55,940 nt of DNA, taken from the NCBI RefSeq assembly GCF_000970465.2, contig NZ_LAJE02000401.1:1-55940 (forward strand). The letters run 5' to 3'. The translations under genes were made by a program, and so were the position numbers. The first letter of the stretch is position 1; each line of letters starts with the position of its first letter. The notes under the pieces are model-generated. The model did not search any database. It was not told where the DNA came from and was given only the letters and a program-made list of their open reading frames with translations. Source of the stretch: Devosia insulae DS-56 (GTDB lineage: Bacteria > Pseudomonadota > Alphaproteobacteria > Rhizobiales > Devosiaceae). This document shows positions 1 to 55,940 of this stretch, piece after piece.

Positions 1-34
1 CACTTTGCGCGGCCGGTGCGTAAGCCCCCTACCC

Positions 35-1942
35 CTAAGTCGCCTTCCCCACCGCCGCCGCGGCATGATCTTCCGCATTCTCCGGCAGGTCATCAAAGCT
101 CGAATAGTTCATCGTATAGAGCCGCGAATAGAGCCCCTGCTTTTCCATCAGCTGCTCGTGGTTGCCGCTCTCCAAGAGCTCGCCGTTCTGCAACACGATG
201 ATGCGGTCGGCGCCGCGGATGGTGGCGAGGCGGTGGGCGATGACGAGGCCGGTGCGGCCTTCGAGCAGCCGCTTCAGCGCCCTCTGGATCAGCATTTCGG
301 TATAGCTGTCGATATTGGCCGTCGCCTCGTCGAGGACGAGAATCTTGGCATCCGCCACCAGCGCCCGGGCAAAGCTGATCAGCTGTCGTTGGCCCAGCGA
401 CAGGTTGCTGCCGCGCTGCTCGAGCCGGGTATCGTAGCCATCGGCCAGCGACATGATGAAATCATGCGCGCCCACGGCTTTCGCCGCATCGATCACCTGC
501 TCGCGGGTGGCGCTCTCCTTGTTGTAGCGGATGTTCTCGATCACCGAGCCGGTGAACAGGAACGGCTCCTGCAGCACCATCGCCACCTGTTCGCCAAGCG
601 AGTCCTGGGTGACGTCGCGCACATCGTGCCCACCCACCGTCACCGAGCCGTCCCACACATCGTAGAAGCGATGCACCAGCGACATGCAGCTCGATTTGCC
701 CGAGCCGGTGGGGCCGACAATGGCGACCGTCTCGCCCGGGTTGACCCGGAAGCTGACATTCTTCAGCACCGGCAGCCCCTTGCGGTAGCCGAAGGTGACG
801 TCCTTGAACTCGACCGAGCCATCCATCCCCGAAGTGAGCGGGAAGGCATCGGGCTTGTCGGCGATGGTCACCGGCACATCGAGCACCTCGACGATGCGGG
901 TGCCCGACGACATGGCGCGCTGGAACACCGAATACTGCATGGTGAGCGAACGGATCGGATCGAAGAAGCGCTGGATGTAGAACAGGAACGCCACCATGAC
1001 GCCGACATCGAGCTCGCGCCCCAGCACCATCTGGCCACCGACCACGATGACCGTCGCCATGGAAATGCCGGTCAGCGTATCGACGATCGGCACCATCACC
1101 TGGGCGAACTTGGCGGCGCGGAGATGCGCCCTGAGGTTGGCCCTGGCCTTTTCCTCGTAGAGGTCGAAATTGACCTGCTGCCGATCGAGGCTCTGCACCG
1201 TGCGCACGCCATTAATGCCCTCGGCGAGGGCGCCATTGGCGGCCGAGTTGGTGTGGTGCGCCGCCATGAAGCTGACCTTGGCCGGCGGCAGCCAGAACAG
1301 GCGCACGATGAACAGGATCGGCATGGTCGCCATGGTGATCAGCCCGAGCATCGGATCGAGCCACAGCAGTACCCCGACAATGCCGAACAGCAGGACGATA
1401 TCGCCGACCGAAAGCACAGAAGTTTCAAGGAACTCCTGCATGGAGTTCACGTCGCCCATCAGGCGCGACATCAGCCGGCCGACCTCAGTCTTGTCCATCC
1501 AGCCGAGCGACACGCGCTGCAGATGCGCGAACATGGCGCGGCGCATGTCGAACAGCACGTTCTCGGCCGCCTTGCCGACCACCGTTTCCTGGATCCATGA
1601 CGAGGCGAAGTTGATGGCGATCAGCCCGGCAAACGCCACGATGCACCAGAGCAGGATCGAACGCCCGCCCCCGCCCTGCGCCATGCCGTTATCGATGGCG
1701 AAACGGATCACCAGCGGAAAGGCCAGCTGGGTCAGGGTGAACACCAGCACGGCGGCGACCGACAGGTAGATCTGCTTGCGGTAGGGTTTGACGAAAGCCC
1801 AGATGCGGCGAACGATTTTGGGATCATAGGCCTTGCCGAATACCTCTTCCTCGCGGTCGAGGCTCGAGCCGACCACGGCGCGGGGCGGCCGGCGGTTGCG
1901 GTCTTCGCTGTCGTCTTCGGTGTTGAGCGTTGCCTCGGTCAT
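35..1942 (-). CDS. ABC exporter half-transporter (catalytic-Glu subunit)
   Basis: Membrane exporter half of 635 aa with a six-helix ABC transmembrane domain (about residues 50-350) followed by a nucleotide-binding domain. Visible motifs are Walker A GPTGSGKSS (about 408), Q-loop LQEPF, signature LSLGQRQ (about 512), Walker B LVLDEAT with its catalytic Glu (about 532) and the switch His in IAHRL (about 567). The signature is off-consensus (LSLGQ instead of LSGGQ). A charged leader of about 45 residues precedes helix 1. Its ATG overlaps the stop of the upstream half-transporter gene (ATGA), so the two are probably co-translated and form a heterodimer. Substrate (lipid, drug or peptide) cannot be read from sequence. 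Confidence 0.93.
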   Translation of the reverse strand: MTEATLNTEDDSEDRNRRPPRAVVGSSLDREEEVFGKAYDPKIVRRIWAFVKPYRKQIYLSVAAVLVFTLTQLAFPLVIRFAIDNGMAQGGGGRSILLWCIVAFAGLIAINFASSWIQETVVGKAAENVLFDMRRAMFAHLQRVSLGWMDKTEVGRLMSRLMGDVNSMQEFLETSVLSVGDIVLLFGIVGVLLWLDPMLGLITMATMPILFIVRLFWLPPAKVSFMAAHHTNSAANGALAEGINGVRTVQSLDRQQVNFDLYEEKARANLRAHLRAAKFAQVMVPIVDTLTGISMATVIVVGGQMVLGRELDVGVMVAFLFYIQRFFDPIRSLTMQYSVFQRAMSSGTRIVEVLDVPVTIADKPDAFPLTSGMDGSVEFKDVTFGYRKGLPVLKNVSFRVNPGETVAIVGPTGSGKSSCMSLVHRFYDVWDGSVTVGGHDVRDVTQDSLGEQVAMVLQEPFLFTGSVIENIRYNKESATREQVIDAAKAVGAHDFIMSLADGYDTRLEQRGSNLSLGQRQLISFARALVADAKILVLDEATANIDSYTEMLIQRALKRLLEGRTGLVIAHRLATIRGADRIIVLQNGELLESGNHEQLMEKQGLYSRLYTMNYSSFDDLPENAEDHAAAAVGKAT

Positions 1943-3789
1943 TCCGCAGCCTCCAGCTGGTCGTCGCCAGGCTTCACCTGGAGGTCGTAAAGGGCGCGGT
2001 AGCGGCCGCCGAGCGCCAGCAGCTCCTCATGCGTGCCGCGCTCGACGATCTTGCCCTCGTCGATGAAGAGGATCTGGTCGGCATGCATCAGCGACGAAAG
2101 CCGGTGCGAGATGATCAGCGTCACCCGATCCCTCGCGAAGCGCTTCATCGCCGTACGAATGCGCTGCTCGGTGCCGGCATCGACCGCCGCGGTCGAGTCA
2201 TCGAACACCATCACCGAGGGCCTGAGCATCAGCGAGCGCGCGATATTCAGCCGCTGGCGCTGGCCGCCCGACAGCGACACGCCGCGCTCGCCCACGATGG
2301 TCTCGTAACCGGTGGGCAGCCCGATGATGTAGTTGTGGAGCTGCGCATATTCCGAGGCGCTGGCGATGCGCGGTCCCTTCGCCCACGGATCGCCATAGGC
2401 GATGTTGTTCTCGATGTTGGTGGTGAAGAGGAACGAGTCCTGCTGCACCACCGCCACCGCCTGGCGGAGGCTCGCGAGGGTCAGCGCCCGAACGTCCTGC
2501 CCATCGATGGTCACCCGGCCGCCGGTCACGTCGTAAAAGCGCGGGATCAGGTGGGCGATGGTCGATTTGCCTGAGCCGGGCTTGCCGACGATACCGATGG
2601 TCTCGCCCTTCCTGCCCTCGAACGAGATGCCCGAAAGCACCGGCCGGAACGGCGCGGAGGGATAGGCGAAATCGACATTCTCGAACTTCAGCGTGCCCTG
2701 AGAAAGCTTCAGCGGCTTGGCGCCCGGCTCGTCCTTGATCTCGATTTCGAGGTCGAGGAAGGCGAACAGCCGATTGCCGCAGGTCGAGGCGCGGGCCACC
2801 GAATTGACCAGCAGGCCAAGCTGGCGCACCGGCATCTGCAGGATCGTCATGAAGGTGAGGAAGGCCGCCAGCGTGCCGACGGTCATTTCGCCGGAAATGA
2901 CGCGCTCGCCGCCATACCACAGCACCAGCGCCATCGAGACGAAGAAGCTGATGTTCATGATCGAGGTCGAGTTGACGCGGATATCGACGCGCTTATGCGT
3001 CAGCACCAGCGCCCGGTCGGAGGCCTCGTTGTATTTCTTCATCTCGTGCCGCGCGCCGGCAAAGGCGCGGACCACGCGGATGCCGCCGAGGTTCTCTTCC
3101 ATGACGCGGGAAAGGTCCTGCAGCCGCTCCTGCAGCGTCAGCCAGGTGGCGCGGAGCTTCAGCTGGGTGAGCGAGGAATTCACCCCGACAAACGGGGCAA
3201 AGCTCAGCGCCAGTAGGCCAAGGATCCAATCGGTCGAGATCAGCATATAGGCGCCGACCCCGATCAGCGTGCTGAGCAGCACGATGCGGAGCAGGCCTGT
3301 GGCAAAGAACATGCGCACGCCCTCGAGATCGAGCATGCCCACGGTGATCAGGTCACCGGTATGCACCTTGTCGTGGTAGGAAAAGCTCAGCCGCTGGATC
3401 TTCTCGTAGACCGCAAGGCGCAGCTCATAGGCCGTGTGATGGCCCACCGCTTCGCCAAAATAGTTCATCGACATCGTGAACAGACCGCGGAGGATCGACA
3501 CCACCAGGAGGATTATCGCGATGCTCCACAGCGCATCGGCCGCGCCGACCCCGCCATCCAGCACGCCCTCGGCGCGATCGACCGCCTGCCCCAGCAATAC
3601 CGGCGTCCACAGTTGCAATGCCGACGAGATGAAGCAGGAGAGGATGGTAATGATCACCATCCAGGGGTGACGCCAGGTGAGTACGATGATGCGCCACAGG
3701 GTGGTGAGCCCCTTACCCTGCTGTGCGGCGACGACATGTGACATTGCATCGCCAGGCGAATAGGCGCTGCGCGGAGCATTCGAGCTCAA
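1939..3789 (-). CDS. ABC exporter half-transporter (degenerate Walker B subunit)
   Basis: A 616-aa membrane domain plus nucleotide-binding domain, first gene of the two-gene exporter operon. Walker A is GKPGSGKST (about 400), the signature is a perfect LSGGQRQ (about 506), and the switch His is in ISHRL (about 561). Walker B reads VFDDST (about 526), so the catalytic Glu is Asp. This is the usual sign of the degenerate ATP site in heterodimeric exporters such as BmrCD, LmrCD and TM287/288 (family knowledge). Its partner carries the matching off-consensus signature, so the pair has one consensus and one degenerate site. The stop overlaps the next start by 4 nt. Confidence 0.93.
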   Translation of the reverse strand: MSSNAPRSAYSPGDAMSHVVAAQQGKGLTTLWRIIVLTWRHPWMVIITILSCFISSALQLWTPVLLGQAVDRAEGVLDGGVGAADALWSIAIILLVVSILRGLFTMSMNYFGEAVGHHTAYELRLAVYEKIQRLSFSYHDKVHTGDLITVGMLDLEGVRMFFATGLLRIVLLSTLIGVGAYMLISTDWILGLLALSFAPFVGVNSSLTQLKLRATWLTLQERLQDLSRVMEENLGGIRVVRAFAGARHEMKKYNEASDRALVLTHKRVDIRVNSTSIMNISFFVSMALVLWYGGERVISGEMTVGTLAAFLTFMTILQMPVRQLGLLVNSVARASTCGNRLFAFLDLEIEIKDEPGAKPLKLSQGTLKFENVDFAYPSAPFRPVLSGISFEGRKGETIGIVGKPGSGKSTIAHLIPRFYDVTGGRVTIDGQDVRALTLASLRQAVAVVQQDSFLFTTNIENNIAYGDPWAKGPRIASASEYAQLHNYIIGLPTGYETIVGERGVSLSGGQRQRLNIARSLMLRPSVMVFDDSTAAVDAGTEQRIRTAMKRFARDRVTLIISHRLSSLMHADQILFIDEGKIVERGTHEELLALGGRYRALYDLQVKPGDDQLEAAE

Positions 3790-4015
3790 TTTAAGGGTCC
3801 AGACATAAAGCTTTTAGGGCCTGCCCTCGCCAGAATATTGGCGGACAGACTCGGCCCGGTAGAACCAGAGGAAGAATTATGTCTTCGCGCTGATTTGCGT
3901 TCTGTTCAAGGCAGATATGCGGGCCGGATAGGGTACTTTCGTATCAACGCCGTAAGGCTCCGCCATGATGTTGCACGAATGCAACCTCACCCTCGGCACG
4001 ACGTTGAGGGCGAAA

Positions 4016-4228
4016 ATGAACGACGAGCCCAAAATGACCGACGGCCGAAGCCTGCCGCCAGAGGACGACGCCTTCCGCGAGGCGGTGCGCAAGACCGCTT
4101 ATTTCCTCTGGGAACAGGACGGCCGCCCGCACGGCCGCCACGACGAATACTACCTCCGCGCCCTCACCCGCCACCGCCGCGAGCGGCAGTATGACAGCTG
4201 GCTGGAAGATGGCCCGGACGGGGAGTGA
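4016..4228 (+). CDS. DUF2934 small protein
   Basis: A 70-aa hydrophilic protein carrying a DUF2934 motif: a short helix followed by AYFLWEQDGRPHGR and an acidic DEYYLRA stretch, which fits the family pattern of AYxLWExxGRPxGRxxExW. The function of the family is unknown; members are common in Rhizobiales. I chose the ATG at 4016 because AGGG lies about 5 nt upstream; an in-frame ATG at 3965 has no ribosome binding site. A second DUF2934 domain lies in the broken gene at 33252-33757. Confidence 0.7.
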   Translation: MNDEPKMTDGRSLPPEDDAFREAVRKTAYFLWEQDGRPHGRHDEYYLRALTRHRRERQYDSWLEDGPDGE

Positions 4229-4258
4229 GGGTATACCCGCCGGTGCCACCCCGATCGC

Positions 4259-4579
4259 TTACGCCGCCGACGTCAGTTTCAGCCCGATAATGCCGGCGAG
4301 GATCAGGCCGATACAGAGGAGCCGCACCGGCGAGTGGGAGTCGCCAAGCAGCACGATGCCGAGGATCGCCGTTCCGGCCGCGCCGATGCCGGTCCACACC
4401 GCATAGCCGGTGCCGACCGGCAAGGTACGCAGCGCGATCGACAACAGGATCACGCTCGAGAGCCCGGTTGCGACCGTCAGTGAGGCCGGCAGCCAACGCG
4501 TGAACCCGTCCGACGACTTCATGAAATAGGCGAAACCGATCTCGAGCAGGCCGGCAATGGAGAGCAGAATCCAGGCCAT
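4259..4579 (-). CDS. Small multidrug resistance (SMR) family transporter, SugE/Gdx-like
   Basis: A 106-aa inner-membrane protein with four hydrophobic helices. The essential membrane Glu is in GLLEIGFA (residue 13) and the SMR core motif [15 protein letters not shown] follows in helix 3. The WTGIG form and the KSSDGFTR loop favour the SugE/Gdx (guanidinium exporter) branch over EmrE. The gene follows the stop of a truncated carboxymuconolactone-decarboxylase-like gene by a single nucleotide, so it was probably the second gene of that operon. The operon promoter has been deleted (see 4581-5035), so expression of this intact gene is uncertain. Confidence 0.9.
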
Positions 4580-4580
4580 T

Positions 4581-4694
4581 TCATCCAGCCTGCGCGGCGG
4601 CGGCGGGCGGCGTCCGGAAGCTGATGCCGAGGCGGTTGAAGACGTTCATCAGGCCGATGGCATAGGTGAGGTCGGTGAGTTCCTTGTCACCGAA
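4581..4694 (-). pseudogene. 3' remnant of a carboxymuconolactone decarboxylase/AhpD-like gene
   Basis: The minus strand reads about 37 codons ending in a normal TGA at 4581-4583. It contains FGDKELTDLTYAIGL followed by [12 protein letters not shown], the C-terminal helix of CMD/AhpD-family proteins (typically DxELVxLTxAIxxINxWNRLxIxFR). Similarity stops abruptly at about 4694, and azoR-like sequence on the opposite strand begins at about 4697. The 5' part and promoter are missing. It cannot encode a functional protein. Confidence 0.72.
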
Positions 4695-4696
4695 CC

Positions 4697-5035
4697 TCGA
4701 CGTTGAAGGCCTGGATCGACCACATCGTCCGCGCCCGGCGCACCTTCAACGTAACGCCTCAAGGCAAGGTCGGGACATTGCACGATCTCCCGGTATTCGT
4801 TGCCATCGCCTCGGGCGGTCGCTTTTCCGGCGCGCGCGCCCGGCAACCGGATTTCCTCACCCCCTACCTCAGGGCGGTGCTGGCAATGATCGGGCTCAGC
4901 ACTCCGACGTTCTTCTCGGTCGAAGATACCGGGTCTGGGCCGGAGGCTGTGCTAAAGGCACGCGAACAGGCCGATCACGCAATCGCCGATCATTTCGGCG
5001 TCTCGGACGAGATGGTCCTGCCGAGCGTCGGCTAG
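4697..5035 (+). pseudogene. azoR: 5'-truncated azoR (FMN-dependent NADH-azoreductase)
   Basis: About 112 codons match the C-terminal half of the AzoR/flavodoxin-2 family. Recognisable segments are STLKAWIDHIVRARRTF, GTLHDLPVFVAIASGG and FLTPYLRAVLAMIG. The frame is open to a TAG at 5033-5035. Family members are about 200 aa, and the N-terminal FMN-phosphate-binding half is absent. No start codon with a ribosome binding site is present; the first possible one is TTG 4703, which encodes an internal Leu of the family. It directly abuts the opposite-strand remnant at 4581-4694. Confidence 0.8.
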
Positions 5036-5060
5036 CCACCGGCCACTCCGTTGCGACCCG

Positions 5061-5360
5061 CTAGCCGAGCGCCAGTGCGCGCTGGTTGCCCTCGCAGACA
5101 GGGGCACACACCAGCTCCACGCAGCACTGCCGCACCTGCCTCGTCCACGCCACGCGCGCGGGAGGCAGGCGGGCGGCCGCGCCGGCACAACATTCAGCGC
5201 GGTGATGCCGTCGTCGGTCGCGTGCGTCCAGCACGTCGCTGAGTGAAATGCCCAGCTCATCGCGGCGGTGCGCCGGCATGGTCAGCAGGTCGGCAAGCGC
5301 CAGCCGCTGCGCCCGGCTGCTGCGGTAAGAGCGGATCGCGTTCACGAGTGATTGCAGCAT
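5061..5360 (-). CDS. DUF1127 domain protein
   Basis: A 99-aa basic protein. Residues about 5-45 fit DUF1127: an RSYRSSRAQR segment, then LLTMPAHRRDELGISLSDV. DUF1127 proteins in alphaproteobacteria are small Arg-rich proteins, some linked to RNA or phosphate and carbon regulation. The C-terminal half is unusual, rich in Cys and Arg and without family similarity that I recognise. Start ATG 5360 follows GAGGAG at 7 nt. It lies 11 nt after the YtkA-like gene and is probably cotranscribed with it. Confidence 0.72.
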   Translation of the reverse strand: MLQSLVNAIRSYRSSRAQRLALADLLTMPAHRRDELGISLSDVLDARDRRRHHRAECCAGAAARLPPARVAWTRQVRQCCVELVCAPVCEGNQRALALG

Positions 5361-5371
5361 CGTCTTTCTCC

Positions 5372-5827
5372 TCACATCAGAAAGTTGAACTCGGCGATAT
5401 CGTCACCGTCAGGGGTAGCGCGGTGCACCTTGACCACCCACCAGCCCGGCATGCTGAAACGGATGCCCCCGACTTCGTAGAGTGTGCCGCCGAGCGACTG
5501 CGGGGCGGACGGCTGCGAGGGCAGGCCGTGGCCATGCAGCGGCATGCCGCCGTCGACACGCAACGCCGATGCTGCAATCGGGGCGCCCTGCGCATCCTTG
5601 ATGTCGAACTGCCAGGTCATCTGCCGGTCGATGGCGAGGTCGCCTGGAGCGACGGTCGCAACGAAGCTGCCGCCCGCACTGGTCTGCGTTCTGGCGAGAT
5701 CGAGATCGGCCGGCGCCGGCAGCAGCATCAGCACGACATGCGTCGCCCCGCCCGCCAGCAGCAGCCCAAGCGGCACGGCCCAAAGCGACCAATGGAAACG
5801 GCGACGGGTGAGCGTGGTCATCATCAT
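5372..5827 (-). CDS. YtkA/FixH-like membrane-anchored protein
   Basis: A 151-aa protein with one N-terminal membrane segment (about residues 14-36) and a periplasmic beta-sandwich resembling YtkA/FixH-like domains. Visible parts are the strand MTWQFDIKDAQGAPI, the loop GGMPLHGHGLPSQP and a C-terminal FSMPGWWVVKV. In such domains the MPxHGHG segment is the conserved feature. The physiological role is unknown; some relatives serve cytochrome oxidase or metal delivery. Three consecutive ATG codons (5827, 5824, 5821) follow AAAGGAGAGG. It is the first gene of a probable pair with the DUF1127 gene. Confidence 0.68.
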   Translation of the reverse strand: MMMTTLTRRRFHWSLWAVPLGLLLAGGATHVVLMLLPAPADLDLARTQTSAGGSFVATVAPGDLAIDRQMTWQFDIKDAQGAPIAASALRVDGGMPLHGHGLPSQPSAPQSLGGTLYEVGGIRFSMPGWWVVKVHRATPDGDDIAEFNFLM

Positions 5828-5993
5828 TGCGGTCCTCTCCTTTGGGCTGGGCGCGGCGCTTCCGCACGAACGCGCTCACGCCCTGCATCCCACGCACACC
5901 GTAACCGGGTGCGATTTGGCAGGTATGACAAACAATGCAGAAAATCTGCCACACTCGGCAAAACTGCCGCGTCAGTGCTGTTTCGGCGCGGGG

Positions 5994-6983
5994 TCAGGCG
6001 CAGGGCCGGCCTTCGACGGCATGCATCTCGCGAAACAACCTGGGCGAGACGCCGAACCGCCGTTCGAAAGCCGCGCCCAGCCGCGAACTGGGGGACAGCC
6101 CGACCCGCGCCGCCACTTCCTTCAGCGAGAGCCCGCGCGTCAGCAGGAGGCGAGCTGCGTCCAGCCGGAGACTTTCGATGAAATGGGCGGGAGGTTCACC
6201 GGTCACCGCCTGAAACTTGCGATGGAACGTCCGCTCGCTGAGCCCCGCCCGCTCTGCCAGGCTCGGCACGTCCAGTTGGCGGTGCAGATTGGCGTGCAGC
6301 CAGTCAATCAGCTCGACAAACGGATTGTCGGCCTTGGCCTGGGCCCTCAGGATCGGACTGAACTGGGATTGGTAGCCGGGGCGGCGGGCGTAGAGCACCA
6401 GCCACTGGGCAACGCGCGCCGCAATCGAGGCATCGAGGTCCCGCGCCACCAGTGCCAGTGCCATGTCGATCCCGGCGGTGACCCCGGCGGAAGTCCAGAC
6501 TTTCCCGTCCTCGACGAAAATGCTCTCCGGATCCACCGTGACCGCCGGGAAGTGCGCCGCCAGCGGCGCGCACGCATCCCAGTGCGTCGCCACCCGCTTG
6601 CCATCCACGAGGCCGAGCCCGGCGAGAATGAAAGCCCCCGAGCAGATCGAACCGAACCTGCCGGCGGCGCCGGCACAGCGCGGCACCCAGCTCCGCAGCA
6701 GCGGATCCTCAAGGATCGCCAGCATCGGATCAGCCAGAGCACCTGCCACCAGCAGCGTATCTACGCCTTCGGTCGGCGTGTCGGCCAGGGCCTCGGTGTG
6801 CAGCGAAACGCCGCTGCTGCTTCGCACCGGTCCACCCGACGTCGACAGCATCTCCACCGAATAGAACTCGGCCAAGCCAGCTTTGAGCAGCATCATGTTG
6901 GCTGCGCCGAACACCGACGAGGGGCCGGTGGTGTCGAGCAGTTCAAAATCCGGATAGACCAGCAGCGATACTTTATGGGCCAT
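5994..6983 (-). CDS. GlxA-type AraC family regulator (DJ-1/PfpI + HTH)
   Basis: A 329-aa transcription factor. Residues 1-180 form a DJ-1/PfpI class I amidotransferase-like domain with the nucleophile-elbow Cys in GSICSGAFILAG, and residues about 215-310 form an AraC double helix-turn-helix (LAERAGLSERTFHRKF and LKEVAARVGLS). GlxA-type proteins are usually transcriptional activators. It is divergent from the membrane-protein/DUF899 operon at 7230, its likely target. Two 9-bp direct repeats 21 bp apart overlap its start (6981-7010). ATG 6983 is preferred because the domain begins there; an upstream in-frame start at 7019 is possible. Confidence 0.88.
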   Translation of the reverse strand: MAHKVSLLVYPDFELLDTTGPSSVFGAANMMLLKAGLAEFYSVEMLSTSGGPVRSSSGVSLHTEALADTPTEGVDTLLVAGALADPMLAILEDPLLRSWVPRCAGAAGRFGSICSGAFILAGLGLVDGKRVATHWDACAPLAAHFPAVTVDPESIFVEDGKVWTSAGVTAGIDMALALVARDLDASIAARVAQWLVLYARRPGYQSQFSPILRAQAKADNPFVELIDWLHANLHRQLDVPSLAERAGLSERTFHRKFQAVTGEPPAHFIESLRLDAARLLLTRGLSLKEVAARVGLSPSSRLGAAFERRFGVSPRLFREMHAVEGRPCA

Positions 6984-7010
6984 TGGCAGAATTTCGCACA
7001 ACATTGGCAG
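6981..7010. promoter_or_regulatory. Candidate AraC-type operator (21-bp-spaced direct repeats)
   Basis: CATTGGCAG occurs at 6981-6989 and again at 7002-7010, start to start 21 bp apart, or two helical turns. This is the usual geometry of AraC-family half-sites. It covers the start codon of the GlxA-type gene, suggesting autoregulation, and faces the 7230 operon. A further TTGGCAG lies at about 5916-5922. Confidence 0.4.
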
Positions 7011-7229
7011 CCCTGCCAAGGATCGTTTTCGGCCGCATGTCGTTTCGCACCACGACTACACTTTACAAGCTGGGTCGCGACCGCAGCGACCAGGAATCAA
7101 CGCCGTTCTCGCTGTCGGCAGCGGCCGGCGGCCGTGTGCGATCGACCCCCGCGGACAATCGCGTCGCATTTGTAACTCTCGCCCTGCCACCCGGCCGGCC
7201 TACAGCAGCGCATCGGAACGGAGCACGAC

Positions 7230-7484
7230 ATGACATCCATAGGATCACCGAAGGCCATGCTGGGGCTCACTGCGAGCCCGTTGTTTGCACTGCTGGCATG
7301 GGTTTCCGCTGTCGGCATCTCAGGCCTCAGCGTCTGCACTTCGACACTGCCGCTCCTGCCGATCAACGACATGGCGCTGATGTACCTGCTGATGAGCATC
7401 TTCCACGCCTCGCCGTGGCTGATGCTGTTTTCGCAGCGCTCAACTGAGCCGCGTCTTACCCCCAATCACAACCAAGGAGACTGA
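7230..7484 (+). CDS. Small membrane protein upstream of DUF899 gene
   Basis: An 84-aa protein with two predicted membrane helices (about residues 15-38 and 45-66, the latter Met/Leu-rich with HASPWLMLF). I recognise no family. ATG 7230 follows GGAG at 7 nt. Only 2 nt separate its stop from the DUF899 gene, so the two form an operon that is divergent from the GlxA-type regulator and probably controlled by it. Confidence 0.65.
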   Translation: MTSIGSPKAMLGLTASPLFALLAWVSAVGISGLSVCTSTLPLLPINDMALMYLLMSIFHASPWLMLFSQRSTEPRLTPNHNQGD

Positions 7485-7486
7485 CA

Positions 7487-8188
7487 ATGCAGCACGCTGT
7501 TGTTTCTCAGGACGAATGGCTGGCCGCCCGCCATGAACTGCTGAAGGCGGAAAAGGCGCTCACCCGCCAGCGCGACGACGTTACCAAGCAGCGCGGCGCC
7601 CTGCCCTGGGTGCGCGTCGACAAGGAGTATGTGTTCGACACGCTCGAAGGCCCGCGCACGCTCGCCGAGCTGTTCGACGGTCGCTCCCAGCTTCTCATCC
7701 AGCACTTCATGTTTGCGCCGGGCTGGGAACAGGGTTGCCCCAGTTGCTCATTCATGGCCGATCATACCGACGGCATGAACCTGCACCTCGCCAACCACGA
7801 CGTCACCTTCGTCGCGGTGTCACGCGCCCCGCTTGCCGATCTCGAGCGTTATCGCCAGCGCATGGGGTGGAAGTTCCGCTGGGTGTCCTCCAACGGCAGC
7901 AGCTTCAACTATGATTTCCGCGTCAGCTTTACCCCCGAGGAGGTGGCGAGCGGGCATATCGACTACAATTTCGGCGAGTGGGACGAGACCGGCGAAGAAT
8001 GGCCGGGGGTCAGCGCATTCTTCAAGGATGAGGCCGGGACGGTATATCGCACCTATTCGACCTTCGGCCGGGGCGTCGAGGTGATGATGGGCGCCTACCC
8101 CATGCTCGACCTTGCCCCCAAGGGGCGCAATGAGACCGAAGGCATGAGCTGGTTGCACCGTCACGACCAGTACCCAAAGCAGGCCTGA
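7487..8188 (+). CDS. DUF899 thioredoxin-like protein
   Basis: A 233-aa cytoplasmic protein of the DUF899 family (thioredoxin-like fold, enzymatic role unknown). Family landmarks are the N-terminal EWLAARHELLKAEK helix, RQRDDVTKQRGALPWV, the motif GWEQGCPSCSFMADH with its CPSC dicysteine at the position of a thioredoxin active site, and FVAVSRAPLADLERYRQRMG. Length is typical. A strong AAGGAG precedes the ATG. It is second gene after the small membrane protein at 7230. Confidence 0.9.
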   Translation: MQHAVVSQDEWLAARHELLKAEKALTRQRDDVTKQRGALPWVRVDKEYVFDTLEGPRTLAELFDGRSQLLIQHFMFAPGWEQGCPSCSFMADHTDGMNLHLANHDVTFVAVSRAPLADLERYRQRMGWKFRWVSSNGSSFNYDFRVSFTPEEVASGHIDYNFGEWDETGEEWPGVSAFFKDEAGTVYRTYSTFGRGVEVMMGAYPMLDLAPKGRNETEGMSWLHRHDQYPKQA

Positions 8189-8271
8189 GCGCGGACTCGA
8201 AAGTGAGCGCGACAGGTTGGACCGGTGCTGGCCCATGAGACGGTTCGAACGATCTCTGGTTCGGCAGCCGG

Positions 8272-10368
<2,097 letters not shown>

Positions 10369-10407
10369 GGGTGCTCCTTGGCCCGCGAATGCGCGCCCTT
10401 CGAGCTT

Positions 10408-10432
10408 AGCGTGGCTGGTGCGCGATCGTTCC
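10408..10432 (-). promoter_or_regulatory. Candidate sigma-EcfG promoter of katE
   Basis: The minus strand reads GGAAC (10428-10432), a 16-nt spacer, then CGCT (10408-10411). The alphaproteobacterial general-stress consensus is GGAAC-N16/17-CGTT. It sits 40-64 nt before the katE start. Confidence 0.55.
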
Positions 10433-10465
10433 GTCGCAGGGACGAAATTGAGTTCGGGTCGCCCC

Positions 10466-10490
10466 GGAACATTGTCCCCCTCGCCAAGTT
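10466..10490 (+). promoter_or_regulatory. Candidate sigma-EcfG promoter of the 10560 operon
   Basis: GGAAC at 10466-10470, a 16-nt spacer, then AGTT at 10487-10490. Back-to-back with the katE candidate in the same divergent intergenic region. Confidence 0.5.
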
Positions 10491-10559
10491 GAGTTGCCAG
10501 CAGCCACCGAGGAGCGCCGGGTTTCGAGCGCTCCCGTGGAGTTCATAGGAGCAGCACAA

Positions 10560-11183
10560 ATGGCCCCCGATTACCCCACTGATACCGACCTCAGCCCCGA
10601 CCGCGTCCGGTCCGATGCCGCCGCGCTGACCGAAACCGCAGAGGCCGACCTCGGCCATCTCGCCGATGAGGTCAAGCAGCAGGCCGCCGCCATCGGCGAC
10701 GAGGCGATGACGCAGCTTGAGGGCGTTACCGAAAAGGCCAAGGGCCTTGCCACCGACCAGAAGGATCTGCTCGTTGCCCAGTTGGGCGGCGTCAGCGGTG
10801 CCCTGCAGAAAGTGGCGGGAGAACTCGACAGCAGTGGCGAGGCCGGCAGCCGCTACGTCCGCATGCTGGCCGATGGGGCCGACAAGCTGACCTCGACCGT
10901 GCGCGACAACGATGTCGACCAGATCATCGGCATCGCCCAGGATTTCGGGCGGAAGCAACCCGTCGCCTTCATGGGCGCTGCGGCCCTGCTCGGCTTCGTC
11001 GCTTCCCGCTTCGTTCTCGCCTCCGCCTCGCGCAAGCCCGAGGCGGCTCCTACCGCAGGGTCCAGCCCGTCGGGCTCGAGCTACGGGTCGAACCCTCCGG
11101 GCTCAGGCCAGAGCTCGATGCGATCGGGTTCGAACCCCTCGACTGCCGTGTTCAACGAGGGAGGCCGAAATGGCGGATACTGA
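10560..11183 (+). CDS. Hypothetical stress protein with helical repeats and one membrane segment
   Basis: A 207-aa acidic protein. Residues about 20-110 are long amphipathic helix (repeats such as EADLGHLADEVKQQAA), followed by a hydrophobic segment near residue 140 (AFMGAAALLGFVASRFV) and a Ser/Gly/Pro-rich tail. It resembles proteins annotated as nutrient-deprivation-induced in Rhizobiales, but this is a resemblance of layout only. ATG 10560 is preferred (AGGAG 8 nt upstream). First gene of three; its stop overlaps the next gene by 14 nt. Confidence 0.75.
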   Translation: MAPDYPTDTDLSPDRVRSDAAALTETAEADLGHLADEVKQQAAAIGDEAMTQLEGVTEKAKGLATDQKDLLVAQLGGVSGALQKVAGELDSSGEAGSRYVRMLADGADKLTSTVRDNDVDQIIGIAQDFGRKQPVAFMGAAALLGFVASRFVLASASRKPEAAPTAGSSPSGSSYGSNPPGSGQSSMRSGSNPSTAVFNEGGRNGGY

Positions 11184-11586
11184 GCGCCCCCATACCCTCA
11201 CCGACCTGCTCGGCGGCCTCGCCGGCGACATTTCCGGGCTGTTTCGCAAGGAAATCCAGCTGGCCAAGACCGAAGCGTCCGAAAAGCTCGGTGATGTGCT
11301 TACCGCGTCCAAGGGCCTCGCCATTGGCGGCGTTCTAGCCATCGGCGCCGTCGGCGTTTTTCTCTCGGCGCTGGTGATCGGGCTCTCCTGGGTCCTCGTC
11401 GCCATCGGTATGTCCGAGCAGGCTGCCGGCTTCATTGCTTCCATCGTGGTGGCCGTCGTCGTCGGCGTCATCGCCTGGAGCTTCATTTCGAAAAGCCTCG
11501 AGGCCTGGAAGGCGACCACCTTCGAGCTCGACCGCACCACCCATTCCCTCGCGCGCGATGCCGAGGTCGTTAAGGAGAGCCTGTGA
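11170..11586 (+). CDS. Phage-holin-superfamily-like membrane protein (DUF1469/YqjE type)
   Basis: A 138-aa protein with an N-terminal amphipathic helix (LLGGLAGDISGLFRKEIQLA) followed by two membrane helices (about residues 48-72 and 80-102). This is the layout of the putative Actinobacteriophage holin III/YqjE family, which in proteobacteria are chromosomal envelope proteins rather than lysis genes. Middle gene of the operon; its TGA overlaps the next ATG by one base. Neighbours suggest an envelope-stress role. Confidence 0.78.
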   Translation: MADTERPHTLTDLLGGLAGDISGLFRKEIQLAKTEASEKLGDVLTASKGLAIGGVLAIGAVGVFLSALVIGLSWVLVAIGMSEQAAGFIASIVVAVVVGVIAWSFISKSLEAWKATTFELDRTTHSLARDAEVVKESL

Positions 11587-12554
11587 TGAGCAGCTACGGA
11601 AAAGATTCTGCCCAGCTGGAGCGGGAAGTCGAACAGCAGCGCCAGCGTGTCGAAGACCGGATCGGCGAGATCAAGGATCGGCTGTCCCCCGGGCAACTGG
11701 TGGATGAGTTGCTGAGCTACAGCAAGGATGGTGGCCAGCACTTTGCCGCCAATCTCGGCCACACCGTTTCGAACAACCCGCTGCCTGCAGCGCTGCTCGG
11801 CATCAGCCTCGTCTGGCTGATGACTGGACAAGGTCCGAAACTCTCGGCTCCAAACCCGGCGCCGCAACCCAGCCGCTACCGGTCCGACTATCCCTATGCC
11901 ACAGTCTCCGGCGGCCTTCGCCGGGTGAACCATGCGGCCGACGACTCCGGCAAGTGGTTCAGCGAGTTCCAGGATGCCCGCGGCAAGCGCTATAAGGCCG
12001 AGTCCAATGAATTGGGCCACCGGGCCGGCGAATTTGTCGATGACGCCGGCCGGAAGTTCGGCGGCTTTATCGATGAAGCCGGCCACCGGCTGCAGGACTT
12101 CCAGGATGAGGCCGGCAACCGCATCGACGAGGCGGCGGGTTGGGCCTCGCACGCCTGGCATGACTTGCGTCATCAGGTCGGCGACATGCTCGACGGCGTG
12201 CAGCAGCAGGCGCGCAATATGGGCAGCAGCGCCCAGCACCAGACCGATCGTGCCACCAGGGTGGTGATGGATACGTTCCAGAATCAGCCGCTGGTCGCCG
12301 GAGCTCTGGCCTTTGCCGCCGGCGCGGCCCTCGGCGCCGCTTTGCCGCATACCGAGCAGGAAGATAAAGCCGTGGGCGAGCTGGCCGACGAGGTCAGGGG
12401 CAAGGCCATCGATGTCGCTTCGGAGGTCTACGAGGAGGGCAAAACCCGCGTCGCCGACCTTTACGAAAAGGGCAAGGACGGCGCCGCCAAGGTCTACGAC
12501 GAAACCGTCAAGGCCGTCGGCGACAGCGTCAACGGCACCCCCGACCTGCACTGA
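11586..12554 (+). CDS. DUF3618-type membrane protein with apolipoprotein-like repeats
   Basis: A 322-aa protein. The N-terminus (QLEREVEQQRQRVEDRIGEIKDRL split by a Pro-rich turn) matches DUF3618, followed by one hydrophobic stretch (about residues 65-80). The middle consists of imperfect 11-residue amphipathic repeats (DDAGRKFGGFIDEAGHRLQ-like), similar to LEA/apolipophorin repeats, and the tail has a second hydrophobic glycine-rich patch (ALAFAAGAALGAALP). Such repeats usually coat membranes (inference). Start ATG 11586 (AAGGAG upstream, TGATG overlap). Last gene of the operon. Confidence 0.75.
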   Translation: MSSYGKDSAQLEREVEQQRQRVEDRIGEIKDRLSPGQLVDELLSYSKDGGQHFAANLGHTVSNNPLPAALLGISLVWLMTGQGPKLSAPNPAPQPSRYRSDYPYATVSGGLRRVNHAADDSGKWFSEFQDARGKRYKAESNELGHRAGEFVDDAGRKFGGFIDEAGHRLQDFQDEAGNRIDEAAGWASHAWHDLRHQVGDMLDGVQQQARNMGSSAQHQTDRATRVVMDTFQNQPLVAGALAFAAGAALGAALPHTEQEDKAVGELADEVRGKAIDVASEVYEEGKTRVADLYEKGKDGAAKVYDETVKAVGDSVNGTPDLH

Positions 12555-12590
12555 GCAGCCTGACTATCCCTGCGGGTCTGGTGCTCGGCA

Positions 12591-13724
12591 TCAGGCCCGC
12601 TTTTCTACCTGCGGCAGGTGGAAGGTGAAGCGCGTTTCGGTCGCGTCCGAGGTCACGTCGATCCGCCCGCCATGCGCCTCGGCAATCTGCGCGGCAATAT
12701 AGAGCCCCAGCCCCAGGCCCTGCACCCGCGACTGCGGGTTGGAGCGATAGAACGGTTGGAACAGCTGCTCGATCGCCGCCGGCGGGATCGGCGGCCCGGC
12801 ATTGGCCACCGACAGCTCCAGTCCGGTAGCGCCCATTGTGGCGTCGACCCGCACGGGCCGGTCCACCGCCCCATGGGTGATGGCGTTGGCCAGCAGGTTC
12901 GAGAACAGCTGCGCCAGCCGGGCATGGTCGGCTTCGACCTCGGCGGTAGCGTCGAGATTCAATTCGATCTCGCGCTCGGGATAGCTGGTTCGCAACTCGC
13001 CAACCACCTGCTCCAGCGTCAGTGCCAGCGGTCTGCTGCTACGGCTCAGCTGGATCCCACCACCCAGCCGGCCGCGGGCAAAATCCATCACGTTGTCGAT
13101 CAGCCCGCTCATCCGCAAGACGCTGCCGCGGATCAGCCCGATCACCCGCTGCGATTTCTCGCTCTGCGGCTCGCGCATCAACAGGTTGGTGCCGCCATCG
13201 ATCGCGGCCAGCGGGTTGCGCAGGTCGTGCCCGAGCACCGCGATGAACTGCTCGCGCAACTCTGCTGCCTCGTGCTCGGCGAGCAACTGTCCCTTCGACA
13301 TGCGGGATTCCGCCTGCGCGGTTTCGGTGGCGTCGACCAGCTCGCGCTCATAGCGGCGGCGCTCGGTGGCTCGAAACACCGTCACCCGGGTGAACAGCAG
13401 CCCGCCATCGGCATCGCGGCGCTCGGCGGCGTTGGCGAGCACATGCAACGGCGCACCATCGGCCGTGATCAGATCGAGTGCCACCTCGTCGAAAAAGCCC
13501 TGCATGCGCAGCAGCGGCGCGAAATGCGTTTCATAGAAGATCTGACCGGCAATGCTGAGCAGGTCGCGCAGGCGCTGGCCGCGCAACTCTTCGGCTGCGA
13601 CGCCGAGCCAGCGCGACAGCGTCTTGTTAGATTTGACGATCCGCCCGTCGGGACCGAGCGAAAGATAGCCGCACGGGGCGTTCTCGTAGAGATCCTCGAG
13701 GTCTTCGGCAGCCGGCCCTGGCAT
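12591..13724 (-). CDS. PAS-domain sensor histidine kinase paired with RsbQ-like hydrolase
   Basis: A 377-aa cytoplasmic kinase without membrane segments. Residues about 8-125 are a PAS domain of the RsbP type (PCGYLSLGPDGRIVKSN and FYETHFAPLLRMQG). HisKA follows with phospho-acceptor His (about 167) in GHDLRNPLAAI, then HATPase with N-box QLFSNLLANAITHG and G-box GLGLGLYIA. Its ATG lies 3 nt after the stop of an RsbQ-like hydrolase, so the hydrolase probably supplies the PAS ligand. No partner receiver is fused; the single-domain regulator at 14680 is a nearby candidate. Confidence 0.9.
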   Translation of the reverse strand: MPGPAAEDLEDLYENAPCGYLSLGPDGRIVKSNKTLSRWLGVAAEELRGQRLRDLLSIAGQIFYETHFAPLLRMQGFFDEVALDLITADGAPLHVLANAAERRDADGGLLFTRVTVFRATERRRYERELVDATETAQAESRMSKGQLLAEHEAAELREQFIAVLGHDLRNPLAAIDGGTNLLMREPQSEKSQRVIGLIRGSVLRMSGLIDNVMDFARGRLGGGIQLSRSSRPLALTLEQVVGELRTSYPEREIELNLDATAEVEADHARLAQLFSNLLANAITHGAVDRPVRVDATMGATGLELSVANAGPPIPPAAIEQLFQPFYRSNPQSRVQGLGLGLYIAAQIAEAHGGRIDVTSDATETRFTFHLPQVEKRA

Positions 13725-13727
13725 CGT

Positions 13728-14516
13728 TCAGATGAAATCCCGGATCGCCGCAATCACTTCGGCGGGCGCGCTGAGGTTGGGGCAATGGCCGGTGGCATCG
13801 AGGATCTTCATTTCACTCCCGGCAATGTTATCGCGCACATAGGCGCCCACCGCCTCGGGCGCAATGATGTCGTCGCTGCATTGCAGGATCAGCGTGCGCA
13901 CCGTCACCTGGTGCAGGTCGGCGCGGTTGTCGGAGGTGAACGTGGTGCGGGCGAACTGCCGCGCGATCGCCGGGTCGGTGCGGCAGAAGCTGTTGGTCAG
14001 TTCCTCTCCCAGCTCCGGGCGGTCGGCATTGCCCATGATCGCCGGAGCCATCGCGGCGGACCAGCCCATGTGGTTGTCGGCGAGCGAGGCCAGCAGCTCT
14101 TCGACCTGCGTCGCGGTGAAGCCACCATGATAGCCTTCGGCATCGATATAGCGCGGCGAGGGGCCGACCAGCACCAGGCTCTCGAACATGTCGGGCGCCT
14201 TGATCGAGGCGAGCACCCCGATCATGGCGCTCACCGAGTGGCCGACGAACACCCCACCGGTAACGCCAAGCGCCCGACCGATCTCCACCAGATCATCGGC
14301 ATAGCCCTTGAGGGTGGAGTATTTGCCCGCGTCATAGGCGGTAAGGTCGGACTTGCCGGCGCCGACGTGATCGAACAGCACGGTGAGGTGGTCGGCTTCG
14401 AAGGCCGGGGCGACGAGGCGCCACATGTTCTGGTCGCAACCGAAACCATGCGCAAAAATCATCGGCCTCAAGCCCGCTCCGGCGGTAACAACGTGATTGC
14501 GGGAAATGACGGTCAT
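13728..14516 (-). CDS. RsbQ/KAI2-like alpha/beta hydrolase
   Basis: A 262-aa alpha/beta hydrolase very close to Bacillus RsbQ and plant KAI2/D14. The start pattern is AHGFGCDQNMWR, the nucleophile Ser is in FVGHSVSAMIG (about 91), the Asp in CSDDIIAP (about 215) and the His in TGHCPNLS (about 242), a complete triad. In Bacillus, RsbQ is required with the PAS phosphatase RsbP for energy-stress signalling (established). Here it is followed after 3 nt by a PAS histidine kinase. Likely a cytoplasmic signal-generating enzyme; the substrate is unknown. Confidence 0.9.
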   Translation of the reverse strand: MTVISRNHVVTAGAGLRPMIFAHGFGCDQNMWRLVAPAFEADHLTVLFDHVGAGKSDLTAYDAGKYSTLKGYADDLVEIGRALGVTGGVFVGHSVSAMIGVLASIKAPDMFESLVLVGPSPRYIDAEGYHGGFTATQVEELLASLADNHMGWSAAMAPAIMGNADRPELGEELTNSFCRTDPAIARQFARTTFTSDNRADLHQVTVRTLILQCSDDIIAPEAVGAYVRDNIAGSEMKILDATGHCPNLSAPAEVIAAIRDFI

Positions 14517-14679
14517 TGAGGCTCCGACGCTGGGCAGACACTACGCGCTGCAGCTTTAACGCAGCGAGAGGCCAAAAGGATCACGAGCCCACGCAAGTCA
14601 TTGTGTTCACGTGTTGCGTGCGACACGGATCGATCCGGGCCACCGGGAGTTGATCGTCACCTACCCTCGAGGTGATGAC

Positions 14680-15054
14680 GTGACTCATGCTGTTTCAGTG
14701 CTGGTAGTTGAAGACGAGGCGCTGATCCGCATGGACATTGTCGACCAGCTCGAGCGCGAGGGGTTTTTCGTGTTCGAGGCCGCCAATGCCGACCAGGCCA
14801 TCGCTGTGCTCGATGCGGAGCCGAGCGTGCGCATCATGTTCACCGATATCGATATGCCCGGCAGCATGGATGGCCTGAAGCTTGCTGCCGCGGTCAGGCA
14901 CCGCTTCCCGCCGGTTCAGATCATCGTCACCTCGGGACACCGGATGGTCGAGATCAGCGAAATGCCCGATGGCAGCGTGTTCTTCGGCAAGCCCTACCAG
15001 CACGCCGCGGTGATGGCGTCGATGCGCCAGTTGCTTGCTGCGCCCCCGCGCTAA
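14680..15054 (+). CDS. Single-domain response regulator
   Basis: A 124-aa CheY-like receiver. The acidic pocket is in VLVVEDEALIRMD, the phosphoacceptor Asp in MFTDIDMPG, the conserved Thr/Ser in IIVTSG and the Lys in FFGKPY. No output domain is present. GTG 14680 is preferred because GAGGTG lies 6 nt upstream and the domain begins directly after; a longer frame from 14611 has no ribosome binding site. It is divergent from the RsbQ/kinase pair and may be its phosphorylation target. Its stop overlaps that of the convergent hemolysin III gene. Confidence 0.85.
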   Translation: MTHAVSVLVVEDEALIRMDIVDQLEREGFFVFEAANADQAIAVLDAEPSVRIMFTDIDMPGSMDGLKLAAAVRHRFPPVQIIVTSGHRMVEISEMPDGSVFFGKPYQHAAVMASMRQLLAAPPR

Positions 15055-15725
15055 AGCCGCTGCAGCACCATGCAATCGAGCACCGCCCACAGGTGGATGC
15101 TGGCGCCCAGCACCACGAAGCAGTGCCAGATCACGTTATGGAAATGCAGCCGCTCCCACAGGTGGAAGATGATGCCGGAGCAATAGGCAACACCACCGGC
15201 GATGATGAGCAGCAGCGTGCTCGATGGCAGGACGCTGGCTAGCGACTGGAAGATCAGCAGACCACTCCAGCCGATGCCCAGATAGAGCAGCAGCGCCAGC
15301 CGGCCGAAATGCTGCGGCACGATCAGCTTCAACCCAATGCCGATCATCGCCGCGCTCCATACCGCAATCAGCATCAGGGTGGAGGCGGGCGTATCGCCAA
15401 GCAGCGCCAGGAGCGGCGTATACGTGCCGGCGATAAGAAGGAAGATCGCGGCCTGGTCGAAGCGGGCGAGCAGCCGCTTCAATGGCGCAACCGGTGCGAG
15501 GTTGAAGGCGAGCGAAACGCTGAGCACCAGCAGCAGCGAGGCGACATAGACCGAGACCACGAGGGCGGTCTCAATCCCGCTGCTGGCGAGCAGCATCCCG
15601 CCCAACCCCAGGGCGACGAGCAACCCCACGATGTGGACCGCGGCATCGCCGATCAGCTCCATGCGCGAGTATGGCTTGCCACGATGCCACCAGGTGCGAT
15701 CGGGATATGGGGTCAAAGTGATCAT
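15051..15725 (-). CDS. Hemolysin III family (PAQR-type) membrane protein
   Basis: A 224-aa inner-membrane protein with seven predicted helices. The family motifs are SRMELIGDAAVHIVG near the N-terminus, FDQAAIFLLIAGTYTP in the middle and HNVIWHCFVVLGASIH near the C-terminus; the conserved His and Asp residues match the metal site of PAQR/HlyIII proteins. Function in bacteria is unclear, and the hemolysin name is historical. Start ATG 15725 (GAGG 7 nt upstream). Confidence 0.9.
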   Translation of the reverse strand: MITLTPYPDRTWWHRGKPYSRMELIGDAAVHIVGLLVALGLGGMLLASSGIETALVVSVYVASLLLVLSVSLAFNLAPVAPLKRLLARFDQAAIFLLIAGTYTPLLALLGDTPASTLMLIAVWSAAMIGIGLKLIVPQHFGRLALLLYLGIGWSGLLIFQSLASVLPSSTLLLIIAGGVAYCSGIIFHLWERLHFHNVIWHCFVVLGASIHLWAVLDCMVLQRL

Positions 15726-15808
15726 CTGTATGCCTCGCTGTGACAAGCTCAACGTGCCAGAGCCCCAGCTGATCCATGCTCCATTGGATCTATTGCAGCA
15801 CACGCGAC

Positions 15809-15833
15809 GGAACGCATACCGCCGCCTTCCGTT
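15809..15833 (+). promoter_or_regulatory. Candidate sigma-EcfG promoter (perfect consensus)
   Basis: GGAAC (15809-15813), a 16-nt spacer, CGTT (15830-15833): an exact match to the EcfG consensus, 42 nt before the DUF6894 gene that leads into the Crp-type regulator. Confidence 0.65.
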
Positions 15834-15874
15834 TGTCTCGCACACCAGCCAGGTGGGCTTCACGCGAGATGGGC

Positions 15875-16129
15875 ATGATCTACTTCTTCGACGTACGCGA
15901 CGGGGACGACCTTTCGCATGACGACACCGGCATAGACCTCCCCGATCCTGCTGCCGCCAGGTTGCAGGCGACACTCGCCCTGACCGAGATGGCGCGAGAC
16001 GACCTGCCGTCCAATGGCGACGAGCGAAAGCTCTCCATTCACGTGCGCACCGCCGAGGGGCCGCAGTTCGACGTGTCGCTCGATTACGAGCTGCAGGTGA
16101 CGAGCGGCCAAAACCCAGACCAGGACTAG
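15875..16129 (+). CDS. DUF6894 protein (copy 1)
   Basis: An 84-aa protein of the DUF6894 type: MIYFFDVRDGDDLSHDDTG at the N-terminus, then LPDPAAARLQATLALTEMA and a C-terminal strand LSIHVRT. Function unknown; typically small proteins of Rhizobiales stress loci. ATG 15875 is preferred, with ATG 15869 as alternative. One nucleotide separates its stop from the Crp-type regulator, so they form an operon behind a perfect EcfG-like promoter. Two further copies lie at 21289 and 32721. Confidence 0.75.
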   Translation: MIYFFDVRDGDDLSHDDTGIDLPDPAAARLQATLALTEMARDDLPSNGDERKLSIHVRTAEGPQFDVSLDYELQVTSGQNPDQD

Positions 16130-16130
16130 C

Positions 16131-16871
16131 ATGGCCCAGATAGACCCAGACGCCTTCAACCCGTTCTTTTCCATGGTGTCGGTCAGGGACGACCTGTCCG
16201 ACGCAGAGCACAACGCCATCCTCGCGGCCGCCGGCGCGTCGCGGCGCTTTGCGGCGGGCAAGGACATCGTCACCCAGGGCGACCGCCCCGGCTTCAGCAC
16301 GCTGGTGGTCAAGGGCATGACGGCGCGCTATTCGACCGTCGAGGACGGCGGGCGACAGATCACCGGCCTGCATATCGCCGGGGATTTTGTCGACCTCCAC
16401 TCGTTCCCGCTGCAGCTGATGGACCACTCGGTCACCGCCATCACCCCATGCGAGGTGGTGACGTTTCCGCACCAGCAGCTCATGCATATCACCGAGAACT
16501 ATCCGCACCTGACGCGGGTCCTGTGGCTGCTGACGCTGCTCGACGGCGCCATCCACCGGCAGTGGATGGTGACCAAGGGCCGGCTCACTGCTGACGAACA
16601 GATGGCGCACCTGTTCTGCGAGCAGTTCGTACGCGCCCAGATGGCGGGGCTGGCGAACGCCCAAAGCTATCCGTTTCCGCTGACCCAGGCGCAGTTCGGC
16701 GATGCCCTGGGGCTATCGATCGTCCACACCAACCGCACGCTGCAGCGCCTGCGGCGAACCGGAGCGCTCGAGTGGGAAGATGGGGTGGTCGAGATATTTG
16801 ACTGGCCACAGCTGCGCGAGCTGGGACAGTTCGACCCGACCTACCTGCATCTCGAAAAACTGCGGCGCTAG
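16131..16871 (+). CDS. Crp/Fnr family transcriptional regulator
   Basis: A 246-aa regulator with an N-terminal cyclic-nucleotide-binding-like beta-barrel (GKDIVTQGDRPGFSTLVVKG, about residues 42-61) and a C-terminal winged helix-turn-helix of the Crp type (PLTQAQFGDALGLSIVHTNRTL, read in two parts). It lacks the Cys residues of Fnr oxygen sensors and the canonical cAMP-contact Arg/Ser motif is not evident, so the ligand is unknown. Second gene after DUF6894 copy 1, under a likely general-stress promoter. Confidence 0.88.
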   Translation: MAQIDPDAFNPFFSMVSVRDDLSDAEHNAILAAAGASRRFAAGKDIVTQGDRPGFSTLVVKGMTARYSTVEDGGRQITGLHIAGDFVDLHSFPLQLMDHSVTAITPCEVVTFPHQQLMHITENYPHLTRVLWLLTLLDGAIHRQWMVTKGRLTADEQMAHLFCEQFVRAQMAGLANAQSYPFPLTQAQFGDALGLSIVHTNRTLQRLRRTGALEWEDGVVEIFDWPQLRELGQFDPTYLHLEKLRR

Positions 16872-16887
16872 CCGGCGGCGCCGCCGC

Positions 16888-17028
16888 TCAGTCCTTCGAC
16901 GGCTTGGTCAATCCCGGCTGCTCCTGCCTGGAGCCGTCGGGGCGCCGGCCCAGATCGTCGATGTTGTCGTCCATCTGCTTGCCCTTGCCGCTTTCGATCG
17001 GCTCCGGCTTCGGCTTGTCCTTGCTCAT
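16888..17028 (-). CDS. Small hydrophilic stress-associated protein
   Basis: A 46-aa Lys/Asp/Pro-rich peptide beginning MSKDKPKPEPIESGKGK and probably disordered. I recognise no family. AGGAG lies 6 nt before the ATG. A perfect EcfG-like promoter at 17146-17170 reads toward it, which supports a real stress-induced gene. Confidence 0.6.
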   Translation of the reverse strand: MSKDKPKPEPIESGKGKQMDDNIDDLGRRPDGSRQEQPGLTKPSKD

Positions 17029-17145
17029 CTGAAGCTCCTCGGTTGCGGGGGAATGCTGCACGCTCAAAAGCACGCGCCGCACCCGATGGATGCGGCGACC
17101 AATTTTGGCAGCGTCGCGCTCTTGCCGGCGCTGAACCTGAAAGCC

Positions 17146-17170
17146 AACGCCGATAGGGGGCGTTCGTTCC
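17146..17170 (-). promoter_or_regulatory. Candidate sigma-EcfG promoter (perfect consensus)
   Basis: The minus strand reads GGAAC (17166-17170), a 16-nt spacer, CGTT (17146-17149). It directs transcription to the 46-aa gene at 17028. Confidence 0.65.
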
Positions 17171-17185
17171 GTCTGAGGTCCTGCC

Positions 17186-17539
17186 TTACCGGCCCGCGTT
17201 GCCGCCGCTTCTGGAAACTGCCTCGAGCTGGTCGATCATCCGGCGGAAGGCCGCGTCGACATCGAGGAGACGGCTATGGTCGGGCTCGCCCTTGATCGCC
17301 GTGCGAAACTCGCTGTGCCGGCGACGGATCTCGGCGAGCAGCGCACCGGCCTCGAGCCGCGCCAGATTGCGCTCTTCCGGTGTGCCGTAGAAGGACGCGG
17401 CGAGGCCACGCAGCCGCGCCGCCTTGCCGTTCCAGTGCTGCAACTCGCCGATGAAGGGTTTGAGGGTGCCATCGGCCCGCCTTCTCGCCACCACGCTGGT
17501 CTGCGAGTTGCGGTGCTGCATTGTGTCGGTGGCCGTCAT
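17186..17539 (-). CDS. GEL-W-K-LR family hypothetical protein (copy 1)
   Basis: A 117-aa, mostly helical protein of unknown function. The recognisable core is FIGELQHWNGKAARLRGLA, followed by ARLEAGALLAEIRRRHSEF. The same pattern (GEL-x2-W-x2-K-x3-LR-x-L, then A-LR-EI-x3-R-x2-F) appears in the gene at 21868 and in the broken copy at 30285, defining a local paralogous family. ATG 17539 has GGAG 11 nt upstream. It follows the receiver gene at 17566 by 26 nt, probably as an operon. Confidence 0.68.
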   Translation of the reverse strand: MTATDTMQHRNSQTSVVARRRADGTLKPFIGELQHWNGKAARLRGLAASFYGTPEERNLARLEAGALLAEIRRRHSEFRTAIKGEPDHSRLLDVDAAFRRMIDQLEAVSRSGGNAGR

Positions 17540-17565
17540 GGATGGTTCTCCGTCGTGGCGTGAGG

Positions 17566-17946
17566 TCATTCGGCCTGGTAGGCGCCCGGTGCGATCGCCA
17601 GTGTCGCTACGGCGGCCAGCAGGTCCTGGTCGCTGAACGGCTTGGGCATCACCCTGGCGTTCGGGAAGTGCTCGAACACCTCTTCGCGGCTGGCGGCGGT
17701 GCAGAAGATGAAGGGAATGCCCTGTTGCGTCAGCCTCGCCACCAACCCTTCCGGCTCGGCGTGCTGCAGGCGGAAATCGATCAGCGCCAGGTGAACATCC
17801 TTCCGATCCAGAAAGGCGAACGCCTCGTCGGGATCGGTGGCGATAATCACCCGGTAGCCGGCATTGAGCAGCGGCGCCTCGATAACCGAGGCGATGAGGT
17901 AGTTGGTCTCGACGACCATGGCCGTTAGGCCGAATTGATGTGTCAT
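17566..17946 (-). CDS. Single-domain response regulator (atypical receiver)
   Basis: A receiver domain of about 126 aa. Helix 1 reads MVVETNYLIASVIE, so the acidic pocket has Glu but no adjacent Asp; the phosphoacceptor Asp is in LALIDFRL and the Lys in VMPKPFS. The segment IPFIFCTAAS sits where PFxFATGY occurs in FATGUY-type regulators of the alphaproteobacterial general stress response, so it may be a diverged member. No output domain. The start is uncertain (ATG 17946 or 17919, neither with a clear ribosome binding site). Confidence 0.75.
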   Translation of the reverse strand: MTHQFGLTAMVVETNYLIASVIEAPLLNAGYRVIIATDPDEAFAFLDRKDVHLALIDFRLQHAEPEGLVARLTQQGIPFIFCTAASREEVFEHFPNARVMPKPFSDQDLLAAVATLAIAPGAYQAE

Positions 17947-18123
17947 GTATGCGCCAAACGCAGGAGGACCCATCCACCCCAGTGGTGGATCGGCAGGCTC
18001 GATGCGCTTCGCCAGGACGCCCGGTTGCAGCGATACTAGTGGTGCCCGCAGGGCACCGGCTCGACCGGTCAATGAACCCTAGGCCCAAGCGTCGCCCAGC
18101 GCATTAACAAAAGACATGTGCCG

Positions 18124-18148
18124 GGAACGAGAGCTGCACGTCTGGGTT
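18124..18148 (+). promoter_or_regulatory. Candidate sigma-EcfG promoter
   Basis: GGAAC (18124-18128), a 16-nt spacer, GGTT (18145-18148), just before the small gene at 18179. The ribosome binding site GAGGAGG begins about 15 nt after the -10 box, so the leader would be very short. Confidence 0.4.
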
Positions 18149-18178
18149 ACCTTCCTCACCGGCGAGGAGGAAACATCC

Positions 18179-18316
18179 GTGGCAAAGCCGCCGAAACGTC
18201 CGCCCGACCAGGCCGCTCCCAAGCCCAGGCGGCAAGCACCCGACATCAGCGATCTCGAAAAGCCGGCCAAGGCCCATCCCACAGACTGGCCCCCGGCAGC
18301 ACGGCCAAAGGGCTGA
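18179..18316 (+). CDS. Small Pro/Lys-rich protein
   Basis: A 45-aa basic, proline-rich peptide (KPPKRPPDQAAPKPRRQ at the N-terminus, DWPPAARPKG at the end), probably disordered. GTG 18179 follows GAGGAGG at 8 nt. No family recognised. The context (strong ribosome binding site, EcfG-like promoter) supports it. It resembles in style the 46-aa peptide at 16888. Confidence 0.5.
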   Translation: MAKPPKRPPDQAAPKPRRQAPDISDLEKPAKAHPTDWPPAARPKG

Positions 18317-18329
18317 GGGGGCCGCGCGA

Positions 18330-19889
18330 TCAGAGTGCCGGAACTGCCACTGGGTCGGCGGCCGAGGCGGCCGCGATCGTGCTGGTGATGGCCGCAGCGA
18401 GATCCTGCTGGCTGAACGGCTTGGAAAGCCGCGGCAGATCGCGCGCCGCGCTGTCGCTGAGCTCGGAATAACCGGTGGCCACAAGGATGGGAATGTGCGG
18501 CCAGGCGGCCCGCACTTTCTGGGCCAGTTCCGCCCCGGTCATTTTCGGCATGCCCTGATCGGTGATCAGCAGGTCCACCGTCTGCCGCTCCAGCGCCTCG
18601 AGCGCCTCGCGGCCCGAATGGGCCTCCACCACCTCATGGCCAAGCTCTTCGAGCATTGCCACTGTGTTCATCAGGACCAGCGCATCGTCATCGACGGCGA
18701 GGACGCGCAGCGCTTGTCGACCCTCCTTGGGGCGGGAGGCCGGAGGGGCGACAGTCGCAGCCGCCTCGGCGTCCGTTACCGGCAGCCAGATCAAGGCAGT
18801 CGTGCCGACGCCGACCTCGCTTCGCAGTTCGAGATAGCCGCCCGATTGCTGAGCCAGGCCATGCACCATCGATAGGCCGAGGCCGGTGCCTTTGCCGACG
18901 CCCTTGGTGGTAAAGAACGGTTCGGTCGCCTTGGCGAGCGTGTCGCTGTCCATCCCTTCGCCCTCGTCGGCCACGCTGAGCACGACGTAGTTGCCGGGAC
19001 GGTCGCCTGCCTTTTGCTGGGCGGTGATGCGCACTGTGCCGCCATCGGGCATGGCATCGCGCGCGTTCACCGCCAGATTGAGGATTGCCGCCTCGAGCTG
19101 CGAGATATCGGTGCGCACTGCCGGCAGGGTCTCCGGAAACTCGGTGCGAATCAGGATGGCCGGCCCCAGCGAGCGCTCCAGCAGTTCGCTCATCCCCTCG
19201 ACGGCGGCCTTGAGGTTGACCGCACCCATCTTGAGTTGCTGCCGGCGGGCAAAGGCCAGCATGCGCTGGGTCAGCACGGCGCCGCGGCGCGCCCCCTTCA
19301 GCGCGTTGTCGATGAACGGGCTTATGCTGGGGTCGGCATTCATCCGGCGCTGCACGATTTCGAGGCTGCCGATGATCGCCATCAGCAGGTTGTTGAAATC
19401 GTGCGCCACGCCGCCGGTCAGCTGGCCGATCGACTCGATCTTCTGCGATTGGAACAGCGCCTCGCGGGCGCGTTCGAGTTCCAACTGGGTCTGGTGGCGC
19501 TCGGTCAGGTCGCGGGTGATCTTGGCAAAGCCGACAAGGTTGCCCTCGGGATCGAGGATGCGGTCGATGACGACATGCGCCCAGAACTGGCTGCCATCCT
19601 TGCGGACACGCCATCCCTCATCTTCGAAGCGGCCCACGTCCGCGGCGCGGCGCAAGTTGATCTCCGGCCGGCCGACGGCCCGATCCGCGTCGGTGTAGAA
19701 GATTTCGAAGTTCCTGCCGATGATTTCGCTGGGCCGATAGCCCTTGAAGCGTTGCGCCCCGGCGTTCCAGTTGGCCACGATCCCGGTGGGGTCAAGCATG
19801 TAAATCGCGTAGTCGCTGATCGCCTCGACCAGCAAGCGATAGCGCCCATCGTCGGTGAGTGAGGCATCGAAATTGTGAGAATTGTTCAT
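18330..19889 (-). CDS. Hybrid PAS histidine kinase with C-terminal receiver
   Basis: A 519-aa soluble hybrid kinase. It has a PAS domain (about residues 20-135, [19 protein letters not shown] and the PAC-like [15 protein letters not shown] end), HisKA with His (about 162) in [11 protein letters not shown], HATPase ([25 protein letters not shown]) and a C-terminal receiver with VDDDALVLM, phosphoacceptor Asp (about 440) in LITDQGMP and Lys in RLSKPFS. A PAS ligand such as flavin or heme cannot be assigned. ATG 19889 lacks a strong ribosome binding site. A leader of nearly 200 nt with two dyads precedes it. Confidence 0.92.
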
Positions 19890-20276
19890 CCAGCCCGCCC
19901 GCCGACAACAATGCCGGTCGATAGTAACTTGCGGCGAGGGCTTTGGTTGCCACAGGCAGCAATGAAAGGGACCCCGACCTTTGCGGGCCGAGATCCCTTT
20001 GGTGCACGACGATAGGGGCGTATCGTCGTGGCATGATGAATCCAGGGGGATGGGCTCATCGTCCGCATGACGCGGATGTGTAGATAATGCACCGGACGCG
20101 CTTCGGTTCCCGTCGGCAGCTAAACTTCGACTGAAGGCATCAGTCGAGGCCTCGCTACTGGATTGGAGCGATCCGGCGTGCATCCTGACATGCAGCGATG
20201 CCCGCCGGATCTTGGCCCCCGGAAGGGATCCGGGAGCTTCCGGTACAGCGCCCGCTAGCGGCGCCAACCGTTGCAG
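19890..20276. other. Intergenic leader of the hybrid kinase, with two dyads
   Basis: 387 nt without a convincing gene. On the minus strand it holds a GGAAC-N16-CATT site (20086-20110), then two inverted repeats: a perfect 10-bp dyad CACGACGATA/TATCGTCGTG (20005-20014 and 20021-20030, 6-nt loop) and AAAGGGA/TCCCTTT (19965-19971 and 19994-20000). They would lie in the 5' leader of the kinase mRNA or act as operators. Confidence 0.5.
20086..20110 (-). promoter_or_regulatory. Weak candidate sigma-EcfG promoter of the hybrid kinase
   Basis: The minus strand reads GGAAC (20106-20110), a 16-nt spacer, CATT (20086-20089), three of four bases of the -10 consensus. It is about 200 nt before the kinase start. 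Confidence 0.35.
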
Positions 20277-20912
20277 TTAGTTCAGGCGGTCGAGATAGCG
20301 GCAGGTTCGAATCGTCTCGCGCTCCGAGCCGTAGTCGAAGATGGCCCGGCGGTCGTTCGGGCCGTCGTTTCGCTCGGCAACGCGGCGTGACAGGATCTGG
20401 GCGCGCTGCACATCGGCATCGCGGCCGGCAGCCACGTCGTCGCGGCTGAAGAAAGTGACAAGGCAGACCACGTCGCCACGATCGCGGCCGGGGCGACCCA
20501 TCATCAAGCCGTCGCGGAAGCCAAACAGGCCGTCGCCAAAGCCAAAGCCGAACCGCACGTTGACGTCGGGCGCACGGCCGATGAGCCGCGGATAGCCGTC
20601 GTCATCGTCGACGTTTCTGGCAACCCGCACGCCGCCATCGGGTGCATTGTAGTAGTCGGCGGCGTTGCCGTTGTCGGCGAGCAGCTTGGCCGAGACCCAG
20701 CCGTCCGGGCCCGAGTGGTCGATCAGGCACCAGCCATTCGCGGCGCACTGGGTCACCGTGACGCCTTCGCCCGCTGCGAGCGTGTCGACTACGCCAAACG
20801 AAGCCCCCGGCCCCGAACGGACATTGGCGCCACTGACGGCCTCAGCCGCAATGGCGCCAGTCGACAACAACCCGACGAGGAGGGCCGAGCCGAAAAGTGG
20901 AGGAAGTTTCAT
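20277..20912 (-). CDS. Secreted SH3-domain protein
   Basis: A 211-aa exported protein with a clear signal peptide (FGSALLVGLLSTGAIAA, cleavage near residue 23), then a bacterial SH3 domain (ANVRSGPGASFGVVDTL, VTVTQCAANGWCLI and GWVSAKLL, about residues 28-78). The C-terminal 110 residues are Gly/Asp/Arg-rich with several Cys and no family that I recognise. Bacterial SH3 domains usually bind peptidoglycan. An EcfG-like promoter lies at 20959-20983. Confidence 0.85.
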   Translation of the reverse strand: MKLPPLFGSALLVGLLSTGAIAAEAVSGANVRSGPGASFGVVDTLAAGEGVTVTQCAANGWCLIDHSGPDGWVSAKLLADNGNAADYYNAPDGGVRVARNVDDDDGYPRLIGRAPDVNVRFGFGFGDGLFGFRDGLMMGRPGRDRGDVVCLVTFFSRDDVAAGRDADVQRAQILSRRVAERNDGPNDRRAIFDYGSERETIRTCRYLDRLN

Positions 20913-20958
20913 TACAGCGCATCCTTGTTCAATGAGGTCTCGTCCGCCGCGACGACTT

Positions 20959-20983
20959 AACTTCGGAGGAAGCTCGCAGTTCC
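20959..20983 (-). promoter_or_regulatory. Candidate sigma-EcfG promoter of the SH3 gene
   Basis: The minus strand reads GGAAC (20979-20983), a 16-nt spacer, AGTT (20959-20962), 47 nt before the start of the SH3-domain gene. Confidence 0.5.
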
Positions 20984-21038
20984 GCTCGGAGAAGGCTTAC
21001 TCGGCCTGCCCTTTCGGATGGGTTTTGCCACCGGCCCG

Positions 21039-21110
21039 CTAGCTCCAGCCCAGCAGCAGAGCGACAGGAGTCACGACCGCCGCCAACTGCCCACCAGCGA
21101 GGCGCAGTCC
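21039..21110 (-). pseudogene. Possible remnant of a small TPxALLLGW membrane peptide gene
   Basis: The minus strand reads GQLAAVVTPVALLLGWS and a TAG stop (21039-21041). The intact 24-aa peptide at 28596 ends AILTPIALLLGWR with a TAG, and the last 36 nt match at roughly three of four positions. No in-frame start with a ribosome binding site is present, so this is at best a decayed copy. The rest of 20913-21288 holds no gene that I can support apart from the promoter at 20959. Confidence 0.3.
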
Positions 21111-21288
21111 AGCGTCGAAACTTCCGTCCGCGCCGGCGCCGGCGCCATCCACCTCACCTCGATGGTCCTGACGGCCGGCTGGTTGCGCGGCAACTAGCTC
21201 CCCTTGAATTGGCGCGATTGCCGTCTTCGGTCGGCGCCCCGCTCTCCCCGACACGCAACCCCTCGTGCCCCGACGCTTTGGGTCGAGA

Positions 21289-21549
21289 TCAGTTCACCAC
21301 CGAGGGATCGCTGAGCGCCGGTCCGGAGGACGTGCCGAACTCCAGCTGCACCGTGAAGGCGACCTCGTTGCGGATCCTCACCCTGATCATCAGCTCCTTC
21401 GAAGGGCCATCCGATGGCAGCAGTTCGCGCGCCAGTTCGGTCAGCGCCAGCACGGCCTGGTGACGGGCCCGACCGTCACTCGCGCACTCCGCCCCAAGAT
21501 CGTCTCGCGCCCAGTGATCGCCATCGAAAATATCGAAGTAGTACCGCAT
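21289..21549 (-). CDS. DUF6894 protein (copy 2)
   Basis: An 86-aa protein starting MRYYFDIFDGDHWARDDLG, then RHQAVLALTELARELLPSDG and a basic strand ELMIRVRI, the DUF6894 layout. ATG 21549 follows CGGAGG at 6 nt. Clearly related to copy 1 (15875) and more distantly to copy 3 (32721). Function unknown. No EcfG-like promoter was found directly upstream. Confidence 0.75.
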   Translation of the reverse strand: MRYYFDIFDGDHWARDDLGAECASDGRARHQAVLALTELARELLPSDGPSKELMIRVRIRNEVAFTVQLEFGTSSGPALSDPSVVN

Positions 21550-21867
21550 GTTGGCCTCCGCTCGTGATGGAAGACGTGGCATTGGCAGCTTGGTTGCAAA
21601 ACTTTCGTCCGCGAGTGGACACGAACTCTTTCAGCGGAGAGAAAGGGCCGTACGGTGCGATCCGATGCACCGGGCCAAGGGAGACGCTGCAAGGGCGGCA
21701 ACTGGATGCCCGCACCGAAGGATGAGCACCCAGCCGACCCGCCGAACGCTGTGGACGCGAACGAGCCGCGGCTGAATACGCATTAGTCAGCGCTTCTGCC
21801 ATAATTCTTGCGGGTTAGTGCATGTGGCCTACGACCCACTCCGTCAGGGTCAGGTGAGAGCCACGCG
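21550..21867. other. Gene-free spacer
   Basis: 318 nt between DUF6894 copy 2 and the GEL family gene (copy 2). I see no gene, terminator hairpin with a T-run or recognised promoter; open frames here lack ribosome binding sites and family similarity. Confidence 0.5.
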
Positions 21868-22182
21868 CTACCGCCTCAGAAGACTGTCGAGCGCCGCCAG
21901 ATAGTCGACGACCGCCGGCATGTCGGCAATGTCATCCATCTCGAGAATGAAGGCCTGGCGCGCCATCTCGATTTCCGTTCGGAGCGCGGCGAGCTGCATT
22001 TGGCCGATAGCGAGGGCATCAGCCGATTGGTGCCGAGAGTTGTGCAGCGCACGCAGCTGCAGCGACTTGCTCTGCCACCGCTTGAGCTCGCCGAGATACG
22101 GAGCAACACGCTCCCTCGCGAGTTTCCGCTGGCTGATGATGGGGTTCATGATGCGCGAGCGCGACGAGTGTTCTTGATGCAT
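21868..22182 (-). CDS. GEL-W-K-LR family hypothetical protein (copy 2)
   Basis: A 104-aa helical protein with the local family pattern: YLGELKRWQSKSLQLRALH, then LAALRTEIEMARQAFILE, and an acidic DMDDIADMPAVVDYL-like end. Related to 17186-17539 and to the fragment at 30285-30480. ATG 22182 follows AGGGAG at 7 nt. An EcfG-like promoter (22206-22230) is 24 nt upstream. Function unknown. Confidence 0.72.
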   Translation of the reverse strand: MHQEHSSRSRIMNPIISQRKLARERVAPYLGELKRWQSKSLQLRALHNSRHQSADALAIGQMQLAALRTEIEMARQAFILEMDDIADMPAVVDYLAALDSLLRR

Positions 22183-22205
22183 TTTCTGGCTCCCTCAGGC
22201 CCCCA

Positions 22206-22230
22206 AACTTCGTCGAGGGGGACGGGTTCC
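22206..22230 (-). promoter_or_regulatory. Candidate sigma-EcfG promoter
   Basis: The minus strand reads GGAAC (22226-22230), a 16-nt spacer, AGTT (22206-22209), directly before the gene at 22182. Confidence 0.5.
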
Positions 22231-22331
22231 CTGGATCGCCGCATCTCGTCGTCATGGCGCGTCTGGACGTGGGTGGGATGGCCGACAGACCCTGCGTTGA
22301 CCGGCTGTTCCTGGTTCATCACCGAGGTCAG

Positions 22332-22356
22332 GGAACTGGAGGCCAGCGAGAACATT
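22332..22356 (+). promoter_or_regulatory. Candidate sigma-EcfG promoter
   Basis: GGAAC (22332-22336), a 16-nt spacer, CATT (22353-22356), in front of the gene at 22385 and divergent from the site at 22206-22230. Confidence 0.4.
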
Positions 22357-22384
22357 GTGGTCTCCTGCAACCAGGAGATGGACG

Positions 22385-22645
22385 ATGCGTGATGCAGCAA
22401 TTGCAGGACCTGCCCCAGCCGAAATCGTCGCCTTGGTTCGGTTTGCCGAGCACGGTTCGGGGTTGCCGCCGCACTTGACCCTGCCGTTGATTTCCAAGGG
22501 TTGGATAACAATAGCCGCCGACGGGAGCGCACTCCTTACGCTCGCCGGCCGGGTGCTGGTCGACCAGGCGCAGACCGTGGACATCGAGAGGCTGGCGGCC
22601 ATTCCAGCCAACCCGGCAACTTGGGGCGCTTCTCAGGTCGCTTGA
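22385..22645 (+). CDS. Hypothetical protein, possible winged-helix fragment
   Basis: An 86-aa protein with EIVALVRFAEHGSGLPP, then LTLPLISKGWITIAADGSA and LLTLAGRVLVDQA. The order (helix, LISKGWI, strand, LTLAGRVL) resembles a small winged helix in which a wing follows a recognition helix, but this is only a pattern resemblance. ATG 22385 follows AGGAG at 7-8 nt. Divergent from the GEL gene (copy 2). Confidence 0.55.
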   Translation: MRDAAIAGPAPAEIVALVRFAEHGSGLPPHLTLPLISKGWITIAADGSALLTLAGRVLVDQAQTVDIERLAAIPANPATWGASQVA

Positions 22646-22701
22646 TACCTCCCCCTTGCCTGGACTTGGAGTTCGGGCGCCCAGTCCTGAGCCGGAGGGG
22701 G

Positions 22702-22844
22702 GTGGCGGCACCGCTGTGGGGCGGAGATGGTCTTGCGATGCCGCCGAGTCGGGCGAGGGTTATCAGCCGACCAACGCACTATACCTCACGAGCGATGACA
22801 GGCGCCTGACTCAGCTTCTCAGTGAAACTGCAGCTTCGGCCACT
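22702..22844. repeat. Dispersed intergenic repeat, copy 1
   Basis: About 143 bp sharing ordered blocks with 25403-25548: GTGGCGGCACCGC, TGCCGCC, GAGGGTT, GCGATGAC and a final GCAGCTTCGGCCA. The first and second blocks form an imperfect stem. It lies in a gene-poor stretch (22646-23052). The unit does not encode an obvious protein. Confidence 0.55.
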
Positions 22845-23052
22845 GCCCTGTGATCACGTCGAATGCCGCAACGGCAACAGTCACCGTCACCTTTGCTGAC
22901 ATTCTAGCGACCTTTGGCCCCCCTTGCGAAGCCCCTCCACCTGCGCAAAAATCAGCCGATCTCGAGCGCTGGCCGCACATCGTGAACGAGCTAGGTCTGC
23001 TCGCAACCTCAGGTGAGAGGCGGTGCTTAGGGGCAGGTATGGCGTGGGCTGG

Positions 23053-23133
23053 ATGGTCACGGCGTGGGCGGCGCTCGTAGCCGTAATTGGGCTATGTATC
23101 TGGGGCGGCTTTCTGATCGCCGCTATGCTCTAG
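23053..23133 (+). CDS. Small membrane peptide
   Basis: A 26-aa peptide that is almost entirely one hydrophobic helix (MVTAWAALVAVIGLCIWGG, then FLIAAML). An in-frame GTG at 23044 is an alternative start with a purine-rich sequence upstream. No family recognised. Listed because several such peptides occur in this region (24339, 25244, 28596, 29580); I am unsure it is translated. Confidence 0.35.
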   Translation: MVTAWAALVAVIGLCIWGGFLIAAML

Positions 23134-23249
23134 TTCGGCCTGTCGCGAACGTTCACGCCGAAGTTCGGATCGATGTGTCGACCTTGGACATGGGTCGATC
23201 ATCTGCCGACATGGCGCAGCTGGCACGCACATGTCGCACTGTTGCGGCC

Positions 23250-23504
23250 TCAGCTTGGCAGCGCAACGGGGTGGCTAAGCCAGTCAAAGAACTCGGCGTC
23301 GCAGGTTCGCGGGCCTAGGGCACATAGTCGGGCCTCCCCGATCCACCATCGCTGCTGACTGCGGGCGTACGCCGCTGCGCCTTTTGCATGTCGGGACCGG
23401 AAGGCCTTCTCGCGCTGTCGCCAGAGGTTGGCCTCACGAAGCGCCATCACAACCCCGGACTTGCCGTTGGGTTTAGCCCAGATCGGCGGAAGAGGCTTGG
23501 TCAT
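23250..23504 (-). CDS. Hypothetical basic protein
   Basis: An 84-aa Arg/Trp-rich protein (ALREANLWRQREKAFRSRH and ARSQQRWWIGEARL). No family recognised. ATG 23504 has GAGG 8 nt upstream. It lies downstream of the SH3-domain gene at 23544 on the same strand, 39 nt away. Codon choice looks ordinary for the region. Moderate doubt that it is real. Confidence 0.4.
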   Translation of the reverse strand: MTKPLPPIWAKPNGKSGVVMALREANLWRQREKAFRSRHAKGAAAYARSQQRWWIGEARLCALGPRTCDAEFFDWLSHPVALPS

Positions 23505-23543
23505 GGACGTGCCTCGCAGTGCGCGAGCTCCAGTCGCCCGCCC

Positions 23544-24005
23544 TCAGTCCGCTGGGCGCAGCAGCTTGGCGTAAACCCAGCCCATCCGGTCGCCGCCGGC
23601 CGTAATCAGCACCCAGCCGCCATCATCCTTGATCACCGTGACCTGTGTCCCACTCTTGAGGGCGAACAACTGCGGAGTGGTTCTCCGCGGCCCGCTCCTG
23701 ACGCGGAGGGACTCCACCGCGACCGTGTGCGTGAAGGTCGGCGCCGGCAGCGCCTCCAGCGGTAGGGCTGGCATTTTGGGGACTCGCGTCGCCACCGGCA
23801 CCGATTTCGCGATATCAAGAACCTCGGCCTTCACCGTAGGCATGTAGGCAATGTAGCTGGGCAGTCGTTTCTGAGCTTTCACCGGGGTCATGGCGGCTAC
23901 TTTGGCAACCGTATCCGCGGTGAAGCTCAAGCCACTGACCGTCATTGCCCCGGCGAGCAGCGCGACGGTTGAGAACAACGCGAGAGACACAATGGTGCGA
24001 GCCAG
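23544..24005 (-). CDS. SH3-domain membrane-anchored protein (copy 1, probable CTG start)
   Basis: About 153 aa: one N-terminal hydrophobic segment (IVSLALFSTVALLAGA), a variable linker and a C-terminal bacterial SH3 domain (FTHTVAVESLRVRSGP, VTVIKDDGGWVLI and GWVYAKLLRPAD). Its paralog at 28815-29292 shares the whole layout. The paralog starts GGAG-N6-ATGGCTCGC; here the same spot reads GGAG-N6-CTGGCTCGC, so the start is probably CTG 24005. A GTG at 23990 or 24107 is possible, but 24107 lies upstream of the weak GGAAC site at 24092-24116. Likely periplasmic and cell-wall binding. Confidence 0.75.
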   Translation of the reverse strand: MARTIVSLALFSTVALLAGAMTVSGLSFTADTVAKVAAMTPVKAQKRLPSYIAYMPTVKAEVLDIAKSVPVATRVPKMPALPLEALPAPTFTHTVAVESLRVRSGPRRTTPQLFALKSGTQVTVIKDDGGWVLITAGGDRMGWVYAKLLRPAD

Positions 24006-24091
24006 TTCGGACTCCGTCTTGCAGCTGAGCGACGGTCGGATCCCGTCTGATAGCGGGCTTTGCTGTTTCCAACCGTCGCTCGCCGAGAAAC

Positions 24092-24116
24092 AATCTCGCG
24101 CGGACACTTGCGTTCC
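24092..24116 (-). promoter_or_regulatory. Weak candidate sigma-EcfG promoter
   Basis: The minus strand reads GGAAC (24112-24116), a 16-nt spacer, GATT (24092-24095). Only two of four -10 bases match, but the same GATT variant occurs before the DUF892 gene. Confidence 0.25.
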
Positions 24117-24338
24117 CTATGGCGACTTCAGTCGCCATACCCGACTGCAATGCGAGCTACCTCTGTTGAGGTGATCCAGACGCTCGCAGGTTTCTCGACG
24201 TTCTGCTCCTTTGGCCGCCGCGCGAAACCAGATCAAAGAACGGCTGACCCGGCGGGAACTTCGCTGCTATTATCTCCCCTTACAATCACCCCGACGTGAA
24301 TAACGCTGGCGAGACGCAAGGTCAGCTATAGGATCGTC

Positions 24339-24497
24339 ATGGCAACACATACTAGACCACTGCATCGCTACGTTTTGAACGAGCCGTCGCGGCCACATCT
24401 GCACATGACGCGCAAGGCTTGGACCTGGCTCGGATGCATCGGCTTCAGCGCGGTTGTTTGGGCGTCGATCATCAAGCTCGGGTTGGATATGCTCTGA
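24339..24497 (+). CDS. Small single-pass membrane protein
   Basis: A 52-aa protein with a basic His/Arg-rich N-terminal half and one C-terminal helix (TWLGCIGFSAVVWASIIKLG). AGGA precedes ATG 24339. No family recognised. It stands alone between genes on the opposite strand. Confidence 0.5.
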   Translation: MATHTRPLHRYVLNEPSRPHLHMTRKAWTWLGCIGFSAVVWASIIKLGLDML

Positions 24498-24618
24498 CGG
24501 ACACCGAGGTGTCGTCCCAGGCCCGGCGGGACACACGCCTTCGTAGTCTGCGCTCGCCTGCTGCTGCGGGCGGTATGGTCCGCAGGATCGGCCCGGCTCC
24601 AGGTGGCGCCGGGTTGAG

Positions 24619-25110
24619 CTAGTCTTCCCGCGGGGCGGTGAGGCTGTCTTCCATCCGTTCGACAATGGCGTCGAAGCGCTGTCGGTCCGTAGCCGGGTAG
24701 CTCGCTTCGAAGGCAGCAAGCTGCGACAGGTCGGATGAAAACATGAACTTGGCGTAGAAGATCAGGTCATCACCTCTTTGCTGATCGGCCTGGTAATAAC
24801 CCGACACCGCCAACCAGGAGCTGCCGCTCCGGCTGTAGGTGATCTCGCGGATACGTTCCGCCTCGGCGAGGACCTGCTCAAAGCCGGCGGGTGAGCGGCG
24901 TCCGGCATTGCTGGCGCAGTAGATATCGATCTGGCCTGCGCCACCTTCCTCGATGAGGGTAAGACCTGTGTCCGTGACCGTGATGTCAAAGCCTGCCGCC
25001 GGATGTTCGACGGCGTAACCACAGACAGGGTCCCGATAGGTGGTCCACTCCTCCTGGCCCTGAGCCGTGCCAACGATCAAGCTGAGCAGAAGAACGAAAA
25101 GCGCGCGCAT
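24619..25110 (-). CDS. Secreted hypothetical protein
   Basis: A 163-aa exported protein. The signal peptide reads MRALFVLLLSLIVGTAQGQ, followed by EEWTTYRDPVCGYAVEHPA, a start typical of secreted proteins with a PsbP/DUF-like fold (a Y-x-D-x-x-x-G-Y-A/F-x-x-x-P-A pattern). Two Cys could form a disulfide. Function unknown. ATG 25110 was chosen because the signal peptide starts there, although the ribosome binding site is weak. Confidence 0.72.
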   Translation of the reverse strand: MRALFVLLLSLIVGTAQGQEEWTTYRDPVCGYAVEHPAAGFDITVTDTGLTLIEEGGAGQIDIYCASNAGRRSPAGFEQVLAEAERIREITYSRSGSSWLAVSGYYQADQQRGDDLIFYAKFMFSSDLSQLAAFEASYPATDRQRFDAIVERMEDSLTAPRED

Positions 25111-25243
25111 GGCTCGGGTCCGATCCTGAGAGAGAGCCTCTCTCAACGAGACTTGCGGCCATGCGTTCCGGCTTGCGAGCCCGAGGAACATCTCCCCTGG
25201 CGTGGTCCGAAGCTGGTACAGCCGGCACGCCGTCGGCGTCGCA

Positions 25244-25351
25244 TCAGGTGCCTTGAATGAGCATCCCGAGCCCAACGCCGACGGCGGCGGCGGCGATCAT
25301 CAGGAACAGGAATGTCGGAAAGACCCACCATTGAAGCTTCGGTTCGTTCAT
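25244..25351 (-). CDS. Small single-pass membrane peptide
   Basis: A 35-aa peptide: a short polar start (MNEPKLQWW) and one hydrophobic helix (FPTFLFLMIAAAAVGVGLGM). GGTGAG lies 4-5 nt before ATG 25351. No family recognised. It precedes the secreted-protein gene at 25110 on the same strand. Confidence 0.5.
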   Translation of the reverse strand: MNEPKLQWWVFPTFLFLMIAAAAVGVGLGMLIQGT

Positions 25352-25981
25352 TGCCTCACCCTGTGAGAGACCGCGTGCCGAGCCAGGGCCGTCAGCGAAG
25401 GAGTGGCGGCACCGCCGTGGGCGAATTAGTTTATCGCGGTGCCGCCTTGCCGGATGAGGGTTTGGTCAACCGGGCAGCAGCGTCATACCCCACATGCGAT
25501 GACGGGCAACTGACGTTGCTTTCAGCGAAATTGCAGCTTCGGCCAATGGCGCGACCTCCATTTGGTCAGCCTCACTGCCAATCAAATGTGAATTTCAGGC
25601 GTGCACCACTGAGGCACAATGCCCCTTCGCCGGTCGCCGCCGGTGACTGTTGAGCCGGGAGCTTCGGGAGGGGTGCTGCCGGCTCATTTTTTTGCCGGAG
25701 AAGCGAGTGGCCCGGGCCGCTTGCGAGCTTGGATTTCGCTGTCGGGCGGCTCTGCAGCAATTGAGCGGTTGGTGTGATCGAGCTGGGCAGACCGCAATCC
25801 CTCGTGGCTTGTGCCCGTTTCAGACCGGGGCATATCGTCTTGAACTCCATTGTCCCGGAGTCTTCCCAAGTCCGAAAAGCCCTATGGTTCGACCCGGCAC
25901 GCTCTCGAGCTTCGAGCTCGGGACCGCGCCATCGATGGCACTGCAGACAGTGCGTATCCCGTTGCCGCTCCCCTGCATCGT
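25352..25981. other. Gene-poor stretch with repeat copy 2
   Basis: 630 nt without a gene that I can support. The left part is the dispersed repeat at 25403-25548. On the minus strand a frame at 25572-25985 is open for 137 codons with a HCLQC segment and EFKTICPGLKRAQA, but it has no ribosome binding site, odd composition and no recognised family. It could be a decayed gene. Confidence 0.45.
25403..25548. repeat. Dispersed intergenic repeat, copy 2
   Basis: About 146 bp related to 22702-22844. It contains a perfect 11-bp inverted repeat, GGCGGCACCGC (25405-25415) and GCGGTGCCGCC (25436-25446), with a 20-nt loop, and ends with the shared AAATTGCAGCTTCGGCCAATG-like block. Likely a transcribed or mobile intergenic element. 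Confidence 0.55.
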
Positions 25982-26164
25982 TCAAGCGGAACGTCTTGCG
26001 ATCTCATCGGCGCGGTCCCGGCTGCCGCCAGCTTCGGCGATGATTTCCAGGGCGCGCTGCGCGCTGATGCCGTGCTTATGGGCGAAGTCGTTTACTTCAT
26101 AGTCTTCGCTCTGGGCCACACGCGACCGATCCGGGCGGCCTACTTTCTTTTTGTCGTCAGCCAT
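25982..26164 (-). CDS. DUF3606 protein
   Basis: A 60-aa basic protein matching the DUF3606 layout: DDKKKVGRPDRSRVAQSEDYE, then VNDFAHKHGISAQRALEII, a small helical domain. Common in Rhizobiales, function unknown. A GGAGG-like sequence (GGGAGGCCTCG) lies 4-5 nt before ATG 26164. A distantly similar small helical protein is at 30458. Confidence 0.8.
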   Translation of the reverse strand: MADDKKKVGRPDRSRVAQSEDYEVNDFAHKHGISAQRALEIIAEAGGSRDRADEIARRSA

Positions 26165-26403
26165 CGAGGCCTCCCTAGTTGATGACGCACAACGTTGGGA
26201 TCAGCGATCAGTTTCTTCTCGCAGCCGAGGAGGCCGGGGCGCCAGCCGCTGTCGGAACCATCGCCGGCAGAGAAAATTTAGCCAGCGTCTGAGTGACGAC
26301 TCCCTTCGCTTCAGACCTCGCTGTGCCGCCGGACCCCTACTGCACCTACGAGTGGGGGTCCGGCTGCTACTTGTCGGTCTGCAACTTCCGGGCCGACGCC
26401 CCC

Positions 26404-26958
26404 CTATTGCGACGGAGTGGCCGGCACGATCTCTCCCATCGGGCCCGCCGGACCGATTGGCCCCGCGTCCCCCTTTGGACCGGCCGGGCCGACACTGCCT
26501 CGCGGACCAGCCACGCCCGGGTCGCCCTTCGGGCCGGCAGGTCCGACCGGACCAACATCGCCCTTGGGTCCAATCGGGCCCGCGTCTCCTTTCGGACCGG
26601 CCGGACCCGTCGGGCCGACATTGCCTTTCGGACCGATCGGTCCGGAATCACCCTTTGGGCCAGCGGGGCCAACCGGCCCGGTGCTCCCAGCCGGCCCGAC
26701 CGGTCCGGTTTCGCCAACGGGGCCGGCGGGGCCTGCGGCACCGGTGTCACCCTTTGGACCAGCGGGCCCGACATCTCCCGTCGGACCAGCAGGCCCGGCA
26801 AGCAGTTGGACTGCCTCGATGTCGGAGGATCTGGCTCCGCCGAAGGCGTTGACGATCGTCCCGCCGGTAATGCTGTTCCAGATCAGCAATAGAATGAAGA
26901 AAATCAGGGCTCCGACAAAGCCCGGCAGCACTCGGCCGACCCACCACTCGCGATCCAT
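26404..26958 (-). CDS. Membrane-anchored collagen-like protein
   Basis: A 184-aa protein with a short cytoplasmic start, one membrane helix (about residues 9-29, [18 protein letters not shown]), a 25-residue linker and then 41 uninterrupted Gly-X-Y triplets (about residues 55-177), ending in VPATPSQ. Frequent GPK-GD and GPA-GPK units are typical of stable bacterial collagen triple helices. It should form a trimeric rod projecting into the periplasm or outward. GGGAGG lies 5-6 nt before ATG 26958. No partner gene is evident. Confidence 0.85.
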
Positions 26959-27039
26959 GGCAACCTCCCGTTTGGAGCAAGCCTGTCACGACGCGGCCTC
27001 CAGTGCATATCAGTTTGTTAAGCGATCCACCGTGGCGCG

Positions 27040-27199
27040 CTTTCGACGTGGCGCTGGGTCTGCTCGACGGCAGTCGCATGGATGCGGCCTTGCTCGACGT
27101 GAATATCGGCCTGCCGAGCACGCCAGTCGCCAGGCGTCTCCAGGATCTGGGCATCCCGATCGTCCATGATCAACGGGCGCTGAAACGCCGCGCTTGACC
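27040..27199 (+). pseudogene. Remnant of a response-regulator receiver domain
   Basis: About 50 codons match the middle of a receiver: FDVALGLLDGSRMDAALLDV, with the phosphoacceptor Asp in LLDVNIG, then PVARRLQDLGIPIV. The N-terminal acidic pair and the C-terminal Thr/Lys segment are missing, and the frame ends at TGA 27197-27199. It resembles the single-domain regulators at 14680 and 17566. Confidence 0.55.
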
Positions 27200-27223
27200 T
27201 GTCGCGAGCGTTTTGGTCCCGGC

Positions 27224-27865
27224 TCAGCGCAATAGCGTGTCGCGCTCGAACTCAGCCCAGCCGCGCAGCTTGAAGCGATCCTCGTCGACTTGAGCCGAGG
27301 GCTCGCCGTCAGGCTTGCGGGGCGCGGGCTCACGGGCGGTCTTTCGCGCCCTGGTGAGTTTCGCCTTCCAGGCGGCGTTGCGCCGGTTCTCGGCGGCCGT
27401 CACCGCGTCGTCCTCGCGCCAGGTGTCGATCAATCCGTGGTCGAGAATGTCTTCGACCACTCGCGGGTCGAACACGTGAAAGGTCACCTTCCTGGCGCGG
27501 CCGCGCAGTTTCACGCTGCGGGTGCCGGCGCTCGGTAACCGGCCGTCCTTCAGCCAGCGGTGGCGCTCGGTGGTCGAAATGCCCAGGATATCCTCGATCT
27601 CACGCGGGATCACCGGCAGGCTCTCGATGCCCTCGAGGGCTCGGGAGACAAGCGCAGATGTCGCGGCAAACTGCTTTGCTGCGGTTTGCGGCATGCGAAG
27701 CGCCAGTTCGCCCGCTTTCAGCGAGAGCGACTTCCTGGCCGCTACCGGGAGGCGGGCGCGAATTTCGAGATAAAGGCCTTTGGATCGGATCGACGAGCCC
27801 AGCCTCGCAGCAAAGGGCAGCGTCCATTGCTCGACCAACTCAGCGCCATTTGCGTCCTGATTCAT
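27224..27865 (-). CDS. Hypothetical protein with helix-turn-helix segment
   Basis: A 213-aa basic protein. Residues about 85-115 (REIEDILGISTTERHRWLKD) resemble an excisionase/MerR-like helix-turn-helix, followed by a basic KLRGRARKVTFHVFD strand and a Lys/Arg/Pro-rich tail. The N-terminal third is a helical domain. It could be a DNA-binding protein; no family can be named. AAAGGCAG lies just before ATG 27865. Confidence 0.65.
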   Translation of the reverse strand: MNQDANGAELVEQWTLPFAARLGSSIRSKGLYLEIRARLPVAARKSLSLKAGELALRMPQTAAKQFAATSALVSRALEGIESLPVIPREIEDILGISTTERHRWLKDGRLPSAGTRSVKLRGRARKVTFHVFDPRVVEDILDHGLIDTWREDDAVTAAENRRNAAWKAKLTRARKTAREPAPRKPDGEPSAQVDEDRFKLRGWAEFERDTLLR

Positions 27866-27878
27866 CTGCCTTTGGTAG

Positions 27879-28211
<333 letters not shown>

Positions 28212-28305
28212 GCGCTCAGCGCCCGCGAAACAGCGCGCCTTTGTCACCATCTGCGTTCTCGCACGTTGAGACAGGCGCGGCATTGGGCTCGCGAGGAGAC
28301 TTCCG

Positions 28306-28524
28306 ATGTCGATTGAGAATGATCTGGTTTTCTACAGCAGTGAAAATGGCGACCAGTGGCTGCTGGTCGGCGGGCATGACGGCTCCACCGTGCGCCATCA
28401 GCCCAATGCTTCGTCGGGCGGCAATCCGCGAGACATGCCGCTCGAGGAGTATCTGCCGCGCGAACAGAACACCCCGCAGGGCCAGGCCCTGCGGACGCTG
28501 CTGCAGGCCCATGGCCACATCTAG
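28306..28524 (+). CDS. Hypothetical protein, possibly shortened by a nonsense change
   Basis: A 72-aa protein (DLVFYSSENGDQWLLVGG, then a histidine-containing loop and EEYLPREQNTPQGQAL). GAGGAG precedes ATG 28306. No family recognised. Its TAG stop lies in the first of two tandem 21-bp repeats (28512-28553); the second repeat has CAG at that place. With CAG the frame would run to TGA 28570-28572 and add about 16 residues. Confidence 0.62.
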   Translation: MSIENDLVFYSSENGDQWLLVGGHDGSTVRHQPNASSGGNPRDMPLEEYLPREQNTPQGQALRTLLQAHGHI

Positions 28525-28553
28525 CAGATGCGTGGCCACATCCAGCAGGTGCG
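28512..28553 (+). repeat. Tandem 21-bp duplication
   Basis: Two copies (28512-28532 and 28533-28553) identical at 19 of 21 positions, starting TGGCCACATC. The length is a multiple of three, so it would be a 7-residue in-frame repeat (GHIQQxR) but for the stop codon in copy one. Confidence 0.75.
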
Positions 28554-28595
28554 TCAAAGCGGCCCGGTATGAGGTGCCTCCGGGCTAGCCCCTTT

Positions 28596-28670
28596 CTATC
28601 GCCAGCCGAGCAGCAGTGCGATGGGCGTCAGGATAGCTGCGACCACCAGGATCCAGAACAGCAGCTTCAT
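28596..28670 (-). CDS. 24-aa membrane peptide
   Basis: A peptide of one hydrophobic helix: MKLLFWILVVAAILTP followed by IALLLGWR. A similar tail (TPVALLLGWS) is found in the remnant at 21039. GGAGGAG lies 13 nt upstream of the ATG, slightly far. The short TPxALLLGW signature and position in a small-gene cluster suggest a real peptide of unknown role. Confidence 0.45.
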   Translation of the reverse strand: MKLLFWILVVAAILTPIALLLGWR

Positions 28671-28814
28671 CACGGGTCTCAGGGCTCCTCCCCGGCCATT
28701 GCTGCTGTGGCCAGTTCCTTGCTTTGCTGAGGTTCGGCGGCGGCCGGGCCTACCGAGGAGTGGCCCAGCCGCCGCCTTCGGATGCTCGCTCGAGCATCGG
28801 GCGGGCAGTGCCCG

Positions 28815-29292
28815 CTATCCCTGCGACGCGACGCTGGTTTGGGCTGGTTGGAGCAGCTTGGCATAGACCCAGCCGGTACTAGCATGGCCGCCGTCGATCA
28901 GCGCCCAGCCCCGCACCTCGCGCGTGACGGTCACCGGCGAGCCGCCCTTGAGAACGAATACCTGTGGCATGGTATTGTGCGGCCCATTGCGAACCCGGAG
29001 CGCTTCCACCGCCACGGTGTGGGTGAAGGCCTGCGCCGCTTGCCTGGCGTGCAGACCATCGGCCGGCTTGCCGCGTACCACCACGGGAACTGACCGAGCG
29101 ACGTCCAGAGTGCCGGCGTCGGCCGCCGGCAATACTGCGACATAGCTCGGCTTCAGGTTGGACCTGATGGGGGCCGACACCGCAGCCTCAGCGATCCTGT
29201 TGAGAGTGAAACTTGCGCCGGCATAGGTCACCGCGCCGGAAAGCAGGGTAACGCTGCCCAGCATGAGGGGCAGGCAGGACGAAGCGAGCCAT
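28815..29292 (-). pseudogene. SH3-domain protein (copy 2) with 1-nt frameshift
   Basis: Paralog of 23544-24005 with the same plan: hydrophobic anchor, linker, SH3 domain (FTHTVAVEALRVRNGP, GWALIDGG, GWVYAKLLQPA). A good start, GGAG-N6-ATG at 29292, begins MARFVLPA in one frame, while the rest of the protein (MLGSVTLLSGAV onward) is one frame off. Removing one C from the CCCC run (29267-29270) joins them as MARFVLPALMLGSVTLL, aligning without gaps to copy 1. Translation could restart at ATG 29264, but no ribosome binding site is there. It is a decayed gene, a phase-variable gene or a sequencing error. Confidence 0.72.
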
Positions 29293-29461
29293 TTACAGCT
29301 CCATGTTCTTGGGCGCGACGTTGCGCACCATTCTACCCCTCGACCCTAGCACCCATGGCTTGATAGCCCCCTGACCGCTGGAGTCAGCGTCTTTGCCGAA
29401 AGCCACCGCTTCGACCAGTTCCAACGCGAGCAGTGGGATCCGGCACGAATGACCGGACAAG

Positions 29462-29497
29462 AAAAAGCCCCGCCTCGGAGATGAGGACGGGGCTTTG
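29462..29497 (-). terminator. Intrinsic terminator
   Basis: AAAGCCCCG and CGGGGCTTT pair around a CCTCGGAGATGAGGA inner stem-loop. On the minus strand the stem is followed by TTTTTC, so it ends the leftward transcript carrying 29580-30201. Confidence 0.8.
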
Positions 29498-29579
29498 GGC
29501 CGGGCTTCGCGTTCTTGGGGGCGCTTTTACCTTGGCCAGAAAAGGTCTGATAGCTGCGTCTGGCTCGCCTGAACCGGGC

Positions 29580-29657
29580 TCACCCGAAGAAGCTGTAGGC
29601 CGCGAAAAAGATCGAGAGCGAGCAAGCGTAAAGGGTCAGCAGACTGATCGCGCGCAT
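29580..29657 (-). CDS. 25-aa membrane peptide
   Basis: A peptide of one hydrophobic helix: MRAISLLTLYACSLSIFF then AAYSFFG. GGAG lies 7 nt before ATG 29657. It sits between the GlsB gene and the terminator at 29462-29497 on the same strand, so it is probably the last gene of that unit. Confidence 0.5.
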   Translation of the reverse strand: MRAISLLTLYACSLSIFFAAYSFFG

Positions 29658-29743
29658 TCGCGGGCTCCGTGGCATTGCGGGAGATTTTGGGCTTTACGGG
29701 AGATTTGGATGCGTCGGCGACGACCGCCGACGCATCGAGAGCG

Positions 29744-30004
29744 CTAGGCGGCGCGGCGGCCGCGAATGGCTCGCCAGATCGCGATCAGCAGGCAGGCGCC
29801 GACAACCGCGACAATCAGCTGGCCGACGATGCCACCCATGGTGGCGCCGAACAACAGCATCAGGATGAAGTTGCCGACCACTGCGCCGACAATACCCATG
29901 ACGATATTCATGAGCAGGCCCTGGTTGGAGCCCATCATCTTTTCAGCGATCCAGCCGGCCAGTGCGCCGATGATGATCGCCATTACCCATCCAATGCCTT
30001 CCAT
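29744..30004 (-). CDS. GlsB/YeaQ/YmgE family stress membrane protein
   Basis: An 86-aa inner-membrane protein with three helices and glycine-zipper motifs (GALAGWIAEKMMG, IVGAVVGNFIL, GGIVGQLIVAVVGA), matching the transglycosylase-associated/GlsB family. The family is induced by stress and its biochemical role is unknown. It follows the 30016 gene by 11 nt in an operon with a perfect EcfG-like promoter. A Lys/Arg-rich end (RAIRGRRAA) should lie in the cytoplasm. Confidence 0.93.
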   Translation of the reverse strand: MEGIGWVMAIIIGALAGWIAEKMMGSNQGLLMNIVMGIVGAVVGNFILMLLFGATMGGIVGQLIVAVVGACLLIAIWRAIRGRRAA

Positions 30005-30015
30005 GGCTATTCTCC

Positions 30016-30201
30016 TTACTGTCCGTCCGGCACGACATCGACCTTCACGGCCGGCACGTCGACATCGACCGTGCGGGAGCCGCCGTTGCCGTTGAAGAAG
30101 ACGAAATAGGCGACGATCACCACAAAGGCGACAAGCAGGATGCCGGCAATGATGCCGCCGCTGCCACCGCCGCCGGTGACGATTGTTTCGCGATCAGCCA
30201 T
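30016..30201 (-). CDS. Small single-pass membrane protein
   Basis: A 61-aa protein: a Gly-rich start (TVTGGGGSGG-like), one membrane helix (IIAGILLVAFVVIVAYFVFF) and a periplasmic tail with VDVDVPAVKVDV. Such proteins often precede stress membrane genes in Rhizobiales. GAGGAG lies 8-9 nt before ATG 30201. First gene of the GlsB operon. Confidence 0.72.
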   Translation of the reverse strand: MADRETIVTGGGGSGGIIAGILLVAFVVIVAYFVFFNGNGGSRTVDVDVPAVKVDVVPDGQ

Positions 30202-30234
30202 CTTGAAAACTCCTCACAAATGGACTGCTCAATG

Positions 30235-30260
30235 AACGTCGTCCATTCGCCTTCAGTTCC
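30235..30260 (-). promoter_or_regulatory. Candidate sigma-EcfG promoter (perfect consensus)
   Basis: The minus strand reads GGAAC (30256-30260), a 17-nt spacer, CGTT (30235-30238), 34 nt before the 30016-30201 gene and the GlsB gene. Confidence 0.7.
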
Positions 30261-30284
30261 AAAAAGATGAATAATTTAAATAGC

Positions 30285-30480
30285 TTACAGGACGCTGACA
30301 GCCTGTGTCAGCAGATTTGCAGGAAGCGGACGGGCCAGCGGCATCTGGTAGTCCAAAGCAGCTGGTGGAGTGCCGCCGTCGTCGACGACGGCGGGCATGT
30401 GGGGGACGTCATCCGTCTCGAGGATGAATGCCTGGCGCATCATCTCGACCTCTGTTCTCAGGGCAGACGCGCCAGCTTGC
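30285..30480 (-). pseudogene. Broken GEL-W-K-LR family copy 3
   Basis: The minus strand reads ALRTEVEMMRQAFILETDDV, then PHMPAVVDD, matching the C-terminal half of the gene at 21868 (ALRTEIEMARQAFILEMDDI, then ADMPAVVDY), with obvious DNA similarity over about 85 nt. The GEL-W-K-LR front half is missing; an unrelated 27-residue tail follows to a TAA at 30285. The left side runs into the tail of the gene at 30458. Confidence 0.6.
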
Positions 30481-30670
30481 GTCGAGCAATGGCGGGATCG
30501 GTTCGCTGCATGGCCTCGTCGGTCAAAGCCGTGTCCAGGCTTTTGTGGGGCGTCCCGAATGTCGCAAGGATGGCGCTGGCGGTTTCCAGCCTGATACCGT
30601 GCCGCGCTGCGAAATCTTCTGCTTGAGGCAGTGGGTCGCTGCTGTGCTTTCTCGATTTCTTGCTCATCAT
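30458..30670 (-). CDS. Small helical hypothetical protein
   Basis: A 70-aa basic protein (MSKKSRKHSSDPLPQAED, then FAARHGIRLETASAILATFG). The second part has the same pattern as DUF3606-type helices (FAxxHGIxxxxAxxII) in the gene at 25982, but is not a clear member. Its C-terminal IARRKLARLP overlaps the broken GEL copy, so the true end may have been replaced. Confidence 0.5.
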   Translation of the reverse strand: MMSKKSRKHSSDPLPQAEDFAARHGIRLETASAILATFGTPHKSLDTALTDEAMQRTDPAIARRKLARLP

Positions 30671-30712
30671 GGGCGACCGTGTGGAGAGTTGACTGGGAGA
30701 GGCACCGGTTGC

Positions 30713-30922
30713 TCAGCTTGCGGCCTTGCGCGGGCGCGGCCTTGCTTTGCCATCATGGATGGCATCGTTGGGGCCAAAATCCTTGGCTGGGCGAGGCGCG
30801 CCACCCGGGCGCTTCTGCCGATCGTAGCGTTCTTCGTTCGCCGGGTGAGGATCGCTTACGTCGTGGGTGGCAGATGTGTCCTCGCCGGTGGGCAAACCAT
30901 CTCGGGTTGAGTCATGCGGCAT
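30713..30922 (-). CDS. Hydrophilic small protein under an EcfG-like promoter
   Basis: A 69-aa Asp/Arg/Pro-rich protein, probably disordered (SATHDVSDPHPANEERYDRQ and a basic ARPRPRKAAS end). AAGGAG lies 6 nt before ATG 30922, an unusually good ribosome binding site. The EcfG-like site at 30948-30972 lies just upstream. No family recognised. Confidence 0.62.
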   Translation of the reverse strand: MPHDSTRDGLPTGEDTSATHDVSDPHPANEERYDRQKRPGGAPRPAKDFGPNDAIHDGKARPRPRKAAS

Positions 30923-30947
30923 TTTGAATCTCCTTGTTGGAGGTTCA

Positions 30948-30972
30948 AACTTCCCGCCCGCCGCGTCGTTCC
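30948..30972 (-). promoter_or_regulatory. Candidate sigma-EcfG promoter
   Basis: The minus strand reads GGAAC (30968-30972), a 16-nt spacer, AGTT (30948-30951), 26 nt before the 30922 start. Confidence 0.5.
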
Positions 30973-31030
30973 CTGGTGCGAGACGGCTGCTGCGCATCCA
31001 AATCGCTCCAGCCACGTTCTGGCTGCCACC

Positions 31031-31441
31031 ATGAAGCCGAAATCTGCCAAGGCCAGCCGTATCAGCGGCATCATCTACCGTTTCGCCGACTTCCTGTCGG
31101 ACTCGCGCGGTTTCATTGCGACATTCCTGGCCTTGGCGGCTGGGATCGGCATTGGCGCGGCGACGCAGTTCAACGAAGGCTTCATGTTCGCCTTCAACAT
31201 CTTCCTGTCGGTGGCGGCCATCGTGATCAGCGGCGTGATCCTCGTCGCCGGGGCGCGCAGCGAGGCAGCCCTGCACGTCAAGCTCGACTACCTGATCGAA
31301 CACTCAGAGGCGACCAACAAGGTGGTTGGGCTCGAGCATCTCGACGCGCGCGAGATCGAACAGGAGCGCAAGCGGGTCGAAGCGGAGGCGGCCGAAGCGG
31401 TCGAGGATGCAATCGAAGAGGCTGGGCTCGCCGGGCGCTGA
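31031..31441 (+). CDS. Low-affinity iron permease family membrane protein
   Basis: A 136-aa inner-membrane protein with two helices (about residues 24-42 and 50-74). The segment ALHVKLDYLIEHSEATNKVV, then GLEHLDAREIE, is characteristic of the low-affinity iron permease family (Fet4-like) in bacteria. Iron transport has not been shown for most bacterial members. ATG 31031 lacks a clear ribosome binding site. A GC-rich hairpin (31452-31472) without a T-run follows the stop. Confidence 0.75.
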   Translation: MKPKSAKASRISGIIYRFADFLSDSRGFIATFLALAAGIGIGAATQFNEGFMFAFNIFLSVAAIVISGVILVAGARSEAALHVKLDYLIEHSEATNKVVGLEHLDAREIEQERKRVEAEAAEAVEDAIEEAGLAGR

Positions 31442-31553
31442 ACGCGAAAGGGCCCCGCCGTTCAGGGCGGGGACGTTACTTTGACCGGAAGCGCGAGCTA
31501 GGAAGCGGTTCAAGCCTGGTCAAGAGTCAGCCGATTTTCTGTTTTCGCAGCTC

Positions 31554-31581
31554 TTGACACCTCGAGGCGGCTCCCTAGATC
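31554..31581 (+). promoter_or_regulatory. Promoter of hsp20 gene
   Basis: TTGACA (31554-31559), a 16-bp spacer, TAGATC (31576-31581). The preceding CTC and the CTTGACA form also suit a heat-shock sigma-32 -35 region. Confidence 0.6.
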
Positions 31582-31679
31582 GATGCTGCCGGCCGCTGAA
31601 ACGGGGCCGGCGAGAATGGGGTAGCCCGCTATGACGGGCGTGTCCCTCGTACCTATGTTGCTCTGAGGAGAATGTGGTT
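31582..31679 (+). ncRNA. Probable ROSE-type RNA thermometer
   Basis: The hsp20 5' leader forms GCCGGCC/GGCCGGC (31588-31594, 31605-31611) and GCCCG/CGGGC (31624-31628, 31635-31639) hairpins, then TTGCT (31658-31662) facing the Shine-Dalgarno sequence GAGGAG (31665-31670) with a G-G mismatch. ROSE elements of rhizobial small heat-shock genes have exactly this U(U/C)GCU block before the ribosome binding site. Confidence 0.6.
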
Positions 31680-32150
31680 ATGAGAACCTTCGACTTCACA
31701 CCGCTCTATCGGTCCACCGTCGGCTTCGACCGCCTGTTCGACATGCTCGACAGCGGCATCCGTTCCGACTGGCCGCCCTACGACATCGAGAAGCTCGGCG
31801 ACGACCAATACCGCATCAGCATGGCGGTAGCCGGCTTTGCAGCCGATGAGATCGAGCTGACGCAGCAAGGCAACGGCCTGCTGGTCTCCGGCGCGAAGAC
31901 GCAGACCGAGGACCGGGCAGACGCCTTCCTGCACCGTGGCATCGCCAACCGGAGCTTCAAGCAGTCGTTCAGCCTCGCTGACCACGTCAAGGTGACCGAT
32001 GCATCACTGGAAAATGGGCTGCTATCGATCAGCCTGACCCGCGAGGTCCCTGAACAGCTGAAGCCCCGTCGCATCGCCATTGGCACTACTGAGGCCAAGC
32101 CTGCCGGTGAGCCCAGGCAGATCGGTCAGGACCTCAAGTCCGCGGCCTGA
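31680..32150 (+). CDS. Hsp20/IbpA-type small heat-shock protein
   Basis: A 156-aa ATP-independent chaperone. The N-terminal arm starts MRTFDFTPLYRSTVGFDRLF, typical of class A rhizobial sHsps. The alpha-crystallin domain runs about residues 35-130 (YRISMAVAGFAADEIE, LHRGIANRSFKQSFSLADHV, LENGLLSISLTREVPE), followed by a short tail. ATG 31680 is preferred over GTG 31674 from Shine-Dalgarno spacing. Preceded by a promoter and a probable ROSE thermometer. Not linked to other heat-shock genes. Confidence 0.93.
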   Translation: MRTFDFTPLYRSTVGFDRLFDMLDSGIRSDWPPYDIEKLGDDQYRISMAVAGFAADEIELTQQGNGLLVSGAKTQTEDRADAFLHRGIANRSFKQSFSLADHVKVTDASLENGLLSISLTREVPEQLKPRRIAIGTTEAKPAGEPRQIGQDLKSAA

Positions 32151-32211
32151 CGCCAGCGCTCGGTTGAGCCTCCCGGTTGACGCCGGGAGGCGCTAATTGC
32201 GGAGCACCACG

Positions 32212-32403
32212 ATGAGCCACGCATTTTACCCATCAGACGAATACGACAGTTCCGAACTCGAACTCCAACGCGAAACTGAACGCGAACGGACCCAGCGTCG
32301 CCGACCTTGGCTAGAGGCGCGTGGGCAGCAGGACGAAGCCGATTTTCGACCCGCGGGGCCACGCCCAAACGCGCCATGGCTCGATGCCGCCGCAGTGGCT
32401 TGA
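32212..32403 (+). CDS. Small charged hypothetical protein
   Basis: A 63-aa protein with a Glu/Arg-rich helical middle (ELELQRETERERTQRRR) and a Pro-rich end. GGAG lies 7 nt before ATG 32212. It ends 10 nt before the next gene and its TGA overlaps the next ribosome binding site (TGAGGAGG), so the two are co-transcribed, possibly with hsp20. Confidence 0.55.
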   Translation: MSHAFYPSDEYDSSELELQRETERERTQRRRPWLEARGQQDEADFRPAGPRPNAPWLDAAAVA

Positions 32404-32413
32404 GGAGGTAGCG

Positions 32414-32704
32414 ATGCAGATCGACATACGACCTCCAACCCGAAATGACGCGAGCCAACTGTTCGACTGGCAGCTTGACGTCGAGAGGCTGGAGCGCGAG
32501 GCGAGGGGCGCCCGGCTGGCCGGCACTCCCGACCCATGGACCAGGATCGAAGCAGAGTGCTCGCTGGACCTGATCGAGGCGGAGCTCACTGCGCTTCGCG
32601 GCCGCGAGCAGGCGGAAGCAGGGGATAGCGTGGTGCAGCTGCGCAGCTGGAAGGCTCGGATCGAGCGGGTTCTTCGCATACTGGAAGCGACCGACGGTCC
32701 TTGA
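32414..32704 (+). CDS. Hypothetical coiled-coil protein
   Basis: A 96-aa protein with two helical stretches (DWQLDVERLEREARGARLAG and SLDLIEAELTALRGREQAEA), probably a short coiled coil. GGAGG precedes ATG 32414. No family recognised. Likely cotranscribed with 32212-32403. Confidence 0.6.
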   Translation: MQIDIRPPTRNDASQLFDWQLDVERLEREARGARLAGTPDPWTRIEAECSLDLIEAELTALRGREQAEAGDSVVQLRSWKARIERVLRILEATDGP

Positions 32705-32720
32705 TCGGGAATGCGCGGTC

Positions 32721-32951
32721 TTACTGCACGGTTACGTGGCCTATCGGAAACGCCACCACAGCCCGGTGCTCGTCATCACAGACTTCGATCCAATAGTGAT
32801 GACGGGCGCGGTCGATTGAGTTCTCCCTGATCAAGGTCAGGGCGTCCTTCAGAGCCCATTCCCAGGCCTCGACGATGCCGGGCAGTACGATGCCCGTTCG
32901 ATCCTCGAACACTGTCTCGTCCCGCCGCACGTTGAAGTAATATCTGCCCAT
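32721..32951 (-). CDS. DUF6894 protein (copy 3)
   Basis: A 76-aa protein starting MGRYYFNVRRDETVFEDRTG, then VEAWEWALKDALTLIREN and a C-terminal strand. This is the DUF6894 layout but more diverged than copies 1 and 2. The ribosome binding site is weak. It is convergent with the 32414 gene, 16 nt apart. Confidence 0.65.
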   Translation of the reverse strand: MGRYYFNVRRDETVFEDRTGIVLPGIVEAWEWALKDALTLIRENSIDRARHHYWIEVCDDEHRAVVAFPIGHVTVQ

Positions 32952-33251
32952 GAACCGCAGTAGCAGGGCCAGTCCTGGGCGCCAACATCTGCCTGAGTGA
33001 GGGCAATGAGTTGCCGACTGAGAGTGAAGTGGCGACGTATATTGGGTGCGGATTTTGCAGCTGGTGATTATTTGAGGTGAACAATTGCCGGGCTCGGCTG
33101 GTCGTGGGACGCCGCGGATCGCATGTCTGTCCGATTGCATCACGCGGCATTGGTCTCGACCAAACGCCGGAAGACCACATAACGTTGGTTTGTATTGGCG
33201 CACAGGTGTGCGCTGAGCGCCGCACCATGCCCACCAATCATTCAGTCGGTT
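32952..33251. other. Gene-free spacer
   Basis: 300 nt, somewhat more A+T-rich than its surroundings. An 81-codon frame (33077-33322, plus strand) has GAGGTG before a GTG start but no family similarity and overlaps the gene at 33252; I do not support it. No recognised promoter. Confidence 0.45.
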
Positions 33252-33757
33252 TCAGGACGGGCGATGCAGACCGGCTGTTGGATCCACGGCACCATCGAGC
33301 GTATCAGGGTCAGGTTCAGTAAGAGCTTCTTCGAAGCCGGCATCGAGGCCCTGCTGGCCCAGCCAGGCGGCGCGGGCCCGGTGCCAGTACTCCTCATCCC
33401 GTCCCTCGGGCCGCCCGTCGCTTTCCCACAGATGGTAGGCGGTATCGCGGATCGACTGCTCCACCGAAGGGTCGGCTTGATGGGTGCCCACCGCGGCGAC
33501 GTCTGTCTCGGTGAGCTGACGGATGCCGGCGGCCTCGGAGTTGGGGAGCACCGCTTCAAGCCGCTCCAGCGCTTCGCCGACGCGTCCGGCGATCATCGGA
33601 CTGAACTCGTGATCCGGCCCGGTGTTCTCGTAGTCCCGGAGCTCCTCGACGGTGATCCCGGCGGCGGCGGCGAACTGGTCGGGATCGAGGCCGAGCGACA
33701 GCCGGCGGTTGTGATCGCCCTTGGGCTGACGCTGGGTGGGGTCTTGAGGGAGGTCAT
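33252..33757 (-). pseudogene. HTH-DUF2934 protein with 1-nt frameshift
   Basis: The main reading frame encodes NRRLSLGLDPDQFAAAAG, ITVEELRDYENTGPD (an XRE-like helix-turn-helix module) and a C-terminal DUF2934 (IRDTAYHLWESDGRPEGR). It has no start codon. The ATG at 33757, with a strong GGAGG, begins MTSLKT in a frame one base off. Adding one C to the CCC run at 33748-33750 joins the frames as MTSPQDPTQRQPKGD, the expected N-terminus. Decay, phase variation or sequencing error. Confidence 0.65.
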
Positions 33758-33884
33758 TTCGCGAACTCCTCCGTTGGTGCTCGGAGACAATCTGCCTGGG
33801 GCCGAAAAGTTGCGGCGAGCCCGTCAACGAGCGGTGCCCGCATGAGAGTGGTCTGCGCACCTGGTTCGCGCGCAGACCCAAGCT

Positions 33885-34502
33885 TCAGCTCCTCAGGATC
33901 GGAGGCGCAATCAGGCTGGCGCGATAATCGCGGATCTGGTCGGCGGGATAGGGCTCGGAGTTCTCGTCAAAGCCCTCCCAACCCTCAGCCTCGTAGTCGC
34001 GACGGCGCGCCGCAATGTCGACGACGCTGGAGTCATGCAGGATGGCCGCCGCCGCGTCGGCGCGACTGTCTTCAACCCGCGCCGTCACCAGGATGCCGCC
34101 GCGGCGGACGCCCTCGGCATAGACATGCGCGTCGCGCTCATCAACGCCGGCATCGGTCAAGGCGCCGATAATGCCGCCGGCAGCGCCGCCCACTGCTGCG
34201 CCGGTCACGGCGCCGATCGCCGTCGCCAGCAGCCAGCCGCCCGCCACCACAGGACCGACACCAGGGATGGCGAGCATGCCAAGCCCGGCGAGGAGGCCCC
34301 CTGTGCCGCCGACCACGGCGCCTACGCCGGCGCCGGCACCCGCGCCCTCGGCAACGTCGTCGCCCGTCTCGGTGTCATGCTTGCCATCGGCGTTGTTGGC
34401 GACGATCGAGATGTCTTCGCCATTGACGCCTGCATCCTTGAGCGAACGCACCGCACGGTCGGCTTCGTCATGTGAGTCAAAAAGCCCTGTGATTGTCTTC
34501 AT
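33885..34502 (-). CDS. General stress protein with YflT-like and glycine-zipper domains
   Basis: A 205-aa protein starting MKTITGLFDSHDEADRAV, the start of the heat-induced stress protein YflT/17M-like domain. It is followed by a glycine-zipper membrane segment (GAGAGAGVGAVVGGTGGLLA and GAVTGAAVGGAAGG), then a repeat of the alpha/beta domain (GGILVTARVEDSRADAAAA). Common in Rhizobiales stress loci; its mechanism is unknown. AAGGAG precedes ATG 34502. The EcfG-like site at 34549-34573 lies just upstream. Confidence 0.85.
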   Translation of the reverse strand: MKTITGLFDSHDEADRAVRSLKDAGVNGEDISIVANNADGKHDTETGDDVAEGAGAGAGVGAVVGGTGGLLAGLGMLAIPGVGPVVAGGWLLATAIGAVTGAAVGGAAGGIIGALTDAGVDERDAHVYAEGVRRGGILVTARVEDSRADAAAAILHDSSVVDIAARRRDYEAEGWEGFDENSEPYPADQIRDYRASLIAPPILRS

Positions 34503-34548
34503 GATGGCGTTTCTCCTTAGGGTTGGGATCTCTGGGACCCGCATCAGC

Positions 34549-34573
34549 AACTTGCCCGGATGGCATCCGTTCC
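34549..34573 (-). promoter_or_regulatory. Candidate sigma-EcfG promoter
   Basis: The minus strand reads GGAAC (34569-34573), a 16-nt spacer, AGTT (34549-34552), 47 nt before the general stress protein. Confidence 0.5.
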
Positions 34574-34689
34574 CTGCCCAGCTCACCTCCCGGCGCGTTG
34601 CCGCGTCGAAAGCGCTCCCCCAAGCCTGTCATTGCTGAGCAACAGCAGCCCTACCCGGTCGGGCGGCAGACATTCATGCGGAGCGGACC

Positions 34690-34714
34690 GGAACCTTGCA
34701 TTGCCAAGCAGATT
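34690..34714 (+). promoter_or_regulatory. Weak candidate sigma-EcfG promoter of the DUF892 gene
   Basis: GGAAC (34690-34694), a 16-nt spacer, GATT (34711-34714). Only two of four -10 bases match. Confidence 0.25.
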
Positions 34715-34761
34715 GACTCGGCCTGCGGACCTGTCCGCCCAAGCCTCAAACGGAGACTGCT

Positions 34762-35253
34762 ATGCCCACCGAAAAGACGCTCGACGATCTGTTCCTCGAT
34801 ACCCTCAAGGACATCTATTACGCCGAAAAGCAGATCGTGAAGACGCTGCCCAAGATGGCCAAGGCCGCTACGGCGCCTGAACTGAAAGCCGGATTCGAAA
34901 AGCACCTGGAGGAGAGCGAGGGGCACATCGAGCGGCTCGAGCAGGTGTTCGAGCTCATCGGCAAGCCGGCCCGCGGCAAGACCTGCGATGCCATCCTCGG
35001 CATCATAGAAGAAAGCAAATCGATCATCGAGGACTTCAAGGGCACGTCGGCGCTCGATGCCGGCCTCGTCTCTGCCGCCCAGGCGGTCGAACATTACGAG
35101 ATTGCCCGCTACGGTACGCTCAAGACCTGGGCCCAGCAGCTCGGCATGACCGAGGCGGTCAGCCTGCTCGACGCGACCCTCAAGGAGGAGATCGCGACCG
35201 ACAAGAAGCTTACCCAAGTGGCGGAATCCAACGTCAACCGCATGGCGGCCTGA
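34762..35253 (+). CDS. DUF892 ferritin-like protein (YciE/YciF family)
   Basis: A 163-aa four-helix-bundle protein of the YciE/YciF ferritin-like family. Motifs: DLFLDTLKDIYYAEKQIVK, EKHLEESEGHIERLEQVFE, and VEHYEIARYGTLKTWAQQLG, which hold the Glu/His residues expected for a di-iron site. Family members respond to osmotic and general stress. Divergent from the general stress protein at 33885. Length is typical. Confidence 0.92.
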   Translation: MPTEKTLDDLFLDTLKDIYYAEKQIVKTLPKMAKAATAPELKAGFEKHLEESEGHIERLEQVFELIGKPARGKTCDAILGIIEESKSIIEDFKGTSALDAGLVSAAQAVEHYEIARYGTLKTWAQQLGMTEAVSLLDATLKEEIATDKKLTQVAESNVNRMAA

Positions 35254-35368
35254 CGCAACGAGGCGGCGGCCGTCAGGCCGCTGCCCCTTGCCGGGTACAC
35301 AAGTGCCCCCACCGACCAATTGCCTGGCAAAGCTGCCCTAATGGGTGGGCGCGGGCAGCCTGCTCCCG

Positions 35369-35845
35369 TCAGCGGCGGGTGGCAGTGAAGGTTTCGCGGC
35401 GCTCGCCGCGGACCGTCGGATGATAGGTGCAGCGCAGCGTCCTGATGCGCGGCGACTGGCCGACGATCACCCGCCCGATGGCGCCCAACAGACCGCCATA
35501 GCTGCGGCAGTCGATCGTGGCTTCCTCCCAGGCCCGGCCGCGGCCGCACGAGGCCCGCTGCAGGTCGATGAGGATATCCCTCCCTGAGGTGCGCCAGGTC
35601 AGCCGCCCGTCGCAACGCACCCCGCCGCCGCGGATTTCGTAAGTGCCGCGCCGCTCGAGGCAGAAGGTCAGCCGATAGGGTCCGTAAAGGTTCTGGTTGG
35701 CCCTGAAGCAGCCATTGACCGGCACGCCAACCGGGTGATCGGGCACCATGACCATCGGCGCAATATCCTGCGCCATGGGCGCCGGCGACTGAACCAACGC
35801 CAGCATCAGGATGCCGCTCAATAGCGATTTCACGAAGCGATGCAT
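35369..35845 (-). CDS. Secreted hypothetical protein
   Basis: A 158-aa exported protein with signal peptide SLLSGILMLALVQSPAPMA. The mature part has four Cys and a beta-rich pattern (YGPYRLTFCLERRGTYEIRG, LTWRTSGRDILIDL). No family recognised. It may start a leftward unit that lies downstream of the lipoprotein gene at 35881, but 35 nt separate them. Confidence 0.65.
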   Translation of the reverse strand: MHRFVKSLLSGILMLALVQSPAPMAQDIAPMVMVPDHPVGVPVNGCFRANQNLYGPYRLTFCLERRGTYEIRGGGVRCDGRLTWRTSGRDILIDLQRASCGRGRAWEEATIDCRSYGGLLGAIGRVIVGQSPRIRTLRCTYHPTVRGERRETFTATRR

Positions 35846-35880
35846 GTCGTTTCTCCCTCACTGTGATTGATGAAGCGGCC

Positions 35881-36189
35881 CTATGAGACCTTCGCCACCG
35901 AAACGATGGTCCCCTTGTCGTCGATGACGCACAGCGCCTGGCCGCTGGGCAGCTTGACGTCGACCTCGAATGTGCCGCCGGCCGCGCCGGGCCGTGACGC
36001 GATCGGCAGCACGCCGGAAGCGGCGACGCTCAGCCGGGTCGCGGCTTCGCTGGCGCACAGCAGTTGCAGATCCGCCGGCGCCGTCAGCGCGCTCGAGCGG
36101 ATCGTCGCCGCCGGCGGCGTGGTGGAGGCGCAGGCGGCCACCAGCAGCAGCGCGCTGGCAAGGCCCATAATCCCAAGCGATCGAAACAT
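35881..36189 (-). CDS. Putative lipoprotein
   Basis: A 102-aa lipoprotein. The signal sequence ends in LLVAAC, a lipobox with Cys at residue 19, followed by a disordered linker and a small domain (DVKLPSGQALCVIDDKGTIV). No family recognised. ATG 36189 follows GGGAGG at 8 nt. It lies 18 nt after the L,D-transpeptidase gene and is probably cotranscribed with it, which suggests an envelope role. Confidence 0.72.
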   Translation of the reverse strand: MFRSLGIMGLASALLLVAACASTTPPAATIRSSALTAPADLQLLCASEAATRLSVAASGVLPIASRPGAAGGTFEVDVKLPSGQALCVIDDKGTIVSVAKVS

Positions 36190-36207
36190 CACCACCACCT
36201 CCCTGCC

Positions 36208-36888
36208 CTAGACGCCGCGATAGAGCGCCGCCCCGGACATCAACACGATGACCTTGGTGCCGACGGCGACCCGGGCGTAGAGGTCGGTCACGTCGTCATT
36301 GTTCAGCCGGATGCAGCCCGACGAGATATTGAGGCCGATCGACCAGGGCTCGGCCGTGCCGTGGATGCGGTAGATCGTGTCCTTGCCGCCCTCGTAGAGA
36401 TACATCGCCCGTGCCCCCAGCGGGTTTTCGGGGCCGCCCGGCATGCCGTTGGCCCACTGCGCATTGCGCGGATCGCGGGCGATCATCTCGGCCGGCGGCG
36501 TCCAGGTCGGCCATTCCACCATGCGGCCGACCTTGACGATGCCGGCCCAGCCGAACCCGTCGCGTCCCACGCCGATGCCATAGCGGATTGCCTGAAACTC
36601 CGGGCGGACCAGATAGAGGAAATGCCGGTCGCCATCGATGATGATGGTTCCCGGCTTCTCGGCAGTGCGGAAGCTGACCGTCTGCCGCTTGAACTCCTCC
36701 GGTACCGAGCCATAGGCCTTGTAATATTGCATGGCGCGCTTGGGGTCGTAGTCGATCCAGGTTTTGCGCTTGGCATCATAGATCTGCGAGTAGACCGCCT
36801 GGGCCTGAGCCTCGCCGGCGCCCAGCATCGCCGCGGCCAGCCCGGCGCCCGAAAGCTCGAGCATCCGGCGTCGTGAGATGCCGCTCAT
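36208..36888 (-). CDS. L,D-transpeptidase (YkuD family)
   Basis: A 226-aa exported enzyme that cross-links peptidoglycan or attaches proteins to it. A twin-arginine-like signal (SRRRMLELSGAGLAAAML) is followed by a YkuD domain (GTIIIDGDRHFLYLVRP). The catalytic motif is complete: HGTAEPWSIGLNISSGCIRL, with the nucleophile Cys near residue 190 and the following Arg. Its ATG overlaps the stop of the binding-protein gene by 4 nt (ATGA), an unusual pairing. Confidence 0.93.
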   Translation of the reverse strand: MSGISRRRMLELSGAGLAAAMLGAGEAQAQAVYSQIYDAKRKTWIDYDPKRAMQYYKAYGSVPEEFKRQTVSFRTAEKPGTIIIDGDRHFLYLVRPEFQAIRYGIGVGRDGFGWAGIVKVGRMVEWPTWTPPAEMIARDPRNAQWANGMPGGPENPLGARAMYLYEGGKDTIYRIHGTAEPWSIGLNISSGCIRLNNDDVTDLYARVAVGTKVIVLMSGAALYRGV

Positions 36889-37880
36889 TGCAGCCACCCA
36901 TCGATCCGGGTGCGATTGGCGATGATCCAGTCGCGCGCCGCGTCCTCGGGTGACTTGCGTTCCACCTCCACTGCATAGCTCATCGCCGCAATATCGGCGG
37001 GCTCGAACTGGATGCGTCCGAGCAGGTCCGCGATAGCGGGGTGCTTCGTGGCCAGCGACGTGGCGTAGCCGATGGACAGCGACGATGCGTCCCAGCCGGT
37101 TGCGGCACTCGAGTGCTGCAGCCAGTCCTTGTCGTCGGCCGGCGCTACGATGTTCCAGCTGGCCGCGTCATGGGCCGGCTCCTCGAGCACCACGATGTCG
37201 TGCAGCATGAACACGTGGTGCGGCGAGTAGCAGTAAAACACCACCGGCCGGCCCAGCGCGCTGCCGGCATCGACCGCCGCCATGGCAACCTCTTCGGCCC
37301 CTTCGAGCAGTTGCATGGTCTGGTCGTAGCCGACGCTTCTGGCGCGGATGCGCTCGACATTGGTGGAGAACCACGAGCCATCGCCGATCCAGAGTTCGCC
37401 CTTGCCATCGTCGTCGGTGTCGAACGCCGCCGCGATTGCCGGGTCGTTCAGGTCGGCGACGGATTTGATGCCGGTCTGCTCGACTGCGGCGCGGGTCGCG
37501 CAGATGCCCTGATGGCCGGCAACTGAGCGCTTGCTGACGGTGAGACTGTCACCGATCCGCTTGACGGCGTTGTCGAGGTTGGGCGACCAGAGCTCGGGAT
37601 AGACATCGACCTCGCCCCGCGCGATCGCGGTCAAGAGGCCAATCGATCCGCGTTCCAGGTAGACCGGACTGTCGCCGGTCCGCTCCTTGGCCAACTCTCC
37701 GATGATGTGTCCGGTGACCTTGGCCGATGGCCAGGCGGTCAACCCGATGACCAGATCGTCCGCCAATGCGGCGCCGGTGGCCCAGCACAAACCTATCGCC
37801 GCGACGGCGAGATGTAATGATCGGTGGTTCGATCGGCTACGCCGAACCCTGGTAACCGACTGCTTTTTCCTGCGAAACAT
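36885..37880 (-). CDS. Orphan glycine-betaine/proline-type substrate-binding protein (OpuAC family)
   Basis: A 331-aa periplasmic binding protein with signal peptide (LAVAAIGLCWATGAALA). Family features: LVIGLTAWPSAKVTGHIIGE, ARGEVDVYPELWSPNLDN, WIGDGSWFS and VVFYCYSPHHVFM, where the aromatic residues form a quaternary-amine cage (family knowledge). No permease or ATPase gene is adjacent. Instead it overlaps an L,D-transpeptidase gene. It may serve an unlinked ProU/OpuA transporter or act as a sensor. Confidence 0.88.
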   Translation of the reverse strand: MFRRKKQSVTRVRRSRSNHRSLHLAVAAIGLCWATGAALADDLVIGLTAWPSAKVTGHIIGELAKERTGDSPVYLERGSIGLLTAIARGEVDVYPELWSPNLDNAVKRIGDSLTVSKRSVAGHQGICATRAAVEQTGIKSVADLNDPAIAAAFDTDDDGKGELWIGDGSWFSTNVERIRARSVGYDQTMQLLEGAEEVAMAAVDAGSALGRPVVFYCYSPHHVFMLHDIVVLEEPAHDAASWNIVAPADDKDWLQHSSAATGWDASSLSIGYATSLATKHPAIADLLGRIQFEPADIAAMSYAVEVERKSPEDAARDWIIANRTRIDGWLQ

Positions 37881-38183
37881 TTTGAACTATGCCACTTTGA
37901 CGCTGCAGGTGGTAATCAGTCAATGTTCGATATCGTACACAGCTTATCACTTGCTGCGATTGTCGAGCGTTACAGCTGGCCGTGACGTAGGATAACTTGC
38001 TGCAGTGTTAGATCAACTTGAGTAGCCGTCAACCAGATTTATCGTCAACGCTGTCGACCACTCGCGGCTCGAGGCCAGCGCAGCGAAGGGCACCAGCCGT
38101 CACAACACCACGAAACCAGCGAAGATGACCGCACGCCGATACTTGCTTTGCAGCTCGCCAAACCATGGCATGGTCCAGCTGGA
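37881..38183. other. Intergenic region between the binding-protein and decarboxylase genes
   Basis: 303 nt and A+T-rich at its left end; it presumably carries the promoter of the 36885-37880 operon. I see no gene, clear -35/-10 pair or terminator with a T-run. Confidence 0.4.
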
Positions 38184-39446
38184 TCAGTCCCCGAGTACTG
38201 TAGGCACCCCGCCCTCGACCAGCAATTCGGCCGGCGCCGGGTGGCTGAGGAAGCCGCCCGGGCTGGCGGTCGGACCATAGGCGCCTGACTGCAGCACGGC
38301 GATCAGCGCATCGACTTCGACCGCTGGCAGCGCCACGGATCTGCCAAGTGTGTCGAGCGGCGTGCAGAGCGGGCCGACGACGCTGACCGGCGGCGCCGCC
38401 GGGTCACCGATCCGTGTCGGCGCAAGGATCGGATAGTCGCGTTTGATCACCTGACCGAGATTGCCGGAGGCGGCGAGGTGATGGTGCATGCCGCCATCGG
38501 TGACAATGAAGGTCTGCCCGCGCGAGCGCTTGATGGCGTTGACCGCCATCACATAGACGCCGGCCGGCCCGGCGAGGTACCGCCCGGGCTCCACCACCAC
38601 TCGGGTTCCCGTGGGCACCGTGCGCGCCAGCGCCGGAACGCCGGCGGCAATGGCCGTGAGATCGAGCGCCGCATCGCCCTGGAAATAGGGAATGCCGAGG
38701 CCGCCACCCAGGTCCACCGTGCTGAGCTGCCGGCCGATCCGCTGCGACACCTCGCGCGCCAGCGCCAGGCCATGCCCCCACTGCGCCAGCAGCACGCCGG
38801 CATCCAGCACCTGCGTGCCGGCGAACAAATGCAACCCGACGAGATCAAGGTGCGGGCAAGCTGCGAGCGCCGCAAGCACGTCGTCGAGGCTCTCCTCGTC
38901 GAAGCCGAAGGCCGATGGTTTGCCGCCCATCCGCATGGCGCCGCCCTGCACGGCCGCTACCGGATTGACCCGCAGCGCCACGGCCAGCGTCTTGCCGAGC
39001 GCCGCGCCGATGGCCTCGAGCCGGGTGATTTCCTCGAAGCTCTCGACGTGGATTTCCCCGACCCCGCCGGCAATTGCCTCTTCGAGTTCGGCCTTGCGCT
39101 TGCCGGGGCCGGCAAACAGGATCTTTTCGGGACGGGCCCCGGCCGCCCGGGCCCGCCGATACTCGCCGATCGAGGCGATCTCGACGCCCGCGCCCTCCTC
39201 GAGGAACAGCGCGATCACCGGCACCGCCGGGTTGGCCTTCACCGAATAGTGGATCGCCGCAAAGCCCTGTAGCGCCTCGCGCAACCTGCGGTAGCTGCGC
39301 CGCATCACCGCGGCATCATAGGCGAAGAGCGGCGTGCCGAAGCGTTGCGCCAGCTCCGATACGGCGACCCCGCCAATGCGGAGCTCGCCTTCACGCACTT
39401 CGAAATGCTCGGCCAGCAAAGCTGCCGCGAGATCGGCGCCGCTCAT
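38184..39446 (-). CDS. PLP-dependent fold-III decarboxylase (carrier-protein-associated)
   Basis: A 420-aa enzyme of the diaminopimelate/ornithine decarboxylase fold. The PLP Lys is in IHYSVKANP (about 70), the phosphate-binding loop is GGGLGIPY, then EPGRYLAG, and the catalytic Cys is in GPLCTPLD (about 359). It resembles decarboxylases associated with exosortase loci and BtrK of butirosin, which decarboxylates a glutamyl group bound to a carrier protein. Last gene of a four-gene operon with the ligase and ACP; its start overlaps the ligase stop by 4 nt. Confidence 0.88.
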   Translation of the reverse strand: MSGADLAAALLAEHFEVREGELRIGGVAVSELAQRFGTPLFAYDAAVMRRSYRRLREALQGFAAIHYSVKANPAVPVIALFLEEGAGVEIASIGEYRRARAAGARPEKILFAGPGKRKAELEEAIAGGVGEIHVESFEEITRLEAIGAALGKTLAVALRVNPVAAVQGGAMRMGGKPSAFGFDEESLDDVLAALAACPHLDLVGLHLFAGTQVLDAGVLLAQWGHGLALAREVSQRIGRQLSTVDLGGGLGIPYFQGDAALDLTAIAAGVPALARTVPTGTRVVVEPGRYLAGPAGVYVMAVNAIKRSRGQTFIVTDGGMHHHLAASGNLGQVIKRDYPILAPTRIGDPAAPPVSVVGPLCTPLDTLGRSVALPAVEVDALIAVLQSGAYGPTASPGGFLSHPAPAELLVEGGVPTVLGD

Positions 39447-40960
39447 GCCGAGCGCTCGCGCAGCAAATGCGGGTAGTCGACCTTGCCATTGGGGGTGGTC
39501 GGCAGCATCGGCACCAGCTCGATCTCGCGCGGCACCATATAGGCCGGCAGCTTATCGGCGATGGTGGCGAGCACCGCCGGCGGGCTGCACGCCTCGCTCG
39601 AAGGCACCGCCACGGCGTGGACCCGCTGCCCGGCAGTGGCATCGGGCAAGCCGATGACGGCCACCTGCCGGAAGGCGCCGGTCGCCATCACCACTTCCTC
39701 CACCTCGGTCGGGCTGATGCGGTAGCCCGACGACTTGATCATCGCATCGGCGCGTCCGACGAAGGTGAGGAACCCCTCCTCGTCCTCCACCACCATGTCA
39801 CCCGAATAGCAGACCACCACGCCGCCACGCTCGGCCGGAGTGCGGGGGTCGGGCCGCAGCACCCGCGCCGTATCCTCGGGCCGGCGCCAATAGCCGAGCG
39901 ACACCGTGGGGCCGCGATGCACCAGGATGCCCGGCTCGCCGGGCGCGGCGCGACGTCCATCCGCCGTCACCGGAAACACTTCGGTCTCGGGAATGGCGCG
40001 GCCGATCGAGTTCGGCCGGCGGTCCAATTCTTCGGGCGGCAGGAAGGTCGAGCGGAACGCCTCGGTGAGCCCATACATCAGGAACACCCGGGTATCGGGC
40101 AACAGGTGGCGCAGCCGGCGCAGCGTCTCGGTCGGCACCGCGCCGCCCGAGTTGGTGATGTAGCGCAGCGTCGTCAGCCGGGTGCGCGGCAACAACGGCG
40201 CGCCGCGGGTGAGGATGGCCCACACCGTCGGCACCCCGGCGAGCCCGGTTATGCCGTGCCGCTCGATGGCGCGCACGATGTCGTCACCCAGCCGGAAGGT
40301 CAGCAGCACCAGCGTCGCCCCCTGCTCTGCTGCGGTGAGCAGCTGGTTCAGGCCATAGTCGAAACTGAACGGCAGCACCGAAAGGATGCGATCTTCCCCG
40401 GTGATGCCGAGATAAGTGCGGACGATCCGGCAGCCCGCCACGAGGTTGCGATGGCTCAGCATCACCCCCTTCGGCTTGCCGGTGGAGCCGGAGGTATAAA
40501 GGATGGCGGCGAGGTCCTCGCCGATCGCCCGCGGGCGTGCCGGCTCTCGGCCGGTTTCGGCGATATCCTCGACCATCAGGATGGTCAGATCAGGCGCCTG
40601 GCCCAGGGCTTCCGCCAGCAGCGGCGCCAACGCCCGGTTGGTGACGACGATCCGTGCACCGGCATCGGTGACGATATGCGCCACCTGGATCGGCTTCAGC
40701 AGCGGATTGATCGGCACGAACACCGCGTCGGCAAGGCTGCTGGCGAAGATGGCGCAGCATTCCTCGATGGATTTGGGCAACAGGATCGCCACCCGGTCAC
40801 CGAACACAACGCCCGCCGCGCGATAGGCCGTTGCGTAATCGGTGGCGCGCCGGCGCAGCCCATCAAAGCTGAGCTGTCGCTCGCCATCGATGATGGCGAT
40901 CCGGTCGCCCGCCACATCGCGCTCGAGCAGATGGTGAACCAGCAGCGGCTCGGCGCTCAT
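39443..40960 (-). CDS. AMP-dependent acyl/amino-acid ligase
   Basis: A 505-aa ANL-superfamily adenylating enzyme. P-loop motif A3 is YTSGSTGKPKGVMLSH (about 157), A5 is YGLTE, A8 is GRADAMIKSSGYRISPTEVE and the catalytic Lys is in PNGKVDY (about 491). It is like the ligases of exosortase A loci, and its neighbours (ACP, decarboxylase) suggest it loads a carboxylic or amino acid onto the carrier. The true substrate is unknown. Both ends overlap neighbours by 4 nt. Confidence 0.9.
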   Translation of the reverse strand: MSAEPLLVHHLLERDVAGDRIAIIDGERQLSFDGLRRRATDYATAYRAAGVVFGDRVAILLPKSIEECCAIFASSLADAVFVPINPLLKPIQVAHIVTDAGARIVVTNRALAPLLAEALGQAPDLTILMVEDIAETGREPARPRAIGEDLAAILYTSGSTGKPKGVMLSHRNLVAGCRIVRTYLGITGEDRILSVLPFSFDYGLNQLLTAAEQGATLVLLTFRLGDDIVRAIERHGITGLAGVPTVWAILTRGAPLLPRTRLTTLRYITNSGGAVPTETLRRLRHLLPDTRVFLMYGLTEAFRSTFLPPEELDRRPNSIGRAIPETEVFPVTADGRRAAPGEPGILVHRGPTVSLGYWRRPEDTARVLRPDPRTPAERGGVVVCYSGDMVVEDEEGFLTFVGRADAMIKSSGYRISPTEVEEVVMATGAFRQVAVIGLPDATAGQRVHAVAVPSSEACSPPAVLATIADKLPAYMVPREIELVPMLPTTPNGKVDYPHLLRERSA

Positions 40961-41208
40961 CTCACCCCTCGCTGATCGACGAAGGCAGCGAGCCGCGCCG
41001 GCGTGGCCAGGTTGTCGGGGGTGAAGTCGGCGTCCTCGAGCGCGATGCCGAAGCGCTCGCCGAGGAACATCATCAGATCGAGCATGCCGAGCGAATCCAC
41101 CGGGCCGCCGGCCAGCAGTTCGGTCTCCGGCGTGAGCTGCTGCAGCGCCGGAAAGCGCTGGCGCAGATAGGTTTCGATGATGGTGCTGGTGCTGGCGTCG
41201 TCGATCAT
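40957..41208 (-). CDS. Acyl carrier protein
   Basis: An 83-aa acidic carrier protein. The phosphopantetheine Ser (about 37) is in GPVDSLGMLDLMMFL, preceded by a helix and followed by the acidic recognition helix (ERFGIALEDADFTPDN). It overlaps both neighbours by 4 nt, which points to a dedicated carrier in one complex rather than the fatty-acid ACP. Confidence 0.93.
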   Translation of the reverse strand: MIDDASTSTIIETYLRQRFPALQQLTPETELLAGGPVDSLGMLDLMMFLGERFGIALEDADFTPDNLATPARLAAFVDQRGVR

Positions 41209-42047
41209 GCTGCCCTCGCGGCGTGCTGGTGAAGGAAAGTGAGTTCGGTGTAGCTGTGGTCGATGGCGTCGGCCGGCAGCTCGCCCTTGGCGAACACCCG
41301 GCAGCGCCGCGCGGCATAAAGCGCGCCCGGCCAGGTGGCCGTGCGGTTCGCCTCGATCTCGAGAAACAGCAGCCCTTGGGCGAAGAGGAAGCGGGCGATG
41401 GCGCCGCGCTGCCGGCGCGCGAGGCTGAGGCTGTCGCAATAGATCAGCCGGGCGCCCGGCAGGCCGCGCAAACGCGTGCGGAGGAAGATCAGCGGCTGGC
41501 GCTGTCCGTCCGACGTGATCAGCGTGGCGCAGAGCATGCCCATCGCGAGGTGGTCGCGCAGCAGCTCGCCATCATCGTCCGCGAGGTCGCGACTGAGCCG
41601 GGCGCCCGAGGGTCTGAAACTGTCGAACAGCGTCGGCACGATCATCGAACCGCGAACCCGGGCGGTAACACCGAGCCGTTCGTTGACCGCCTCGACCTCG
41701 CGGCTCGGGCTGAGGTCTGTCACCAGTTCGTCGGCCGCCACGGCGGCCCGCAACATCAGCGGGGCCCAGAACCGGGCCCGCTGGTCGACAAACCAGCTCG
41801 AGAGGTTGAGCTTTCGCCTTCCCCCTGCTCCGGCGGGGCTGTCGAGCGTCAGCAGCACGCCGACATCCTCGCCCTGGTCGACCAGCAGCGTGCCGATCGG
41901 CCCGGCACCGCGCGCCGCGCGGTAGGCCTCCAGCGCCCTGAGTACGCCCGTCCAGAACCCTGGTGGTCGATTGGGAAAGCCGCGGCACAGCACGGCTTCG
42001 GCGCGCCCGAGGGCGCCGGGGGTAATGACTTCGATCTGCATGGCCAT
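41205..42047 (-). CDS. GNAT-like acyltransferase
   Basis: A 280-aa protein with a GNAT-like layout: GFPNRPPGFWTGVLRALEA, IGTLLVDQGEDVGVLLTL, the recognisable LNLSSWFVDQRARFWAPLML and DLSPSREVEAVNERLGV. Proteins with the NLSSWYV pattern sit in polysaccharide and carrier-protein loci. In this operon it probably transfers the carrier-bound group to an acceptor. First gene; its stop overlaps the ACP start. Confidence 0.65.
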   Translation of the reverse strand: MAMQIEVITPGALGRAEAVLCRGFPNRPPGFWTGVLRALEAYRAARGAGPIGTLLVDQGEDVGVLLTLDSPAGAGGRRKLNLSSWFVDQRARFWAPLMLRAAVAADELVTDLSPSREVEAVNERLGVTARVRGSMIVPTLFDSFRPSGARLSRDLADDDGELLRDHLAMGMLCATLITSDGQRQPLIFLRTRLRGLPGARLIYCDSLSLARRQRGAIARFLFAQGLLFLEIEANRTATWPGALYAARRCRVFAKGELPADAIDHSYTELTFLHQHAARAA

Positions 42048-42169
42048 CCCGTCCGGTCCGCCCTAGGGCGACCGGTTAGCTTGGGTCGCGGCAGGCGCGA
42101 CCCCGTGGAGGCTGAAGGAACGCTCAGGCGAGGAGCGCGTGACGGGCGGACGGCAAACCGCCCGCGGGG

Positions 42170-42490
42170 TCAGGCGATGCGCCGGGGAGGCTCGTCCGGC
42201 AGAAACCGCGGAATGCGCGCCACGCTGCTCGCCTTGGCCGGCTTCCACGCCGCGCCCCATAGGGGCAGCACGTCCGCCGAGGCCGTCTCGGTCATTAGCG
42301 GTGGGGTATCGTGGACCTCACCGGCGTCGAACATCGGGGCACTCTCGGCCATGACCGGCTCACCCGCGTCTGCCAGTGACACCGTCGCCGTCATCACCTG
42401 CAGATCCGCGGCAGCCGCCCAGGCGGCGGCAAGCGCGCCGCCCAGCAGCGACAATAACAGGATCATCCAAATGTACGGCCTGAGCAACAT
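42170..42490 (-). CDS. Secreted or anchored hypothetical protein
   Basis: A 106-aa protein with an N-terminal hydrophobic segment (IWMILLLSLLGGALAAAWAA) that could be a signal peptide or anchor, and a Glu/Pro-rich tail ending PRFLPDEPPRRIA. No family recognised. Placed upstream of the carrier-protein operon on the same strand, separated by 122 nt. Confidence 0.55.
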   Translation of the reverse strand: MLLRPYIWMILLLSLLGGALAAAWAAAADLQVMTATVSLADAGEPVMAESAPMFDAGEVHDTPPLMTETASADVLPLWGAAWKPAKASSVARIPRFLPDEPPRRIA

Positions 42491-42610
42491 GAGGCGGACT
42501 ATTGCGTTGCCGCGGCGGCAACGACAACTAAAGGCTCACGCAATGGTGAATATCGGCGTCAGTGGTAGCCCGTCGCGCTACGTCGCGCCGGATGTCCTGC
42601 TCGCGGGCCC

Positions 42611-43015
42611 TCACCCGCCGGTCGGGGTGAAATTCATGGCGATGCCGTTGATGCAGTAGCGCAGGAACGTCGGCGGCGGGCCGTCATCGAAAACGTGGCC
42701 GAGATGCGAGCCGCAGGTGGCGCAATGCACTTCGGTGCGGACCGTGCCGTAGCTCCGATCGACAGAGGTTTCCACCGCGCCTTCGATCGGTTCGTTGAAG
42801 CTGGGCCAGCCGGTGCCGCTCTCGAACTTCACCTTGCCCTCGAACAGCGGCGTGTCGCAGCCGGCGCAGGAGAATGTCCCGGGGCGCTTTTCGAGCAGCA
42901 GCGCACAGCTGCCGGGCGCCTCGGTACCGTGTTCGCGCATGATCTCGAACTGCTCGGGCGTCAGCCGGGCCCGCCATTCGGCATCGGTGCGGGTAACGCG
43001 GAAGTTCTGCTGCAT
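42611..43015 (-). CDS. msrB: Peptide-methionine (R)-S-oxide reductase
   Basis: A 134-aa repair enzyme reducing R-methionine sulfoxide in proteins. It has paired zinc Cys (CAGCDTPLF and CATCGSHLGH), the substrate motif GTGWPSF and the catalytic Cys in LRYCINGIAMNF. Length and motifs are complete. No partner msrA is adjacent; the LysR regulator at 43119 is on the same strand upstream, 103 nt away. Confidence 0.96.
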   Translation of the reverse strand: MQQNFRVTRTDAEWRARLTPEQFEIMREHGTEAPGSCALLLEKRPGTFSCAGCDTPLFEGKVKFESGTGWPSFNEPIEGAVETSVDRSYGTVRTEVHCATCGSHLGHVFDDGPPPTFLRYCINGIAMNFTPTGG

Positions 43016-43118
43016 GGCTCTCGATCTCCAGATTGGCGGCCCAGGCCGCCCTGCGCCCGAAGGCGTTCTATTCATTCGGACATATCCCATGCCGTCGGGA
43101 CGCCGCAACCTAAACGGG

Positions 43119-44012
43119 CTACGCCACCACCTGCCCGGGATCGGCGTCGCTGAACCGCTGCGCTTCCTCGGCCAGCCAGGCGCAGAACGCGGCCGACTTG
43201 CGCTGCCGCCGGGGGCGCCTGAGCGCCACATAGTGCTGACCGCTATCGATAAAGCCGGCCGGCGCCACCAGCCGTCCGGAGCGAATGTCGTCGGCCACCA
43301 GCGGCCAGGGCGCGATGCACACGCCGAGGCCTGACGAGGCGGCCTCGAGCATGAAGTAGAAATGCTCGTACTCGTTGCCGGCGCGCTCATCGACCGGCAC
43401 CCCCGAGCGCTCGCTCCATTGCCGCCAGGCATGCCGGCGGGTGCGCGAGTGGAGCAGTGTCAGGCCGGCAAAACTCGGGTCGGCCGCAGCCTTGAGGGCC
43501 GGCGCCAGCACCGGGCCGGTTGCCTCGGCAAACAGCGGCACCATCTCTGCCCCATCCGGCCACGGCCCGGCACCTGCCCTGATCGCCACGTCGAACCCGT
43601 CGCGATCGAAATCCACCGGCGTGCTCGAGGCGCTGAGCCGGACCTCGATCGCCGGGTGAAGCTCGCGGAAGCGGTAGAGTCGCGGGATCAGCCAGCGCAT
43701 GGTGAAGGTGCCCGGGCACGAGACATCGAGTGGCCCGTCCTCACTGTCGGCCACCGCCCGCACACTCTGGTCGATCAGGTCGAAGGCGGTGCCGAGGCCG
43801 GCCAGCAGCTGCGTGCCGGCGCCGGTCAGCTGCATGCGGTTGCGCGGCCCCTCGAACAGCGCCACGCCCAATAAATCCTCGAGGTGCTGCACCTGCCGGC
43901 TGATGGCGCTATGCGTCACGTTGAGCTCGTCGGCGGCCAGCGTCATCCGTCCATGCCGGCCGGCGGCCTCGAAGGCCCTGAGCGCATTGAGCGACGGGAT
44001 GCGGCGTGCCAT
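43119..44012 (-). CDS. LysR family regulator (GcvA-like)
   Basis: A 297-aa regulator. The N-terminal winged HTH reads SLNALRAFEAAGRHGRMTLA, then ADELNVTHSAISRQVQHLED, typical of the GcvA group. The effector domain follows from residue 90 (WLIPRLYRFRELHPAIEVRL). Divergent from the methyltransferase gene at 44123, its likely target along with its own gene. Ligand unknown. Confidence 0.92.
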   Translation of the reverse strand: MARRIPSLNALRAFEAAGRHGRMTLAADELNVTHSAISRQVQHLEDLLGVALFEGPRNRMQLTGAGTQLLAGLGTAFDLIDQSVRAVADSEDGPLDVSCPGTFTMRWLIPRLYRFRELHPAIEVRLSASSTPVDFDRDGFDVAIRAGAGPWPDGAEMVPLFAEATGPVLAPALKAAADPSFAGLTLLHSRTRRHAWRQWSERSGVPVDERAGNEYEHFYFMLEAASSGLGVCIAPWPLVADDIRSGRLVAPAGFIDSGQHYVALRRPRRQRKSAAFCAWLAEEAQRFSDADPGQVVA

Positions 44013-44122
44013 GTGAGTTTTCCGAACAAAGCCTGTTCGAACTTATCGCTTTTCCGCTGTGCTGCCAGCATGTTTCTTCGCCGCCACCGAAACCTATGTC
44101 AGTAGAACGAACAGAGGCAGAG

Positions 44123-44899
44123 ATGGCTGAGCGGACCAACGATGGCAGTGCCGGTGATGTCGATTACGGCCGGATCGGCCTCGGCTACACCCGCTACCGG
44201 CAACCGGAACCGCGCATCGCGGCGTTCATCACCGCCGCATTGGGCGAGGCGCGGACCGTGCTCAATGTCGGCGCCGGCGCCGGATCCTACGAGCCGCTCG
44301 ACCGTGAGGTCACGGCGGTCGAGCCATCGGCCGCGATGCGGGCGCAGCGCCCGACGCACCTGCCGGGGGCGATCGACGCCACCGCCGAGCACCTGCCCCT
44401 TGCCGATCAGAGCTTCGACGCCGCCATGGCGACCTTCACCGTGCACCAGTGGCAGAACCTCGCGGCCGGGCTTGCCGAAGTCCGGCGCGTCACCCGCGGT
44501 CCAATCGCCATCCTCAGTTGCGATCCCGAAGCGCTCGACCGCTTCTGGCTCAATGACTACGCCCCCGAAGCCATTGCGGTGGAAGCACGCCGCTACCCGC
44601 CGCTGCCCAGGATCACCGAGGCGCTCGGCGGCAAGGTCGAGGTGATCCCGGTGCCGATCCCGCGCGATTGCGTCGATGGTTTCGGCGAAGCCTATTACGG
44701 CCGGCCGGAGCGGCTGCTCGAACCCGGCGCCCGCCTCGCCAATTCCGCCTGGAATTTTGTCGCGCCGGTGGTGGCCGAGCGCTTCGTTGCAACGCTCGGG
44801 TGCGACCTCACCGATGGCACCTGGGACCGACGCTACGGCCACCTGCGCAGCGCGCCGGAATTCGATGGTTCGCTCCGGCTGATCGTCGGGCGGCTGTGA
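44123..44899 (+). CDS. SAM-dependent methyltransferase (class I)
   Basis: A 258-aa cytosolic methyltransferase. Motif I is VLNVGAGAGSYEP, then an acidic VTAVEPS and the post-motif region FDAAMATFTVHQWQNLA. The C-terminal half includes PEALDRFWLNDYAPEAIAV, of which a decayed duplicate lies at 47202-47336. ATG 44123 (AGAGGCAG upstream) is preferred over ATG 44096. Only 2 nt separate it from the PdxH-like gene. Divergent from the LysR regulator. Confidence 0.85.
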   Translation: MAERTNDGSAGDVDYGRIGLGYTRYRQPEPRIAAFITAALGEARTVLNVGAGAGSYEPLDREVTAVEPSAAMRAQRPTHLPGAIDATAEHLPLADQSFDAAMATFTVHQWQNLAAGLAEVRRVTRGPIAILSCDPEALDRFWLNDYAPEAIAVEARRYPPLPRITEALGGKVEVIPVPIPRDCVDGFGEAYYGRPERLLEPGARLANSAWNFVAPVVAERFVATLGCDLTDGTWDRRYGHLRSAPEFDGSLRLIVGRL

Positions 44900-44901
44900 G
44901 C

Positions 44902-45570
44902 ATGTCTGACATAGAAGCGACCACCACACGCGACCGGCTGCGCCGCCTGCCCAGCCTTGCCGGCCCGCTATGGCCGTTCAGAACCGAGGACGCGCCGGCC
45001 GACCCGCAAAGCCTGTTCCTCGACTGGCTCGGCTTCGCCATCGACGCCGGCCTGCTCGAGCCGCACGCCATGACGCTCTCAACGGTCGACGCCGACGGCG
45101 ACCCGGATGCCCGCGTGCTGATCCTCAAGGATGTCGACGAGGCCGGCTGTTATTTTGCCGCCGATGCGGGGAGCCCCAAGGGGCGCCAGATTGCCGAACA
45201 CCCCAGCGTCGCCCTCACCTTCTACTGGCCGCGCCTCGGCCAGCAGGTGCGCATCCGCGGCACAGCAAAACCGACCGAGCGCCAGAGCTCGGAGGCCGAT
45301 TTCCTGAAGCGCTCGCCAACGGCACGCGCCATCGCCGCGTTGCAACGCCAGAGTCAGCCGCTCTCGGACATCGCCGAACTGAACGCCGAGTTCGAAGCGG
45401 CGCTGGCGCGGCAGCGGAGCGAGGTGGCGGCGACCTCGGCGAGCTGGACCCTCTATGTGGTCGAGCCGACGAGCGTCGAGTTCTGGCAAGGCCGCACCGA
45501 CCGCCGCCACGTCCGCCTGCGCTACACGCGTTCGGGGGGCGCCTGGCAAACGCAGCGGCTTTGGCCGTAG
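44902..45570 (+). CDS. PdxH-like FMN-binding oxidase
   Basis: A 222-aa split-barrel flavoprotein. Typical pyridoxamine-phosphate-oxidase segments include MTLSTVDADGDPDARVLILKD, ALTFYWPRLGQQVRIRG and the C-terminal SVEFWQGRTDRRHVRLRY ending RLWP. It is most like PdxH itself, which oxidises pyridoxine or pyridoxamine phosphate to PLP. The linkage to a methyltransferase is unusual, so it could be a paralog with another substrate. Confidence 0.85.
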   Translation: MSDIEATTTRDRLRRLPSLAGPLWPFRTEDAPADPQSLFLDWLGFAIDAGLLEPHAMTLSTVDADGDPDARVLILKDVDEAGCYFAADAGSPKGRQIAEHPSVALTFYWPRLGQQVRIRGTAKPTERQSSEADFLKRSPTARAIAALQRQSQPLSDIAELNAEFEAALARQRSEVAATSASWTLYVVEPTSVEFWQGRTDRRHVRLRYTRSGGAWQTQRLWP

Positions 45571-45614
45571 GCTGGGTATGCGAGCCAAGGCTCTGCAAGT
45601 CCCCCAAACTCGGT

Positions 45615-45698
45615 GTCATCCCCGCGAAAGCGGGGACCTCCGTTTGCGATCGTGCGGCAGGCCAAGAAAACAGAGGTTCCCGCTTTCGCGGGAATGAC
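45615..45698. repeat. Paired GAAA-tetraloop hairpin element
   Basis: An imperfect 31-bp inverted repeat. Each arm contains its own palindrome: CCCCGC-GAAA-GCGGGG (45620-45635) and TTCCCGC-TTTC-GCGGGAA (45677-45694). It lies between two convergent genes, as REP-like elements do, and probably ends both transcripts. Confidence 0.72.
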
Positions 45699-45762
45699 CC
45701 GGTGGATGGGGGTACAGCCCTTAGCGCGTATGAACCTGCGCCGGGACGACCAGGCGCAGGCC

Positions 45763-46152
45763 TCACCTCCCCCAGAACGCATCTTCCTGTTCGGGGTTCG
45801 ACGAGAACAGCCACACTTCGACGATCTTGCCGTCGGCGATGCGCAGCAGGTCGATGCCGGGCTGGTCGAGCCTGGCGCCGTCGCGCTGGCCGGCGAACTC
45901 GATTTCGATGGCGACGAGATCGCCATTGGCGAGGTAGCGATGGGCCTGGGTGATGGCAAAGCTGCCACCGGATCTTGTCATCATCCCGCCCATCATGGCG
46001 CCGAACTCGGCCATGCCGTGCCGGGTGCCGGCGAACTGGTTATTGCCCGGCTGGTGCCAGACCAGTTGCGGCGCGAACAGCCCCGCCAGCGCCGCCTGAT
46101 CGCCGCTCTGCACGGCTTTGATGTAACCCTTGGCGATGTCGATATTGCTCAT
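45763..46152 (-). CDS. SnoaL-like/NTF2-fold protein
   Basis: A 129-aa protein of the SnoaL/NTF2-like fold: AKGYIKAVQSGDQAALAGLF, then a central beta sheet (VAIEIEFAGQRDGARL) and IVEVWLFSSNPEQEDAFW. The fold covers isomerases, hydrolases and ligand binders, so the activity is unknown. Divergent from the AraC regulator at 46299, which probably controls it. Confidence 0.82.
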   Translation of the reverse strand: MSNIDIAKGYIKAVQSGDQAALAGLFAPQLVWHQPGNNQFAGTRHGMAEFGAMMGGMMTRSGGSFAITQAHRYLANGDLVAIEIEFAGQRDGARLDQPGIDLLRIADGKIVEVWLFSSNPEQEDAFWGR

Positions 46153-46298
46153 TTGCTTGCTCCTGTTTTCCGGTTGGAGCGCGATAGGTTCGCGCTTGAG
46201 CAGGGTAATAACCGGAACACATTCGGCCGGTCGCGGTTCGAACTTGCCTGTTTCTGATAATTATCGGACATTCAGCTGCGCCGGAGGAGTGCAGCGCC

Positions 46299-47180
46299 AT
46301 GGCCCGAAATCGCCAGGATGCGAAGTGGCTCGACTACACGCCGAAGGGGCGCCCGCTCGATCTTGAAGTCTTCCCCTTTGTGAGCCTCAGGCAGCGCGAG
46401 ACTGCGGCCGAGCTCCTCACCACCCATCGCTTCAGCTTTTACACCCTGATCTCGGTGACCGCGGGCGAAGTGACCCAACTGGTGGATTTCGAGCCGATCG
46501 CCTGCGCTGCCGGATCGGTCCTCGTGCTCCGGCCGGGCCAGGTGCACAATTTCGGCGGGCTCGACTGGGAGGGATGGATGGTCATTTTCCGGCCCGAGTT
46601 CCTGCCATCCGGGTCCGAAGCCATCTCCGAGCTCATCCCTGCCCTGGGCCTCGATCGCCTGCCCGATCATCTGCAGTTTTCGCCCGCGGATTTCGCGCCC
46701 GTCGCCGACAGCATCAGCCGCATGCAGCAGGATGCGGCGAGCGACGCCCAGGCGCGCGAACTGCACGCGCTGTTGCGCTACCAGCTGTGTGCTCTGCTGC
46801 TGCGCCTCACCCTGCTTCACGATCGCGCCGCAGCCGGCGTCGGCAGCCGCAGCCGCGGCCGGCAGCGGTTCCTGAAGTTCCGGGCGCTGCTGGAGCAGCA
46901 GTTCACCGCCTGGCACCATGTCGCGCACTATGCCGATGCGCTCGCCTGCACCGAAAAGAGCCTCACCCGCTCGGCGCTCGAGGTCACCGGACGCACCGCC
47001 AAGCAGGTGATCGCCCAGCGGCTCACCCTCGAAGCAAAGCGCCTCCTCGCCCATACCGAGCGGCCGGTGTTCCTGATTTCGGAGAGTCTCGGCTTCGACG
47101 AGGCAACGAACTTCGCCAAATTCTTCCGGCGCGAGACCGGGCTGTCCCCGGGGCAGTTTCGCGACCGGCAGGCAGGGTGA
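46299..47180 (+). CDS. AraC family regulator
   Basis: A 293-aa regulator with an N-terminal cupin-like sensing domain (FVSLRQRETAAELLTTHRFS, GSVLVLRPGQVHNFGGL) and a C-terminal AraC domain (ADALACTEKSLTRSALEVTG, ISESLGFDEATNFAKFFRRE). Divergent from the SnoaL-like gene, with a 146-nt shared promoter region. No ligand can be assigned. Confidence 0.88.
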   Translation: MARNRQDAKWLDYTPKGRPLDLEVFPFVSLRQRETAAELLTTHRFSFYTLISVTAGEVTQLVDFEPIACAAGSVLVLRPGQVHNFGGLDWEGWMVIFRPEFLPSGSEAISELIPALGLDRLPDHLQFSPADFAPVADSISRMQQDAASDAQARELHALLRYQLCALLLRLTLLHDRAAAGVGSRSRGRQRFLKFRALLEQQFTAWHHVAHYADALACTEKSLTRSALEVTGRTAKQVIAQRLTLEAKRLLAHTERPVFLISESLGFDEATNFAKFFRRETGLSPGQFRDRQAG

Positions 47181-47201
47181 TGCGGGCGCTTACCTGCCGC
47201 C

Positions 47202-47336
47202 GCGGCGGGTCTCGCCGAAATGCGGCGGCAGACCGGAGGGCCGGTCGTCACCCCTCAGCTGCGCCCCTGAGGCGCTCGCCCGCTTCTGGCTCAGAGACCA
47301 TGCGCCCGAGGCCATCGCAGTGGAAAGCGGCCGCTA
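47202..47336 (+). pseudogene. Decayed duplicate of the methyltransferase gene
   Basis: About 135 bp match positions 44460-44596 of the methyltransferase: AAGLAEMRRQTGGPV, then, after a +1 shift near 47250, PEALARFWLRDHAPEAIAVE against PEALDRFWLNDYAPEAIAVE. The rest of the gene is missing. It runs into the 3' end of the TetR gene. Confidence 0.7.
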
Positions 47337-47948
47337 CTTGCGCACCGAGTTCAGCACCACATCGGCGAAGGCATTGCCGATGTCGGCAGCGTTTTGCGGG
47401 CCGCGCGGCGTGAGCCAGAGGAAGCTGTAGAAATACATGCCGAGCAGGCCCTTCAGCACCACGCTGGGAGTCGGCTTGAACACGCCCTTGGTGAGCCCGT
47501 CGGCGAGCGCCATGGCCCAGATGGCCTGGTAGTCGGAATGAAGGCCCGTGACGGCGCGGCGCCGCTCGTCGGTCAAGGCGTGCAGCTCGCGGAAACAGAC
47601 GGTCATTTCCGACAGGTGCTCGGAGATGGTCATCATCAGCGCCCGGCTCAGCGCCCGCACCCGTTCCACCGGATCGGTCTCGGCATCGGCGATGGCGCGG
47701 CCATCGGTGATCAGGTCCGACATGTAGGCGGTGGTGATGTCGTAGAGCAGGTCTTCCTTGCTCGAGATGTGATAGTAGAGCGCCCCGCGCCCCAGGCCCG
47801 TCGCTTCGCTGATCTCGTTCACGCCGACGCCTGAATAGCCCCGGTCGGCGAACAGGTTCGCCGCCACCTGCAGCACCTTGAGCCGGGTCGGCGACACTTT
47901 GCGGCCATCGCCCTTGTCCGCCTGCGGCCTGGTCATTTGCTCGTTCAT
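47334..47948 (-). CDS. TetR family repressor
   Basis: A 204-aa regulator. The N-terminal HTH reads VLQVAANLFADRGYSGVGVN, EISEATGLGRGALYYHISSK, then EDLLYDITTAYMSDLI. The C-terminal ligand-binding domain is helical (residues 70-204). It is divergent from MaoC and the sugar operon. Palindromes ACCGATCGGT lie before both, so it likely represses them and its own gene. Inducer unknown, perhaps an intermediate of that pathway. Confidence 0.9.
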   Translation of the reverse strand: MNEQMTRPQADKGDGRKVSPTRLKVLQVAANLFADRGYSGVGVNEISEATGLGRGALYYHISSKEDLLYDITTAYMSDLITDGRAIADAETDPVERVRALSRALMMTISEHLSEMTVCFRELHALTDERRRAVTGLHSDYQAIWAMALADGLTKGVFKPTPSVVLKGLLGMYFYSFLWLTPRGPQNAADIGNAFADVVLNSVRK

Positions 47949-48067
47949 CTAGACTCGTTCCGTCCGACACTGACGCGCCTGCGCTGTGTTTGGCCAAGTT
48001 TCACAGACCGGTCAATCCACAGATCGCAACGGCCGGGTTGACCGCGGTCTCTCATCGCTTCTATTGT

Positions 48068-48077
48068 ACCGATCGGT
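48068..48077. promoter_or_regulatory. Candidate TetR operator 1
   Basis: Palindrome ACCGATCGGT in the divergent region. Read on the minus strand the surrounding 17 bp (TGACCGATCGGTACAAT) is identical to operator 2 at 48782-48798. Confidence 0.7.
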
Positions 48078-48216
48078 CACCACGATACAAGCGCAAAGCT
48101 GGCGTGGCCCATCGAGGACAAGGAGGGCACGAAATGTCAGCATCTTCAGTATGTTGTGCACGCGATGGCGCCGCCTGGTCCTTGTGCAACAGATCGTAAC
48201 ACCCCTGTTCAGGCTC

Positions 48217-48230
48217 GACCAGTCGGTACA
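48217..48230. promoter_or_regulatory. Candidate TetR operator 3 (imperfect)
   Basis: GACCAGTCGGTACA matches the corresponding GACCGATCGGTACA of operator 2 at 12 of 14 positions, about 25 nt before the MaoC start. Confidence 0.45.
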
Positions 48231-48253
48231 GATTCTTATTGGAGGCACTGAAC

Positions 48254-48727
48254 GTGTCTGACGACAAATCTCCGCCCGGCTGGGCCGGAACGATCAAGGG
48301 CATGCCTGCCGTCGGCAGTTTTGCCGAGCGATCCCGCCGCGTCACCATGCGCGACATCGAGGCGTTCACCGAGATGACCGGCGACCGCAATCCGCTGCAT
48401 TACGACCGCGAACTGGCCGAAAGCACGGTGTTCGGCAAGCTGATCGTCCAGGGCGGCGTCACGTCCGGCATCCTCAACGCTATCGTCGCCGAGGACCTGC
48501 CAGGCCCGGGAACAGTGTTTCTCGGGGTCGAATGGAAGTTCTCCAAGGCGGTCGGCGTCGACGAGGAAATCACCGGCCGCGTCGAGGTGACAAAGGTCCG
48601 CGAGGACAAGCCGATCGTCACCCTGACCACCACCATCCGCAATGCCGAAGGCGACGTCTGCCTCACCGGCACCGCCACTACCTACACCGTGCCGCTGCGC
48701 CGCAATGCGGCGGCCGCAGCCGAGTAA
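48254..48727 (+). CDS. MaoC-like (R)-enoyl-CoA hydratase
   Basis: A 157-aa hot-dog-fold hydratase. The catalytic motif is TGDRNPLHYDRE (Asp and His of the R-hydratase pattern), followed by GKLIVQGGVTSGI. It hydrates trans-2-enoyl-CoA in the usual family role. GTG 48254 was chosen because GGAGG lies 8 nt upstream. It stands between TetR operators and may belong to the sugar/catabolic regulon although its role there is unclear. Confidence 0.88.
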   Translation: MSDDKSPPGWAGTIKGMPAVGSFAERSRRVTMRDIEAFTEMTGDRNPLHYDRELAESTVFGKLIVQGGVTSGILNAIVAEDLPGPGTVFLGVEWKFSKAVGVDEEITGRVEVTKVREDKPIVTLTTTIRNAEGDVCLTGTATTYTVPLRRNAAAAAE

Positions 48728-48783
48728 CCCGGCGGCGCTTCGGCTGATTGACAAGCCGCCGAAGCGTCTCTAATCGTGTACTG

Positions 48784-48793
48784 ACCGATCGGT
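48784..48793. promoter_or_regulatory. Candidate TetR operator 2
   Basis: ACCGATCGGT palindrome 71 nt before the binding-protein gene, embedded in the same 17 bp as operator 1. It probably overlaps the promoter of the 48865-55796 operon. Confidence 0.7.
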
Positions 48794-48864
48794 ACAATCT
48801 GTCGAGGGCCGGGACAACCGGACGACAGTGAACCAGCCGATCACAACAGGGAGGGAATACCGAC

Positions 48865-50220
48865 ATGACGACGTTTTCGCGCCGCAAGGCGTTGGCGCTG
48901 GCTGGAGCAGTCGCACTGGCGACGGGCCTGGCAGCGGCCACCCCGGTCCTCGCCCAGGACTGCGAGAAGGTCGACCTGACCTTCACCTTCTGGGGCTCGG
49001 TGAACGAGAAGAACGACATCGAAAACGCGGTGAAGAACTGGAACACCAACAACCCGTGTATCCAGGTCAAGCCGATGCATATTCCGGCGACCGGCACCAA
49101 CTACGTGCAGAAACTGACCACTATGATCGCGTCGAACACGGCGCCCGATATCGGCTATCTCGGTGAGAACCAGGCTTTCCAGTGGGCCACCGAAGGCAAG
49201 ATCCTCGATCTGTCGCCCTATATGGGCGAGACGCCCGACCAGCAATACATCAAGTCGACCATCTACAAGGCCGGCGACACCTTGATGGGCACCGGCCTCG
49301 CCACCGGCGTCATGCTGATCTACTACAACAAGGATGTGTTCGACGCCGCCGGCGTGCCCTACCCGCCGGCCAAGGCCGACGAGGCCTGGACCTGGCAGCA
49401 GTTCGTCGACAACGCCAAGCTCTTGACCAAGGATCGTTCGGGCAAGAACGCCACCGACCCGGCCTTCGACCCCAATGCCATCGACACTTTCGGCGTGACG
49501 CTGCCCTCCTGGTGGGGTGGCTGGTACCCCTACGTGATGTCCAATGGCGGCCAGTTCGCCAACGAGGACGGCACCGCGCTCACCCTCAACTCTCCCGAGG
49601 CGGTTGAAGCCCTGCAGGGGTTCCAGGACCTGATCTACGTCGATCACGTCATGCCCAACCCGACCCAGACCTCGAGCCTGCCCACCGGCGACGTGCTGAT
49701 GCAGTCGCGCAAGGTCGCCATGAGCATGGACGGCATGTGGCGCGTCACCGACTTTGCCAAGCTCGGCATCAACTGGGGCGTCGGCGTGCTGCCCAAGTGG
49801 AAGACCGCCGAGACCGTGGTGCTCTCGGTGCCCAAGGTGATCTTCAGCCAGACCAAGCACCCCAAGGAAGCCTACGAGTTCTACAAGTACATCTCCGATC
49901 CGGCGCAGGTCGGGCTGTTCAAGTCGGGCCTCTGGGCGCCGCACGAGAAGGCCTATTTCACCGAGCCCGATCTGCTCAAGACCTGGGTGCAGGCCGAAGG
50001 CAGCGCCTATCCGCCCGAAGCGATGGACGCCATCGTCGACTACACGCTGAACCATGCACCGCAGCAGGCTCCGGTCTATCAGCTGAAGAATATCGGGCAG
50101 ATCATGAGCGAGGCTGTTGAACCCAACATCCAGCAGATCATGAACAACAAGGCGACCGCTCAGGACGCCATGGACAAGGCTGTCGCCACGGCGCAGCCGA
50201 TGATGCAGGGCCGCTGGTAA
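48865..50220 (+). CDS. Sugar ABC transporter substrate-binding protein
   Basis: A 451-aa periplasmic binding protein of the carbohydrate (MalE-like, family 1) type. The signal peptide is ALAGAVALATGLAAATPVLA; the mature part has LTFTFWGSVNEKNDIENAVK, IASNTAPDIGYLGENQAFQW and a C-terminal lobe with LWAPHEKAYFTEPDLLK. Sugar specificity cannot be read. First gene of an eight-gene operon; the permease follows after 3 nt. Confidence 0.92.
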   Translation: MTTFSRRKALALAGAVALATGLAAATPVLAQDCEKVDLTFTFWGSVNEKNDIENAVKNWNTNNPCIQVKPMHIPATGTNYVQKLTTMIASNTAPDIGYLGENQAFQWATEGKILDLSPYMGETPDQQYIKSTIYKAGDTLMGTGLATGVMLIYYNKDVFDAAGVPYPPAKADEAWTWQQFVDNAKLLTKDRSGKNATDPAFDPNAIDTFGVTLPSWWGGWYPYVMSNGGQFANEDGTALTLNSPEAVEALQGFQDLIYVDHVMPNPTQTSSLPTGDVLMQSRKVAMSMDGMWRVTDFAKLGINWGVGVLPKWKTAETVVLSVPKVIFSQTKHPKEAYEFYKYISDPAQVGLFKSGLWAPHEKAYFTEPDLLKTWVQAEGSAYPPEAMDAIVDYTLNHAPQQAPVYQLKNIGQIMSEAVEPNIQQIMNNKATAQDAMDKAVATAQPMMQGRW

Positions 50221-50223
50221 GCA

Positions 50224-51198
50224 ATGACGAACTCCTCCTCCCCTGACGGAGTGATGCTGACGGAGCGGCCTTCGGGCCGCTCCGTCACGACCGGCGCCCG
50301 GGCGAGGATGAGCCCGCGCCGTCGCTCCGAGATCACCTGGGCGCTGATCTTCGCCACGCCCGCCATTCTCGGCTTCGTGCTGCTCAAGGCGATGCCCATC
50401 CTGTTCAGCCTCTATATCTCGATGACCGACTGGAGCGCCGTCGGCGACGCGCACTGGGTCGGGCTCGACAACTTCGAAAAGATGCTGTTCGCCGATCCGC
50501 TGTTCTGGCGCTCGCTGCAGGTCACGGCCTATTACACGCTGGTCTCGGTGCCGGTGAGCATGGCCTTCGCCTTCTTCCTCGCGACGCTGCTCAATCAGCG
50601 CATCCCGGGCCTCGGCATCTTCCGCACCATCTTCTACATCCCCTCGATCGTGCCGATCATCGCTTCGACCGTGATCTGGCTGTGGATGTTCAACCCCGAT
50701 TTCGGCCTGTTCAATTCCGTGCTCGGCGCCGTGGGCATCCCCAAGCTGCAATACATTTTCAGCGAGGACCAGGTGGTCCCATCGCTCGTGTTCATGAGCA
50801 TCTGGGGTGTCGGCCCGATGATGATCATCTTCCTCGCGGGCCTCCAGGAAGTGCCCAAGGAGCTCTATGAGGCCGCCGATATCGACGGCTCCAACGCCTG
50901 GCACAAGCTGGTGCACATCACCCTGCCGATGATGACGCCGACTATCCTGTTCAACCTGATGATCTCGATGGTCGCCGCGTTCCAGACCTTCGTGCAGCCG
51001 TTCATCATGACCAATGGCGGCCCCAATAATGGCAGTCTGTTCTTCGTGTTCTGGATCTACCGCAAGGCCTTCCAGGACTCGCAGATGGGCTACGCCTCGG
51101 CGCTGGCCTGGGCCCTGTTCATCATCATCTCAGTGCTGAGCTACCTGATCTTCCGGACATCCAACAAATGGGTGTTCTATCGCGGAGGCGATGACTGA
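50224..51198 (+). CDS. Sugar ABC transporter permease (MalF/UgpA-like)
   Basis: A 324-aa inner-membrane permease with six helices. It contains the EAA loop EAADIDGSNAWHKLVHITLP, which contacts the ATPase. The N-terminal 40 residues are polar. It pairs with the next permease as a heterodimer. Its TGA overlaps the next start (TGATG). Confidence 0.92.
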   Translation: MTNSSSPDGVMLTERPSGRSVTTGARARMSPRRRSEITWALIFATPAILGFVLLKAMPILFSLYISMTDWSAVGDAHWVGLDNFEKMLFADPLFWRSLQVTAYYTLVSVPVSMAFAFFLATLLNQRIPGLGIFRTIFYIPSIVPIIASTVIWLWMFNPDFGLFNSVLGAVGIPKLQYIFSEDQVVPSLVFMSIWGVGPMMIIFLAGLQEVPKELYEAADIDGSNAWHKLVHITLPMMTPTILFNLMISMVAAFQTFVQPFIMTNGGPNNGSLFFVFWIYRKAFQDSQMGYASALAWALFIIISVLSYLIFRTSNKWVFYRGGDD

Positions 51199-52076
51199 TG
51201 AGCGCCATGGAAAACGACACTTCGATCGGCGACAGCCTCGTCCGCAACACGCCCGGGGTGAACAAGCGGCGCCTCGCCTTCCTCCTCTGCGTGCTGCTGA
51301 GCATCGCGATGATCCTGCCGCTGGCCTGGCTGGCGCGCTCGTCGCTGATGGAAATGGGGCAGATCTTCATCTTTCCGCCCGAGTGGATCCCCAACCCCTT
51401 TGCCTGGCACAACTACCCCGACGCGCTCACCACCATCCCGTTCTTCCTGTATTTGTGGAACTCGGCGCTGGTGGTGGTGCCGACCATTGTCGGCACGCTG
51501 TTCAGCTCGTCGCTCGCCGCCTATGCCTTTGCGCGCCTCAACTGGCCGTTCCGCGACCAGATCTTTGCCGTGCTGATGGCGACGCTGATGCTGCCTTATG
51601 TCATCACGCTGATCCCGACCTTCCTGATCTGGTCGGGGCTGGGCTTCGTCGATACCTATGTGCCGCTGATCGTGCCGCATTGGCTGGGCACCAACGTGTT
51701 CTACATTTTCCTGCTGCGCCAGTTCTTCAAGGCGCTGCCCAAGGAACTCGACGAGGCGGCGATCATCGATGGGGCGCACATTGTCCAGGTGTTCTGGTAC
51801 ATCGTGCTGCCGCTCAGCCGGCCGGCCCTGCTGGTGGTGGCGATCCTTTCCGGGCTCGGCGCCTGGAACGACTTCGTCGATCCGCTCGTCTACATCAACT
51901 CGTCGGAAAAATACACGGTAGCGCTTGGCCTTAGCCAGTTCGTCGGGCTGTACACCAGCCAGTGGAGCCTGTTGATGGCGGCCGCGACCGTGGTGATCAT
52001 CCCGGTGATCATCGTCTTCTTCTTCACCCAACGCTACTTCATGACCAGCATCACCATGACTGGGCTCAAGGGCTGA
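51198..52076 (+). CDS. Sugar ABC transporter permease (MalG/UgpE-like)
   Basis: A 292-aa inner-membrane permease with six helices and the EAA loop DEAAIIDGAHIVQVFWYIVLP (read in two parts), typical of MalG/UgpE. Second permease of the transporter. No ATP-binding gene follows; the next gene is a dehydrogenase. The transporter would need a shared or distant MsmK/UgpC-type ATPase. Confidence 0.92.
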   Translation: MSAMENDTSIGDSLVRNTPGVNKRRLAFLLCVLLSIAMILPLAWLARSSLMEMGQIFIFPPEWIPNPFAWHNYPDALTTIPFFLYLWNSALVVVPTIVGTLFSSSLAAYAFARLNWPFRDQIFAVLMATLMLPYVITLIPTFLIWSGLGFVDTYVPLIVPHWLGTNVFYIFLLRQFFKALPKELDEAAIIDGAHIVQVFWYIVLPLSRPALLVVAILSGLGAWNDFVDPLVYINSSEKYTVALGLSQFVGLYTSQWSLLMAAATVVIIPVIIVFFFTQRYFMTSITMTGLKG

Positions 52077-52097
52077 CAACGCCACAAGGGATGAGCA

Positions 52098-53099
52098 GTG
52101 ACTGATACGAAATCGAACACCCGGCCGCGCATCGCCCTGGTCGGGGCCGGTGGCCTCGGCAATGTGTGGGCGCAGACCATCGCCACCGACGCCAATGTGG
52201 AGTTTGCCGCCATCGTCGATCCGCTGATCGGCAGCGGCAAGGAATCGGCCTGGCTGGCCAACCATGCCGCCGTGCCGAAGTTCACCACCCTCGACGCAGC
52301 GGCAAAGGCGGGGCTCGACGCCGTCGTCGTCACCGCCCACTCGACCGTGCATGCCGATATCCTCAGGAACGCCGTTGCCCTGGGGCTCAACGCCCTGGTC
52401 GAAAAGCCCTTCACCATCAGCTATGCCGACAGCGAGGACATCGTTGCCCGTGCTGCGCAGCAGGGTGTGACGGTGATGGTCAGCCAGAACTACCGGTTCT
52501 TCCCCGGCGCCCTGCTGATCCGCGACATGGTGCACGACCGCCGCTATGGCGGCGTCGTCTCGGTGGTCGGCGAGTTCTGGTGCGATTGGGCCGGCAAGCC
52601 CTACCAGCACGCCATGACCCACGTCATGGGGCTCGAAATGGCGGTGCATCACTTCGATCTCTGCCGCGCCATGTTCGATGCCGATGCGGTCGGCGGCTAT
52701 GTGCGCGAGTGGCAGCCGGCCAACTCGCAATATGCCGGCGGCGGCGCCATCGAGGCGCTGTTCGACATGCGTGGCGACAGCACCGACTTCCCCTTCACCT
52801 ATACCGGCAGCCTTGTCGGCCGGGCGCCGCGCACCCCGTGGGGCGGCAAGTGGCGCATCGAGTTCGACACCGAGACGCTGGTCGTCGACGAGATCGATGG
52901 CCGCTATGGCGTCTATCGGGCCCATGCCGAAGGCCACGAATGGTTGGCCTCGTTCGATGGCGAGACCATGGGCTTCAACCGGCCATTCGAGCATTTCGTC
53001 GACTGCCTCATTGCCGGCAAGGAACCGTGGAGTTCGGGACGCGACAATCTCGGCACGATGAAGATGGCGCTCGGCGCCGAGTTCTTCGGCAAGCGATGA
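52098..53099 (+). CDS. Gfo/Idh/MocA family dehydrogenase
   Basis: A 333-aa NAD(P)-dependent sugar dehydrogenase. The Rossmann start is ALVGAGGLGNVWAQTIATDA, the conserved Lys-Pro pair is in ALVEKPFTIS, followed by a C-terminal alpha/beta domain. It probably oxidises the imported sugar or derivative. GTG 52098 is preceded by GGGATGAG. Its TGA overlaps the next ATG by 4 nt. Confidence 0.88.
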   Translation: MTDTKSNTRPRIALVGAGGLGNVWAQTIATDANVEFAAIVDPLIGSGKESAWLANHAAVPKFTTLDAAAKAGLDAVVVTAHSTVHADILRNAVALGLNALVEKPFTISYADSEDIVARAAQQGVTVMVSQNYRFFPGALLIRDMVHDRRYGGVVSVVGEFWCDWAGKPYQHAMTHVMGLEMAVHHFDLCRAMFDADAVGGYVREWQPANSQYAGGGAIEALFDMRGDSTDFPFTYTGSLVGRAPRTPWGGKWRIEFDTETLVVDEIDGRYGVYRAHAEGHEWLASFDGETMGFNRPFEHFVDCLIAGKEPWSSGRDNLGTMKMALGAEFFGKR

Positions 53100-53923
53100 G
53101 CAGGCGCGACGACATTCTTGCCGGGCTCGAGGCGAAGCGGGCCGACGGCCGCGCCATTATCGGCGCGGGCGCCGGCACCGGCATTTCGGCGAAGTTCCTG
53201 CACCAGGGCGGCGCCGACCTGATCTTCATCTACAATTCGGGCCGCTTCCGCATGCAGGGGCTGAGCTCGTGGGTGGGGCACCTCCCCTTCGGAGATGCCA
53301 ATGCCATCGTCATGGAAATGGGCGAGCGCGAAGTGATGCCGGTGGTACCCGACGCCAACGTTATCGCCGGTGTCTGCGGGTTCGACCCGACCCGCCGGAT
53401 GAGCCATTTCCTGCCCAACGTGGTGGAAGCCGGCTTTGCCGGGGTGATCAACTACCCCACCGTCGCGGTGATCGACGGCCGCATGCGCGCCGATCTCGAG
53501 GCCGGTGGTCTCGGCTTCGACAAGGAAGTCGGAATGATCCGCATCGCCAGCGGCCTGGGCCTCGTCACCACTGCCTATGTCGCGACCCCGGATGAGGCGG
53601 TGGCGATGATCGGCGCCGGCGTCGACATGATTGTCGCCCATATGGGGCTCACCGTCGGTGGGGCCATCGGGGCGCAGCACGCCATCGCCATGGATGAAGC
53701 GGTCAAGGGCGTGGCGGCGATTGCCGAAGCCAGCCGCAAGGCCCGCAGCGACGTCTTCGTCGTCGCGCATGGCGGACCGATTGCCGGCCCGGCCGATGCC
53801 GAGAAGCTGTTCAAGCTGGTCGAAGTCGACGGTTTCGTCGGCGCCTCCAGCATGGAACGCCTGCCGATCGAGGAGCCGCTGCGCGCCAACACCTTCGCCT
53901 TCACCCAGCTGCGCACCCGCTGA
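53096..53923 (+). CDS. TIM-barrel PEP-hydrolase family protein (Tm-1 C-terminal type)
   Basis: A 275-aa TIM-barrel enzyme-like protein of the phosphoenolpyruvate hydrolase family: RAIIGAGAGTGISAKFLHQG, GADLIFIYNSGRFRM, GVCGFDPTRRM, AHMGLTVGGAIGAQ and FVVAHGGPIAGPAD. In plants (tomato Tm-1) the same barrel is fused after a UPF0261 domain; here the UPF0261 partner is the next gene, 1 nt away. The catalytic role is unknown. Confidence 0.85.
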   Translation: MSRRDDILAGLEAKRADGRAIIGAGAGTGISAKFLHQGGADLIFIYNSGRFRMQGLSSWVGHLPFGDANAIVMEMGEREVMPVVPDANVIAGVCGFDPTRRMSHFLPNVVEAGFAGVINYPTVAVIDGRMRADLEAGGLGFDKEVGMIRIASGLGLVTTAYVATPDEAVAMIGAGVDMIVAHMGLTVGGAIGAQHAIAMDEAVKGVAAIAEASRKARSDVFVVAHGGPIAGPADAEKLFKLVEVDGFVGASSMERLPIEEPLRANTFAFTQLRTR

Positions 53924-53924
53924 G

Positions 53925-55151
53925 ATGCCGACCGTTGCGCTCATCGTGTCGCTCGACACCAAGGCCGACGAAGCGCGCTACCTGCGCGACCAGATCACGG
54001 CTGCCGGGGTGGCGGTAGAGGTGGTGGATTTCGGCATCGGCACGCCGGGCTTTGCGCCCGATGTCACTGCCGATACGCTGGCACGGCTCGGCAGCGGCTC
54101 GCTCGAGCACCTGGCGGCAACCCGCGATCGCGCCGCAGCGATCGACACCATGATGCGGGGCGCCGCTGCCTGGGCCGGCCTCGCCCATGCGCGGGGCCAG
54201 CTTGCCGGCGTCATCGCCATCGGCGGCTCGGGTGGCACGGCTGTCGGTACCGCAGCTATGCGCGCCCTGCCCTTCGGCTTGCCCAAGGTGATGGTCTCGA
54301 CCGTCGCCGCCTCCGATGTCCGCTCCTATGTCGGCACCAAGGACATCACCATGATCAACTCGGTGGTGGATTTCGCCGGCCTCAATCCGATCAGCGAACC
54401 GGTGCTGCGCAACGCCGCCGCCGCTATTGCCGCCATGGCGAAAGCCCAGGCCGCCCCGAGCCGGCTGCCGGCGCAACGTCTCATCGCTGCGACGCAGTTC
54501 GGGGTAACGACGCCGGCCGTCGAACAGGCGCACGCCCTGCTCGCCGTGGCGGGCTACACGCTGGTTCCCTTTCACGCCACCGGGATCGGCGGCCAGACTA
54601 TGGAATCGCTGATCGCCGATGGCCTGTTCGAAGCAGTGCTCGACCTCACCACCACCGAATGGGCCGACGAGATCGCCGGCGGCAACCTCTCGGCCGGCCC
54701 GGACCGGCTCGGCGCCGCAGCGCGCGCCGGCATCCCGCAGGTCATCGCCCCCGGGGCGTTGGATATGGCGAACTTCTTCGGCGTGCCGGTGCCCGAGCGC
54801 CACGCCTCCCGGCTGATCCACCAGCACAACGCCAATGTGGCGCTGATGCGCACCACGCCGGAAGAGAATGCAACGATCGGCCGCCGCATGGCCGAGAAGT
54901 TGAACCGTGCCGCCGGCCCGGTCGCCCTGCTGTTTCCGCTGCGCGGCGTCTCGGCGCTCGACGCCGAGGGCCAGCCTTTCTTCGATCGCGCCGCCGACGA
55001 GGCGCTGCTCGAGGCTTTCCGCCGGCACCTCGCACCGCAGGTGCGGCTCACTGAGCTCGACCTTCACATCAACGATCCCGCCTTTGCCGCTGCGGCCGTT
55101 GCCGAACTCCTCTCTCTCATCGAACAGCACAAGAAGAGACGCCATGCCTAA
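53925..55151 (+). CDS. Tm-1-like UPF0261 ATP-binding protein
   Basis: A 408-aa protein of the UPF0261/Tm-1-like family, with two Rossmann-like halves: ALIVSLDTKADEARYLRDQI, GVIAIGGSGGTAVGTAAMRA, TVAASDVRSYVGTKDITM and a second half with TTTEWADEIAGGNLSAGPDR. In tomato Tm-1 this domain binds ATP and the viral helicase; the bacterial function is unknown. It is linked here to a TIM-barrel partner and sugar import. Confidence 0.88.
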   Translation: MPTVALIVSLDTKADEARYLRDQITAAGVAVEVVDFGIGTPGFAPDVTADTLARLGSGSLEHLAATRDRAAAIDTMMRGAAAWAGLAHARGQLAGVIAIGGSGGTAVGTAAMRALPFGLPKVMVSTVAASDVRSYVGTKDITMINSVVDFAGLNPISEPVLRNAAAAIAAMAKAQAAPSRLPAQRLIAATQFGVTTPAVEQAHALLAVAGYTLVPFHATGIGGQTMESLIADGLFEAVLDLTTTEWADEIAGGNLSAGPDRLGAAARAGIPQVIAPGALDMANFFGVPVPERHASRLIHQHNANVALMRTTPEENATIGRRMAEKLNRAAGPVALLFPLRGVSALDAEGQPFFDRAADEALLEAFRRHLAPQVRLTELDLHINDPAFAAAAVAELLSLIEQHKKRRHA

Positions 55152-55503
55152 GACCACCGCCACCGAGAAGAACTTCCCCAACTGGAGCGAAACCCAGAAC
55201 TACGGCATCAGCCACCTCAAGGTCGGCGCCGAGGTCGAGCACCATTTCCACGATTGCCACGAGTACTGGATCATCATCTCGGGCGAAGGCGACGCGATGA
55301 GCGAGGGCAAGCCCTACCATCTCGGCCCCGGCGACATGCTGCTGACCAAGGCGGGCGACTACCACTCGCTGAAGGTCACCAAGGAAATGGTCGCAGTCTA
55401 CTATTACGGCGTGATGCCCGAGCATGGCCGCTGGGGGCACCTGCACGACGGCGAAGACCTGCCCTGGGCCGAGCACCTCGCCTCGCTGAAGGCGAAAGCC
55501 TGA
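55144..55503 (+). CDS. Cupin-domain protein
   Basis: A 119-aa single-domain cupin: LKVGAEVEHHFHDCHEYWII (a metal-binding His/Glu triad of the HxHxxxxE type), SEGKPYHLGPGDMLLTKAGD, then YHSLKVTKEM. Likely a metal-dependent isomerase or epimerase of the pathway. It overlaps the previous gene by 8 nt and its TGA overlaps the next ATG. Confidence 0.88.
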   Translation: MPKTTATEKNFPNWSETQNYGISHLKVGAEVEHHFHDCHEYWIIISGEGDAMSEGKPYHLGPGDMLLTKAGDYHSLKVTKEMVAVYYYGVMPEHGRWGHLHDGEDLPWAEHLASLKAKA

Positions 55504-55796
55504 TGACGGTCAAGCACGTCGTCCTGTTCGACTATGCCGAAACCGCCCCGGAAGCAGAAATCCAGGCGGTGATCGCAGGGCTCAACACCCTGCCGGCCGC
55601 GATTGACGAGATCCGCGACTGGTCGCTGGTCGAGGATCTCGGCAAGCGCCCGGGCTCCTTCCGCTTCTGCCTGATCGCGCATTTCGACGACATGGCCGCC
55701 ATGGAGCGCTACCTGGCGCATCCGGCGCACGTCAAAGCGGTGGAGCGGGCCATGCCCATCCTCACCAAGCTGGCCGAGCACGACCACTTGGTTTGA
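55503..55796 (+). CDS. Dabb (stress-responsive A/B barrel) domain protein
   Basis: A 97-aa dimeric alpha-beta barrel protein: VKHVVLFDYAETAPEAEIQ, AIDEIRDWSLVEDLG, and FRFCLIAHFDDMAAMERYLA, the Dabb pattern. In catabolic operons Dabb proteins often act as small isomerases or hydrolases (inference). Last gene of the operon; starts with TGATG overlap to the cupin. Confidence 0.88.
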   Translation: MTVKHVVLFDYAETAPEAEIQAVIAGLNTLPAAIDEIRDWSLVEDLGKRPGSFRFCLIAHFDDMAAMERYLAHPAHVKAVERAMPILTKLAEHDHLV

Positions 55797-55839
55797 GAGT
55801 TCTCGCTGCCAACCGGACGACTTGGTGCGGGAAGAGTAC

Positions 55840-55940
55840 CCCCCACCCTGTCCCTCCCCCGCAAGGGGGGAGGAGACCAAAACACCGGCGCTGGTGAAAG
55901 CGTCTCCCTCCCCCTTGCGGGGAGGGGACAGGGGTGGGGG
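55840..55940. repeat. Inverted GC-rich repeat at the window end
   Basis: Left arm CCCACCCTGTCCCTCCCC-like with CGCAAGGGGGGAGGAGAC (55840-55878) and right arm GTCTCCCTCCCCCTTGCGG onward (55899-55940) are inverted copies. It follows the Dabb operon and probably ends it. The right arm may run past the window edge. Confidence 0.7.

Follow-up and report, generated by a model that had tools for sequence, protein, structure and literature searches.

A carrier-protein operon in Devosia insulae that may produce a carrier-bound omega-amino acid and pass it on

Analysis of a stretch of 55,940 nucleotides from Devosia insulae DS-56 (contig NZ_LAJE02000401.1; hereafter the window) points to a four-gene operon whose products probably make a carrier-bound omega-amino acid and pass it on. 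Support from the sequence comes from the enzyme families, the pocket residues of the ligase and the recurrence of the four-gene set, while we infer the exact substrate, decarboxylation on the acyl carrier protein (ACP), the direction of transfer by the GNAT-like protein and the acceptor. The ligase would adenylate an amino-dicarboxylic acid and load it by the side-chain carboxyl group onto the phosphopantetheine of the ACP; L-Asp and L-Glu are the most likely substrates, as a glutamate mutase was not found in the window's genome. A BtrK-like decarboxylase would strip the alpha-carboxylate to give beta-alanyl- or 4-aminobutyryl-S-ACP, and the GNAT-like protein may take this group off the ACP and attach it to an acceptor amine or hydroxyl, with the terminal amine staying free. 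These three steps had been suggested in a preliminary description of the locus; homology supports the first two, and the third is plausible.

The genes are located on the minus strand in the order GNAT-like protein, ACP, ligase and decarboxylase, and all four open reading frames as well as the three 4-nt ATGA overlaps that join them, as previously described, were found in the window. The GNAT-like acyltransferase (P0001, 280 aa, 41205..42047), assigned via its family profile, occupies the same position in the relatives G010, G108 and G087. It is followed by a stand-alone acyl/aminoacyl carrier protein (P0002, 83 aa, 40957..41208), an AMP-forming ligase (P0003, 505 aa, 39443..40960) and a pyridoxal phosphate (PLP) fold-III decarboxylase (P0004, 420 aa, 38184..39446). 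A longer ligase frame starting from 41317 is possible according to the open reading frame listing; homology to the G010 ligase begins with the first residue read from the ATG at 40960. G010, G108 and G087 possess the same four genes in identical order, in G010 equally with three ATGA overlaps, while decayed cassettes occur in G077, with most of the ligase and decarboxylase deleted, and in Rhizobium CC-CFT758, with a broken ACP and ligase. Upstream of the GNAT gene, at a distance of 122 bp, a minus-strand frame (42170..42490) that the preliminary description does not mention encodes a small conserved protein of 106 aa, which shows an excess at the third codon position, has an N-terminus resembling a signal peptide by eye and gave no Pfam match. 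As G010 and G013 encode relatives with 42-45% identity upstream of their GNAT genes (tblastn E 1.5e-16 and 1.2e-15), this exported-looking protein, present in three genomes, is probably a fifth part of the cassette in the genus.

Pfam matches bear out the earlier assignment of an ACP with a phosphopantetheine serine, an adenylating ligase and a fold-III decarboxylase. The ACP scores 24.2 bits against PF00550 (cut-off 20.8), carries the phosphopantetheine site at Ser39 within GPVDSLG and has the peptidyl carrier protein 2my5 as its best PDB match. The ligase (PF00501 and PF13193) reaches 585.6 bits against TIGR03098, the exosortase A system-associated ligase family, under the cut-off of 592.35. 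For its pocket region, the best PDB match is 3wv4, which we take to be VinN of vicenistatin biosynthesis, with Asp201, Ser271 and Arg303 of P0003 aligned to VinN chain positions 246, 315 and 347. The VinN pocket residues are presumably Asp230, Lys330 and Arg331, with printed chain positions 246, 346 and 347 at a constant offset of 16, and we assume the Asp to bind the amine and the Arg to bind the carboxylate of the substrate. In the alignment, P0003 has both the amine-binding Asp and the carboxylate-binding Arg of a VinN-type pocket. Among rows covering at least 250 query residues, these two residues occur together in 47/47 distinct high-scoring ligases (P0003 and VinN included) and, as aligned, in none of 13 low-scoring AMP-binding proteins that served as controls. 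In the Pseudochrobactrum ligase L140, where the alignment is ambiguous and carries no weight as evidence, the Arg falls into the pocket column only after a six-residue gap, with Val in the gap-free reading. The Lys at VinN chain position 346 is replaced by Phe in P0003, so that the substrate may differ from that of VinN. The earlier comparison with butirosin is to be corrected for the ligase, whose pocket has VinN as best solved match; for the decarboxylase, the best solved relative is BtrK.

The decarboxylase (PF02784 and PF00278) finds BtrK as its best PDB matches (E 5.5e-82 and 1.1e-81), ahead of DAP decarboxylase (E 9.7e-52) by approximately 30 orders of magnitude in E-value. Three BtrK-type patterns, composed once the alignment had been seen, are present in 8/8 cassette or trio rows and 31/31 TIGR03099 rows, but in 0/22 LysA rows. 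The phylogeny against BtrK and exosortase-type enzymes that had been recommended places the cassette decarboxylases beside, not within, TIGR03099, as a clade of their own adjoining this family. In the first tree, the two separate groups have support of 100/99 and 100/100, the latter for the cassette clade; this tree omits 15 names, namely 11 redundant views of a single gene, the unmatched L018, and the incomplete L022 and L035 (G077) and L036 (G013). A second tree of 31 chosen rows recovers the separate clade with support of 99/98. Neither tree includes BtrK in the cassette clade; its branch is long (2.4) and is placed differently in the two.

With respect to P0001, neither an NCBIfam match at E 0.01 nor a Pfam match at E 0.1, and so none to the GNAT model, was obtained. 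A profile of its relatives, however, picks up L080 at E 3e-24 and L083 at E 8e-22, and these two attain 32.0 and 23.3 bits with PF00583 (cut-off 20.7). Membership in the GNAT superfamily, and with it the acyltransferase-like label given before, is thereby supported indirectly, through distant members of the family profile. An AlphaFold model of the GNAT from two sequences had a pLDDT of 36 and a pTM of 0.26, searching the PDB with a profile of 12 relatives produced two matches (E 1.7 and 2.2), and no relative turned up in one scan of viral contigs. The PEP-CTERM N-acyl amino acid synthase (PMC9762135) was considered as a relative and dropped, with no NCBIfam model matching P0001. According to PMC10127204, the GNAT domains found in some polyketide synthases act as decarboxylases on malonyl groups bound to an ACP, which provides a precedent for GNAT action on carrier-bound groups. 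Among 151 relatives, the GNAT is present in 8/8 genomes with a decarboxylase above 300 bits versus 3/143 others (raw counts that ignore kinship), with GNAT and decarboxylase on separate contigs in two of the eight, G013 and G017. On a Pseudochrobactrum plasmid, ligase, ACP and GNAT are adjacent with no decarboxylase within the stretch, as expected if the GNAT takes the ligase-loaded group. The GNAT is not obligatory, as 20-kb stretches of G432 and G657 contain ACP, ligase and decarboxylase without it, and in those of G650 and G771 the decarboxylase alone was found.

Two alternatives assign the enzymes to established families. That P0004 is a second DAP decarboxylase of lysine/DAP metabolism with unrelated neighbours is extremely improbable: it does score 277.3 bits against TIGR01048 (lysA), but this is under the cut-off of 297.9, the LysA patterns are missing from its alignment, another decarboxylase of the genome (L017) groups with LysA, and the four-gene set recurs; on cut-off, PDB ranking, tree and motifs together, this identity was rejected for P0004. 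The other alternative is an ordinary exosortase-A accessory set that has since lost its exosortase. TIGR03098 and TIGR03099, curated only as 'hypothetical equivalogs', are the nearest curated families, have similar motifs and also occur with an ACP. In favour of such a remnant are the scores of the ligase (585.6 bits, cut-off 592.35) and of the decarboxylase (424.2-424.3 bits against TIGR03099, cut-off 478.45), the pocket Asp and Arg common to cassette and exosortase-A ligases, and the four of 31 genomes with an over-cut-off TIGR03099 that likewise lack an exosortase match. Nevertheless, both scores remain under the cut-offs, the decarboxylase clade stands apart in both trees, and an exosortase (PF09721) is present in 0/10 genomes with a cassette-type decarboxylase versus 27/31 genomes with an over-cut-off TIGR03099, which makes such a remnant quite improbable. 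The absence of an exosortase noted before for the window extends to the whole genome, where neither TIGR03109 nor PF09721 has a match at E 0.001, and these results uphold the earlier view of enzymes that resemble the exosortase type yet are not exosortase-linked. Three 20-kb stretches from genomes with an exosortase (L131, L132 and L134) yielded no GNAT of the cassette family.

Other alternatives retain the carrier-bound product and differ in its fate. It is unlikely that the GNAT acts as a capping enzyme, using acyl-CoA or acyl-ACP to acylate the omega-aminoacyl-ACP at its free amine before another enzyme releases the product. VinM does add a protecting alanyl group to a carrier-bound amine in vicenistatin biosynthesis (PMC11284099), and an alpha/beta hydrolase encoded immediately upstream in two of the loci, those of Shinella WSC3-e and Rhizobium, could be the releasing enzyme, but by eye no separate releasing enzyme was recognised next to the window, G010 and G108 cassettes. 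The distant relatives L080 and L083 do have the usual RGxGxG CoA loop, alone among 26 aligned rows; P0001, with RARFWAP in place of the canonical loop (R/Q-x-x-G-x-G/A), and 22 other rows, carrier-adjacent ones included, have a loop two residues shorter without RGxGxG, which argues against acyl-CoA, although L078, which is not carrier-adjacent, lacks the motif too. It is likewise doubtful, though a little less so, that the cassette yields a small diffusible molecule such as a signal, a siderophore part or an osmolyte conjugate, with a cytosolic amine as the acceptor, instead of a surface modification. Polysaccharide genes were not recognised by eye around the cassettes of the window (10 window proteins also scanned), G010, G108 and G077, which therefore indicate no acceptor, and in G010 genes for a periplasmic binding protein and a FecCD permease lie upstream in the same orientation. 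Such a FecCD neighbour was, however, not found among the 10 scanned window proteins, and polysaccharide genes surround the related cassettes of Shinella HZN7, Shinella WSC3-e, Rhizobium CC-CFT758 and G087. The earlier statement that polysaccharide genes are missing thus applies to the inspected surroundings of the window cassette but not to the family.

In these polysaccharide-locus relatives, a sugar of the polysaccharide or its precursor is most likely the acceptor in view of the location of the cassettes. Inside a polysaccharide locus on pSymB of Sinorhizobium meliloti ml47, a GNAT-family gene, a ligase, a decarboxylase and a carrier gene are also found. A hitherto unassigned class of envelope-decorating systems can tentatively be proposed. 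Together with ligase, carrier and on-carrier decarboxylase, a carrier-dependent GNAT would put omega-amino acids (beta-alanine, 4-aminobutyrate or 3-aminoisobutyrate) on extracellular polysaccharides, which would thereby gain positive charge. The ligase and decarboxylase of exosortase-A systems would perform the same chemistry with another transferase, and the Devosia form would be free-standing with a dedicated small exported protein.

Individual features of the operon are found in known systems. In Nod factor synthesis, NodA with the carrier NodF moves an acyl group from a dedicated ACP to an amino sugar; compared by description, an acyltransferase with a dedicated ACP is shared, whereas NodA uses a fatty acyl group with neither decarboxylase nor amino acid ligase. 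In the Dlt system, the ligase DltA and the stand-alone carrier DltC deliver an amino acid to a polymer of the envelope; by description, the ligase and carrier are alike and DltC models match P0002 weakly, but the cassette adds a decarboxylase and has a GNAT in place of DltB. With the butirosin BtrI/BtrJ/BtrK set, the operon shares motifs and, probably, carrier-bound decarboxylation, its decarboxylase being closest to BtrK among solved structures, although the trees put BtrK, on its long branch, outside the cassette clade and BtrJ is a ligase of a different type. BtrK decarboxylates glutamyl-S-BtrI (PMC7857480). In vicenistatin biosynthesis (PMC11284099), VinN puts 3-methylaspartate on the ACP VinL, on which VinO then decarboxylates it; a ligase of the ANL type with the same pocket Asp and Arg, a stand-alone ACP and a PLP decarboxylase are common to both. 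The Lys before the pocket Arg aside, a difference is that the window shows no equivalent of the polyketide synthase, VinM, VinK and VinJ and has a GNAT instead; a macrolactam starter set (second aminoacyl ligase, VinK, polyketide synthase) was absent from the window gene list by eye and from the 10 flanking proteins scanned. Like vicenistatin with its glutamate mutase VinH/VinI, the distant relative G543 carries a mutase gene: its ligase and decarboxylase genes flank one for a fused methylaspartate mutase (PF06368, E 1.3e-141), and an ACP gene and a gene matching the GNAT profile are close by. As an exosortase is encoded elsewhere in this genome, the mutase may belong to a different use of this pathway. 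The ornithine-lipid enzymes OlsH/OlsI, considered after a weak ACP match, were rejected since OlsH is GH3-like and the word decarboxylase is absent from the text (PMC12493201).

A description of the cassette was not found in the titles and abstract openings listed by searches of the open-access literature or in curated family databases, nor in passages of PMC7857480, PMC11284099, PMC12493201, PMC9762135, PMC11405602, PMC8776678, PMC10127204 and PMC3557214. Equally, the words decarboxylase, ligase, acyl carrier and acyltransferase are all absent from the text of the 2006 PEP-CTERM paper (PMC1569441). The pocket and motif evidence suggests one specific, testable reaction for the cassette and the exosortase-A ligase and decarboxylase alike. 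If the polysaccharide reading is true, on-carrier decarboxylation, known from antibiotics, would decorate bacterial surfaces, including those of the genetically tractable symbiont Sinorhizobium meliloti (pSymB, strain ml47).

The four consecutive genes at positions 42047-38184 of the minus strand encode a GNAT-like protein (280 aa), an ACP (83 aa) with Ser39 within GPVDSLG, an AMP-forming ligase (505 aa) and a fold-III PLP decarboxylase (420 aa), and the three ATGA overlaps between them recorded in the preliminary description are all present (41208-41205, 40960-40957 and 39446-39443, minus strand). Overlaps of this type are frequent in operons generally and only suggest co-translation of the cassette genes; recurrence of the identical gene set and order in three related genomes (G010, G108 and G087), with the three overlaps repeated in G010, which shares the genus of the window genome, is the stronger sign that the four genes form a unit. 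Altered versions of the cassette have equally been observed. In G077 (L022:9450-11750), GNAT and ACP are full-length and ligase and decarboxylase have shrunk to one fused ORF devoid of most of the ligase and of the first part of the decarboxylase including the PLP lysine; in Rhizobium sp. CC-CFT758 (L137:7214-8996), decarboxylase and GNAT ORFs are full-length, the carrier ORF is shortened and the ligase is broken into three separate ORFs.

Among solved structures, the decarboxylase (P0004) matches best to BtrK of butirosin synthesis (PDB 7ru7, E 5.5e-82; 2j66, E 1.1e-81), followed by a diaminopimelate (DAP) decarboxylase (E 9.7e-52). A 76-row tree places the 22 rows of the DAP decarboxylase LysA on one side of a branch (100/100). 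Opposite them, the four cassette rows group with four rows of the same type from G432, G657, G650 and G771 (100/100), and the 31 rows above the cut-off of the exosortase-A-associated model TIGR03099 form a separate group (100/99). The phylogeny proposed at the outset thus sets the cassette clade apart from the exosortase-type enzymes; the placement of BtrK, on the non-LysA side with a long branch, differs between two trees. Three BtrK-type sequence patterns, composed after the alignment had been seen, occur in 8/8 cassette and same-type rows, in BtrK, in 31/31 TIGR03099 rows and in 0/22 LysA rows, and in 9, 12 and 14 of the 14 remaining rows. Furthermore, ORFs of >800 aa holding a decarboxylase-like region amid several AMP ligases and small carrier-like ORFs were seen in two stretches (L127 and L128), perhaps a more complex assembly line with the same decarboxylase type.

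In agreement with the original observation, no exosortase was found in the window genome (G000), nor in the other genomes among the ten with a cassette-type decarboxylase (G010, G013, which is only 82% complete, G077, G087, G108, G432, G657, G650 and G771), as compared to 27 of the 31 genomes with an over-cut-off TIGR03099 protein (absent from G619, G883, G017 and G075). The cassette is thus kin to the exosortase-A-associated pair of ligase and decarboxylase, and separate from that system. Near one exosortase-type ligase/decarboxylase locus lies the start of an ORF that by eye resembles a FemAB-type aminoacyltransferase (L132:19429-19899), a possible stand-in for the GNAT protein at that locus.

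The best curated match of the ligase (P0003) is the exosortase-A-associated ligase TIGR03098, slightly under its cut-off (585.6 versus 592.35). Its pocket region (residues 150-345) has as best solved match VinN of vicenistatin synthesis (3wv4, E 3.1e-28), which loads 3-methylaspartate onto the ACP VinL (PMC11284099). All 47 distinct ligases compared (VinN, P0003 and 45 proteins scoring >200 bits) conserve the Asp and Arg that align with chain positions 246 and 347 of VinN, and 0/13 lower-scoring AMP-binding proteins, as aligned, possess both. In VinN, these residues bind the amine and the second carboxylate; the Lys adjoining the Arg is replaced by Phe in P0003, so that the acid loaded may be a different one. 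A search of the window genome and 26 others for a glutamate mutase gave a match in G543 only. There, a fused B12-binding and methylaspartate mutase protein (L117:10445-12376; PF06368, E 1.3e-141) is encoded between ligase and decarboxylase, genes for an ACP and a GNAT-profile protein lie close by, and this gene set follows vicenistatin logic; an exosortase is present in G543 on a different contig from the cassette-like genes.

The GNAT-like protein (P0001) has no match among NCBIfam and Pfam models, nor to any PDB chain with an E-value of 1 or below, and its family profile has matches in 14/385 genomes of the class, the window genome included. Two distant members (L080 and L083) score above the PF00583 cut-off and carry an RGxGxG CoA loop, and the loop of L082 has the same, longer length; in the other 23 of 26 aligned relatives including P0001 (RARFWAP), the loop is two residues shorter and without RGxGxG, with one glycine retained in the Sinorhizobium meliloti and G619 proteins. 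We infer that the donor may be the loaded ACP and not acetyl-CoA. The protein L078 equally has a short loop with no adjoining carrier gene as far as seen, and the link between short loop and carrier is therefore not exclusive.

Among 151 relatives, a GNAT match occurs in 8/8 genomes with a decarboxylase >300 bits (TIGR03099) versus 3/143 others (Fisher p 3e-11, uncorrected for relatedness), with the two genes on different contigs in G013 and G017. On the other hand, the 20-kb stretches of G432, G657, G650 and G771 contain no GNAT gene, which counts against an obligatory role, and in G432 and G657 ACP and ligase adjoin the decarboxylase. In a wider sample, 7/45 genomes with a decarboxylase >300 bits have a GNAT match, near the decarboxylase in two of them (G619 and G543). 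A Pseudochrobactrum plasmid (L140:7120-9849) carries AMP ligase, carrier protein and GNAT with no decarboxylase in the stretch read, possibly a minimal version with another substrate. A second type of GNAT-family locus, read by eye (L024, L025, L027, L074, L075 and L076), has small carrier-like ORFs and varying sets of SDR, AMP-ligase-like or thiamine-diphosphate-type genes, with no strong match to the cassette decarboxylase.

With respect to the acceptor, the initial statement that polysaccharide genes are missing holds around the window cassette (gene list by eye; 10 flanking proteins scanned) and does not extend to related loci, as four of the eight GNAT-bearing cassette-type loci with flanks read lie among polysaccharide genes (G087, Shinella HZN7, Shinella WSC3-e and Rhizobium CC-CFT758, the last with broken ACP and ligase). 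The G087 flank includes the initiating sugar transferase PF02397, its other polysaccharide genes being judged by eye. Equally by eye, no polysaccharide genes were seen in the flanks of the window, G010, G108 and G077 cassettes, nor at the GNAT-less loci of G432, G657, G650 and G771. On the TIGR03099 side, GNAT and decarboxylase genes reside together in polysaccharide-type loci of G075 and G619 (by eye), GNAT and ACP genes lie among polysaccharide-type genes in G017, with the decarboxylase on another contig, and, of the 26 Sinorhizobium plasmids in which a GNAT match occurred, the one examined (S. meliloti ml47 pSymB) has an annotated polysaccharide locus. With such mixed neighbourhoods, the cassette therefore occurs in more than one context, and where gene context speaks, a sugar is the best guess for the acceptor.

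At 42170-42490, separated from the GNAT gene by 122 bp on its upstream side, is a 106-aa ORF whose start resembles a signal peptide by eye. Conservation of this ORF extends to three genomes of one genus, since G010 and G013 likewise have a relative (42-45% identity) 5' of their GNAT genes; between window and G010, differences number 33, 37 and 55 at codon positions 1, 2 and 3, the third being affected most often. The protein has no Pfam match, and tblastn detected no relative at E <0.1 in L021-L023, L026, L119, L120, L122, L123, L133 and L136-L140. This exported-looking protein could be the acceptor, a partner or unrelated to the cassette. Downstream, at 36208-37880, genes for an L,D-transpeptidase (YkuD) and a glycine-betaine-type binding protein show no sign of belonging to the cassette.

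Taken from pocket residues and family, an amino-dicarboxylate would be loaded onto the ACP; kinship with BtrK points to subsequent alpha-decarboxylation on the carrier, which would yield beta-alanyl- or 4-aminobutyryl-ACP, and the GNAT-like protein may then transfer the group to the acceptor. No description of such a cassette with a carrier-linked GNAT outside exosortase or antibiotic clusters was found in the open-access literature searched, and none of the family hits seen named the combination as a system. The individual cassette enzymes all belong to known kinds, and vicenistatin and butirosin synthesis provide precedents for the reaction logic; in contrast to these, the cassette lies outside antibiotic clusters and adds a carrier-linked GNAT.
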